This document shows, in pieces, positions 1 to 40,736 of a stretch of 40,736 nucleotides of DNA. The notes under the pieces were generated by a model. The model saw nothing but the letters and a program-made list of their open reading frames with translations. It had not been told where the DNA came from and searched no databases. Every line of letters starts with the position of its first letter. Positions within the stretch are counted from its first letter, which is position 1. Both the position numbers and the translations under genes were made by a program. Source of the DNA: an uncultured bacterium (GTDB taxonomy: Bacteria > Cyanobacteriota > Vampirovibrionia > Gastranaerophilales > Gastranaerophilaceae); NCBI GenBank assembly GCA_902760645.1, contig CACWHC010000013.1, positions 44,952 through 85,687 on the forward strand. The letters run 5' to 3'.

Positions 1-64
1 ACTCTTTTTTATTATATCTGTTTGTTAATTTTAATATTAAAACTATACATGCCCGCCGAACAAG

Positions 65-89
65 GTATCCTGACAAATATTCAGGATAC
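65..89 (-). promoter_or_regulatory. perfect hairpin just downstream of rpsN
   Basis: A 9-bp perfect inverted repeat (GTATCCTGA at 65-73, TCAGGATAC at 81-89) with a 7-nt loop lies 5 nt after the rpsN stop on the minus strand. No T-run follows, so it is not a classical terminator. It could be an RNA-processing or mRNA-stabilising hairpin between rpsN and the next gene of the operon, which lies outside the window. A 14-bp palindrome (TTTTAATATTAAAA, 29-42) follows. Confidence 0.5.
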
Positions 90-94
90 TATTG

Positions 95-301
95 TTACCA
101 GCTTGCTTTTGTAACGCCCGGAAGTAAACCTTCGTGAGCCATTTTTCTAAGACAAATTCTGCAAAGACCGAAATCTCTGTGATAGCCGTGAGGACGACCG
201 CAGATTGAACATCTGTTATGAAGTCTTACTGCCGGATATTTTCCTGCCGCTACAAGAGCTTCTCTTTTTAATTCTTTGTCTATCATCGCTTTCTTAGCCA
301 T
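95..301 (-). CDS. rpsN: 30S ribosomal protein S14, zinc-binding type
   Basis: S14 sits in the head of the 30S subunit near the decoding site and binds 16S rRNA. The 68-aa product carries two CxxC pairs (CSIC and CRIC), the mark of the short zinc-ribbon (C+) form, and ends in the typical GVTKASW. It is slightly longer than the usual 61 aa because of an N-terminal extension. It follows rplE on the minus strand at the canonical spc position. An SD-like AAGGAG stands before the ATG. rpsH should follow but lies beyond the left edge. Confidence 0.95.
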
Positions 302-338
302 GAATTTCTCCTTTATTGTTTTGTTATATTAACGTCTT

Positions 339-896
339 TTACTTGTTCATCCCTTTAAAAGGCATACCTAATAATTTCAGCAATTCTCTTGCTTCATCAT
401 CAGTTTCAGCAGTAGTAATGATTGAAACATTCATACCTTTTACAAGATCAACTTCTTCATAAGTAATTTCAGGGAACAATGCCTGTTCTTTTAAGCCTAA
501 AGTATAGTTACCACGGCCGTCAAATGCCTTAGCACTAATACCTCTGAAGTCACGAATACGAGGGAATACAACGCAGATTAACTTCTGTAAGAAATCATAC
601 ATTCTTTCGCCTCTGAGTGTTGCCATAGCACCAACCGGCATACCTTCTCTTAATTTGTAAGATGCGATTGATTTTTTAGCTTTTGTTACAACACATTTTT
701 GACCTGCAATTTTAGTTAATTGACCTTCGATAGTTTCAGCAATTTTTGAATTGTGTGAAGCTTCACCAACACCCATATTCAAAACGATTTTTACCAATTT
801 TGGTACCTGTAAATCGTTCTTGTAGCCGAACTTTTCTTTCATGGCCTTTTTAACTTCGTTTTCATATTTTGTTTTTAAGTTTTCTGTTTTAGTCAT
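339..896 (-). CDS. rplE: 50S ribosomal protein L5
   Basis: L5 binds 5S rRNA in the central protuberance of the 50S subunit. The family pattern is clear: [16 protein letters not shown] near the N-terminus, the [21 protein letters not shown] block, the FPRIRDFRG segment and the C-terminal [13 protein letters not shown] place the start at ATG 896, giving 185 aa, because GAGG lies 9 nt upstream; an in-frame TTG at 911 would add five residues and has no ribosome site of its own. It lies between rplX and rpsN as in other bacteria. Confidence 0.95.
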
Positions 897-945
897 TTTT
901 GTTTTCCTCAATTCTAGCGATGTATATGTTCGTTAAAAACAAACC

Positions 946-1284
946 TTACACATCTAATTGTTCACCACATTTTTTACAAACACGAACTTTTTTACCGTCA
1001 ACTACTTTATGAGCAATTCTGGTAGGTTTTTCGCAAGCCGGACATACAACCATTACATTTGAAGAATCAAGAGGTTTTTCCATTTTAATTAAACCACCCT
1101 GAATACCTGCCATTGGTTGCGGTCTTTGAGCTTTGGTAACCATATTTACACCTTCTACCAATACTTTTGAATCTGAAGGCATAGCTTTTTTAACGTTACC
1201 GATTTTTCCTTTATCTTTGCCTGCTGTTACGATAACTCTGTCACCGGTTTTAACATGCAAGCTTTTTTTCTTATCATTTGCCAT
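946..1284 (-). CDS. rplX: 50S ribosomal protein L24 with zinc-ribbon tail
   Basis: L24 is an early 23S rRNA-binding assembly initiator. The 112-aa protein has the KOW-type core (KTGDRVIVTAGKDKGKIG) and the GVNMVTKAQRP segment. Its C-terminal part keeps two CxxC pairs (CPAC and CKKC), the zinc-binding form found in part of the family. AAAGGA precedes the ATG by about 8 nt. The upstream gap to rplN is 182 bp, unusually long inside this operon, and holds palindromic DNA described separately. Confidence 0.95.
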   Translation of the reverse strand: MANDKKKSLHVKTGDRVIVTAGKDKGKIGNVKKAMPSDSKVLVEGVNMVTKAQRPQPMAGIQGGLIKMEKPLDSSNVMVVCPACEKPTRIAHKVVDGKKVRVCKKCGEQLDV

Positions 1285-1353
1285 TTTAATTTCCTTTTAC
1301 TTTTCATTTCTGAAACAAATTCGACCTTGATTTTGTTTCTTTATTTTACGTCA

Positions 1354-1466
1354 GTCCGAAAATCCGCCATTTTGGATTTTCTTAAAGCTCAAGCCTGTCA
1401 CTCGCTGCATTTCGCATTCGCTCGTTTCGGCTTTCGCCCTCCGGGTTTTACCCGTCCGAAAATCCG
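1354..1466. repeat. inserted palindromic spacer between rplN and rplX
   Basis: The 13-mer GTCCGAAAATCCG occurs at 1354-1366 and again at 1454-1466, exactly 100 bp apart. The second copy abuts the rplN stop codon (1467-1469). Inside, GAAAATCC and GGATTTTC form an 8-bp stem, and the stretch 1381-1450 is richer in GC (TCGCT/TTCGG runs) than the surrounding DNA. It looks like a small repeat-type insertion between two ribosomal genes; no ORF of note is supported. Confidence 0.5.
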
Positions 1467-1835
1467 TTATATAACTTCCGGAGCTAATGAAACAATCTTC
1501 ATATAGCCTTTATCACGAAGTTCTCTTGCAACCGGTCCGAAAACACGGGTTCCACGAGGATTACCGTCTTTGTTTATAATAACTGCAGCATTTTCGTCAA
1601 ATCTGATTACAGAACCGTCTTGACGTTTAATATCTGCTTTAGTTCTTACAACAACAGCACGGACAACTTCTGATTTTTTTACGGTCATATTAGGAGTAGC
1701 ATCCTTGACTGTAGCAACGATTTCATCTCCGACTGCCGCAAATTTCTTATTTGAACTGCCCATAACTCTGATACATAACAACTGTTTTGCACCTGTATTA
1801 TCAGCAACTTCAAGTCTTGTTTCTTGTTGTATCAT
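1467..1835 (-). CDS. rplN: 50S ribosomal protein L14
   Basis: L14 contacts 23S rRNA at the subunit interface and forms bridge B8. The 122-aa protein is full length. It starts [22 protein letters not shown] and contains [23 protein letters not shown] and the C-terminal [23 protein letters not shown] signature region. AAAGGA lies before the ATG. It is preceded by a 97-bp gap to rpsQ that holds short hairpins (CATTAC..GTAATG at about 1871-1888). Confidence 0.97.
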
Positions 1836-1932
1836 TTTTCTTTTCCTTTTTTACTTTACTTTCGACCTCTCATTACTCAATGGTAATGTTGTCTGCACAA
1901 TTTTGTGCCATTAATTCATATCCGAATCGGGA

Positions 1933-2178
1933 TTACTTAACCTGTTCTACAACTTCAGACAATGTCCAGCGTTTGTCACCTGAGATAGGGCGAGATTCTA
2001 CGATTCTAACCGTATCACCGATGTTACAAACATTTTGTTCATCATGTGCTTTGTAGTTTTTGTTAGTTTCAATAATCTTTTTGTATTTCGGATGTGAAGC
2101 ATATTCAGCAACTCTGACTACAATGGTTTTATCCATTTTGTTGCTTACTACGATTCCTTGTTTTTCTTTCTTAGGCAT
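1933..2178 (-). CDS. rpsQ: 30S ribosomal protein S17
   Basis: S17 is a primary 16S rRNA-binding protein of OB fold. The 81-aa product has KQGIVVSNKMDKTIVVRVAEY and the HDEQNVCNIGDTVRIVESRPIS core typical of the family. Its start overlaps the end of rpmC by 8 nt, so the two are very likely translationally coupled in the order rpmC-rpsQ. Length and order match the canonical operon. Confidence 0.96.
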   Translation of the reverse strand: MPKKEKQGIVVSNKMDKTIVVRVAEYASHPKYKKIIETNKNYKAHDEQNVCNIGDTVRIVESRPISGDKRWTLSEVVEQVK

Positions 2179-2383
2179 CTTTACCCTCCGCTGTGTTTGC
2201 AGCTTTTTCAGTAATTACAGTTTTTGCTTGAGCTATTAAGCGTTTATTCTTAGAAATAAGAGAAGTGTTTTCCAAACCTGCAGTTGCAAGTTTCATTTTG
2301 TTGTCTAACAATTCCTTCTTCCATTCAAGTATAGCACTCTTTAGTTCTTCAACTGTTTTTTCGCGCATTTCACTTAATTTCAT
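2171..2383 (-). CDS. rpmC: 50S ribosomal protein L29
   Basis: L29 is a small two-helix protein near the peptide exit tunnel and is part of the docking site for trigger factor and SRP. The 70-aa protein begins MKLSEMREKTVEELKSAI and carries the KMKLATAGLENTSLI stretch. It lies between rplP and rpsQ and overlaps the latter by 8 nt. Confidence 0.95.
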   Translation of the reverse strand: MKLSEMREKTVEELKSAILEWKKELLDNKMKLATAGLENTSLISKNKRLIAQAKTVITEKAANTAEGKDA

Positions 2384-2402
2384 TTTGATATTTTCCTTTT
2401 AT

Positions 2403-2822
2403 TTAAGCTTCTAACTTTGATTTTTCTACAACTTTAACCTTGATAGGCAACTTTTGAGCAGCTAATTCAAGTGCGTTAACTGCAACGTTTCTATCAAAAT
2501 ATTCAAGTTCAAATAGAATTCTGTTTGGCTTAACAACAGCTACCCAGTATTCCAAATTACCTTTACCTGAACCCATACGAGTTTCAGCAGGTTTCGCAGT
2601 AATCGGTTTATCAGGGAAGATTTTAATCCAAACATTACCGCCACGTTTAATTTCACGAGTCATCGCACGACGTGCAGCCTCTATTTGACGGCTGGTTATC
2701 CAACCGGGTTCTAAGGCTTGTAATGCATAAGAACCGAATTCGAGTTTTGTTCCTCTTGTTTCATGTCCTTTCATTCTGCCTTTCATCATTTTACGATATT
2801 TAGTTTTTTTAGGCTGTAACAT
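2403..2822 (-). CDS. rplP: 50S ribosomal protein L16
   Basis: L16 binds near the A-site tRNA elbow and helps shape the peptidyl-transferase centre. The 139-aa protein is full length: [19 protein letters not shown] at the start, the [15 protein letters not shown] block and the [19 protein letters not shown] segment. It is followed within 20 nt by rpmC. Confidence 0.97.
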
Positions 2823-2861
2823 TTTATTTACTCCTGTTAATTATTTTTACTTAATTGTGTC

Positions 2862-3596
2862 TTACTTAGCATCAGTAGTTTCGATGGCTCTTTTTCTGCG
2901 GCGACCGCTTCTTTCAGTACCTTCTTTACCACTTTTTGCTTTAATATTCATGTCTGCTTTTTCGCCAGGCATTAAATCACCTTTGAAAATCCAAACCTTA
3001 ACACCGATTTTACCCATGATTGTATCAGCTTCAGTAAAACCGTAGTCAACATCTGCTCTCAAAGTCTGTAGAGGTATTCTGCCTTCTTTAGCCCATTCTG
3101 AACGAGCAATTTCAGCACCGCCCAAACGACCTGATACCATAACTTTAATACCCTGAACGCCTGATCTCATTGTACGCTGCATTGCTTGTTTCATTGCACG
3201 TCTGAAAGCAACACGTTTTTCAAGCTGTTGAGCAATATTTTCAGCAACTAACTGAGCATCTGCATCAATTCTTGCTACCTCAACAACATTAATTATAACC
3301 GGTTTACCGATGAATTTAGAAACTTCTTGTCTTAATTCATCAATACCTTGTCCGCCTCTGCCTACTACAATACCGGGCTTAGCAGTTACAACCGTAATGG
3401 TTGTATTTTTGTCTTCGATTCTTGAAATCAAGACTTTTGATACGCCTGCTGCGTATAATTTTTTCTTAATAAATTTTCTGATCTGATGATCTTCTTTTAT
3501 AAAAGTACGGTATTCTTTGAACGAAGCATACCATGTGCTTGCCCAAGATTTTATTATACCTACTCTAAATCCGTTTGGATGTGTTTTTTGTCCCAT
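2862..3596 (-). CDS. rpsC: 30S ribosomal protein S3
   Basis: S3 lies at the mRNA entry channel and takes part in mRNA unwinding. The 244-aa product starts [18 protein letters not shown] and has the type-II KH motif ([15 protein letters not shown], about residues 75-90) and the conserved [22 protein letters not shown] stretch. The C-terminus is a basic tail ending [16 protein letters not shown]. It sits between rplV and rplP as expected. Confidence 0.97.
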
Positions 3597-3630
3597 TTTT
3601 TATACCTTTATTTTTTTACTACCATTCAGC

Positions 3631-3960
3631 TTAGTCACTTACCTTAATTGTAAGGTGTGATGTACGTTTTAGTCTTCTGTAAATTCGACCTTGTGCTCTT
3701 GGTTTAGCACGTCTCAGAGTTTGGCTTTCATCTGCAAAGATTTCTGCAATCTTTAAAGATTCAGGTGAAACACCAAATTTTTCCTGAGCATTTGCAATAG
3801 CAGCCTTCAAATTCTTTTCAACTACTCTTGCTGCAAAGTAAGGCATAAAACGCAACATATCCTGAGCTTCAAGAACTTTCTTGCCGCGTACTTCGTTTAT
3901 TACACGACGCAATTTTCTTGCTGTCATTTTTATATCTGTTTGTTTTGCTTTAGCTTCCAT
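3631..3960 (-). CDS. rplV: 50S ribosomal protein L22
   Basis: L22 lines the constriction of the nascent-peptide exit tunnel. The 109-aa protein has the N-terminal ARKLRRVINEVRGKKVLEA helix region and the C-terminal hairpin stretch LRRAKPRAQGRIYRRLKRTSH that projects into the tunnel. An 89-bp spacer with a dispersed-repeat hairpin separates it from rpsS upstream. Confidence 0.96.
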   Translation of the reverse strand: MEAKAKQTDIKMTARKLRRVINEVRGKKVLEAQDMLRFMPYFAARVVEKNLKAAIANAQEKFGVSPESLKIAEIFADESQTLRRAKPRAQGRIYRRLKRTSHLTIKVSD

Positions 3961-3991
3961 TTTTTAATTTCCTTTTTCTTTTTTTGTATTG

Positions 3992-4016
3992 AGATTCCGA
4001 AACGAGTTCGGAATGA
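3992..4016. repeat. dispersed palindromic repeat half-unit in the S10 operon
   Basis: ATTCCGAA (3994-4001), a 5-nt loop, then TTCGGAAT (4007-4014) is the same hairpin as at 16013-16033, sharing the flanks AG...GA and differing only in the loop (ACGAG against ACAAG). It sits between rpsS and rplV and would be transcribed. A second small hairpin (CAAGC TCC GCTTG, near 4030-4042) follows. It looks like a half copy of the repeat found complete after gatA. Confidence 0.65.
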
Positions 4017-4049
4017 AATATCCGTAATACAAGCTCCGCTTGCTAACGG

Positions 4050-4322
4050 CTATTTCACTTTAGCTGAACCTGCGTGACCTTTGTATAATCTTGTTGGTGC
4101 AAATTCACCTAATTTATGACCAATCATCTGTTCTGTAACATATACCGGAACGTGAGTTTTCCCGTTATGAACAGCAATTGTATGTCCTAGCATATCAGGT
4201 ACAATCATAGATGCTCTAGACCAAGTCTTGATAACTTTCTTTTCTGAATTTGCATTCATCTTTTCAATTTTCTTTTGTAGAGCTTCTTCTACGTATGGAC
4301 CCTTTTTTAATGAACGTGCCAT
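4050..4322 (-). CDS. rpsS: 30S ribosomal protein S19
   Basis: S19 lies in the head of the 30S subunit and contacts 16S rRNA and the 50S subunit. The 90-aa protein starts [19 protein letters not shown] and carries [23 protein letters not shown] and [17 protein letters not shown], all typical. AAGGAG stands before the ATG. It follows rplB after an 82-bp gap with a hairpin at 4363-4396. Confidence 0.97.
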
Positions 4323-4362
4323 TAATATATTCTCCTTTTGGTTTGTTTATCTTTTAGCTTTT

Positions 4363-4396
4363 GCCGATGCATAACCGATTTATCAATCGTATCGGC
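4363..4396 (-). promoter_or_regulatory. two-tier hairpin between rplB and rpsS
   Basis: GCCGAT (4363-4368) pairs with ATCGGC (4391-4396), and an inner CGATT (4376-4380) pairs with AATCG (4385-4389) around a TATC loop. It is a plausible RNA stem in the operon transcript with no T-run, so more likely a processing or spacing element than a terminator. Confidence 0.4.
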
Positions 4397-4404
4397 TATC
4401 GCTT

Positions 4405-5235
4405 TTATTTACCTTTTCTTCTTCTTACAATTAACTTGTCAGAAGCTTTTCCTGATTTTCTTGTCTTATAGCCAAGAGCCGGTTTACCCCAAGGTGTCTT
4501 AGGATGTCCGCCAGGACCTGTTTTACCTTCACCACCACCGTGAGGGTGATCGCAAGGGTTCATTGTTACACCACGAACTGTAGGTCTGATGCCCATATAA
4601 CGAGTTCTTCCTGCCTTACCTATTGATAAGTTTTTGAACTCAGAGTTACCAAGAACACCAATTGTTGCCATACATTCTTTTCTTACCATTCTCATTTCTG
4701 ATGAAGGAAGCTTAATTGTAACATAATTGCCTTCTTTAGCCATAACCTGAGCAGCATTACCTGCAGCTCTAACCATAACTCCGCCACGACCAGGGTTAAG
4801 TTCAACGTTATGAACCATAGTACCTAACGGAATCAGTTCAAGCGGAATAGCATTTCCTGTCTGTACAGGTGCATCAGGACCGCTTATAATAGTATCACCA
4901 ACATTCAATCCTTCCGGTGTTAAGATATATCTTTTTTCACCATCTGCATAGAATACTAATGAAATTCTTACGTTTCTGTTCGGGTCGTACTCAACAGTTT
5001 TTACAACTGCCGGTACACCAAATTTTTCACGTTTAAAATCAATTACACGGTATTGTCTTTTTACACCGCCGCCTTTGTGACGACATGTAATTCTACCGGT
5101 ATTATTTCTGCCTGCTGTTTTCTTTACCTTTTTCAACAAGGACTTTTCAGGGGTCATAGTAGTGATTTCGCTGTAATCACTCTTTACCATTCCTCTTTGT
5201 CCGGGAGAAGTAGGGTTTATTTTTCTTGTTGCCAT
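4405..5235 (-). CDS. rplB: 50S ribosomal protein L2
   Basis: L2 is one of the oldest ribosomal proteins; it is needed for subunit joining and peptidyl-transferase activity. The 276-aa protein is full length, with the [19 protein letters not shown] segment, the [13 protein letters not shown] core and the C-terminal [17 protein letters not shown] loop, whose conserved histidine lies near the catalytic centre. It precedes rpsS in the transcript. Confidence 0.98.
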
Positions 5236-5304
5236 TTTATTTCTCCTTAATTGGCTTTGTACTACTTTAGGGACTTATGCCTTTTCGCCCCTTTAAGACA
5301 ACTG

Positions 5305-5613
5305 TTATACAGCTGTCAATGTTTCAATCGGATCACCTTCGATGGTTACGATTGCTTTTTTAGAACTGTCAGTTCTACCGAATTTATAACCCATTCTCTT
5401 TGTATGAGAAGGCATATAAACCGTATTTACGCTTTTAACTTTTCTTCCCGGAAAAGCTAATTCTACAGCCTGAGCAATTTCAACTTTTGTAGCATCTTTT
5501 CTTACTTCAAAAGTATATTGACCCAAAGCCATAGCCATACGAGATTTTTCCGTAATCAGCGGTTTTTTGATTACATCGTATAACTTTTCTGTATTTGTTC
5601 TTTCTTTACTCAT
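5305..5613 (-). CDS. rplW: 50S ribosomal protein L23
   Basis: L23 stands at the tunnel exit and docks trigger factor and SRP. The 102-aa product contains DVIKKPLITEKSRMAM, the YTFEVRKDATKVEIAQAVE segment and FPGRKVKSVNTVYMPSH, all standard for the family. AAAGGA is 9 nt before the ATG. It lies 25 nt after rplD. Confidence 0.96.
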   Translation of the reverse strand: MSKERTNTEKLYDVIKKPLITEKSRMAMALGQYTFEVRKDATKVEIAQAVELAFPGRKVKSVNTVYMPSHTKRMGYKFGRTDSSKKAIVTIEGDPIETLTAV

Positions 5614-5638
5614 TTTATTATTCCTTTATAGTTAAATC

Positions 5639-6268
5639 TTATTTGCTAAGTCTTTCTGTAATTTCGTTAACAGCTGCTTCAGTAATAACTACGCTGTCAG
5701 CTTCCAACAAATCTTTTACGTTCAAATTTGAAGGAAGTAACAATTTAACTGAAGGAATATTTCTTGCTGCTAATTCAAGATTTTGATTTTCAGCTGCCTT
5801 CAAATCAGCAACAATAAGAATTTTACCGTTCAAATTCAAAGATTTTAATACTGATGCCATCAATTTTGTCTTAGGTTCAGCAATTTTTGAAAAATCTTTT
5901 ACGATAACTAATTGTTCTTCTCTTGAAGACAATGCTGATTTTAAAGCTAATTTTCTTGCTTTTTGAGGCATTGAGAAAGAATAATCTCTTGGTTTTGGCC
6001 CAAAGATTACGCCGCCGCCTGCAAACAATGGAGAACGGAGAGAACCAGCTCTTGCTCTGCCTGTACCCTTTTGTTTCCAAGGTTTTTTACCGCCTCCGGA
6101 TACTTCAGCTCTTGTTTTTGCAGAAGCTGAACCCTGACGACCGTTATTTAATTGTCTTCTCAATGCTAAATGCATTACATGTAAATTAGGTTCTACACCA
6201 AAAACTTCTTTAGCTAAGGTAATTTCACCTAACTTTTCACCTGTTGTACTTAAAATTTCTTTTGACAT
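5639..6268 (-). CDS. rplD: 50S ribosomal protein L4
   Basis: L4 helps form the exit-tunnel constriction and in Escherichia coli also represses its own operon. The 209-aa protein has the long conserved loop (NNGRQGSASAKTRAEVSGGGKKPWKQKGTGRARAGSLRSP region) and the GGGVIFGPKPRDYSF block. Whether it regulates this operon cannot be read from the sequence. A 171-bp spacer precedes it. Confidence 0.97.
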   Translation of the reverse strand: MSKEILSTTGEKLGEITLAKEVFGVEPNLHVMHLALRRQLNNGRQGSASAKTRAEVSGGGKKPWKQKGTGRARAGSLRSPLFAGGGVIFGPKPRDYSFSMPQKARKLALKSALSSREEQLVIVKDFSKIAEPKTKLMASVLKSLNLNGKILIVADLKAAENQNLELAARNIPSVKLLLPSNLNVKDLLEADSVVITEAAVNEITERLSK

Positions 6269-6439
6269 TTTCTTTTTTCCTTTTGCTTTCCGTCTACCCC
6301 TTTCCCTTTCGGGTTTTATATGGCAGAAGCGGGTTAATGTTTTACTTTTCTTGTTTTTATTTTATTTTGTCCGCCTGTCAAATCAAAGATTTGTTCGTTC
6401 ATTTCGCTCTAGCGAACCGACTCCGGCACTCACACCGGC
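6269..6439. other. 171-bp palindrome-rich spacer between rplC and rplD
   Basis: This spacer has patchy GC-rich text that resembles the rplN-rplX spacer: a GTCCGCCTGTCA start near 6368, then TTCG/CGCT runs and inverted words such as GTTCG..CGAAC (about 6393-6417). No convincing ORF or promoter is visible. It is likely a decayed dispersed repeat tolerated inside the operon. Confidence 0.4.
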
Positions 6440-7078
6440 TTACGCATTCCATTTTGTGCGTGTAGGAACGATTGTTACTAATCTTCCTTCGCATCCCGGA
6501 ACTGAACCTTTAATTAATACCAGTTTCTTTTCTGCATCCACTTTAACCAGTTTCAACTTAGTAACGGTAACTCTTTCATTACCCATGTTACCTGCCATTC
6601 TTTTACCTTTGATAACACGGCTAGGAGTTGTACCTGCACCGATTGAACCCGGTTCTCTGTGGTTCTTTGAACCGTGACCCATAGGTCCGCGTCCAAAATT
6701 CCATCTCTTAACTGTACCCTGGGAACCTTTACCGATTGATTTTCCTGTTACATCTACTTTTTCAACGTTATCAAGAACTGATAATTCAATCTTGTCGCCT
6801 ACTTTGTAGTCCTGAGGATTGTCAACGCGGAATTCTTGTAAGTGTCTGTAATTTTCCAAGTTGTTTTTCTTAAAATGACCGATTTGAGCCTTTGTCAAGT
6901 GTTTTTCTTTTGCTGCAACAGTACCAACCTGTATAGCATTGTAACCGTCAGTTTCTACAGTTTTAACCTGAGTAACAACGATATCGTCTACTTTGATAAC
7001 AGTTACAGGAATAGCCAAACCTTGTTCGTCAAAAATCTGAGTCATTCCCAATTTTTTACCTATTACACCTAGTGTCAT
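6440..7078 (-). CDS. rplC: 50S ribosomal protein L3
   Basis: L3 is an early assembly protein that reaches into the peptidyl-transferase region. The 212-aa protein starts MTLGVIGKKLGMTQIFDEQG and contains the central KGSQGTVKRWNFGRGPMGHGSK loop and the RMAGNMGNERVTV block. AAAGG precedes the ATG by 9 nt. A 226-bp gap separates it from rpsJ upstream, far longer than usual. Confidence 0.97.
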   Translation of the reverse strand: MTLGVIGKKLGMTQIFDEQGLAIPVTVIKVDDIVVTQVKTVETDGYNAIQVGTVAAKEKHLTKAQIGHFKKNNLENYRHLQEFRVDNPQDYKVGDKIELSVLDNVEKVDVTGKSIGKGSQGTVKRWNFGRGPMGHGSKNHREPGSIGAGTTPSRVIKGKRMAGNMGNERVTVTKLKLVKVDAEKKLVLIKGSVPGCEGRLVTIVPTRTKWNA

Positions 7079-7304
7079 ATTTTAACCTTTCTAGCTCACC
7101 CTACTTGTTGCACGGCACATCCGTGCCTCATTTCGGGTTTGCATTTTCACTTGCGAGCGCTACGTCTTGCTTAATTACTTTACCTTACGGGGACTTTCAC
7201 CCCACTCCTTTCAAGAAGTGTCCAATTTGATAAATTGGTCGCAGTTCACATTATATATGCATAATGCTTATTCAATTTTCAATGCTTTGTGCAAACTAAT
7301 CAGA
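7079..7304. other. 226-bp spacer between rpsJ and rplC
   Basis: The spacer holds a short hairpin (GCACGG..CCGTGC, about 7112-7128), GC-rich words like those in the other long spacers (CACTTGCGAGCGCTACG) and an AT-rich part next to rpsJ. I see no ORF with a ribosome site and no strong promoter. It might be an insertion remnant or could hold RNA structure controlling downstream genes. Confidence 0.35.
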
Positions 7305-7622
7305 TTACAATTTAACCTGAATAGAAACACCTGCAGGAAGATCTAATCTGCTTAACTCTTCAGTAGTCTGTTGAGTCGCTTCGTATATATCAATAATACG
7401 TTTATGAGTTCTCATTTCAAAATGTTCACGAGATTTTTTATCAACGTGAGGACTTCTCAAAACGCAATATATACGTCTTTTTGTAGGTAAAGGAATCGGG
7501 CCTGCAACTTTAGCGTCAGTTCTTTTTGCTGTTTCTACGATTTTGTCTGAAGATACATCAATCAATTTGTGATCATAAGATTTCAAACAAACTCTGATTC
7601 TTTGTCCTTTTGTGCTTGCCAT
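7305..7622 (-). CDS. rpsJ: 30S ribosomal protein S10
   Basis: S10 is a head protein of the 30S subunit and also the NusE antitermination factor. The chosen start (ATG 7622, AAAGGA about 7 nt upstream) gives 105 aa beginning [19 protein letters not shown], the usual length; an upstream ATG at 7646 lacks an SD site. Family blocks [31 protein letters not shown] region and the [11 protein letters not shown] end are present. It is the first gene of the operon. Confidence 0.96.
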
Positions 7623-7756
7623 TTTTATTCCTTTTCTGCTTGTCATGTTTTACACATTACGGGGTCTTTAATAAGCCGCCCCACAGGGCTTTGCTCGGTT
7701 TGAATTTATTTAAAAATATATTTCGGTCTTTTAACTAAAATGCACCAAGCATACCA

Positions 7757-7785
7757 ATGTTAGTATAAACATATAACACTGTCAA
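7757..7785 (-). promoter_or_regulatory. S10-operon promoter
   Basis: On the minus strand a perfect -35 TTGACA (7780-7785) is followed after exactly 17 nt by TAACAT (7757-7762, 4 of 6 matches). Transcription would start near 7750, leaving a leader of roughly 130 nt before rpsJ. The leader contains a short GC hairpin (AAGCC..GGCTT, about 7673-7692), but no L4-type regulatory structure can be asserted. Confidence 0.7.
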
Positions 7786-7864
7786 CTCGGTTTTTTGCTA
7801 TTTGTTAACGTATTGTAACATGCCGCCGAATAAAATTTTTAAAATTTTTATAAACTGCAATATT

Positions 7865-7895
7865 AAAGGCTTTACACGTTAAATGCAAAGCCTTT
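7865..7895 (-). terminator. hairpin between the 79-aa gene and the S10 operon
   Basis: AAAGGCTTT (7865-7873) and AAAGCCTTT (7887-7895) form a perfect 9-bp stem with a 13-nt loop, 33 nt after the stop of the upstream minus-strand gene. The T-run is short on both strands, so efficiency is uncertain, but the position fits a transcript end before the S10 promoter. Confidence 0.5.
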
Positions 7896-7928
7896 ATAAT
7901 TATGAAAATTGAACATATCTAAAATATT

Positions 7929-8168
7929 TTATTCCTGAATGAACGAACTCATTCGCCTATCCTCGGGAATTTCGGATAAATCTTGCGGTTGTTGGGACTG
8001 AACATCACCCTGACGTTCTACTGATAATCCTGCCATAAAATTCTGCCGTCTTGTACTGCCTATGATGCTTGTAAAATAATTACCCCGTTCATTGGCTGCA
8101 GTCATCTGCGACATAATTTTTGTCATGTAATGATTTTTTACGCACATATCAAACTTTACGTCCATCAT
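7929..8168 (-). CDS. small protein of unknown function (79 aa)
   Basis: I do not recognise this protein. It is hydrophilic, with no membrane segment; the C-terminal half is rich in Q, R, D and E (VERQGDVQSQQPQDLSEIPED). AAGGAG lies about 10 nt before the first of two adjacent ATGs. Upstream, on the minus strand at 8209-8233, is a degenerate copy of the GCAATTTTT-N10-ATACTT element described elsewhere (ATACTT exact, first block 6 of 9). A hairpin follows the gene. Confidence 0.6.
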   Translation of the reverse strand: MMDVKFDMCVKNHYMTKIMSQMTAANERGNYFTSIIGSTRRQNFMAGLSVERQGDVQSQQPQDLSEIPEDRRMSSFIQE

Positions 8169-8279
8169 TTGGTAAACGCTCCTTTATGTTATATATTTTA
8201 TATATAAAAAGTATAGAACATGAGAATTATTGACAAGTTTTTCAAGTCAAGTTAATAAATATTTACAATCAGCAATTAC

Positions 8280-11105
8280 TTACAAAACACCTTTTAAATA
8301 CTGACCCGTAAATGAATTTTTATTTTTTGCAACCTCCTGCGGAGTTCCTGTTGCAACGACTGTTCCGCCTGCGTTTCCGCCTTCTGGACCTAAATCGATA
8401 ATATAGTCTGCAACTTTAATTAAATCCAAATTATGCTCGATAATTAAAATAGTATTTCCCTGATCTGCAAGTTTTTGAATAATCTTAATTAATTTATCCA
8501 AATCGTACCAATGTAACCCTACAGACGGTTCATCAAGCAGGTACAAAGTTTTGCCTGTTGCACGCTTGTTTAATTCCGATGCAAGTTTTATTCTCTGAGC
8601 TTCACCGCCTGACAAAGTCGTGGCACTTTGCCCCAATTTTATATAATCCAATCCCACATCATTAAGAGTTTGTAATTTATTTTTAATTGACGGAATACTG
8701 TCAAAAAATTCCAGAGCTTCTTTTACGCTCATATCCAAAACATCTGCAATAGTTTTGCCCTTAAATTTAACCTCAAGAGTTTCACGGTTATAGCGTTTAC
8801 CTTTACATACAGGACATTTTACATAAACATCGGATAAAAAGTTCATCTCAATTTTATTAACGCCGTCGCCTTTACAAGCCTCACAGCGACCGCCTTTTAC
8901 GTTGAAACTAAATCTTCCCGGCTTATAACCTCTAAGTTTTGCTTCATTAGTTTTTGCATATAAATCTCTTATATGAGTAAACAAATCAGTATAGGTTGCA
9001 GGGTTAGAACGCGGAGTTCTGCCGATTGGGGACTGGTCAATATCTATAATTTTATCTATATTTTCAAATCCCAGAATATCATCAACACCCTGCGGTTTCG
9101 GGCGATTACCCCTTAATTTATGCAGGGCAAATTCATAAATCAAATCCTGCATTAAGGTTGATTTGCCCGAACCTGAAATACCCGTTAATACGACTATTTT
9201 ACCGAGTGGAATATCAACATCAATGTTCTTTAAATTATTTAAGTGTGCATTTTTGACCTGCAAAAAGTTACCGTTACCTTCTCTGATTTTATCGGGAACC
9301 GGTATTGAACGAACACCGCTTAAATACTGACCTGTCAGAGAATTTTTTGTATTAATTATATCTTCTAAGGTACCCGTAGCAATAATTTTACCGCCGTTAA
9401 CACCTGCTTTTGGACCTATATCAACAATATAATCCGCATTACGCATAGTATCCTCATCATGTTCAACAACGATAAGAGTATTACCAAGATTACGAAGTTT
9501 TAAGAGCGTTTTAATTAACCTGTCATTGTCCCTCTGATGCAAACCTATTGACGGTTCATCCAAAACATAAAGAACACCTGACAAACCGCTGCCGATTTGG
9601 GTTGCAAGACGTATTCTCTGTGCTTCGCCACCGGATAAAGTACCTGCCATACGGGCAAGATTAAGATAGCTCAACCCGACATCCTTCATAAATCTCAAAC
9701 GGGAACGGATTTCATCAAGAATTTGCTTTGCAATTTTTAATTTGTATTCATCAAGTTCCAAATATAAATCTTCAATAAACTGTAACTCATCCTCAATAGA
9801 CATCAACGTAAATTCATATATATTCTTATCCTTGATTTTTACTGCAAGCGGAAATTCCTTCAACCTTGCACCATGACATTTCGGACAAGGTGTAGTCGTC
9901 ATATATTTTTCAATTTCTTCACGCCAGTACTCGGCATTTGAATCATTATAACGCTTTTCTAAAAACGGAATTACACCTTCAAACTTGCGGTACTTAGTTT
10001 CGTAATAATGAGTACCGAATTTTTTTACTCTAAACTGAAGAATATCATCTCCGCCGTGTAGGATTATATCCTGCTGAGATTTTGTTAGCTCATCAAAAGG
10101 CTTATCCATCGGGATACCGTAATGAGAGCAGACAGATTTCAGCATATCATCATAATAATCCGTTGAAGTTCTTGACCACGGATAAATTGCTCCGTCATTT
10201 AAACTCTTTGTTTTGTCCGGTACAACCAAATCAGGGTCTACGACAAAATCAGCACCTAAGCCGCCGCATCTTTCACACGCACCATAAGGGGCATTAAAAG
10301 AAAATATACGAGGTGCAAGTTCTTCAAAACTCAGTTCACACTTTGGACAGGAAAGTTTTTCACTAAACATTTTTTCTTTTTGGGAGGATACTGCATCAAT
10401 AATAACTATACCGTCAGCTTTTTTTAATGCAATCTGAACACTGTCCGCAATTCTTGACATTGCACTTTCTTTAACCACAACACGGTCAACAACAACACTA
10501 ATATCGTGTTTTTTGGTTTTTGCTAACTCAATATCGTCCTCATCAAGATTATAAACTTCACCGTCAATTTTAACTCTGACAAAACCCTCCTGCTGAAGTT
10601 CTTTGAATAAGGCAGAATATTCACCCTTTTTACTTCTTACGACAGGTGCAAGAATTTGTATTTTTTCACCCTCACCGAGCTTCATAATACTGTTTACAAT
10701 TTCATCTATAGACTGAGGTTTAATTTCATCACCGCAATTAGGGCAATAAGGAGTACCTGCTCTTGCATACAAAAGTCTTAAATAATCATAAATTTCCGTA
10801 ACGGTACCTACGGTAGAACGGGGATTATTGCTTGTTGACTTTTGGTCTATTGAGATAGCGGGAGATAAACCGTCTATATATTCAACATCAGGCTTATCAA
10901 GCTGTCCCAAAAACTGTCTTGCATAAGTGGAAAGACTTTCCACATAACGTCTTTGACCTTCCGCAAAAATTGTATCAAATGCAAGAGAGGATTTACCTGA
11001 ACCCGAAACACCGGTAAACACAATAAGTTCATTCTTCGGAATTTCCAAAGATACGTTTTTAAGATTATTTTCCTTTGCTCCCTTAATAATAATTTTGTCT
11101 AACAT
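8280..11105 (-). CDS. uvrA: UvrABC excinuclease subunit A
   Basis: UvrA recognises bulky DNA damage and loads UvrB in nucleotide excision repair. The 941-aa protein has two ABC ATPase modules: Walker A GVSGSGKS (residues 32-39) and GISGSGKST near residue 640, each with an LSGGEAQRI signature. It also has the zinc motifs (CPNC; CPKC..CERCGG; CEAC..CPVCKGKRYN). Length equals the usual 940. I start at ATG 11105 (MLDKIIIKGAKENNLKN); a TTG at 11123 is in frame but not conserved-looking. No SD site is visible; a possible -10 ends 6 nt before the ATG, suggesting a leaderless message. Confidence 0.97.
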   Translation of the reverse strand: MLDKIIIKGAKENNLKNVSLEIPKNELIVFTGVSGSGKSSLAFDTIFAEGQRRYVESLSTYARQFLGQLDKPDVEYIDGLSPAISIDQKSTSNNPRSTVGTVTEIYDYLRLLYARAGTPYCPNCGDEIKPQSIDEIVNSIMKLGEGEKIQILAPVVRSKKGEYSALFKELQQEGFVRVKIDGEVYNLDEDDIELAKTKKHDISVVVDRVVVKESAMSRIADSVQIALKKADGIVIIDAVSSQKEKMFSEKLSCPKCELSFEELAPRIFSFNAPYGACERCGGLGADFVVDPDLVVPDKTKSLNDGAIYPWSRTSTDYYDDMLKSVCSHYGIPMDKPFDELTKSQQDIILHGGDDILQFRVKKFGTHYYETKYRKFEGVIPFLEKRYNDSNAEYWREEIEKYMTTTPCPKCHGARLKEFPLAVKIKDKNIYEFTLMSIEDELQFIEDLYLELDEYKLKIAKQILDEIRSRLRFMKDVGLSYLNLARMAGTLSGGEAQRIRLATQIGSGLSGVLYVLDEPSIGLHQRDNDRLIKTLLKLRNLGNTLIVVEHDEDTMRNADYIVDIGPKAGVNGGKIIATGTLEDIINTKNSLTGQYLSGVRSIPVPDKIREGNGNFLQVKNAHLNNLKNIDVDIPLGKIVVLTGISGSGKSTLMQDLIYEFALHKLRGNRPKPQGVDDILGFENIDKIIDIDQSPIGRTPRSNPATYTDLFTHIRDLYAKTNEAKLRGYKPGRFSFNVKGGRCEACKGDGVNKIEMNFLSDVYVKCPVCKGKRYNRETLEVKFKGKTIADVLDMSVKEALEFFDSIPSIKNKLQTLNDVGLDYIKLGQSATTLSGGEAQRIKLASELNKRATGKTLYLLDEPSVGLHWYDLDKLIKIIQKLADQGNTILIIEHNLDLIKVADYIIDLGPEGGNAGGTVVATGTPQEVAKNKNSFTGQYLKGVL

Positions 11106-11111
11106 AATAAT

Positions 11112-11139
11112 ATAATTGCACAAAAAAATTTATTGACAA
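11112..11139 (-). promoter_or_regulatory. possible leaderless uvrA promoter
   Basis: TTGTCA (11134-11139, 5 of 6) is followed after 16 nt by AATTAT (11112-11117, 4 of 6), which ends 6 nt before the uvrA ATG. The -10 is weak and TATATT 3 nt further on is an alternative. No lexA-type SOS box was recognised. Confidence 0.35.
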
Positions 11140-11297
11140 ATATTATCTTTAATAACTGCATGGACAGTATCACCATCAATGACGGTTATTTTTTCTAATT
11201 TAGTCATGTATAAATTTTGTTGTAATTTGATTAATGAAAATTTGCCTGCACAAAAGCCTACTATTAAACTTACGATTACTATTACTATATTTTTCAT
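11130..11297 (-). CDS. 55-aa membrane-anchored peptide, thermonuclease-like stub
   Basis: The start at 11297 is set by GAGG 4 nt before ATG. The peptide has an N-terminal hydrophobic segment (IVIVIVSLIVGFCAG, about residues 4-18) and ends with KITVIDGDTVHAVIKDNICQ. The VIDGDTV word resembles the first strand motif of staphylococcal-nuclease-like proteins, but the rest of that domain is absent. It may be a truncated remnant or a genuine short protein. It ends 24 nt before uvrA. Confidence 0.45.
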   Translation of the reverse strand: MKNIVIVIVSLIVGFCAGKFSLIKLQQNLYMTKLEKITVIDGDTVHAVIKDNICQ

Positions 11298-11363
11298 ATT
11301 TACCTCAATAAAATACTTTCTATTTTGTTTGGACAAATAGGTCAATTATTTTATTAGATAATA

Positions 11364-11372
11364 TGGAATAAT
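11364..11372 (+). promoter_or_regulatory. extended -10 before the XRE gene
   Basis: TGG plus AATAAT (11364-11372; box 11367-11372, 5 of 6) ends 7 nt before the XRE start codon, again near-leaderless geometry. The octamer ATAGGTCA occurs at 11337-11344 and 11371-11378 on either side of this box, 34 bp apart, and could be an operator for the XRE protein itself. Confidence 0.4.
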
Positions 11373-11379
11373 AGGTCAT

Positions 11380-11589
11380 ATGTCAAGACTCAGTTTACTC
11401 GGTGCAAATATAGCAAAATACAGGAAAACAAAAGGTCTAACTCAGGTTAACCTTGCTGTAAAATTAGGTTTGTCATATGAATATATTTGCAGAGTAGAAA
11501 GAGGTCAAAAATATATGAGTTTACGTAAGCTGTTTGAACTTGCAGACATTTTAGGTGTAAAATTTTCAGATATTACTAATTTTGATTAA
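11380..11589 (+). CDS. XRE-family helix-turn-helix regulator
   Basis: The 69-aa protein is a single Cro/C1-type HTH: IAKYRKTKGLTQVNLAVKLG (helices 1-2), LSYEYICRVERGQKYMS (recognition helix region) and LFELADILGVKFSDI. Such short proteins repress promoters near them or act in phage and toxin modules; none is evident here. It is divergent from the 55-aa peptide/uvrA. There is no proper SD (AGG only 4 nt before ATG). Confidence 0.85.
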   Translation: MSRLSLLGANIAKYRKTKGLTQVNLAVKLGLSYEYICRVERGQKYMSLRKLFELADILGVKFSDITNFD

Positions 11590-11623
11590 GAAATATACTG
11601 ATTTCGTCTTTCACGATTTGCCA

Positions 11624-12766
11624 CTATATAAGCATATTAATTAACGTCTTATGCAGTTTTACGTTATGAACTCTCAATATATCTACTTTTCTTTCTATTG
11701 CAAGAGTGTTCAGAGCAATAGTATAAATATCTTTTGTATCATTATCGGCATCAGGCATATTTAAAAGGCTTTTTCTTGAAAGTCCCAACAGAACAGGACA
11801 ATCCAGACCTTGTAATTCTTCTATACGGCGTAAAATTTCAAAATTATGTTCTCTTGTTTTTCCAAAACCGATACCTGGGTCAATAATAATATTTTCTTTT
11901 TTTATACCTGCTAAAACCGCCTTGGAAATCTTGTCGTACAAGTCTGTATAAATTTCATCCATAAGATTATCATAATAAGGACTGTTCTGCATAATATCAG
12001 GCGTACCCTGCGAATGCTGAATAATAACAGGACATCCGTAATCCGCAATAATACGGGTCATGTTTTCATCATAAGTCAGACCCGAAACATCATTAATTGC
12101 GGTGGCACCTGCGTTCAGAGATTGTTTTGCAACTTCTGAACTTCTTGTATCAATACTTATCGGGATATCAATATTATTTTTTCTTATATAATCCAATACA
12201 GGAAGAATTTTGTCTAACTGTTCAGTTTCCGAAACAGGCTCTGAATAAGGTTTTGTAGATTCTGCACCTATATCAACGGAATCCGCACCGTCAGATATTA
12301 ATTTATTTAAATGCTCAACAGCTTTATCATAATCATTATACATACCGCCGTCAGAAAACGAATTATTCGTTAAATTTAAAATCCCCATAATCTGCACGGA
12401 ATGTTTCTTTTCTAAAGTCGCAGAAATTAATTTCTCAATCTGCCGTCCTAATTGCCTTAATCCAAAAGGCTGGACACCAAGCTTCACGGCTATTTTTTTC
12501 AGCTGAGAAATACTTCCTCCCAAAATACAATCAGCTTTGACTATATTACCGGTAATCGTATTTTTAGGCGTTGCACAATCAGTACCTACGCTTAATGCGG
12601 TTTGTTTTAATATATTCGCCTGAGCAGCATTCAAACCGAATATTTTTATATTCTTATAATTATATTTATCAACAACCTGTTTAGCATAAGAAGAATCAAA
12701 ATCTATAGATTTTAACTCACTTAAAAAATCATCAGTTACAAGCTCTTTTACTAAAAAATCCTTCAT
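11624..12766 (-). CDS. folP: dihydropteroate synthase with N-terminal extension
   Basis: DHPS joins p-aminobenzoate to dihydropterin pyrophosphate in folate synthesis. The catalytic TIM barrel occupies about residues 120-380: MGILNLTNNSFSDGG, the SVDIGAESTKP loop, NDVSGL, DPGIGFGKT and LLGLSRKS. The last motif reads RVHNV where RVHDV is usual. The first ~120 residues form an extra domain (LKKIAVKLGVQPFGLRQLG at its end) also seen in some other bacterial DHPS. No SD; a -10 box ends 6 nt before the ATG. No other folate-synthesis gene is adjacent. Confidence 0.93.
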   Translation of the reverse strand: MKDFLVKELVTDDFLSELKSIDFDSSYAKQVVDKYNYKNIKIFGLNAAQANILKQTALSVGTDCATPKNTITGNIVKADCILGGSISQLKKIAVKLGVQPFGLRQLGRQIEKLISATLEKKHSVQIMGILNLTNNSFSDGGMYNDYDKAVEHLNKLISDGADSVDIGAESTKPYSEPVSETEQLDKILPVLDYIRKNNIDIPISIDTRSSEVAKQSLNAGATAINDVSGLTYDENMTRIIADYGCPVIIQHSQGTPDIMQNSPYYDNLMDEIYTDLYDKISKAVLAGIKKENIIIDPGIGFGKTREHNFEILRRIEELQGLDCPVLLGLSRKSLLNMPDADNDTKDIYTIALNTLAIERKVDILRVHNVKLHKTLINMLI

Positions 12767-12772
12767 AACAGG

Positions 12773-12801
12773 AGTCTAACATGAGATTTTAATTAATTCA
12801 A
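12773..12801 (-). promoter_or_regulatory. possible leaderless folP promoter
   Basis: TTGAAT (12796-12801) and TAGACT (12773-12778) are 17 nt apart on the minus strand; the -10 ends 6 nt before the folP ATG. Each box matches consensus at 4 of 6 positions. Confidence 0.4.
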
Positions 12802-12815
12802 ATTAAAAAATAAAA

Positions 12816-13406
12816 TTAGTATCTTCTATAGCCGTTAGCAGCCCGCTGTCTGTACATTTGTTCGTACATACGCTGCATGTATTCTCTCGGATCTACATAT
12901 TCAAAAGTATCAAAATCACCATAAGGATTTGATGTAACAGTGGACATCTTTATACCTACGTTATTGACATTCTTCATTAACGTCTGGAAAACTTCCGCAA
13001 CACCGGTTACGAAAACGAATAACGCAGCACCGCCACCGAGGAATGACCCCAACCTACCCGTAAACATAGCCTTCATAAAGTTCGGCATTTTAGAAGCCTC
13101 TGCCCAACGAGAAATTTGACCTGTAATATTTTTATAATTAATTCTTAATGCATTTAGTAAAGATTTTGACTGCTTTGCAGGAACTTCAACCGCATTAGTT
13201 ATCTCTGCCGCAGTACCGGACAATGTATTAACTTTGGATGCTGAAGACTTAAAGAATTTTAAAGCACTGCTTCTGCCTGCTGCAGCACTAGCACCTGTTG
13301 CACCCGTAACGGCTGCCGCATCTTCAACCTTATCACGCTTTGAACTGGACTGATTGTCATTACTTGTGTAAGGAATAACGCTACTGTCAATACGTCTAAT
13401 ATCCAT
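12816..13406 (-). CDS. unknown protein with glycine-rich hydrophobic segment
   Basis: No family recognised. The 196-aa product (start ATG 13406, GAGG 8 nt upstream) has an Ala/Gly/Ser-rich stretch (AAAVTGATGASAAAG, about residues 31-45), a hydrophobic segment near residue 125-140 (LGSFLGGGAALFVFVTGVAEVF) and a tyrosine/arginine-rich C-terminus (MQRMYEQMYRQRAANGYRRY). It overlaps the upstream gene by 11 nt, so the two are co-translated. A membrane or envelope-associated role is possible but inferred only from composition. Confidence 0.7.
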   Translation of the reverse strand: MDIRRIDSSVIPYTSNDNQSSSKRDKVEDAAAVTGATGASAAAGRSSALKFFKSSASKVNTLSGTAAEITNAVEVPAKQSKSLLNALRINYKNITGQISRWAEASKMPNFMKAMFTGRLGSFLGGGAALFVFVTGVAEVFQTLMKNVNNVGIKMSTVTSNPYGDFDTFEYVDPREYMQRMYEQMYRQRAANGYRRY

Positions 13407-14217
13407 AGCGTGAACCTCTGTTTCTGCGATAATCAAGACCGTATCTGCCGTCAACTATATACACATCATCATTAATCTGACGAATATCATGTCTGTTACC
13501 GTCAATAGTTTGAGCACCTAACGTATTTATTGCAGCCGTACCGCCGCCTGCAACACCCATTGTTTCAACGAATATACGTTTCGGATTTATCTTTTTCATG
13601 TAATTTACGGCATCATCAATACCGTTTAGCGAACGTCTGTATATAGAACTATTTTTAACTGTATCTTTTATACTTGTATATTTAGTACCTACGGAAGATT
13701 CAAGGAAATCTTTTTTTAGATTTGCAGCTTTATTCTTCATACTAACAACCCAGCTTTGTTTTTCCATACAGGTTTTACCCTTTTGGAATAAATTAGATGC
13801 AGATGTATAAAAGTCTTTTGATAAATTTTTAACACACTTAGCAGGAGCTGTTTTTGCTATATCACTCATAACTTTGAGAGTACCATAAGTACCCCATCTT
13901 AAACCGCCCCAGCCTACTGCGATTGATATTAAACTTGAAAAGATTTTCATGCCGTTATTTAAAACGGGAACTGACTCTGTAGTTCTTGCAATAGAATCAA
14001 TATTCTGCTTTGTTTCCTCCCACAAATCAAGTTCACGTCCTGCTTTTTCTCGTTCTTTGTCTATATCAAAGCGACTTGACTTAACAGATGCTTTACGGGG
14101 GTCGTCAAAAATCTCCTCAAAATCAACATATTCAGCATCATCAAACATGCCTGAACCATATCCGAAAGAAGGATTTTTAGCGTAGCTGCTTGAGATATTC
14201 GGTTGTATAGTTAACAT
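13396..14217 (-). CDS. unknown protein with N-terminal NPSFG motif
   Basis: No family recognised. Start ATG 14217 is set by AGGAG 9 nt upstream and gives 273 aa. The N-terminus is Ser/Asn-rich with YAKNPSFGYGSGMFDDAEY; short aromatic-glycine tags of this kind are my recollection of a feature of Gastranaerophilales proteins. Hydrophobic stretches lie near residues 95-115 (MKIFSSLISIAVGWGGL) and 220-235 (GVAGGGTAAINTLGA). The C-terminus (LDYRRNRGSRYGY) is similar in style to that of its overlapping neighbour, suggesting a functional pair. Confidence 0.7.
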   Translation of the reverse strand: MLTIQPNISSSYAKNPSFGYGSGMFDDAEYVDFEEIFDDPRKASVKSSRFDIDKEREKAGRELDLWEETKQNIDSIARTTESVPVLNNGMKIFSSLISIAVGWGGLRWGTYGTLKVMSDIAKTAPAKCVKNLSKDFYTSASNLFQKGKTCMEKQSWVVSMKNKAANLKKDFLESSVGTKYTSIKDTVKNSSIYRRSLNGIDDAVNYMKKINPKRIFVETMGVAGGGTAAINTLGAQTIDGNRHDIRQINDDVYIVDGRYGLDYRRNRGSRYGY

Positions 14218-14251
14218 ACACACATACTCCTTTACAAAGAGTCGAAAACCC

Positions 14252-14282
14252 CTCAAAAAATTTTTTTGCGTAATTTTTTGAG
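14252..14282 (-). promoter_or_regulatory. AT hairpin in the leader of the NPSFG gene
   Basis: CTCAAAAAATT (14252-14262) and AATTTTTTGAG (14272-14282) form a perfect 11-bp stem with a 9-nt loop, 35 nt before the start codon on the minus strand. It might control translation or mRNA stability; there is no T-run. Confidence 0.35.
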
Positions 14283-14385
14283 ATGTTTTAATAAATTGTT
14301 ACAAACGTTTGCACGAATATTATTACACAAATTTTGGTGTTTGTAAATCTATTATGAAGAAAATTGAAAAGTCAGATATATTACT

Positions 14386-14414
14386 TTGACTTGCGTAACA
14401 GAAATGTTTATCGT
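14386..14414 (+). promoter_or_regulatory. gatA promoter
   Basis: TTGACT (14386-14391) and TATCGT (14409-14414) are 17 nt apart, predicting a start near 14421 and a leader of about 32 nt that contains AAGGAG before the gatA ATG. Confidence 0.6.
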
Positions 14415-14452
14415 AACATAGCAAACATAGGGAAGTCTTATAAGGAGAAACT

Positions 14453-15916
14453 ATGAATGAGCTTTTAAAAAAGACGGCTGCAGAGCAATCTAAAGCCCTG
14501 AAAAATAAAGAAATCTCAGCTGTTGAATTAACTCAGGCTGCTTTTGAAAGAATTGACGAATTGGATGAAAAACTTGGTACATTCAATTCACTTACAAAAG
14601 AAACTGCATTGAATACAGCCAAAAAAGTTGATGAAAAAATTGCAAACGGGGAAGATTTACCGCTATTAGCAGGTATTCCGTTAGCATTAAAGGATAATAT
14701 GAATTTGGTCGGTTCAAAAACTACCGCATCAAGTAAAATTTTGGAAAATTTTGTATCACCTTTTAACGCAACAATTTCCCAAAAATTACTGGATAACCTT
14801 GTACCGATAGTAGGAAAGGCAAACTTAGACGAATTTGCAATGGGTTCTTCAAATGAAAACTCAGCATTCAGAAAAGTCCGCAACCCTTGGGATTTAAATA
14901 AAGTTCCGGGAGGCTCATCCGGCGGTTCTGCGGCGAGTGTTGCATCATGCGAAGCTACACTTGCATTGGGCTCTGACACAGGCGGTTCTATCAGATTACC
15001 TGCATCTTTCTGCGGTATTGTCGGTATGAAACCAACCTACGGCAGAGTTTCAAGATACGGCTTAATTGCGTTTGCATCGTCCTTAGACCAAATCGGACCG
15101 TTTACTCGTTCGGTTGAAGATGCCGCAAACTTACTTGAAGTTATTTCGGGTCATGACCCTAAAGATTCAACATCGTTGAATTTACCTGTAGAACATTATG
15201 CCGCAGGATTAACGAACGATATTAAAGGCAAAAAAGTCGGAGTAATCAAAGAATTAATTTCCGAAGGATTAACCGAAGATGTTTCAAAAGCTATGGAAAA
15301 AGCTATTGAAACCTACAAAAATCTTGGCTGCGAAATCGTTGAAATTTCATTACCGAGATTAAAATATTCAATAGGTATTTACTACATTTTGGCTACAGCA
15401 GAATGCAGTTCTAACCTTGCAAGATTTGACGGAGTTAAATACGGTTACAGAACACCTGATGCCAAGAATCTTCTTGAAATGTATACAAAAACGAGAGCAG
15501 AAGGCTTCGGACCTGAAGTTAAACGCCGTATAATGCTTGGTACTTATGCTCTAAGCTCGGGTTATTATGATGCTTACTACAAAAAAGCTCAGCAAATGAG
15601 AGCCTTGGTAACTGAGGACTTCAAGAAAGCATTTGAACAGGTTGATATTTTAATATCACCAACCTGCCCGAATACTGCATTTGAACTCGGTGCAAAAGCA
15701 TCAGATCCGCTTGCAATGTATTTAACCGATATTGCAACAATTTCAGCTAACCTTGCAGGTATTCCGGGAATAAGTATTCCTGCAGGATTTGACAGAGACG
15801 GTATGCCAATCGGATTACAAATACTTGCACCACAATTGCAGGAAGGTAAGTTGTTCAATATGTCATACCAGTTTGAACAGGCACATGACTACTGGAAACA
15901 ATTGGCTAACATCTAA
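14453..15916 (+). CDS. gatA: aspartyl/glutamyl-tRNA amidotransferase subunit A
   Basis: GatA releases ammonia from glutamine or asparagine for GatB, which amidates misacylated Glu-tRNA(Gln) or Asp-tRNA(Asn). The 487-aa amidase-signature protein has the catalytic Lys80 (GIPLALKDN), the cis-Ser155 in GGSSGGSAA and the nucleophile Ser179 in GSDTGGSIRLPAS. AAGGAG is 8 nt before the ATG. gatB and gatC are not in the window. The antisense frames are open over long stretches but carry nothing recognisable. Confidence 0.96.
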   Translation: MNELLKKTAAEQSKALKNKEISAVELTQAAFERIDELDEKLGTFNSLTKETALNTAKKVDEKIANGEDLPLLAGIPLALKDNMNLVGSKTTASSKILENFVSPFNATISQKLLDNLVPIVGKANLDEFAMGSSNENSAFRKVRNPWDLNKVPGGSSGGSAASVASCEATLALGSDTGGSIRLPASFCGIVGMKPTYGRVSRYGLIAFASSLDQIGPFTRSVEDAANLLEVISGHDPKDSTSLNLPVEHYAAGLTNDIKGKKVGVIKELISEGLTEDVSKAMEKAIETYKNLGCEIVEISLPRLKYSIGIYYILATAECSSNLARFDGVKYGYRTPDAKNLLEMYTKTRAEGFGPEVKRRIMLGTYALSSGYYDAYYKKAQQMRALVTEDFKKAFEQVDILISPTCPNTAFELGAKASDPLAMYLTDIATISANLAGIPGISIPAGFDRDGMPIGLQILAPQLQEGKLFNMSYQFEQAHDYWKQLANI

Positions 15917-15963
15917 TAATAAATAAGGTAACTATATATGTTTCCACTAAAAATTGTTAAAAC

Positions 15964-16039
15964 TGTCATGCTGAACTCGTTTCAGCATCTGACCTATGTT
16001 AAAGGCGGACAGATTCCGAAACAAGTTCGGAATGACATT
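15964..16039. repeat. dispersed two-hairpin repeat (MLNSFQHL/QIPKQVRND type)
   Basis: Two perfect 8-bp hairpins, ATGCTGAA-CTCGT-TTCAGCAT (15968-15988) and ATTCCGAA-ACAAG-TTCGGAAT (16013-16033), are flanked by inverted TGTCAT and ATGACA. This is the widespread bacterial intergenic repeat that, when translated, gives the words MLNSFQHLT and QIPKQVRND. A half copy lies in the S10 operon at 3992-4016. An ORF of 47 codons (15938-16081) runs through it but is probably not a gene. Confidence 0.75.
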
Positions 16040-16103
16040 ATGATTGATTTTTACTTTATTTTTGTGGTAACAGCTATATAACTATCATAAATAATTATTT
16101 TGT

Positions 16104-16139
16104 AAAAAACGATAAAGCTGATTTGCTTTATCGTTTTTT
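16104..16139. terminator. bidirectional terminator after gatA
   Basis: AAAAAACGATAAAGC (16104-16118) pairs with GCTTTATCGTTTTTT (16125-16139) around a 6-nt loop. A/T tracts flank both sides, so it can end gatA on the plus strand and the small HTH gene on the minus strand, whose stop codon it overlaps. Confidence 0.85.
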
Positions 16140-16371
16140 ATTTCTTTAAATCCTTAAATATAATTTCATAACCAAGCATTTCTGCTATTTCATTTATTTC
16201 GCTAAATCTTAGGGTACTACACTTTAACTTATTATAAAACCCCGAATATGAGTTACTATATCCCCTTTCTTCGTGCAATTTTTTCAATAATTTACGAAGA
16301 GTAAGCCCTCTGTATATAGTGAGAGATTTTACAAAATCAATCAGCGGAATATTTTCATATTTGTAATCCAT
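16138..16371 (-). CDS. small HTH-like DNA-binding protein (77 aa)
   Basis: The protein has the layout of a small Cro-like HTH: LIDFVKSLTIYRGLTLRKLLKKL, a turn with SNSYSGFYNKLKCSTLRF and the closing helix EINEIAEMLGYEIIFKDLKK, close in style to the short XRE proteins with a NKL(K/R) word and an LGYEI ending. It is divergent from a pilin-like gene 74 bp away. No SD; TAGAAT ends 6 nt before ATG. It could regulate the shared divergent promoter region. Confidence 0.65.
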   Translation of the reverse strand: MDYKYENIPLIDFVKSLTIYRGLTLRKLLKKLHEERGYSNSYSGFYNKLKCSTLRFSEINEIAEMLGYEIIFKDLKK

Positions 16372-16377
16372 ATAAAT

Positions 16378-16383
16378 ATTCTA
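16378..16383 (-). promoter_or_regulatory. leaderless -10 of the small HTH gene
   Basis: TAGAAT (5 of 6) on the minus strand ends exactly 6 nt before the ATG at 16371. The best -35 candidate 16 nt upstream, TTGTAT (16400-16405), is weak. Confidence 0.45.
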
Positions 16384-16410
16384 CATTTCTGTTATATTTA
16401 TACAAAATAC

Positions 16411-16439
16411 TTGATATATTATACTTAATAAGGTATAAT
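16411..16439 (+). promoter_or_regulatory. near-consensus promoter giving a leaderless pilin-like mRNA
   Basis: TTGATA (16411-16416), 17 nt, TATAAT (16434-16439), then 6 nt to the ATG at 16446. Normal start-site spacing puts the first transcribed base on the A of ATG. An AAGG at 16430-16433 would be an SD only if transcription began further upstream. Confidence 0.7.
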
Positions 16440-16445
16440 ATTTAT

Positions 16446-17135
16446 ATGAATAAATATAATATTACAAGAAAGCAGAATTTGATTAATAAAAAGGCATTTA
16501 CTTTAGCTGAGGTACTCATCACTTTGGGAATTGTAGGAGTAGTCGCAGCAATGACACTTCCCCAACTCATAAAAGGACATCAAAAGTCTGTTGTAGAAAG
16601 CAGACTAAGTCATTTTTATTCAATGATTAATCAGGCAGTGAAAATGTCGACTATTGATAACGGTGAACCTGAGATATGGACGATTAACACAGGAGAAAGT
16701 GTAACCTGCGAAAGCAATCTTGAATTTCTGAATCACTACATATTACCATATTTAAAGACAAAAAATACAGAGTGTATGGATGTCTATGACTATACAGGTC
16801 AAATTTTAGTCAGATTAGAAAACGGTTCTGCATTTACTCTAAATAGATCTCAAGGCATTGATATAGTTTTTCTACCTTATGGAAAGGTTCTTGCCAAAAG
16901 CGAACTTAACAGAAAAAATTTTTTTGTATTCCAATTGATGAAAAACGCATATAAGAACAGTAGCGTAATCAACAGCAAACATGGTATTGAACCATATACT
17001 TACATGTGGGACGGAACTATTGAAAATCTCAAATCAGGTAATAAATATGGCTGTTATACTGGCCTCCTCGGCAACTACTGTGCAAAACTTATACAACTAA
17101 ACGGATGGAAAATTCCAAAAGATTACCCATGGTAA
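16446..17135 (+). CDS. type IV pilin-like / pseudopilin protein
   Basis: The 229-aa protein has a class-III prepilin signal: a basic leader (MNKYNITRKQNLINKKA), cleavage before F, then FTLAEVLITLGIVGVVAAMT with the conserved Glu at +5 and a hydrophobic helix (residues 17-42). The rest would be a pilin head exposed outside the inner membrane, with cysteines (TCESN, TECMD, GCYTG, NYCAK) that could form disulphides. It is a single gene without pilus-assembly neighbours, so pilus subunit or secretion pseudopilin cannot be distinguished. Confidence 0.85.
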   Translation: MNKYNITRKQNLINKKAFTLAEVLITLGIVGVVAAMTLPQLIKGHQKSVVESRLSHFYSMINQAVKMSTIDNGEPEIWTINTGESVTCESNLEFLNHYILPYLKTKNTECMDVYDYTGQILVRLENGSAFTLNRSQGIDIVFLPYGKVLAKSELNRKNFFVFQLMKNAYKNSSVINSKHGIEPYTYMWDGTIENLKSGNKYGCYTGLLGNYCAKLIQLNGWKIPKDYPW

Positions 17136-17159
17136 ACTTTTATAACTTCAGACATAAAT

Positions 17160-17972
17160 CTACTTAAAATTTTTCAGATTTGCTTTTGTACCGTTCAGAA
17201 TTTCACCATTACGCTCAACGTATTTTTTCAGGAAAGCCAAAACATTATCCTGACTCATTAACATTTCCCTGTCCCAACCCGGATATGCAGATTGCATGCC
17301 CATTTTGTGATACAAAGCTTTATTGTTATACCCACGCCCCATAAATCTGCTTACATTTTCGGCAAAAGCCTTCAGTTTCGGGACATAACCCTGCCGCAAA
17401 CAATCCTCAACAACCGTTTGCAGCAATATCTTTTCAAGATTTTTATATTTTTTACGACCAAGAATTGTATTGAGGTAGTTTATATATACAATACTGTCAT
17501 CACTTTGCATAATACTTACATAGCCAAGCTGTTTTTCTTTATTCTTTATTACATAAACTATATCTCTGCCGACACCGCCGTCAGAATATTCACCAAAATC
17601 CACTTTATCAATTTGTGCAACAATATCTTTGCGGTTTCTGCCTTTTACCGGAACGGAAGCAAGCCTCTTTACCGATGATATCGGGACATCAAAAAATCCG
17701 GGAGAAATAATTTGTGCATTATGAATTACATTAGCTTTTATGTAGTCCCAAAAGCCTATTCCAAGTGCTCTGCTGTATCTTCTTAACTGTCTTACGGACT
17801 CTTTAATTCCATCGCAGGTGTATTCCTCAGCACTTATTCCATTATTTAAAGAAGATATGTGCAGGACACTACCACCCTCAGCCACAGCCGGCCGGGCATA
17901 AAATTTTGTTCTGAAATTGTGGGAAACTTTTTGAGCATAGTCGTAAGACTGCTTAAAAATACCTACCTTCAT
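17160..17972 (-). CDS. GNAT-like acetyltransferase (tentative)
   Basis: The 270-aa protein has in its C-terminal half a strand-helix order resembling the GNAT fold: IVYVIKNKEKQLGYVSIMQ, then YINYLNTIL, LEKILLQTVVEDCLRQGYVP, LKAFAENV and YNNKALYHKMGM, which recalls the N..A..LYxKxGF end of acetyltransferases. The N-terminal 110 residues are unrecognised. The usual Q/RxxGxG/A acetyl-CoA loop is not obvious, so catalytic activity is uncertain. The SD is AGGA at 11 nt. A copy of the GCAATTTTT element lies 37-61 nt upstream. Confidence 0.5.
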   Translation of the reverse strand: MKVGIFKQSYDYAQKVSHNFRTKFYARPAVAEGGSVLHISSLNNGISAEEYTCDGIKESVRQLRRYSRALGIGFWDYIKANVIHNAQIISPGFFDVPISSVKRLASVPVKGRNRKDIVAQIDKVDFGEYSDGGVGRDIVYVIKNKEKQLGYVSIMQSDDSIVYINYLNTILGRKKYKNLEKILLQTVVEDCLRQGYVPKLKAFAENVSRFMGRGYNNKALYHKMGMQSAYPGWDREMLMSQDNVLAFLKKYVERNGEILNGTKANLKNFK

Positions 17973-17995
17973 GAAGTTGATTTTCCTAAATACTA

Positions 17996-18033
17996 CCTTA
18001 GATATATAAAGTATTCTCGCATAAAAAAATTGC
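17996..18033 (-). promoter_or_regulatory. copy 1 of the GCAATTTTT-N10-ATACTT element
   Basis: On the minus strand: GCAATTTTT (18025-18033), 10 nt, ATACTT (18009-18014), 8 nt, TAAGG (17996-18000). It begins at the last base of the histidine kinase stop codon and ends 23 nt before the GNAT-like gene. The same blocks and the same 10-nt spacing recur at 22106-22145, 35913-35952 and 32143-32182. Confidence 0.65.
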
Positions 18034-19703
18034 TATTCAATAACAGGAACAACAAAAGAGAATGTTGAACCCTTGTCAGGCTCACTATCGCACCAAATTG
18101 CACCCTTATGAGCCTCAATAAGCTGTTTTGCAATGGGCAGACCTAATCCTGAACCTCCAACTTTCCTTGAAAGAGAGTTTTCTATCTGAGCAAATTTATC
18201 AAACACATGCAATAAATTATCCTGAGAAATACCGATACCCTCATCAGAAACACTGACCATAACGTAATTCCCGTTTAGTTTACTCATTGTTTCTTCAAAT
18301 ATTTCAGGGTATTTTAAATCGGAAGAATTTATAAATTCTGATTTTATGGTTATGGATTTACCCTCAGGCGTAAATTTTACGGCATTCGATACAAGATTTG
18401 TTAAAACCTGCTCTAATCTTTGAGAATCCGCATAAACCTGAGGCAGATTTTCACCCTCAATGGTTATTATCTGCTGTCCTGTCGGTAATGCAATTGATGA
18501 TTTGACGTAATTGATTACAGAATTAATATCCGTATCTTTGAAATGGAAATCCATTTTACATGCTTCAATTTTAGATAAATCCAGCAGATTATTAATCATT
18601 TCCGATAAACGCTGAGAGTTTCGCTTAGCCATATCAAGAAACTTATTATAAGTTTCGGTTACTTCTCTGCATTTATCACTTGACATTATTTCTAAAGAAT
18701 TTTTTATTGAAGTAAGCGGAGTTCTTAATTCATGCGAAACTATAGATATAAACTCGGATTTTAACCTTTCTAATCTTTCAAGCTTTTTATTGGTCTCTTT
18801 CAATTCCTGATACAGCGTTGCACTCTTCAGAGGTAATGAAACCTGCTGGGCAATAGTCTGAAAACAAGTAGCATTCTCGGTAGAAAAAGGCGTTTCTTTA
18901 AATATTTCAACACAGCCGAAAAAATTATCCCCCAAAGAAATTTTTGAAAACATGTTATCAAACTGAAAAATAGAAAAATTAAATCTGTTTGCAGGATATT
19001 TCACAAATTTTTTTACTTTTAATGTTTTTATATCGACTTCATAAGGAAGCTCCTGCCCCTCAAATAAAGATTTATAATGCAGTATAATACGCATTTTGAG
19101 GGCATCAGCCAGCTCATCAGAAACCCCATACAGAGAATTTATAAGTAAAACCGGCTCATCCTCAGTACAAAAAGACAAAGTACAGGTCAGAGAATAACTT
19201 AAAGCCTTATCCATTCCCTCAAGCATATATTGTATAAGTTTTTCTTTATCAAGAGAACCTGCAAATTGCGAGCTTGTAGTATACAGGGCATTTAATCTGT
19301 AATTACTGTCCGCCAAATCCTGATTTGTTTCCGAAAGTTTTTCAAGATTTGTTCTCATCCTTAAATTCATACTTACAATTCCTGAGATAAGAGAATCATT
19401 CATATCGTCTTCTATCAGGGCATTTGCGTTTTTGATAAGCTCTTTATCGGAAAAATCTTTGTCAATTAATAAAAGCAGAGCCGTTCTTTCTAACATCGGC
19501 TTTATTCGTTTAAGAAGGGAAGAAAATTTAATTCCTTTTGATAAAGTATCCAGTATAACGATTTCACAATTCGTTGCAGACATATAATCGGATATCATTG
19601 TTTCATCCGACATAGAAACAAAGTCATACCTTAGTTTTTGAAACAATTCCTCAAAGTGTGACGATTTATCCGCCCTTTGCGATACAAACAATACCTTAAT
19701 CAT
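18033..19703 (-). CDS. hybrid sensor histidine kinase (REC-like, GAF-like, HisKA, HATPase)
   Basis: The 556-aa protein lacks membrane segments. Residues 1-115 look like a degenerate receiver domain (Asp52 in VILDT; the late conserved Lys is not clear). Residues ~135-300 fit a GAF-type sensor. HisKA has the phospho-acceptor His324 in SHELRTPL, and the ATPase has NLVSNAVKF (N box), DEGIGI (G1) and GSGLGL (G2). No response regulator is adjacent, so it is an orphan kinase. No SD; an extended -10 ends 6 nt before ATG. Confidence 0.92.
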   Translation of the reverse strand: MIKVLFVSQRADKSSHFEELFQKLRYDFVSMSDETMISDYMSATNCEIVILDTLSKGIKFSSLLKRIKPMLERTALLLLIDKDFSDKELIKNANALIEDDMNDSLISGIVSMNLRMRTNLEKLSETNQDLADSNYRLNALYTTSSQFAGSLDKEKLIQYMLEGMDKALSYSLTCTLSFCTEDEPVLLINSLYGVSDELADALKMRIILHYKSLFEGQELPYEVDIKTLKVKKFVKYPANRFNFSIFQFDNMFSKISLGDNFFGCVEIFKETPFSTENATCFQTIAQQVSLPLKSATLYQELKETNKKLERLERLKSEFISIVSHELRTPLTSIKNSLEIMSSDKCREVTETYNKFLDMAKRNSQRLSEMINNLLDLSKIEACKMDFHFKDTDINSVINYVKSSIALPTGQQIITIEGENLPQVYADSQRLEQVLTNLVSNAVKFTPEGKSITIKSEFINSSDLKYPEIFEETMSKLNGNYVMVSVSDEGIGISQDNLLHVFDKFAQIENSLSRKVGGSGLGLPIAKQLIEAHKGAIWCDSEPDKGSTFSFVVPVIE

Positions 19704-19709
19704 ACTACT

Positions 19710-19737
19710 ATCGTATCAGAGAATTTAAACTTGGCAA
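19710..19737 (-). promoter_or_regulatory. leaderless promoter of the histidine kinase
   Basis: TTGCCA (19732-19737, 5 of 6), 16 nt, then TGA-TACGAT (box 19710-19715, extended -10), and 6 nt to the ATG. Confidence 0.5.
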
Positions 19738-19770
19738 ATTTTTAACAATAATTGAACAAAACACATACAC

Positions 19771-19799
19771 TTTACAAGTAAAAATATTTCCGTTAGAAT
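19771..19799 (+). promoter_or_regulatory. rubrerythrin promoter
   Basis: TTTACA (19771-19776, 5 of 6), 17 nt, TAGAAT (19794-19799, 5 of 6). A start near 19806 leaves a 25-nt leader with AAAGGTGG before ATG 19831. No PerR box was recognised. Confidence 0.65.
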
Positions 19800-19830
19800 C
19801 AGAATGTGTAACAAAAGAAAGGTGGTTAAT

Positions 19831-20367
19831 ATGAAGTATGTATGCAGTGTATGCGGATGGTCAACCGAAAGTGATACAAAACCGGATAAATGTCCTCTTT
19901 GCGGAGCAACTACATTTAACGTAATTGACGGAAGCAAAAAAGTTTATGCTTGCGAACATAAAATAGGCGATGGTATTGTTGAAGATAAAGAAATTATGGA
20001 AGGTTTGAGAGCCAATTTCAACGGCGAATGTACAGAAGTAGGTATGTACCTTGCAATGTCAAGAGTAGCAGAAAGAGAAGGCTATCCTGAAGTAGCTGAA
20101 GCTTACAAAAGATATGCTTTTGAAGAAGCTGAACATGCCGCAAAATTTGCCGAATTATTAGGTGAAGTTGTTACTGATTCAACAAAGAAAAATCTTGAAC
20201 TCAGAGCTGATGCTGAACACGGAGCCTGCGAAGGCAAATTAGCTATTGCAAAACGCGCGAAAGAATTGGGTTATGATGCAATTCATGATACCGTTCACGA
20301 AATGGCTAAAGATGAAGCTCGCCACGGAAAAGGTTTTGACGGACTTTTGAAAAGATATTTTTCATAA
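19831..20367 (+). CDS. reverse rubrerythrin (rubredoxin domain first)
   Basis: Rubrerythrins reduce hydrogen peroxide in the cytoplasm of anaerobes using a di-iron site fed by a rubredoxin centre. In this 178-aa protein the rubredoxin-like domain comes first (CSVC at residues 5-8, CPLC near 24-27), followed by a four-helix di-iron domain with E..EVGMY, EEAEHA and DEARHG motifs, the reverse order of classical rubrerythrin. The start is set by GGTGG 7 nt before ATG. It is monocistronic with its own promoter and terminator, and suggests an oxygen-exposed anaerobe. Confidence 0.93.
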
Positions 20368-20390
20368 GATATTTTAATATTATATACACA

Positions 20391-20418
20391 AGGGCAATAA
20401 GATAACTCTTATTGCCCT
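20391..20418 (+). terminator. terminator after rubrerythrin
   Basis: AGGGCAATAAGA (20391-20402) pairs perfectly with TCTTATTGCCCT (20407-20418) across a TAAC loop, followed by GTTTATTTG. Confidence 0.8.
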
Positions 20419-20482
20419 GTTTATTTGTCTGAATAAAAGGGTGCATATATGCAGAATAGGATAATCAGGCAAGACCGCCCCC

Positions 20483-20510
20483 TTGACAAAAAAGTTTGAG
20501 TAAATATTAT
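20483..20510 (+). promoter_or_regulatory. tuf promoter
   Basis: Perfect TTGACA (20483-20488), 16 nt, TATTAT (20505-20510, 5 of 6). The leader of about 65 nt ends with AAAAAGGAG before the tuf ATG. Confidence 0.65.
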
Positions 20511-20581
20511 TATAGTTAAATGGCTTAAAATACCAAAATAGTATTGTAGTATAAACTAGTTAAAAAAAGGAGATTAATCTC

Positions 20582-21781
20582 ATGGCAAGAGAAAAGTATG
20601 AACGTACGAAACCGCACGTTAACATTGGTACCATCGGTCACGTTGACCACGGTAAAACAACGTTAACCGCTGCTATCACAGCTGTATTGGCTGCACAAGG
20701 ACAAGCTGCATTGAAGAAATTTGATGAAATCGATGCTGCTCCGGAAGAAAAAGCAAGAGGTATAACCATCTCTACTGCTCACGTTGAATATGAAACAGCA
20801 TCTAGACACTATGCACACGTTGACTGCCCAGGCCACGCTGACTATGTAAAGAACATGATTACAGGTGCAGCTCAGATGGATGGTGCAATCCTTGTTGTTG
20901 CAGCTACTGATGGTGCTATGCCTCAGACTCGTGAACACATTTTGTTAGCTAGACAGGTTGGTGTTCCTAACTTGGTTGTATTCTTGAATAAATGTGATAT
21001 GGTTGACGATCCTGAATTGTTAGAATTGGTTGAAATGGAAGTTAGAGAACTTCTTTCTTCATACGAATTTGACGGTGACAACATTCCGTTTATTCACGGT
21101 TCAGCTTTGAAAGCTCTTGAAGCTGCTCAGGCTAACCCAACTATCGCTCGTGGTGAAGACCAATGGGTTGATAAAATCTGGGATTTGATGGATGCAATCG
21201 ATTCTTACTTCCCAACTCCTGAACGTGACTTAGACAAACCGTTCTTGATGCCTGTTGAAGACGTATTCTCTATCACAGGTCGTGGTACTGTTGCTACAGG
21301 CCGTGTAGAACGTGGTATTGTTAAAGTTGGTGACGAAGTTGAATTAGTAGGTTTAGGCGAAACTAAGAAAACAACCGTTACCGGTGTTGAAATGTTCAGA
21401 AAATCATTAGACCAAGGTCAAGCAGGTGATAATATCGGTGCTTTACTTCGTGGTATTGATAAAACTGAAATTCAACGTGGTCAAGTTCTTTGTAAGCCCG
21501 GTTCAATCCATCCGCATACAAAGTTCACAGCTAACGTTTACGTTTTAACTAAAGAAGAAGGCGGACGTCACACTCCATTCTTCCCTGGTTACAGACCTCA
21601 GTTCTACATCAGAACAACTGACTCAATCAAATTCGACGGTCAAATGGTAATGCCTGGTGATAACGTAGTTATGGAAGTTGAACTTATCGCTCCTGTAGCT
21701 ATCGAAGAAGGTATGAGATTTGCTATCCGTGAAGGCGGCCACACAGTTGGTGCCGGTGTTGTAGATAAAATTGTTGAATAA
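20582..21781 (+). CDS. tuf: elongation factor Tu
   Basis: EF-Tu delivers aminoacyl-tRNA to the ribosomal A site with GTP hydrolysis. The 399-aa protein has the G motifs GHVDHGKTT (G1), DCPGHADY (G3) and NKCD (G4), and domains 2 and 3 with [18 protein letters not shown] and [12 protein letters not shown]. It stands alone rather than in a str operon with fusA/rpsG/rpsL, with its own promoter and terminator. Codons favour GGT/GTT/GCT, the bias of a highly expressed gene. Confidence 0.98.
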
Positions 21782-21803
21782 TAATTTTATTTAAAACAAA
21801 CTT

Positions 21804-21836
21804 AAAAAGCGTACTTTTTATAAAGTACGCTTTTTT
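21804..21836 (+). terminator. tuf terminator
   Basis: AAAAAGCGTACTTT (21804-21817) and AAAGTACGCTTTTT (21822-21835) form a 14-bp stem with a 4-nt loop and a T6 tract. It can also work in reverse for the small minus-strand gene that ends at 21869. Confidence 0.9.
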
Positions 21837-21868
21837 CATTTTCCCCTATCAATACTTGCATTATAAAA

Positions 21869-22078
21869 TTATGCGTTTAATCTTCCATTCTTTAAGATAT
21901 TATATTTATTTTCAGATTTACCAAGATATTTATCTATGGATTTTGATACCAATGCCGAGCGTTTTTTGGTTTCATTATCAAGAGTGCCTAAATATTCTTC
22001 AACAGAACATACTGTATAATCACCAAAGAATTCTTCTAAAGTAGACATCGTGTAATTTTTTACAACTGTATTTTCCAT
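21869..22078 (-). CDS. small orphan protein, KRS/KYL family (69 aa)
   Basis: I do not recognise a named family, but this protein is clearly paralogous to the 61-aa protein at 32459. They share S(V/I)(E/D)EY(L/F)xxLDxExxKRSxxVxKS(I/L)xKYL at about residues 27-55, followed by a KY-L ending. It is hydrophilic and probably helical. Start ATG 22078 has AAGGG about 10 nt upstream. The region upstream carries copy 2 of the GCAATTTTT element, and the other paralog's locus also has a copy. Confidence 0.75.
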   Translation of the reverse strand: MENTVVKNYTMSTLEEFFGDYTVCSVEEYLGTLDNETKKRSALVSKSIDKYLGKSENKYNILKNGRLNA

Positions 22079-22105
22079 AATGATTTTTCCCTTTTGTATC
22101 ATATC

Positions 22106-22145
22106 CCTTACATATATATAAAGTATTTTTGTATAAAAAAATTGC
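22106..22145 (-). promoter_or_regulatory. copy 2 of the GCAATTTTT-N10-ATACTT element
   Basis: On the minus strand: GCAATTTTT (22137-22145), 10 nt, ATACTT (22121-22126), 10 nt, TAAGG (22106-22110). From TATATATG through TAAGGGA it is identical to copy 4 at 32143-32182. It ends 27 nt before the 69-aa gene. Confidence 0.7.
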
Positions 22146-22183
22146 CTAAATTTTATATACTTTTTATATTTTCTTAATATATT

Positions 22184-22555
22184 TTAACTTTTAAATGTAA
22201 TGAACCGCCAAAAGCGGATTAAATTTGACTTAAAATCATTTGGCATGGGAATGTCAGCCGACTTATAATATTTTTCATAATTTCTTATGATGTTATCAGG
22301 CAAATCGGAACCGGCTTCAAGTGTTTGAAATAACAGTGTAAGATAATCGTCCTGTTCTTCTCTGTACATCAAATCTCTTGCTCTCAAATCTTCATCGGCT
22401 TCATAATGCAGAAGTGCATGAAAAGCTGCCTCAATACTTTTATCACCTGTTTCAGCAGGGAATAAAGGCAGAGCATCTTTAACCGTCAGTTCGCCGACAA
22501 GAACCTTTCTGATTAACTCAGAAACTAATTTCCGCAATTCAAGAGTATCAGACAT
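22184..22555 (-). CDS. unknown acidic protein coupled to a BlaI-like repressor
   Basis: No family recognised. The 123-aa protein is acidic and predicted helical, with FHALLHYEADEDLRARD and EEQDDYLTLLFQTLEAG blocks and a basic, aromatic C-terminus (NLIRFWRFITFKS). It starts 1 nt after the repressor stop and has no SD of its own, so it depends on re-initiation and is probably made in fixed proportion to the repressor. Such tight coupling suggests the two act together, but its job is unknown. Confidence 0.7.
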   Translation of the reverse strand: MSDTLELRKLVSELIRKVLVGELTVKDALPLFPAETGDKSIEAAFHALLHYEADEDLRARDLMYREEQDDYLTLLFQTLEAGSDLPDNIIRNYEKYYKSADIPMPNDFKSNLIRFWRFITFKS

Positions 22556-22556
22556 A

Positions 22557-22895
22557 TTATTTTACGAGTTCAAACTGACTTTCAACAAATCTAATCATAT
22601 CAACATAGTTACCGCCGAAGAACTGAGAGGAAATTTCTTCAAGACTTTCTCTTGCCATTTCTTCACGGTTCATAGTTGCACTATAGAAGAATTTTTTACC
22701 GACTTTATATCTTACAAGGATGCTTTTTGCAGTTAAACGATCCATTACCGTCTTAATGGTAGTATAAGCTCTTTCCACTCCTTGCGAAGATAAATCGTCT
22801 ACCACATCCTGAATAGAAATATCTTTGCCATCGCTGTCTGATGTCAAATTCCACACAGAATTTAAAATATCGATTTCTAACTTTCCGCAAGCCAT
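22557..22895 (-). CDS. BlaI/MecI/CopY-family winged-helix repressor
   Basis: The 112-aa protein fits the penicillinase-repressor family: an N-terminal winged helix with LEIDILNSVWNL, VERAYTTIKTVMDRLTAKSILVRYKVGKKFFYSA (recognition helix and wing), then a C-terminal dimerisation helix region EEMARESLEEISSQFF. BlaI-type proteins dimerise on TACA..TGTA-like dyads and are inactivated by a partner protease (BlaR1). No blaR1 or beta-lactamase is nearby. A TAC..GTA dyad overlaps its own -10, suggesting autorepression. Confidence 0.88.
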   Translation of the reverse strand: MACGKLEIDILNSVWNLTSDSDGKDISIQDVVDDLSSQGVERAYTTIKTVMDRLTAKSILVRYKVGKKFFYSATMNREEMARESLEEISSQFFGGNYVDMIRFVESQFELVK

Positions 22896-22928
22896 ATAAT
22901 TCCTACTTTCTTTTATTTAACCATTATC

Positions 22929-22941
22929 TACTAACATTGTA
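22929..22941 (-). promoter_or_regulatory. candidate BlaI-type operator
   Basis: TACTAACATTGTA is an imperfect dyad with TAC..GTA ends and matching inner A/T positions. It covers the -10 box of the repressor gene. BlaI/CopY operators have the TACA-N2-TGTA pattern; this one has wider spacing, so the match is only suggestive. Confidence 0.35.
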
Positions 22942-22963
22942 ACACAAAAATTTTTCTTGGCAA
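22936..22963 (-). promoter_or_regulatory. promoter of the BlaI-like operon
   Basis: TTGCCA (22958-22963, 5 of 6), 16 nt, TACAAT (22936-22941, 5 of 6) with an upstream TGT making an extended -10. The leader is about 35 nt; the start-proximal AGGAATTAT gives a short SD. Confidence 0.65.
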
Positions 22964-22997
22964 GTAGTTTGTAAATTAACATAAAGTATGTTTGCAT

Positions 22998-23078
22998 AAA
23001 AAAAACAATCCGATGGTCAGGGTATCTTGGAGGATCAAAATAATATGACTGTATTATTTTCCCTAACCAATCGGATTG
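22998..23078 (-). ncRNA. structured RNA or strong terminator on the minus strand
   Basis: Read on the minus strand, CAATCCGATTGGTTAGGG (23061-23078) pairs with CCCTGACCATCGGATTG (23006-23022) with one bulge and one G-U pair, then a U8 run (22998-23005). The wobble pair would be a C-A mismatch on the plus strand, so the minus strand is the structured one. Inside, AAAATAAT..ATTATTTT (23037-23060) makes a second stem, leaving GATCCTCCAAGATA unpaired with a CCUCC anti-SD word. It may be a small RNA or the end of a long transcript from 23483. Confidence 0.55.
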
Positions 23079-23482
23079 CTTTTCAGCAATATTTTTTTGC
23101 TAAGACTCTTTACATCATTATACACCCAAACAAATTATTCTGTAAATAGATTATTAAGCTATTAACAAAAAAATTATTTAGCCATGTTTTGCTGTCGCAA
23201 AACAGCCACTAATAGTTATTTTAACTGTGCAACAGCATCGATACGAACTGTTTACAGGTCACATTAATCTGTACGTTTGACCCCTCACCCAAATTTCTAA
23301 GTTCACTGCGTTCACTAAGAAATCTTTTTCATGTCATTGCGAGCGAAAGCGAAGCAAGCACCGTAATGAACTGTTTACTGTTAACTGTTCACTGTTTACT
23401 GGTCCCTGTTCGGGATGACGTAAAATAGGCTTAATTCTTTCATCACCGTAGTCTAAAAAATTCCACGAGCGAAGCATCTTAA

Positions 23483-24646
23483 TTAATCAAATTCCTCAAA
23501 CAAATCCGCTTCTTTTTTATATTTTGATTTTTGAGTGCGGACTCTGTCATTTTTTCTTTTAACCTTATCGGAAACATGCTTGTAAGCATTATCAACAGAA
23601 ATCTTTGTTATAGCTTTCTTGGAACGTCTGTCGTAAAAAGCAAGCCAGAATTTTCTGCCCATATTATCAACAGAATACGAAATATCACCAAGATATTTTT
23701 CCCCCGGAGCAATTTGTTTAAACATTAATTTCGTATCACCAAATATTGAGGGTCTGAAAACTGCATTATAGTCATTTACAAGTGCAGAATCCAATCCGGA
23801 AACAGTTTTATCCGACAAGTTCGAAATCATTACGGTAAGAGTAATTGTATTTGCTTCTCCAAACGGGTCTTTTTGATGCTTTACGTTAGTAATTTTTATA
23901 TCGAGTCCCGGATATAACATTTCGTGCTGTAACAAAGCCGTGTCTTTATATACAGGCAAAGAAACGCTTGTATTAATTTTAACCTTGATTTCATCACCGG
24001 GAGCGATAAGCACATCTTTACCTTTTCTGATTAAAGCTGTACCTAAACCGATTGCACCCCCTATAGCAGCGCCGCCCGCAAGCGTATAACCATGAGATGC
24101 AATGGCTGCCTCTATTCCAAGCCAATTCAAGGCAAGCAATCCGCCAACTGCACCGCCGACAGCCGTATATCCAACATCCTGAGCCGCAATTTTTGCAACG
24201 TTCGCTACAGGATTAAGCTTTGTAGACATTTTACCCTCAATCGGAATTTCTCTGCCGTCAGGAGTAATAATATAATCAAAGTCCAAAGATAAAGTTGCAG
24301 CTCTGCCTAAACGTTTAGCTTCAGTAGTTTGAGCAATTCTTCCATGTGCAAATGAACCTTTTGGGATAATAACACCCTTATCACCTTTTACGTCATTTAC
24401 GACTTCCGCAAAAAACTCATCCCCCTCAATATTTACACTTGTATCTAATACCTGAGATACAGTCATATGAATAATATCAGAACGTTCAAGAGTTTCTACG
24501 CTGCCCGTAAATAACTCACTTTCCAAATCTTTACGGATTTTATCCGTCTTTTCAACACCACCTTCCAATACAGGTGTTGCAAAGGCAGAAAGATTTGTCG
24601 CTGCAAATATAAACAATATTAAAAGTGATAAAATTTTCTTCTTCAT
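23483..24646 (-). CDS. exported glycine-zipper protein, VirB10/TrbI-like barrel (tentative)
   Basis: The 387-aa protein begins with a signal peptide (KKKILSLLILFIFAATNLSAFA). Residues ~60-155 (IIHMTVSQVLDTSVNIEGDEFFAEVV, GVIIPKGSFAHGRI, RAATLSLDFDYIITPDGREIPI) recall the beta-barrel of VirB10/TrbI proteins. Residues ~175-215 are a glycine zipper (GGAVGGLLALNWLGIEAAI, AGGAAIGGAIGLGTAL). A beta-rich part with LDIKITNVKHQ..ITLTVMISNLSDKTV (~250-340) resembles DUF4352-type domains. No type IV secretion genes are near. Likely an envelope protein. Confidence 0.6.
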   Translation of the reverse strand: MKKKILSLLILFIFAATNLSAFATPVLEGGVEKTDKIRKDLESELFTGSVETLERSDIIHMTVSQVLDTSVNIEGDEFFAEVVNDVKGDKGVIIPKGSFAHGRIAQTTEAKRLGRAATLSLDFDYIITPDGREIPIEGKMSTKLNPVANVAKIAAQDVGYTAVGGAVGGLLALNWLGIEAAIASHGYTLAGGAAIGGAIGLGTALIRKGKDVLIAPGDEIKVKINTSVSLPVYKDTALLQHEMLYPGLDIKITNVKHQKDPFGEANTITLTVMISNLSDKTVSGLDSALVNDYNAVFRPSIFGDTKLMFKQIAPGEKYLGDISYSVDNMGRKFWLAFYDRRSKKAITKISVDNAYKHVSDKVKRKNDRVRTQKSKYKKEADLFEEFD

Positions 24647-24720
24647 AGTTTATATTATATTACATTTTAATTAATTATCCAAATATTTACAATTAAAATA
24701 TGATTTTATAACAACAAATT

Positions 24721-24749
24721 TTGACTAATTCTTAAAAATTTGTTATACT
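24721..24749 (+). promoter_or_regulatory. promoter of the 100-aa gene
   Basis: TTGACT (24721-24726, 5 of 6), 17 nt, TATACT (24744-24749, 5 of 6). Transcription would start near 24756, giving an 18-nt leader with GAGAGGAG. Confidence 0.7.
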
Positions 24750-24773
24750 CAGCATATGAGAGGAGTTTTTGGC

Positions 24774-25076
24774 ATGAAAAAGCGTTGGTATGATATTGAT
24801 CCTGTGTTAAGCAAAGCAATTTCTTTGTGGGAAAAAACAGACGAAGAATTTCAAACAATTTGTGCAGAATATGTTTTGGACAAACTTAAAGACATTGATT
24901 TCAAAATGTCACTTGATGAACAGTATGATTATATTTTAAGGCGTTGGTACGATAAAAACGTTAAAGTTTCGCATGCCATGGAATATATAAAACGAGCACC
25001 GAATGAGTTACGAAGAGAACTCGCTCTTGATATTATAGAATATATAGAAAAAATTGAAGCGGATAAAAAAGCCTGA
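24774..25076 (+). CDS. unknown protein (100 aa)
   Basis: No family recognised. ATG 24774 is chosen because AGGAG lies 8 nt upstream; an earlier ATG (24756) would sit at the predicted transcript start. The protein is hydrophilic and helical, with two RWYD words (RWYDIDPVL at the start and RRWYDKNVKVSHAME in the middle) and a charged C-terminus (LDIIEYIEKIEADKKA). It is monocistronic between its own promoter and terminator. Confidence 0.75.
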   Translation: MKKRWYDIDPVLSKAISLWEKTDEEFQTICAEYVLDKLKDIDFKMSLDEQYDYILRRWYDKNVKVSHAMEYIKRAPNELRRELALDIIEYIEKIEADKKA

Positions 25077-25096
25077 ACATAAGTTCAGACTTTTTT
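25066..25096. terminator. bidirectional terminator
   Basis: AAAAAGCCTGAAC (25066-25078) pairs with GTTCAGACTTTTTT (25083-25096) with one C/A mismatch around an ATAA loop. It serves the plus-strand 100-aa gene and the minus-strand peptidase. Confidence 0.8.
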
Positions 25097-25100
25097 ATAT

Positions 25101-26270
25101 CTACTTATTAAAATCTTTAAAGAATTGTCGTAAAATTTCCTGACCTTTCAGCATGGATTTGTAAGAAACGTTTTCTTCTTTGCAGTGCATATTACGAACA
25201 TCAGCCAATCCAACAAGGAACGGAAGCATTTTTTCGTTCTTGGAATTATAGCTGTTTGCATAAATATGAGTTTCTGCACCTGCGTGGAATGAACCAATCT
25301 CAGGTTTTACACCAACAGCATTTGAAGAAGCTTCAAAAATTTGAGAAACAAAATTATCCCAGCTTTTTTCAAACGGAGGAAGATGCTCCTCAAATTTCAA
25401 ATCAGCATGAGCAATTCCCTCGTATTCAGCATTAAATTCGTCAACATGGAATTTCATCAATGACTTTAATTCTTCTTCTTTTTCTCTGCTTGAACTTCTT
25501 ATTGAATAAGTAGCAAGAGCATCCTGATTTATAATATTTGTAACTTTAGGATTACCTGCAACAATACCGCCGATATTACAAGAAGTAACAACATGATGGT
25601 CAACTTCATCGGAATAAAATACCCCCTGCGGAAGTACAGATATCAAATCAGCGATAAGTTTTGCGGCATTTTCTCTTGTGGTATCCGCAATATCATTCCC
25701 CGAATGACCGCCTTTATTTGTGTGCAAATTAATTTCAGCAAGAGTATAACTAGCACCTGACGTCATAAATTGTCCAAGGCTGTCACTGTCAAGTACAAGC
25801 ACATATTTTGAATGCAATTTAGATGTATCTACATGTCTTGCCCCGGACATACCTGATTCTTCATCTCTGGTAAACACCATTTCCAAGCCGCCATGTTTTA
25901 TATCTGATTTATTTAACCACAGGGCAAAATACAAAGCATTTGCAACCCCTGCTTTATCATCAGCACCAAGAGTTCTTCCCTCGGCATGGATTAAACCTTC
26001 ATCATCAAGATAAGTTTTGACCGGAGAATCATCCCCTATTACATCCATATGAGATGATAATAACAAATATTCTTTACTCTCATCGGTCGGAGGAATATTT
26101 ATATACACATTACCGTAATCATCAAGTTCACAATGAATATTGTTTTCATCACAAATTGATTTTATATACGCGGAAACTTTTTCTTCATGCAAAGACGGTG
26201 ACGGAATTTCAGCTAAAGAACAAAATAAATCTATTAACTCGTATTCCTTTCTTATCTCATTTATATCCAT
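25101..26270 (-). CDS. M20 metallopeptidase, PepT (tripeptidase T)-like
   Basis: The 389-aa protein is a cytosolic co-catalytic zinc aminopeptidase of the M20 family. Visible metal motifs are SSHMDV (His), LGADDKAG (bridging Asp), RDEESG (Glu pair), LDSDSLG (Asp) and FHAGAETH (last His). The lid dimerisation domain occupies about residues 180-290 (LAEINLHTNKGGHSGNDI onward). ATG 26270 has GGAG about 10 nt upstream; a TTG at 26276 is less likely. The family includes PepT and PepT-like peptidases; exact substrate is not readable. Confidence 0.88.
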   Translation of the reverse strand: MDINEIRKEYELIDLFCSLAEIPSPSLHEEKVSAYIKSICDENNIHCELDDYGNVYINIPPTDESKEYLLLSSHMDVIGDDSPVKTYLDDEGLIHAEGRTLGADDKAGVANALYFALWLNKSDIKHGGLEMVFTRDEESGMSGARHVDTSKLHSKYVLVLDSDSLGQFMTSGASYTLAEINLHTNKGGHSGNDIADTTRENAAKLIADLISVLPQGVFYSDEVDHHVVTSCNIGGIVAGNPKVTNIINQDALATYSIRSSSREKEEELKSLMKFHVDEFNAEYEGIAHADLKFEEHLPPFEKSWDNFVSQIFEASSNAVGVKPEIGSFHAGAETHIYANSYNSKNEKMLPFLVGLADVRNMHCKEENVSYKSMLKGQEILRQFFKDFNK

Positions 26271-26403
26271 AATCAACTCTCTCCTATTTTTAAGTACATA
26301 CTAGCACAATTTTTGCTAATAGACAAATGATAAATTCCAAAGTTTATAAATTAAGTAAATTTTATGACATCCCCCTATACAAAAATTTAAAATCATGATA
26401 CAC

Positions 26404-26409
26404 TATAAT
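26404..26409 (+). promoter_or_regulatory. possible -10 of the rny operon
   Basis: TATAAT lies in the 282-bp gap before rny, without a convincing -35. The following ~140 nt leader contains the small inverted word CGATA..TATCG near 26484-26501. Nothing else is recognised in this gap. Confidence 0.3.
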
Positions 26410-26552
26410 CAGATGTAGTAGATAATATTTTTGGAAATATATGCAATGATAATTGTTTGAATAGCTTAATTTGAACAAGAGCTCGATAGGTTAAATGTAT
26501 CGGGCGTTGCGTGTATTATAAAAAAATAGAAAAGGATAAGGGTAAATACTCG

Positions 26553-28076
26553 ATGAATAATATTGCACTTATTGTTGCGATTATTGCGGTAATAGCCTTA
26601 ATCGCCGTGCTGTTCGTCCAGCAAAACAAAATGAAAACCCTTCTGCAAAGCACAGAAAAAGACAGAAAAGCTTTGGAAGAGAAGGAGAAAATCCTGTTGA
26701 AAGAAGCTAAAATTAAAGCTATTGAAGAATTACAGGATGACAGAGAAAAATTAAACGAAGAAGAAAGAGAACGCAGGCAAGAATTATCAAGACATGAAGC
26801 AAAACTCGCAAAACGTGAGGATATGCTTGAAGACAAAATTCAGGAATATACCGAAAAGGATATTCAGGTTCAAAAGAAAATTGATGAGTTACTGGAAAAA
26901 GAAGATTATCTTGCAGAAATTGTACAAAAACAAACTGCAGAACTTGAGAGAATCGCAGGAATGTCTGCCGAAGATGCCAAAAACATGCTTTTAGAGCAGC
27001 TAAAACATGATTTGGCACAAGAACAAATGCAATTAATTCGTGAAAACGAAGCTAAGATAAAAGAAGTTTCCTTGGAAAAAGCCAAAGAAATTTTATCGAC
27101 AACAATGCAAAGATGTATGATAGAACAGGTTGTAGAAACCACCGTTTCTGTTGTAGCTTTGCCAAATGATGAAATGAAAGGCCGTATTATCGGTCGTGAA
27201 GGTCGTAATATCAGAGCCTTAGAAACTCTGACAGGAGTTGATTTAATTATTGATGATACACCTGAAGCGGTTGTTTTATCAAGTTTTGACCCTGTTCGCC
27301 GTGAAGTTGCAAAATTAGCTTTGGAAAAACTTATTGTTGACGGACGTATCCATCCGGTTCGTATTGAAGAAATGGTTGAAAAAGCCAATGAAGAAATCGA
27401 AAAGAAAATATGGACCGAGGGTGAAAATGCCGCACTTGATATGGGCGTTATGGGATTAAACAAAGAGTTAATCAAAACCTTAGGACGTCTGTATTACAGA
27501 ACAAGTTACGGTCAGAATGTTTTAAAACACTCACTTGAGGTAGGTCATATCGCAGGAATGTTAGCGGCAGAACTGGGTGCCAATGTAGCAGTTGCAAAAC
27601 GTGCAGGGTTACTTCATGATATAGGTAAAGCCGTAGATCAAACTCAGGAAGGTACTCATATTCAGCTGGGTGTTGAAATTGCAACAAGATACGGGGAAAA
27701 ACCTGAAGTTATACACGCAATCGAAGCTCACCATGATGATGTTGTTGCCAATACCATTGAAGCAGTACTTGTCAAAGTTGCCGATGCAATTTCGGCAGGT
27801 CGTCCGGGTGCAAGAAGAGATACTCTTGAAATTTATATCAAGAGATTGCAGAAAATAGAAGAAATCGTTAACAGTTTTGAAGGTATAAAGCAATCATTTG
27901 CCGTTCAGGCAGGTAGAGAAGTTCGTATTATAGTTCAGGCTGAGATGTTTGACGATTTGGCATCACAAAGACTGGCAAGAGATGTTGCAAAACGAATTGA
28001 GGATGAACTTGATTATCCGGGACAAATTCGAGTAACTGTTGTAAGAGAGTTCAGAGCAACTGAAATAGCTAAATAA
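26553..28076 (+). CDS. rny: ribonuclease Y
   Basis: RNase Y is a membrane-anchored endoribonuclease that starts bulk mRNA decay. The 507-aa protein has an N-terminal transmembrane helix ([19 protein letters not shown]), a long charged coiled coil (residues ~25-190), a KH domain with [15 protein letters not shown], and an HD domain with [10 protein letters not shown] and [13 protein letters not shown] lies 10 nt before ATG 26553. It is followed 6 nt later by ymdB, the same pair as ymdA-ymdB of Bacillus. Confidence 0.97.
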
Positions 28077-28082
28077 AATATT

Positions 28083-28931
28083 ATGCAAAATGCAGATACA
28101 ATAAAAATTTTATTTTTCGGAGACATGGTCGGCAGACCCGGAAGGTTTGCCGTCCGTGATTTTCTGCAAAATCCGCAAAGTTTTGGTTATAATGAAAACT
28201 TAAATATTAAAGATTGTTTTGTAATTGCAAACGTTGAAAACGCATCACACGGCTTTGGTCTTACCGAAAAAAATTATAATGAAATATCCGAATATGGTGT
28301 TAATTGCATGACTTCAGGCAATCATATTTGGGATAAAAAAGAAATTTTTAACTACATCGATAATGCAGACAAACTTCTGCGTCCTATTAACTATCCGAAT
28401 CCCGTACAGGGCTGCGGCTCAAAAATTTTCGATTTTAACGGATATAAAATAGGAGTGATAAGTGTACTCGGCAGAGTATTTATGAACCTTGTCGAATCAC
28501 AGTGGGAAATTGTAAAAGCTGAAATTGAACGAATAAAAACTATAACACCTGTTGTAGTTATAGATTTTCATGCAGAGGCTACTGCTGAGAAAATCTGCTT
28601 TGCAAAATACTGCTCAGAAATAGGCTGTACGGCATTTTTTGGCACACATACACACGTTCAGACAGCAGATGAAAGTATTATAGATAACAAAACGGGGTAC
28701 ATTACGGATGCAGGATTTTGCGGAGCATCCGAAGGCGTAATCGGAATGGATTACAAAACATCATTAAACAGATTTTTGACAGGACTTCCCGAACGTTATG
28801 AAGTTGCAACAGACAATACCGTAACAGTTAATGCGGTGTTAACGGAAATTAATCCAAATAACGGTTATACTGTTGCCATTAAAAGAATTTATTGTAGCAG
28901 AAAAGAAATAGAAAAGGAACAAAGTCAATGA
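28083..28931 (+). CDS. ymdB: YmdB-family metallophosphoesterase
   Basis: The 282-aa protein matches the YmdB group of binuclear metal phosphodiesterases, which in Bacillus subtilis hydrolyse 2',3'-cyclic nucleotides and affect biofilm decisions. Motifs: FFGDMVGRPGR, VENASHGFG, SGNHIWD, VVIDFHAEATAEK and GTHTHVQTAD carry the metal ligands. It starts 6 nt after rny with no clear SD and overlaps the next gene by 4 nt, so translation is coupled. Confidence 0.93.
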   Translation: MQNADTIKILFFGDMVGRPGRFAVRDFLQNPQSFGYNENLNIKDCFVIANVENASHGFGLTEKNYNEISEYGVNCMTSGNHIWDKKEIFNYIDNADKLLRPINYPNPVQGCGSKIFDFNGYKIGVISVLGRVFMNLVESQWEIVKAEIERIKTITPVVVIDFHAEATAEKICFAKYCSEIGCTAFFGTHTHVQTADESIIDNKTGYITDAGFCGASEGVIGMDYKTSLNRFLTGLPERYEVATDNTVTVNAVLTEINPNNGYTVAIKRIYCSRKEIEKEQSQ

Positions 28932-29779
28932 AGTCAGATTTTCATATCCACACCTATTTTTCGGACGGAGTTTATTCCCCTGAAAAAATAGTTGACACCG
29001 CAATTGATGTCGGCTTAGAAGTGATAGCTCTCACTGACCACGACAATATTTTGTCCTATAAGGTGGCACAGGATTATATCAAAAGTAAAAACAAAAAATT
29101 AAAAGTTATTCAGGGTGTTGAAATAAATACTTTATATAAAAATTACGAAGTTCATATCCTGGGATATATGATGGACACTGATAATGAAGATTTTAAAACA
29201 TTATTAAAAACACAGCAGAATGCCAGAATAGAACAGGTAAATGAAATTATTGATTTACTTTCTAAAAAAGAAGGTATTAAAATAAAATTTGAAGACATAA
29301 AAAAACAGGTAGCAGAAGGCGGAAGTATCGGACGTCCCCACATTGCAAAGGCAATAACGAATGCCGGAGGAACCGCAAATGTTATAGAAGCTTATGCAAA
29401 ATATATTCATATGGATTCACCGGTTTATGTACCGAGAAAAACTGTATCGCCTCAAGATGCTGTTGAAATCATATATGATGCAGGCGGAGTTCCCGTAATA
29501 GCACATCCGCATGATATTGATATTGCCGAAACACTAATAAAAGAACTTATGACCCACGGTTTAAGAGGAATAGAAGCATACCACAGAAAACATTCTCCGG
29601 CTTGCGTAGAATATTTTTCATCAATGGCGGAAAATTTGGGATTAATCGTTACGGGTGGTTCGGACTTTCACGCACCAAACATAATGAACGGGCAGATTAT
29701 TCTGGGTAAAAACTTTGTACCGGAATGGATTTATGATAAATTAATGGAAGAAAAACGAAGAATTGATATGGCAGGTTAA
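28928..29779 (+). CDS. PHP-domain phosphatase (nucleoside bisphosphate phosphatase type)
   Basis: The 283-aa protein has the four PHP motifs for three metals: DFHIHTYFSDG, LTDHDN, GVEIN and AHPHD, plus GSDFHA near the end. Its length and layout fit the YciV/TrpH group, which removes phosphate from 3',5'-nucleoside bisphosphates and trims short RNA 5' ends. It overlaps ymdB by ATGA. With RNase Y and YmdB this makes a likely RNA and nucleotide turnover operon. Confidence 0.9.
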   Translation: MKSDFHIHTYFSDGVYSPEKIVDTAIDVGLEVIALTDHDNILSYKVAQDYIKSKNKKLKVIQGVEINTLYKNYEVHILGYMMDTDNEDFKTLLKTQQNARIEQVNEIIDLLSKKEGIKIKFEDIKKQVAEGGSIGRPHIAKAITNAGGTANVIEAYAKYIHMDSPVYVPRKTVSPQDAVEIIYDAGGVPVIAHPHDIDIAETLIKELMTHGLRGIEAYHRKHSPACVEYFSSMAENLGLIVTGGSDFHAPNIMNGQIILGKNFVPEWIYDKLMEEKRRIDMAG

Positions 29780-29781
29780 TT

Positions 29782-30414
29782 ATGAAAATGGGGAAATGGC
29801 ATATTGAATACTCTGTTACACTACTGATAATACTGGCGGTAGTACTTTTGTTTACACCTACGTCCATCAAATCAACCTTTCAGGCAAACATGATTGCGAA
29901 ATGGAAAGACTGTTTTAAAAAGTTAGAATACGCACACGATGCCATAATTAAACAGGAAAAATCCGAAATACTCACAAGCTTCAAAAGGGCTCAGACCCCT
30001 GATGAACGCGAAGAAATTTTTGTGAGAATAATAAAACCGTATTTCAGGTTAAGTGAAAAGAAAGTAAAAAAACACTATAAAGTTCGCTATATGAACGGGA
30101 ACAAAATTGGAGAAAACGATGAATTGTATGTAGATGATTACTATTTCACTAATAACCGTAAGATGATAGTGGGAATAAAAGATATTCCGGGGAAAAAAGA
30201 TAATGCCATGTTTATTATGACCTTTGATGTAAACGGTTATATGCCGCCTAACAAATGGGGTAAAGATGTATTCGGAGCAAAAATTTATGCGGATAAAGTT
30301 GAAGCTATAGGTAGAGAGCTCACCATAGATAAACAAAATGAGGATTGTTCGATTGAAGCTTCAGGAGTAAGCTGTTCAAATTATTATATTATAGGCGGAG
30401 GATTTAATGATTAA
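29782..30414 (+). CDS. membrane-anchored pilin-head-like protein
   Basis: The 210-aa protein has one N-terminal transmembrane helix (VTLLIILAVVLLF, residues ~12-24) but no FTLxE prepilin signal. Its C-terminal part has FDVNGYMPPNKWGKDVFGAKIYAD, which resembles the D-x-NG..PN..G.D.F block of pilin-like proteins of this kind of genome, and ends with a CSIEASGVSCSNYYII cysteine pair. It starts 2 nt after the PHP gene and overlaps the LOG gene by 8 nt. The function is unknown; it may be a pseudopilin-derived envelope protein. Confidence 0.65.
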   Translation: MKMGKWHIEYSVTLLIILAVVLLFTPTSIKSTFQANMIAKWKDCFKKLEYAHDAIIKQEKSEILTSFKRAQTPDEREEIFVRIIKPYFRLSEKKVKKHYKVRYMNGNKIGENDELYVDDYYFTNNRKMIVGIKDIPGKKDNAMFIMTFDVNGYMPPNKWGKDVFGAKIYADKVEAIGRELTIDKQNEDCSIEASGVSCSNYYIIGGGFND

Positions 30415-30994
30415 CACAGTTTGCATATTTGCCTCCTCCAGTAATTATTTAAATGAAGAATTTTATAAGGATGCCTCCGAGTTAGGGAAATTGCTTGCAG
30501 ATAACGAATTTAAAATGGTATACGGCGGAAGTAAATTAGGGATAATGTGGGCGTGTGCAGGAATTTTTAAAGACAATAACGGAACTCTTATCGGAGTAAT
30601 GCCCGAAAAACTTAACGATTGCGGAGTATCTGCGAATATTTGTGATGAGTTTTATCTGACAAGCGGAATGAGAGAAAGAAAAGCCAAAATGGACGAATTA
30701 TCTCAGGCGGTTATTGCACTGCCGGGAGGATTCGGAACATTGGAGGAAGTTTCCGAAATTATTGTTCAAAAGCAGCTTTGCTATAATAATAAAGCCATTG
30801 TATTTCTGAATACCAACGGATTTTATGACAAACTTATTGAATTTATGGACGAAATTATAGAGCAAAAATTTGCAAACAAGGCAGCAAGAGATTTGTATTA
30901 TGTTGCAAACACCCCGCAAGATGCTGTTGAATATTTAAAATCCTATATACCTGAAAACAGAGTTTTTGACAAAGAAATCGTGTATAAAAGGTAA
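30407..30994 (+). CDS. LOG-family protein (nucleoside 5'-monophosphate phosphoribohydrolase)
   Basis: The 195-aa protein contains the LOG signature PGGFGTLEE (residues ~105-113) and the early VYGGSKLGIM loop with MRERKAKM, as in bacterial proteins that release base from nucleoside monophosphates (cytokinin-activating type, TIGR00730 group). GGAGG precedes the ATG by 4-5 nt, and the start overlaps the upstream stop. It ends the rny operon and fits the nucleotide-turnover theme. Confidence 0.92.
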   Translation: MINTVCIFASSSNYLNEEFYKDASELGKLLADNEFKMVYGGSKLGIMWACAGIFKDNNGTLIGVMPEKLNDCGVSANICDEFYLTSGMRERKAKMDELSQAVIALPGGFGTLEEVSEIIVQKQLCYNNKAIVFLNTNGFYDKLIEFMDEIIEQKFANKAARDLYYVANTPQDAVEYLKSYIPENRVFDKEIVYKR

Positions 30995-31056
30995 ATGAAC
31001 TAATCGCCTACACAAAGAATCGCATGTTGATTATTTTTGTAACTGCTAAACATTTA

Positions 31057-31227
31057 TTAATAACTTTTTCTCATCAAATCAGACAATTTGAGTTCTTTTG
31101 GGCGAGATAACACATTCTGGTCAGAAATTCTTTTTACTTCACGTCTTTTAAATTGGGATAAACCTACTTTTTCACTGCCGCCGTCAAATGAAAAAATATC
31201 TTTTAATAATGCTATAATTGTGTTCAT
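31057..31227 (-). CDS. small basic protein (56 aa), unknown
   Basis: No family recognised. The start at 31227 is set by GGAG 6 nt before ATG and a promoter just upstream; a longer frame from 31293 would cross that promoter. The peptide has a short hydrophobic start (MNTIIALLKDIFSF) and a basic C-terminus (SQFKRREVKRISDQ.., LSDLMRKSY). It is divergent from the HEAT-like gene at 31340. Confidence 0.6.
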   Translation of the reverse strand: MNTIIALLKDIFSFDGGSEKVGLSQFKRREVKRISDQNVLSRPKELKLSDLMRKSY

Positions 31228-31257
31228 TTGTATCTCCTCAAATTTTATATTACATAC

Positions 31258-31286
31258 ATCATACATTAAAACTTTTTCAAAATCAA
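31258..31286 (-). promoter_or_regulatory. promoter of the 56-aa gene
   Basis: TTGATT (31281-31286, 4 of 6), 17 nt, TATGAT (31258-31263, 5 of 6) on the minus strand, 30 nt before the ATG. Confidence 0.6.
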
Positions 31287-31339
31287 TTTTCATTAAACTT
31301 TATGGTATATTTGTATTAGATTAGCTGAAGGATTTAAAT

Positions 31340-32074
31340 TTGAAAAACGATTATTATCAAAATAAAGACGAAAATTTTAACGAAGCATTGAAACTTATTG
31401 AAAAAACAATGTCGCATAAAGAGATTATATCAATGCTTGGAAACGGAAATATTCCGCAAAAACAGCTTGCAGCAATCAGACTTGATACTCTTGAAAATAA
31501 AGAAGATGCAAACATTTTGATAAATAATCTTGTAGGACAGGACGGTAAAATCAGAGAAGTCGTATCTCTCAAAATAAAGGAATTTGTATCCGATAACAAA
31601 TTAAAAGAATTACTATTTAACAGCCTTGATAAAAATAAGTTAACAGATTATTTTTTAGCAGCACTGATTGACACCAACAGTAATATATGCAGAAATATTT
31701 TAGATACCCTTATATGTTTTAAACAGAATAAAGAATTTACAAATCTGTTTATAGAAAAACTTATTAAACTTATATATGCTCAATTTAACAAGATTAAACA
31801 AATTGATATAAAAGACGGCAAATATGTAATGAATAAAGAAGTTTTTAAAATCTACTGGTGCCTTGAAGCTATAAATATATATTTCGACTTAATGGATACG
31901 GAAACATTAAAAAATATTCTTTCCGTAACAGGAACAATAGATGAATACACTATCAGAGAAAAAACAGCGAAAATTTTAACAAATAATATCGAGGATAAAG
32001 AACTTTTAACATTACGTTCAAAACTGCAAAATGATGAAAATTATTACGTTCGAGCCACTATTGGAAAATTTTAA
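31340..32074 (+). CDS. HEAT-like helical repeat protein with a TTG start
   Basis: The 244-aa protein is built of helical pairs reminiscent of HEAT/armadillo repeats (IPQKQLAAIRLDTLENKEDANILINNLVGQDGKIREVVSLKIKEF region; LKNILSVTGTIDEYTIREKTAKIL; a final ENYYVRATIGKF). Such proteins are usually binding scaffolds; the partner is unknown. The start codon is TTG at 31340, preferred because AAGGA stands 6 nt upstream and the next ATG is 23 codons further in. Confidence 0.65.
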   Translation: MKNDYYQNKDENFNEALKLIEKTMSHKEIISMLGNGNIPQKQLAAIRLDTLENKEDANILINNLVGQDGKIREVVSLKIKEFVSDNKLKELLFNSLDKNKLTDYFLAALIDTNSNICRNILDTLICFKQNKEFTNLFIEKLIKLIYAQFNKIKQIDIKDGKYVMNKEVFKIYWCLEAINIYFDLMDTETLKNILSVTGTIDEYTIREKTAKILTNNIEDKELLTLRSKLQNDENYYVRATIGKF

Positions 32075-32142
32075 GTTTAAAAAATGTATATAGTCAGTAT
32101 AAACTTTTGTTAAGATATTTATAAAGAATATATATCTTTTAA

Positions 32143-32182
32143 GCAATTTTTATTAAGTTAAATACTTATTATATATGTAAGG
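32143..32182 (+). promoter_or_regulatory. copy 4 of the GCAATTTTT-N10-ATACTT element
   Basis: GCAATTTTT (32143-32151), 10 nt, ATACTT (32162-32167), 10 nt, TAAGG (32178-32182), 41 nt before the RHH gene. It is the only copy on the plus strand and precedes a plus-strand gene, so orientation relative to the gene is kept in all copies. Confidence 0.7.
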
Positions 32183-32223
32183 GAAAACTAAATAATAAAG
32201 GGAAAAGGAAAAGAGGTACAGTT

Positions 32224-32412
32224 ATGGCAAGAGTATTAATTTCAATGCCGGAACGTTTTTTAGACGAAATAGACAACGTGGCAAATGAAGAAAACAGAAC
32301 CCGTTCTGAACTTATAAGGGAAGCTCTCAGAACTTATATGTACAGAAATCAGGTTAGAAATTCCAACAAAGCGATTAAAAATGCAGAAATTTTAGAATCA
32401 CTACTTGGCTAA
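32224..32412 (+). CDS. ribbon-helix-helix (CopG/MetJ-type) regulator
   Basis: The 62-aa protein has a ribbon strand (RVLISMPERFLDEID) and two helices (VANEENRTRSELIREALRTYM), the RHH fold that binds DNA as dimer of dimers. Such proteins are often antitoxins or local repressors. No MazF/PemK or RelE toxin gene follows; instead a 61-aa protein of the KRS/KYL family begins 46 nt downstream. GAGG precedes ATG by 8 nt. Confidence 0.9.
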   Translation: MARVLISMPERFLDEIDNVANEENRTRSELIREALRTYMYRNQVRNSNKAIKNAEILESLLG

Positions 32413-32433
32413 ATTTAAAAAATAGGTTATAAT
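32405..32433 (+). promoter_or_regulatory. internal promoter for the 61-aa gene
   Basis: TTGGCT (32405-32410, overlapping the end of the RHH gene), 17 nt, perfect TATAAT (32428-32433). It would allow the small protein to be made separately from the RHH regulator. Confidence 0.6.
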
Positions 32434-32458
32434 TGTGGAAAGAAAGGAATAGTGGAAA

Positions 32459-32644
32459 ATGGTTAATGGAAATCTTGAAAATGGACAGGGGTATGTAATG
32501 TCCTCCATAGATGAATATTTTGAAATTCTTGACAGAGAAGCTCAAAAACGTTCGAAAATGGTTGCAAAATCTTTAACAAAATATTTAAAAAACATTCAAA
32601 CAAATACTAAATATGATGAATTAAAGACTTCTGCAGCAAGGTAA
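32459..32644 (+). CDS. small orphan protein, KRS/KYL family (61 or 48 aa)
   Basis: A paralog of the 69-aa protein at 21869-22078: SIDEYFEILDREAQKRSKM, VAKSLTKYLKN and a KYDELK ending align with SVEEYLGTLDNETKKRSAL, VSKSIDKYLGK and KYNILK. The start is either ATG 32459 or ATG 32498; the latter has GGGG 6 nt upstream and begins just before the shared part. It follows the RHH regulator and ends at a terminator. Function unknown. Confidence 0.75.
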   Translation: MVNGNLENGQGYVMSSIDEYFEILDREAQKRSKMVAKSLTKYLKNIQTNTKYDELKTSAAR

Positions 32645-32676
32645 CTTATCTCAATAAAAATTTTGTAGGGGAAAAT

Positions 32677-32705
32677 AAAAAAGCCGGCAATTAGTCGGTT
32701 TTTTT
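32677..32705. terminator. bidirectional terminator between the small gene and tcdA
   Basis: AAAAAAGCCG (32677-32686) pairs with CGGTTTTTTT (32696-32705) with one G-T pair, flanked by A and T tracts on either strand. It overlaps the tcdA stop codon. Confidence 0.75.
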
Positions 32706-33410
32706 ATTTATTAAATCTTTTATAACTTCACCTGCAATAATTAATCCTGCAACAGACGGAACAAAAGCATTGCTTCCCGGAATTTGCTTACCCTTTGGAG
32801 GAACTTCCTCACTTTTTAAAGGTTTTATAGGAGTTTCTTTTGAATAAACAACTTTTAGATGCCCGATATTTCTCCTTTTTAATTCATATCTTAATACTCT
32901 TGCAAGCGGACAAACCGAAGTTTTGTATATATCAGCTACTTCAAATTTTTCAGGATACAATTTATTACCTGCCCCCATAGAAGATATTATCGGTACACCT
33001 GACTTGTCAGCCTGAACTATCAGTTCAATTTTTCCGGCAACTGTATCAATTGCATCAATTACATAATCATATTTTGAAAAATCAAATTGATTTGAAGTTT
33101 CAGGAGTATAAAAAACATTATAAGTATTTACGGTTATATCCGGATTTATGTCTAAAATTCTTTCTTTTGCAACATCAACCTTATATCTGCCGATAGTGCT
33201 GTGCAAAGCATAAATTTGTCTGTTTAAATTAGTAACGGAAACCTTATCGCTATCAATCAAATCAATCTGACCAATGCCGCTTCTGACAAGTGCCTCTGCA
33301 GCATATCCTCCGACACCGCCTATCCCGAATACGGCAACACGGGAGGATGCCAATTTTTCCATACCATCACTACCTATTAATAATTCTGTTCTGGTGAATT
33401 GATTTGCCAT
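32691..33410 (-). CDS. tcdA: tRNA threonylcarbamoyladenosine dehydratase (CsdL/TcdA, E1-like)
   Basis: TcdA uses ATP to cyclise the t6A modification at position 37 of ANN-decoding tRNAs. The 239-aa protein has the E1-like nucleotide site VAVFGIGGVGGYAAEALVRSG, the DSDKVSVTNLNRQ block, DAIDTVAGK and a single Cys in YKTSVCPLARVLRYELK. AAAGG stands 6 nt before ATG 33410. It is divergent from metF across 48 bp; the shared palindrome gives both genes extended -10 boxes. Confidence 0.92.
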   Translation of the reverse strand: MANQFTRTELLIGSDGMEKLASSRVAVFGIGGVGGYAAEALVRSGIGQIDLIDSDKVSVTNLNRQIYALHSTIGRYKVDVAKERILDINPDITVNTYNVFYTPETSNQFDFSKYDYVIDAIDTVAGKIELIVQADKSGVPIISSMGAGNKLYPEKFEVADIYKTSVCPLARVLRYELKRRNIGHLKVVYSKETPIKPLKSEEVPPKGKQIPGSNAFVPSVAGLIIAGEVIKDLINKKTD

Positions 33411-33428
33411 AAAATACCTTTCCAAATA

Positions 33429-33452
33429 ATTTTATCATAATTATGATATAAT
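33429..33452. promoter_or_regulatory. overlapping divergent promoters of tcdA and metF
   Basis: The 16-bp perfect palindrome TATCATAATTATGATA (33433-33448) makes TGA-TATAAT for metF (box 33447-33452) and TGA-TAAAAT for tcdA on the minus strand (box 33429-33434). The metF box ends 6 nt before its ATG. The palindrome could be just the two boxes facing each other or also an operator. Confidence 0.6.
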
Positions 33453-33458
33453 TTAACT

Positions 33459-34307
33459 ATGAAATTAAAAGAAATATACGCAAATAAAGAAAATTTTAAA
33501 ATTTCATTTGAAGTCTTTCCGCCTAAAGAAACTGATAAATATAAAAATTTATATTCGGAATTGGAAAACTTAAAAAAATACAATCCTGCATTTATATCTT
33601 TAACCTGGGGAGCAGGAGGGAATAATAACAATTCTGTGAATTTAATAAAAACATTCAAAAATATGGATTTTGAAATTATGCCGCATTTTACCTGTGTTTC
33701 AAGTTCCAAAAAATTTGTCGGCGAGCATCTTGCGAAATTAAAAGAATTAAATATAGAAAATATCCTTGCTTTAAGGGGAGATTTGCCTGAAGATATATCA
33801 AAACGCTGTACTGATTTTAATTATGCAAATGAACTTGTTGAATACATAAAACACAATAGCGATTTATCAATAGGTGTCGCCGGCTATCCTGAAGGACATA
33901 TCGAAGCGGAAAATCTTGAAGCCGATATTAAAAACCTGAAACGCAAAGTTAATGCAGGTGCAGATGTGATATTTACACAATTATTTTTTGACAACAATAT
34001 TTTTTACAAATATTTGGAAAAACTTGATAAAGAAAATATCACAATTCCGATAGTCCCCGGGATAATGCCCATATTAAGCAAAAAACAAATAGACAGAATG
34101 ACATCACTTGCAAAAATTACTATCCCGAATAAATTAAAAAATTGCATTGAAAAATACGGGGAATCCAATTCCGATATGCAAAAATTTGGAGTTGAATTCG
34201 GATATACGCAATGCGAAGACCTGATTAAAAACGGGATAAAAGGTTTGCATTTTTACACACTGAACAAATCGAAATCCGTTAACGAAATTTTGAAAAATAT
34301 TATATAA
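33459..34307 (+). CDS. metF: methylenetetrahydrofolate reductase
   Basis: MetF reduces 5,10-methylene-THF to 5-methyl-THF for methionine synthesis, using FAD. The 282-aa TIM-barrel protein has ISFEVFPPKETDKY (with the conserved Glu), SLTWGAGGN, MPHFTCVSSS, LALRGDLPED, GVAGYPEGHIEA, IFTQLFFDN and VPGIMPI. No SD is present; the extended -10 ends 6 nt before ATG, so the message is probably leaderless. deoC follows after 11 nt. Confidence 0.95.
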   Translation: MKLKEIYANKENFKISFEVFPPKETDKYKNLYSELENLKKYNPAFISLTWGAGGNNNNSVNLIKTFKNMDFEIMPHFTCVSSSKKFVGEHLAKLKELNIENILALRGDLPEDISKRCTDFNYANELVEYIKHNSDLSIGVAGYPEGHIEAENLEADIKNLKRKVNAGADVIFTQLFFDNNIFYKYLEKLDKENITIPIVPGIMPILSKKQIDRMTSLAKITIPNKLKNCIEKYGESNSDMQKFGVEFGYTQCEDLIKNGIKGLHFYTLNKSKSVNEILKNII

Positions 34308-34318
34308 GGAGAAAATAA

Positions 34319-34972
34319 ATGGAAAACTTAAACAAATATATTGAACATACTTTACTTAAACAAGATGCTACAAGCGAAGGATTAACCAAATTATACGAAG
34401 AAGCGAAAAAATATAACTTTCGCGGAGTATGTATAAATCCCTGCTATGTAAAATCCGCAAAAGAAGCCTTAAAAGATACTTCGGTAAAAGTTGTAACAGT
34501 AATAGGTTTTCCTTTGGGGGCGAACAAATCTGAAGTCAAAGCTTTTGAAACATCCTGTGCAAAAGCTGACGGTGCAGATGAAATTGATATGGTTATCAAC
34601 GTTACTGCAATAAAAGACAAAAATTACGACTTTGCAAAAGAAGATATTAAAGCCGTAAAAATTGCATGCGGAGAAACTCCTCTCAAGGTAATTATTGAAA
34701 CCGATTTGCTTACAAGAGAAGAAATCAAAAAAGCATGCGAACTTTCAATAGAAGCAGGTGCAAATTTTGTAAAAACTTCAACAGGATTTGTAAAAGGCGG
34801 TGTCGGAGCAAAAGCTGAAGATGTGAAACTTATGTATGAAACAGTAAACCCACACGGGCTTAAAGTTAAAGCATCAGGCGGTATCCGTGATAAAGAAACC
34901 GCAATTAAAATGATAGAAGCAGGTGCATACAGCCTTGGGACAAGCTCAGGTGTAAAAATCATGGAGAGCTGA
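34319..34972 (+). CDS. deoC: deoxyribose-phosphate aldolase
   Basis: DeoC splits 2-deoxyribose-5-phosphate to glyceraldehyde-3-phosphate and acetaldehyde. The 217-aa protein has EIDMVINV (Asp of the proton relay region), the Schiff-base lysine in FVKTSTGF and the C-terminal VKASGGIRD lysine. AAGGAG precedes the ATG. It is probably co-transcribed with metF. Its stop is only 3 nt from the convergent maf stop. The nearby cdd supports nucleoside salvage. Confidence 0.95.
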   Translation: MENLNKYIEHTLLKQDATSEGLTKLYEEAKKYNFRGVCINPCYVKSAKEALKDTSVKVVTVIGFPLGANKSEVKAFETSCAKADGADEIDMVINVTAIKDKNYDFAKEDIKAVKIACGETPLKVIIETDLLTREEIKKACELSIEAGANFVKTSTGFVKGGVGAKAEDVKLMYETVNPHGLKVKASGGIRDKETAIKMIEAGAYSLGTSSGVKIMES

Positions 34973-34975
34973 TAA

Positions 34976-35542
34976 CTATTCGGCTTCTTTTAAAAGTTTT
35001 TCAACCAGCTCAACATCCAGCCCGATAATATTGTTCAAACTGCCTGTATAAGATTTTATATACCCGTCAGGCATTTCCTGAATACCATATGAGCCTGCTT
35101 TATCCAGAGGCTTAAATTTTTCTATGTAATTTTTGATTTGCTCATCTGTAAGATTTTCAAAAGTTACACGACTTGTAGATGACGCCGTAACAAGTTTATT
35201 TGTAGACGTATTAACGACTGCAGTTCCGGTTACAACAACATGAGTACGTCCCGAAAGACGTCTTAATGTAGAAAATGCATCATCTTTATCTTTTGGCTTA
35301 CCTAAAATTTCATTATCGACAACAACGACTGTGTCAGCCCCTATAATCAGAGCCGGTTCGGAAATCAACGGAACAACTGCCAGAGCCTTGTTTGATGCAA
35401 GACCCTCTATAAAATCATAAGAAAAAACCGTCATCGTATGATCTTCGATATACGGGGACGGAATGATTTCGAATTTTATATTCGCTTTTTTCATGAGATT
35501 TCGTCTTCTTGGTGAAGACGATGCCAGAATAATTTTTCCCAT
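34976..35542 (-). CDS. maf: Maf-family nucleoside triphosphate pyrophosphatase
   Basis: Maf proteins hydrolyse non-canonical or modified NTPs (house-cleaning). The 188-aa protein has the start ILASSSPRRRNLM, the IIGADTVVVVDNEILGKP catalytic block and LDKAGSYGIQE. The usual R/K after SSSPR and the E/D metal residues are present. GAGGA precedes ATG. It converges with deoC. Confidence 0.93.
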   Translation of the reverse strand: MGKIILASSSPRRRNLMKKANIKFEIIPSPYIEDHTMTVFSYDFIEGLASNKALAVVPLISEPALIIGADTVVVVDNEILGKPKDKDDAFSTLRRLSGRTHVVVTGTAVVNTSTNKLVTASSTSRVTFENLTDEQIKNYIEKFKPLDKAGSYGIQEMPDGYIKSYTGSLNNIIGLDVELVEKLLKEAE

Positions 35543-35564
35543 AGTCGCAATCCTCTTTTTCTGT

Positions 35565-35573
35565 ATTATACCA
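35565..35573 (-). promoter_or_regulatory. maf promoter (extended -10)
   Basis: TGG-TATAAT on the minus strand (box 35565-35570) 22 nt before the maf ATG, with a T-rich region in place of a -35. Confidence 0.5.
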
Positions 35574-35597
35574 AAAAAGAGGATTTAAAAAACTTTT

Positions 35598-35840
35598 TTA
35601 TTGATACGCATTACGGGATCTGTTATATTTTGCATTTCTGGCATTTACTGCGTAACACGCTATATTAAGACGTTGTTTTAACGCCATCATATTACGATAC
35701 ATACTTGCATAATCATTCATTGCTCCCATCATCTTTTCGGGATCAACCATTGATTCCATATCTTCGTGATTATCGACTTTTTCTTCTGCGTATTTCTTGA
35801 CCAAGAGTTGATCAATGTAATCTTCTGCTCCGACTGACAT
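35598..35840 (-). CDS. small methionine-rich helical protein (80 aa), unknown
   Basis: No family recognised. The protein is acidic at the start (EDYIDQLLVKKYAEEK), methionine-rich in the middle (MESMVDPEKMMGAMNDYASMYRNMM in pieces) and basic at the end (NARNAKYNRSRNAYQ). GGGAGG lies 5 nt before ATG. Copy 3 of the GCAATTTTT element lies about 73-112 nt upstream. Confidence 0.65.
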   Translation of the reverse strand: MSVGAEDYIDQLLVKKYAEEKVDNHEDMESMVDPEKMMGAMNDYASMYRNMMALKQRLNIACYAVNARNAKYNRSRNAYQ

Positions 35841-35912
35841 GCAGACCTCCCTGTAGTGTATTCCTTGTTTCCTTAACTATGAGAAAGTATTTTGATATAT
35901 TCCTAAATAATT

Positions 35913-35952
35913 CCTTATATAATTATTAAGTATTTTTTTTCGGAAAAATTGC
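35913..35952 (-). promoter_or_regulatory. copy 3 of the GCAATTTTT-N10-ATACTT element
   Basis: On the minus strand: GCAATTTTT (35944-35952), 10 nt, ATACTT (35928-35933), 10 nt, TAAGG (35913-35917). It precedes the 80-aa gene by 72 nt, further than in the other copies. Confidence 0.65.
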
Positions 35953-36001
35953 TATAATTTTACGATTTATTACAAATTCTTAACAAAAAAGTATATAATT
36001 T

Positions 36002-36262
36002 TTATTTTTTATGAAAAAAATTTACATCTTTAAGTTCATCTCTGCGTTTCAGTTCTCCGCATTTTGAACAAGCCAGAATCTCACCTGTTGAGTCGATTGG
36101 CATAAAAATATGTTCGCAATTTAAATCTTCTTCGATTTCCGTATCCTCCTCTAACGGAACATAATCAAGCAGATGCTCACTTTGCTGACGATCATGCTCA
36201 TCAAGAATTTCTTTAAATCTGTCTTTTTTAAGATATTTTAAAACCGCTTCAAAAATAAACAT
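36002..36262 (-). CDS. small zinc-ribbon-like protein coupled to cdd
   Basis: The 86-aa protein has a charged helical start (FIFEAVLKYLKKDRFKEILDEH) and a C-terminal CEH..(14 residues)..CSKC knuckle (residues ~49-68) able to bind zinc. Its ATG overlaps the cdd stop as TAATG, so it is translationally coupled to cdd. The function is unknown. Confidence 0.7.
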   Translation of the reverse strand: MFIFEAVLKYLKKDRFKEILDEHDRQQSEHLLDYVPLEEDTEIEEDLNCEHIFMPIDSTGEILACSKCGELKRRDELKDVNFFHKK

Positions 36263-36645
36263 TAAAGAATAAATCCTTCCGGCAAAAGTTCGTCCAAAGA
36301 AGAAATTTTAAGACCCTCATCACCTGTAGTAATAACATCCAGACCATTTTCGGATTTAAACTCATTCAACACCTGACGGCAAGCACCACAGGGATAACAA
36401 TATTGTGCATTTGGTGAATAAATAGCAATAGCCTTAATTTTCTTATCACCTGCCGCAACAGCTGAGCCGACCGCATTACGTTCAGCACATATAGTTAATC
36501 CGAAACTTGAATTTTCAAAATTGCAGCCTGAATACACATTTCCTTTTTCCGTCAGTAAACACGCACCAACCGCAAATTTTGAATAAGGCGAATATGAATT
36601 TTTTGATGCCTCTATAGCTCTATTCATCAATTCCTGATATTCCAT
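36262..36645 (-). CDS. cdd: cytidine deaminase
   Basis: Cdd converts cytidine and deoxycytidine to uridine and deoxyuridine in pyrimidine salvage. The 127-aa homotetrameric-type protein has SPYSKFAVGACL, the FENSSFGLTICAERNAV (Cys and catalytic Glu) and PCGACRQVLNEF zinc motifs. GGAG precedes ATG by 7 nt. With deoC 1.3 kb away it suggests nucleoside breakdown. Confidence 0.95.
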   Translation of the reverse strand: MEYQELMNRAIEASKNSYSPYSKFAVGACLLTEKGNVYSGCNFENSSFGLTICAERNAVGSAVAAGDKKIKAIAIYSPNAQYCYPCGACRQVLNEFKSENGLDVITTGDEGLKISSLDELLPEGFIL

Positions 36646-36720
36646 AGCAATCTCCTGTTAAAGAATATTTTAGTAGTTTTTTAAGAAAATATAATCCGTT
36701 AGTTGTATGAAAATTTTGTG

Positions 36721-36729
36721 TGATATAAT
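36721..36729 (+). promoter_or_regulatory. leaderless extended -10 of the exported 283-aa gene
   Basis: TGA-TATAAT (box 36724-36729) ends 6 nt before ATG 36736, and no SD is present. TTGTAT (36703-36708) is 15 nt upstream. Confidence 0.55.
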
Positions 36730-36735
36730 CTTATT

Positions 36736-37587
36736 ATGAAAATATTTTTCAAAACAATTTTATCGGTATTTATAGTATTTTTAACGTTACAATCGGCAAA
36801 AGCAATAGTAACATTCAATGTTGTGGTTTTACCGGTTGATTTATTCAAGGTTTGTGCAAACTACTACTGCTATCCTGAAGTATCTGAAATAATTTCCGCT
36901 GACGTTATAGAAAATTTTAATGCAACGGGAAGAATAAATTCGCCATCATTGAGTTATGTGCGAAAGGTTATGGCTTCAAATGAAAATTTACGGAAACAAA
37001 CCTACAAATTGCTTGGTGAATATTCCAAAACGAAAAGTCTGGATTTCACGGCACTGAAAGCAATTTCAAAAACATTCAGTGCAAATTCCGTGTTAATAAT
37101 CTCAAATACTGTACCTGTTGATAAGGAAGTTGCACGGCGTAACGTATGGGAAATGCTGGTATTATCGACAAACTTTGATATTTCTTATCCGTATACTATG
37201 GAAACTAATGCCGTATTGGTTGATACCGTTAATGATTTAGTAATGTGGAATAACACATACACAAAGAAAATCAGCGATAATAATGACAATTTTAAAGCAC
37301 CGAATGCATCTGATGCTTATGCAATACTTGAATATTTTAAAATGTATTCAAAAGATATTTTGTCAAAAAATATTTCGCAAAACATTTATCTTAGGTTTTT
37401 CCCAAGAGTAATAGACCCCCAGCCTATAGTCAATGACAGCAAGCCTGAGGGTGCATATTTCAGATTTGAAAGTGATGCAAATATTCCTGCATTGCAAAAT
37501 CAGCTTATACAACATCAACGCCAAAAATACGCAGAAACAGACGAAGACAGCCAGGAACAGTATGGCGATGTAATGTATAGCGATTAA
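36736..37587 (+). CDS. exported protein of unknown function (283 aa)
   Basis: A signal peptide (FFKTILSVFIVFLTLQSAKA, cleavage likely after A) is followed by a mature part with VVVLPVDLFKVCANYYCYPEVSE and SADVIENFNATGRINSPSLSYVRKVM. The VLPxD start and the ADVIENF element recall the TolB-N/CsgG style of envelope proteins, but the match is loose. The C-terminus is Q/E/D-rich. Its stop overlaps by 4 nt the stop of the convergent gene at 37584. Confidence 0.65.
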   Translation: MKIFFKTILSVFIVFLTLQSAKAIVTFNVVVLPVDLFKVCANYYCYPEVSEIISADVIENFNATGRINSPSLSYVRKVMASNENLRKQTYKLLGEYSKTKSLDFTALKAISKTFSANSVLIISNTVPVDKEVARRNVWEMLVLSTNFDISYPYTMETNAVLVDTVNDLVMWNNTYTKKISDNNDNFKAPNASDAYAILEYFKMYSKDILSKNISQNIYLRFFPRVIDPQPIVNDSKPEGAYFRFESDANIPALQNQLIQHQRQKYAETDEDSQEQYGDVMYSD

Positions 37588-37907
37588 TTATCCGGTTCAA
37601 ACGGATTTTTTGGGGTATAATCTTTTAACCGATTTTGTTCTCGTCCCGTATTGCGGTTGTAATTATCAAATCTGTTACCGTAATTGTTCGGATTATTGTC
37701 CCAATATCGGTCAGTATCCCGATTACGGAGCTTTTGAGTCTGAACATCAAACTGGCTTTGTCCCGTGTTTTGCTGAGAAGGTGTACGCATTTGCAGTTGT
37801 GATGGCGTTACAGCAACGTTATCTAATTCCCTGAATCGTTCTATAGTATCATTTATTGCAAGAGATGCAACAAACAATATCCCTAAAAATATTAAAAATT
37901 TATTCAT
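37584..37907 (-). CDS. small exported or membrane-anchored Asn/Arg-rich protein
   Basis: ATG 37907 has AAGGAG 6 nt upstream, giving 107 aa. The first ~20 residues (NKFLIFLGILFVASLAIND) are a signal or anchor; the rest is Q/N/R/D-rich and disordered-looking (RYWDNNPNNYGNRFDNYN). No family recognised. It overlaps the end of the convergent exported-protein gene. Confidence 0.6.
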   Translation of the reverse strand: MNKFLIFLGILFVASLAINDTIERFRELDNVAVTPSQLQMRTPSQQNTGQSQFDVQTQKLRNRDTDRYWDNNPNNYGNRFDNYNRNTGREQNRLKDYTPKNPFEPDN

Positions 37908-38051
37908 ATATTTCTCCTTACATAAACATTTAACCTTTAGTAACATAAAATTTAATCCGACAAAATATTAGTGTCTAAAGACAATCTATTGCCTAAACAA
38001 AAAAACAATGATAATATAATAATGTAAAACAGTTAAAAAGAGAGGTTTAAT

Positions 38052-38222
38052 ATGGCTAGACTTGTAAGACCTTCATGGGCAATAAGATGTGTACAATCAG
38101 GCTGCAGAACTTTATTTGAAGTTGCAGAATTAGAAGAAGGCAAACAACAGGAAGTAGTTTGCCCAAATTGCGGTGAACACTATGTTTATCCTATCAGAGA
38201 AGAGGATGAAAAAGACGTTTAG
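38052..38222 (+). CDS. 56-aa zinc-ribbon protein
   Basis: A short gene with GAGG 7 nt before ATG. The product, MARLVRPSWAIRCVQSGC onward, has Cys13, Cys18, Cys37 and Cys40 in C-x4-C and C-x2-C spacing, a zinc-ribbon, then an acidic tail (REEDEKDV). TTGCCT (about 37990-37995), 17 nt, TAATAT is a possible promoter. The radical SAM gene starts 8 nt later with no good SD, so the two are probably coupled. Confidence 0.75.
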   Translation: MARLVRPSWAIRCVQSGCRTLFEVAELEEGKQQEVVCPNCGEHYVYPIREEDEKDV

Positions 38223-38230
38223 TTTTCATC

Positions 38231-39154
38231 ATGTTTAACGGAACTGATAAAAGATATAATCAATTTAGTGAATATTTAAAACAAAAATTCGGTGCCAAGG
38301 TATATAAACTTACTCTTGACGCCGGTTTTTCATGCCCAAATCGTGACGGAACAATATCAAGCGGCGGATGTATTTTCTGCGATGACGGGGGCAGTTTCGC
38401 AAGAACCCACTCAAACAAACTGAGCATTGAAGAACAGGTAAAAGCCGCAATAGAATATGTTTCGGGAAGATTTAACGCAAAAAAATATATGTCCTATTTT
38501 CAGGCTTATTCAAATACCTATAAACCCGTTGATGAACTTAAAAAAATTTATGATGCCGCTTTAACTCATCCCGATATAGTCGGAATTTCCATAGGTACAC
38601 GCCCCGACTGCGTGGATGCCGAAAAGCTTGATTTAATTGCATCATATACCGATAAATACTACACCTGGGTAGAATACGGACTGCAATCCATACATAACAA
38701 AACTCTGAAAAAAATTAATCGTGGACACGACTATGAATGCTTTTTAAAAGCCTATGAAGAAACCAAAAAGAGAGGGATTAACGTTTGTGCCCACATAATT
38801 CTTGGCATGTGGGAAACCCATGATGAAATGATGGAAACGGCAAAAGAACTTGCCCGATTAAAAGTTGACGGAGTAAAATTACATCTGCTTTGTGCATTGG
38901 AAGGTACAAAATTCACTCAAATGTATGAAAACGGGGAAATTCAATTTATGGATATGGATGAATATGTAAATTTAGTCTGTGATTTTCTTGAATATCTGCC
39001 TAAAGAAACCACAATACACCGCCTTGCAGGAAACGGTTACAGAGATGCCCTCGTAGCACCTGTATGGCTCGGTGCAAAATTCGACTGCCTCAATAAGATT
39101 GATAAAGAATTTTTACTCAGAAATTCGTACCAAGGTTATAAATTAGAAATATAA
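38231..39154 (+). CDS. YhcC/YtqA-type radical SAM protein (TIGR01212)
   Basis: The 307-aa protein has the distinctive cluster motif SCPNRDGTISSGGCIFC (C-x11-C-x2-C), which ligates the 4Fe-4S centre, and family blocks YFQAYSNTY, GISIGTRPDC, VEYGLQSIH, GHDYE and CAHIILGMW. The group is related to Elp3-like enzymes; the substrate is unsettled to my knowledge. It follows the 56-aa zinc-ribbon gene by 8 nt and ends at a strong hairpin. Confidence 0.9.
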   Translation: MFNGTDKRYNQFSEYLKQKFGAKVYKLTLDAGFSCPNRDGTISSGGCIFCDDGGSFARTHSNKLSIEEQVKAAIEYVSGRFNAKKYMSYFQAYSNTYKPVDELKKIYDAALTHPDIVGISIGTRPDCVDAEKLDLIASYTDKYYTWVEYGLQSIHNKTLKKINRGHDYECFLKAYEETKKRGINVCAHIILGMWETHDEMMETAKELARLKVDGVKLHLLCALEGTKFTQMYENGEIQFMDMDEYVNLVCDFLEYLPKETTIHRLAGNGYRDALVAPVWLGAKFDCLNKIDKEFLLRNSYQGYKLEI

Positions 39155-39160
39155 TAAACA

Positions 39161-39186
39161 AAGGGCGGAACTTTCGTTCCGCCCTT
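39161..39186. terminator. bidirectional terminator
   Basis: AAGGGCGGAAC (39161-39171) and GTTCCGCCCTT (39176-39186) form a perfect 11-bp stem with a TTTC loop between the convergent radical SAM and adhesin genes. The T-rich tail is better on the minus strand (TTTGTTTATT). Confidence 0.8.
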
Positions 39187-39226
39187 GCCTATTTGCTATG
39201 ACTCAAATATGTATCTGCTACAGATT

Positions 39227-40736
39227 CTAATGTGCATCAAAGTAATCTTTGATTATATTAGGATCATTGCTCTTAACTTTAACATTTAAGTTTGCATCAT
39301 TCTTACGAGCTTCGACTTTGATATTGCCCGGAGCAACAGCCTGTTCAACAACACCATTTCTGATGATATCAGCATCGATACTGCCGCCTTTTGATTTAAT
39401 TATATTGAAGTTAACATCTTCGCCGACCTCTTCGCCACGAGCGTGTAAGTAAATATCCTGACCTGCTAAGACATTAGACTGCTGTGATGCATCTGTTTGT
39501 CTGAAGTGAAGCGGTGCAGCTCCTGTACCGATTGAACCGCTTGACATTAACTGAACAGTAGTACCTTTTACGTTAGCGTAATCACCAAGTTCAGTAGCTG
39601 CATTCAGGATAGAACCTGTTTTAACATTGCCTTCACTGTCAACAGCCTTGTCGGTCAACAATAATACTTTACCGTCAGCCTTAATTCTGTCAACTCTGAG
39701 GTCTTTACCTTTGCTTGCAATGTTAATAGCACTGTTCTTCTTTTCATCCGTAGTAAATGCTTTAACTCTGCCGTTTACATATACATTAACAGATTTTGTC
39801 AAATCTCTTGCATCTGCACCAACTCCGGTTGAGCCTTCGACATCTTCACCTATAGAACCGTTATTTGCAGCCATATAGAGGTTTCCGCCGGATTTGATAA
39901 GATGAGTATCAACACCTGCATTCAGGATACTGCCATCATCTGTAGTAATAAATACTTTCTTCTTACCGTTAATTGCGATTTGATTTGTTTCTTTATTACC
40001 TAAGACAATATCGTTACCTTTTGAGTATGCCGTAACTTTATTACCTCTGACTGTACCGTCAACAACCATATTCTTGTCACCGGTATTAGTCAAGACAACA
40101 TTGTTCTTTGTAGAAGTTACATTAGATGATACATTCATACCACCTGCTCTGTTGGTAAGAAGGACATGTCCGCCGCTAACAACAGGTGCATCAACTGTCA
40201 TACCGCCTTTACCGGTATTAGTCAGGTAAATTCTGCCAAGACCTTCACCGATAACCGTTGCACCATCGTTAACTTTTAATGCACCGTCACCTGTGTTATG
40301 AACACTGAGTCGAGCACCGGTAACTTTAACATCACCAGCGATATTCAAGTCACCGCCCTTGTTGTACATAACAGTATAACCTTTGTTATCAACTAAACCG
40401 TTAACAGCCAATCCATTAGCACCTGAGTTTTGAACAACCAGTTGTCCTTTTTCAGAACCGACTTTACCTGAATCAGCTATAACAAGAGCACCGTTACCTT
40501 TATTTGTTAAATTAATATCACCATTTTTACTTGTAACAGAACCGTTTACGGTCATATTACCCTGATAGTTAGCAACAGCAGTACCACCACCGTTATTGGA
40601 AACAGCACCGTTAATATTCATGCCGCCGGCACCGTTGCCCATAATTTGGATTTTATTGTTGTTTGAAATTTTGGCACCTTCAGCAATAGTTAAGCCGCCA
40701 TCGCCTGTGTTACCGATATATACACGGTTGCCATCA
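39227..40736 (-). CDS. large beta-helix adhesin, C-terminal part (5' end off the window)
   Basis: The frame stays open to the right edge (reading DGNRVYIGNTGDGGLTIAEG just before the edge), so this is a 3' fragment of a longer gene; the ATG at 40642 is internal. About 500 residues of G/N/V/T-rich repeats of ~20-25 aa (NTGDGALKVNDGATV, NTGKGGMTVDAPVV, NTGDKNMVVDGTV) predict a parallel beta-helix like filamentous haemagglutinin or LktA-type adhesins. No autotransporter barrel or sorting motif is seen at the C-terminus (NDPNIIKDYFDAH), so export may use a partner protein. Confidence 0.85.
   Translation of the reverse strand, partial: DGNRVYIGNTGDGGLTIAEGAKISNNNKIQIMGNGAGGMNINGAVSNNGGGTAVANYQGNMTVNGSVTSKNGDINLTNKGNGALVIADSGKVGSEKGQLVVQNSGANGLAVNGLVDNKGYTVMYNKGGDLNIAGDVKVTGARLSVHNTGDGALKVNDGATVIGEGLGRIYLTNTGKGGMTVDAPVVSGGHVLLTNRAGGMNVSSNVTSTKNNVVLTNTGDKNMVVDGTVRGNKVTAYSKGNDIVLGNKETNQIAINGKKKVFITTDDGSILNAGVDTHLIKSGGNLYMAANNGSIGEDVEGSTGVGADARDLTKSVNVYVNGRVKAFTTDEKKNSAINIASKGKDLRVDRIKADGKVLLLTDKAVDSEGNVKTGSILNAATELGDYANVKGTTVQLMSSGSIGTGAAPLHFRQTDASQQSNVLAGQDIYLHARGEEVGEDVNFNIIKSKGGSIDADIIRNGVVEQAVAPGNIKVEARKNDANLNVKVKSNDPNIIKDYFDAH

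Follow-up and report, generated by a model that had tools for sequence, protein, structure and literature searches.

The stretch of DNA analysed here, called the window in what follows, covers 40,736 nt (44952-85687 of contig C13) of the 1.96 Mb genome of an uncultured member of the Gastranaerophilales. Its intergenic space holds four copies of a promoter-like element, each standing before an ORF read in the same direction (Table 1). The 270-aa protein has look-alikes behind the same promoter, one elsewhere in this genome (L113) and one in a relative (L044); small proteins similar to the 69-aa one, whose ATG is most likely at 22078 rather than 22102, follow the same promoter in relatives (L041, L125, L140); and the arrangement of the 80-aa gene with its promoter recurs in a further relative (L049). 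The 61-aa gene probably shares a transcript with the ribbon-helix-helix gene before it. Together the two (32224-32644) give the impression of a small module, to which the 69-aa protein at 21869 would be a stand-alone paralogue. Towards the end of the window (39227-40642, minus strand) lies a long repetitive ORF; its repeats are rich in glycine and asparagine, and by eye it resembles an adhesin or haemagglutinin.

Table 1. Promoter copies, genes behind them and upstream repeats in the window, with two small RNA candidates from elsewhere in the same genome (positions are those of the window unless a contig is named).
Feature	Position	Strand	Remarks
Promoter copy 1	17996..18033	-	GCAATTTTT-N10-ATACTTTATATATC-TAAGG (33-nt form); exact match; model R1 33.5 bits, E 7.4e-8; matrix 33.6
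Promoter copy 2	22106..22145	-	Exact match; R1 46.2 bits, E 7.8e-12; top-scoring copy genome-wide
Promoter copy 3	32143..32182	+	Exact match; R1 32.6 bits, E 1.5e-7
Promoter copy 4	35913..35952	-	Exact match; R1 35.3 bits, E 2.1e-8
Marginal copy (TCAATAATT ... TATACTTTTTATATA)	8190..8251	-	Precedes 79-aa gene 7929-8168; E 0.286
270-aa protein, function not known	17160..17972	-	Start 61 nt from promoter G
69-aa protein (MENTVVKNY...), function not known	21869..22078	-	Start 67 nt from promoter G
62-aa ribbon-helix-helix protein (MARVLISMPERF...)	32224..32412	+	Start 81 nt from promoter G; RHH_1 among scanned proteins
61-aa protein resembling the 69-aa protein	32459..32644	+	From sequence
80-aa protein (MSVGAEDYIDQLL...), function not known	35598..35840	-	Start 112 nt from promoter G
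TTGTTAAG and weak second repeat 11 nt on	32107..32125	+	Upstream of copy 3; possible OmpR-type site
Direct repeats TTGTTAAG / TTTGTAAT, 11 nt apart	35968..35986	-	Upstream of copy 4; possible OmpR-type site
S3, small RNA candidate	C3:18313
S4, small RNA candidate, ORF-less (L084)	C15:71782	+

The element had been noticed, in an earlier note, as four copies placed upstream of genes and codirectional with them. The pattern GCAATTTTT-N10-ATACTT-N(6-12)-TAAGG indeed returns exactly these four in the window, on the strands then given, and none in 100 dinucleotide shuffles of it, while the ATG of the ORF behind lies 61, 67, 81 and 112 nt from the G. At copy 1 we would place the start of transcription near TAAGG. 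Two weaker copies, also proposed, fared less well. The one at 8209-8233, before a 79-aa gene, is marginal (E 0.29); it is picked up by its downstream half only and has two extra bases in ATACTTTTTATATA. The one before a BlaI-like gene was rejected as a member of the regulon because the T-run in it forms the tail of an intrinsic terminator, the model gives it an E of only 0.18, and the gene has its own TTGCCA-N16-TACAAT.

The extent of the two blocks needed revision. Alignment of 38 exact copies displays a longer conserved block, GCAATTTTT-n8-A(A/T)-ATACTTTATATA-(t/a)atgTAAGgg. These copies were selected by the pattern itself, and therefore two selection-free checks of its shape were made. Among intergenic sites of this genome (440 kb) chosen by the downstream half only, the upstream box appears at a fixed offset (A 96%, A 91%, T 83%, T 74%). 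The promoters of a small RNA described below, S1, located by sequence inside the RNA, give (G/T)(C/A)AATT for the upstream box and nnACTTTAT(A/T)(A/T)A, then GTAAGGG, downstream; within (A/T)ATACT their third base is T in 77% and A in 23%, with ACTTTAT nearly constant. It follows from both that the first block is really shorter than first read and the second longer, ATACTTTATATA and not ATACTT. Read from these alignments, the core is (G/T)(C/A)AATT-N15-ACTTTATA, then TAAGG. The 16-nt spacing of AAT-N16-ACTT is fixed, and the least constrained parts are the last T of the first block and the exact place of TAAGG, which shifts by about 2 bases among copies. Two other shapes were tried and discarded: a palindromic operator (ATTTTT-N5-AAAAAT), because the A-run is missing from many genuine copies (GTATATACTT type), and a MerR-type 19-nt spacer, which comes with no palindrome.

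The element is anything but randomly placed. A matrix trained on relatives only (62 training sites, 4 of them S1 loci) finds 19 above-threshold matches in 440 kb of fetched stretches of this genome, on which the background was estimated, and 0 in ten third-order Markov shuffles. None of the 19 lies inside a gene, though intergenic DNA makes up only about 10% of the sample, where genes were called with a simple script; 16 of the 19 face a same-strand start 43-112 nt downstream. Of the other three, one stands 57 nt before a 112-aa ORF that the script had missed, one before an ORF truncated by the edge of a stretch, and one before the small RNA S3. At the 87 sites followed by an ORF, the start codon is most often 60-64 nt from the G. 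Genome-wide, the exact GCAATTTTT-N10-ATACTT has 8 matches against 0 for a backwards control pattern, and a sequence-only model finds about 30 copies at E < 0.015. The promoter-like reading of the earlier note thus holds: orientation-specific, intergenic and enriched just upstream of starts, the element appears to define a regulon. The sequence-based outcomes that the note had named as refuting it, matches as common inside genes, on random strands or in shuffled sequence, were looked for and not seen.

Exact copies occur in 36 of 38 genomes related at levels from genus to order, where controls are near zero. In a set of 292 genomes of the phylum, all 131 members of the order were matched at E 1e-4 or better, with 2 to at least 21 matches each, and the remaining 161 (among them 5 of the sister class, and Cyanobacteria) gave no match at that level. 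Three sister-class matches (L163-L165) proved on inspection to be partial and AT-rich only. Within the collections searched, which are mostly of metagenome-assembled genomes and to which any absence refers, the element is, by sequence matching, specific to the order Candidatus Gastranaerophilales. It was seen in every family from f2 to f7, at lower copy number in f3 and in one f4 genome, G025; genomes of the main family have about 15-30 units. A phage origin was considered and rejected: the motif is present in only 10 IMG/VR contigs, and the one inspected (L326) holds ordinary bacterial genes. On a separate note, several similar-scoring copies of the promoter sit at contig ends in one relative, G200 (positions 21-113 of C10, C27, C28 and C31), which suggests a multi-copy family that breaks the assembly.

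What does this promoter control? Only a few of 66 downstream proteins match Pfam, most being without a known family. The matches are CHAP (3), glucosaminidase (2), SLT transglycosylase, phage-type lysozyme and RHH, to which are added HEAT repeats, an HD domain, dockerin and collagen-like repeats. A regulon of small proteins had been proposed. The regulon stands, but the restriction to small proteins does not: lengths run from 62 to 381 aa between the 10th and 90th percentiles, and peptidoglycan hydrolases, HEAT-repeat and HD-domain proteins are included, as are non-coding RNAs. A short N-terminal FG stretch (SFGYG, KFG, RFGSF, QFGSLT) was seen in many otherwise unrelated proteins, among them one of the window (13396-14256, minus strand) and regulon members L002, L024, L028, L051 and L052; it might be a shared targeting signal.

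Behind several copies of the element a terminator is found instead of an ORF. One of these RNAs, S1, contains CUCUCUCUUAAUAUCCUCGUG, a core of 21 nt that was found in 93 of the 95 genomes of family f1 (at most 3 mismatches, most exact), usually as a single copy, and in none of 22 genomes of f2-f7. In another genome collection, 70 of 74 S1 loci, found by their core, have the promoter 50-220 nt upstream, whereas only 2 of 398 control windows do. A terminator-type T-run follows just behind in 70 of the 74 loci; their promoter sequences are nearly all different. The terminator stems vary among genomes with pairing kept (TGCTTG/CAAGCA, GTTTGC/GCAAAC, GTTGCC/GGCAAC). These stems were compared one by one, RNAalifold having returned no structure from the S1 alignment, probably because of gaps around the terminator. 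A second RNA, S2 (ACTAACCTT...ACACGAG), is found in 63 of the 95 f1 genomes, and all 33 of its loci that were located without using the promoter have it 82-123 nt upstream. Pyrimidine-rich RNAs also follow the promoter in f4 (L159) and f6 (L055). Rfam, run against 12 small-RNA loci, gave nothing above the gathering score except two tRNAs. By all these signs, the same putative promoter drives non-coding small RNAs as well as proteins. Public genome records matching the S1 core are mostly titled 'Candidatus Gastranaerophilales bacterium' or 'uncultured Candidatus Melainabacteria', and animal guts are the source of many; a few (L349, L352, L391, L394, L395, L396) are labelled Muribaculaceae, Fusobacterium, Heliobacteriaceae, Clostridia or Acinetobacter, and are probably mislabelled Gastranaerophilales.

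The sequences of these RNAs point to partners within the regulon. In 29 of 33 copies of S2, 13-16 consecutive nucleotides (AUUAAAUAAACACGAG) show perfect complementarity to CUCGUGUUUAUUUAAU, a stretch of S1 that hardly varies (mean z -3.4 against dinucleotide shuffles), and in G187 the complementary bases have been lost from both RNAs. In the present genome one A is missing from the S2 site, which interrupts the match, and S1-S2 pairing computed over the full length falls only some 2 SD below shuffles. Predicted pairing of S1 with the leaders of this genome's regulon averages -12.7 kcal/mol, against -9.7 for 379 other leaders (p 0.001), a preference exceeding that of shuffled S1 segments. It is weak on average in relatives (mean z -0.8), where the best cases (L143, L033, L057) have 10-13 nt of perfect complement at GAGAGAG, where the ribosome-binding site would lie. 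Strong pairing of S2 is limited to a few GUAGUGU leaders (L080, L078), and S3 displays no significant general preference for regulon leaders. S4 contains GAGAGAGAGAG and CCUAUUCCUAACCUUCC, partly complementary to S1, and could possibly be a further sponge RNA.

Upstream of the core, TGTTAA is found in 25.5% of regulon upstream regions as compared with 4.8% of intergenic controls, and TTNA-N6/7-TTNAC pairs (10-11 bp) in 19% as compared with 2.6%, the enriched repeats occupying roughly -35 to -31 and -25 to -21 relative to the G. By their geometry, these repeats suggest a site for an activator of the OmpR/PhoB type. They resemble the HLR1 sites of cyanobacterial RpaB in being TTNAC-type direct repeats with a 10-11 bp period upstream of promoters, and differ from them in that the strict form, TTNAC-N5-TTNAC, occurs in only about 6% of element sites (6.4%, against 0.4% of intergenic controls).

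The element was compared with known types of promoter. At none of the four window sites is there a match of at least 10/12 to sigma-70 boxes (TTGACA/TATAAT, 16-18 nt apart), and TTGACA occurs in 1.1% of regulon upstream regions and 2.2% of controls. The element consensus has no -10 box resembling the GCCGATAA of FliA/WhiG promoters (TAAA-N15-GCCGATAA), nor the bases of sigma-54 promoters (GG-N10-GC, -24/-12). The promoters of ECF sigma factors, with the consensus AAC-N16/17-CGT, come nearer: like those of SigW and RpoE, the element has two short boxes at fixed spacing, a -35 with AA and then a T-run, and the N16 geometry. Its -35, however, ends in T rather than C (AAT, not AAC), and its -10 is ACTTTATA, not of the CGTA, CGTC, TCTGA or TC type. 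We know of no sigma consensus that matches this -10 box.

Taken as a whole, we think it probable that the element is the core promoter of an order-specific alternative sigma factor, with a regulon of proteins and pairing small RNAs. A non-housekeeping sigma factor would read (G/T)(C/A)AATT as -35 and ACTTTATA as -10 at fixed spacing, transcription starting at or near TAAGG and the ATG coming after a leader of some 20-30 nt. The TTGTTAA / GTAACA direct repeats that immediately precede the core, spaced by about 11 bp, are probably the site of an OmpR/PhoB-type activator. The regulon would consist of lineage-specific proteins mostly of no known function, some cell-wall hydrolases and several small RNAs. 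Among the latter, S1 would base-pair through CUCUCUCUCUU with the purine-rich leaders of the regulon (AAGAGAGAGAG), and through CUCGUGUUUAUUUAAU with AUUAAAUAAACACGAG of S2. If the RNAs do pair with the leaders of their own regulon and with each other, then one switch would make both the messages and their regulators. We propose more tentatively, and with some doubt, that a sigma factor restricted to the Gastranaerophilales runs this one promoter for proteins and for leader-pairing, mutually sponging RNAs, as a self-contained circuit common to the order.

Which sigma factor would do this? The earlier note knew of no sigma factor or regulator with such a pattern, and this still stands: the recogniser was not found, and the literature searched on the lineage gave nothing relevant. 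The genome codes for eight proteins with a sigma region 2. In trees built from ten genomes, four clades, of types L091, L092, L093 and the ECF-like L095, are present in the order and in neither of two sister-class genomes nor in one cyanobacterium. Because all four share the distribution of the element, no single one is picked out. None of the order-specific sigma genes has a copy of the element directly upstream, hence there is no sign of autoregulation, and a search for a conserved neighbouring copy did not identify a sigma factor either. We consider L091 less likely, since it keeps RpoD-like recognition residues.

Two candidates for which a case was made are variants of the alternative-sigma reading, and their likelihoods are part of its own, not additions to it. 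The diverged RpoD-like L093 type, which we see as a possible but rather unlikely recogniser, has a distinctive -35 recognition helix, TKECIRQTELRA, nearly invariant across the order, unlike that of RpoD. It scores 397-493 bits in members of the order and at most 295 in the sister class, and the gene, absent from the sister class, is present throughout the order except in G025 and the fragmentary G036. Yet G025 is 99% complete and carries the element; a sigma-70-like -10 would need spacers of 14 or 19 nt; and autoregulation was not seen. A palindromic stretch, TAGTATATACTATAGTATATACTA, lies just upstream of the L093 ORF (contig C3), and is possibly that gene's own operator. The L095 type is the best fit by promoter spacing, AAT-N16-ACTT having that of ECF promoters, and its clade is represented in each of the seven order genomes examined but not in the sister class. 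Against this, the -10 box reads ACTTTA instead of CGT or TC, the sequences of the clade diverge quickly although those of the promoter are almost constant, and no copy of the element is found upstream of L095, nor of L094; that L095 reads the promoter is, we think, unlikely.

The recogniser might instead be the housekeeping sigma factor helped by a dedicated activator, which would bind GCAATTTTT or the TTGTTAA repeats and leave (A/T)ATACT or TATATA to act as a degenerate -10. RpoD is present in every genome whose sigma factors were listed, (A/T)ATACT resembles TATAAT, and the enriched TTGTTAA/GTAACA repeats have the geometry of OmpR sites. However, neither candidate -10 has a TTGACA-like box 16-18 nt away, the variable third base of (A/T)ATACT in S1 promoters contrasts with the nearly constant ACTTTAT, and the fixed two-box spacing, together with absence outside the order, is more sigma-like; we hold this explanation to be unlikely. 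Far less credible is an RNA leader motif or translation signal: TAAGG and the purine-rich stretch are probably in the transcript or at its edge, but conservation is strongest 25-60 nt further upstream of the start codon, and the element also serves non-coding RNAs with otherwise unrelated 5' parts. A dispersed repeat or mobile element, which the density of the window might evoke (4 copies in 41 kb, where the genome rate predicts about 0.6), can be dismissed almost entirely, as spacer, flanks (none conserved beyond the boxes was seen among copies) and downstream genes differ and orientation follows the genes.

For the preferred alternative-sigma reading there are precedents, at least in parts. 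RsaE/RoxS and RepG are small RNAs with C/U-rich seeds directed against Shine-Dalgarno regions, and S1 is likewise a pyrimidine-rich, terminator-ended RNA able to cover ribosome-binding sites. It differs from them in having no Rfam match and a 21-nt core that is nearly invariant family-wide and limited to the Gastranaerophilaceae among the genomes searched. The Sigma-E regulon of enterobacteria includes the small RNAs RybB and MicA besides proteins (PMC1804206), and thus also associates both in one alternative-sigma regulon; its promoter is another one and its RNAs are unrelated, whereas here the RNAs are predicted to pair with the leaders of their own regulon and with each other.

The Gastranaerophilales are common, uncultured, non-photosynthetic relatives of cyanobacteria living in animal guts. 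The literature searched described neither their promoters nor any alternative sigma factors or small RNAs of theirs, and their gene regulation appears to be unstudied. The promoter model annotates 15-30 transcription units in each genome of the main family. The putative regulon ties together dozens of proteins without known function, and the small-RNA families gain concrete predicted targets.
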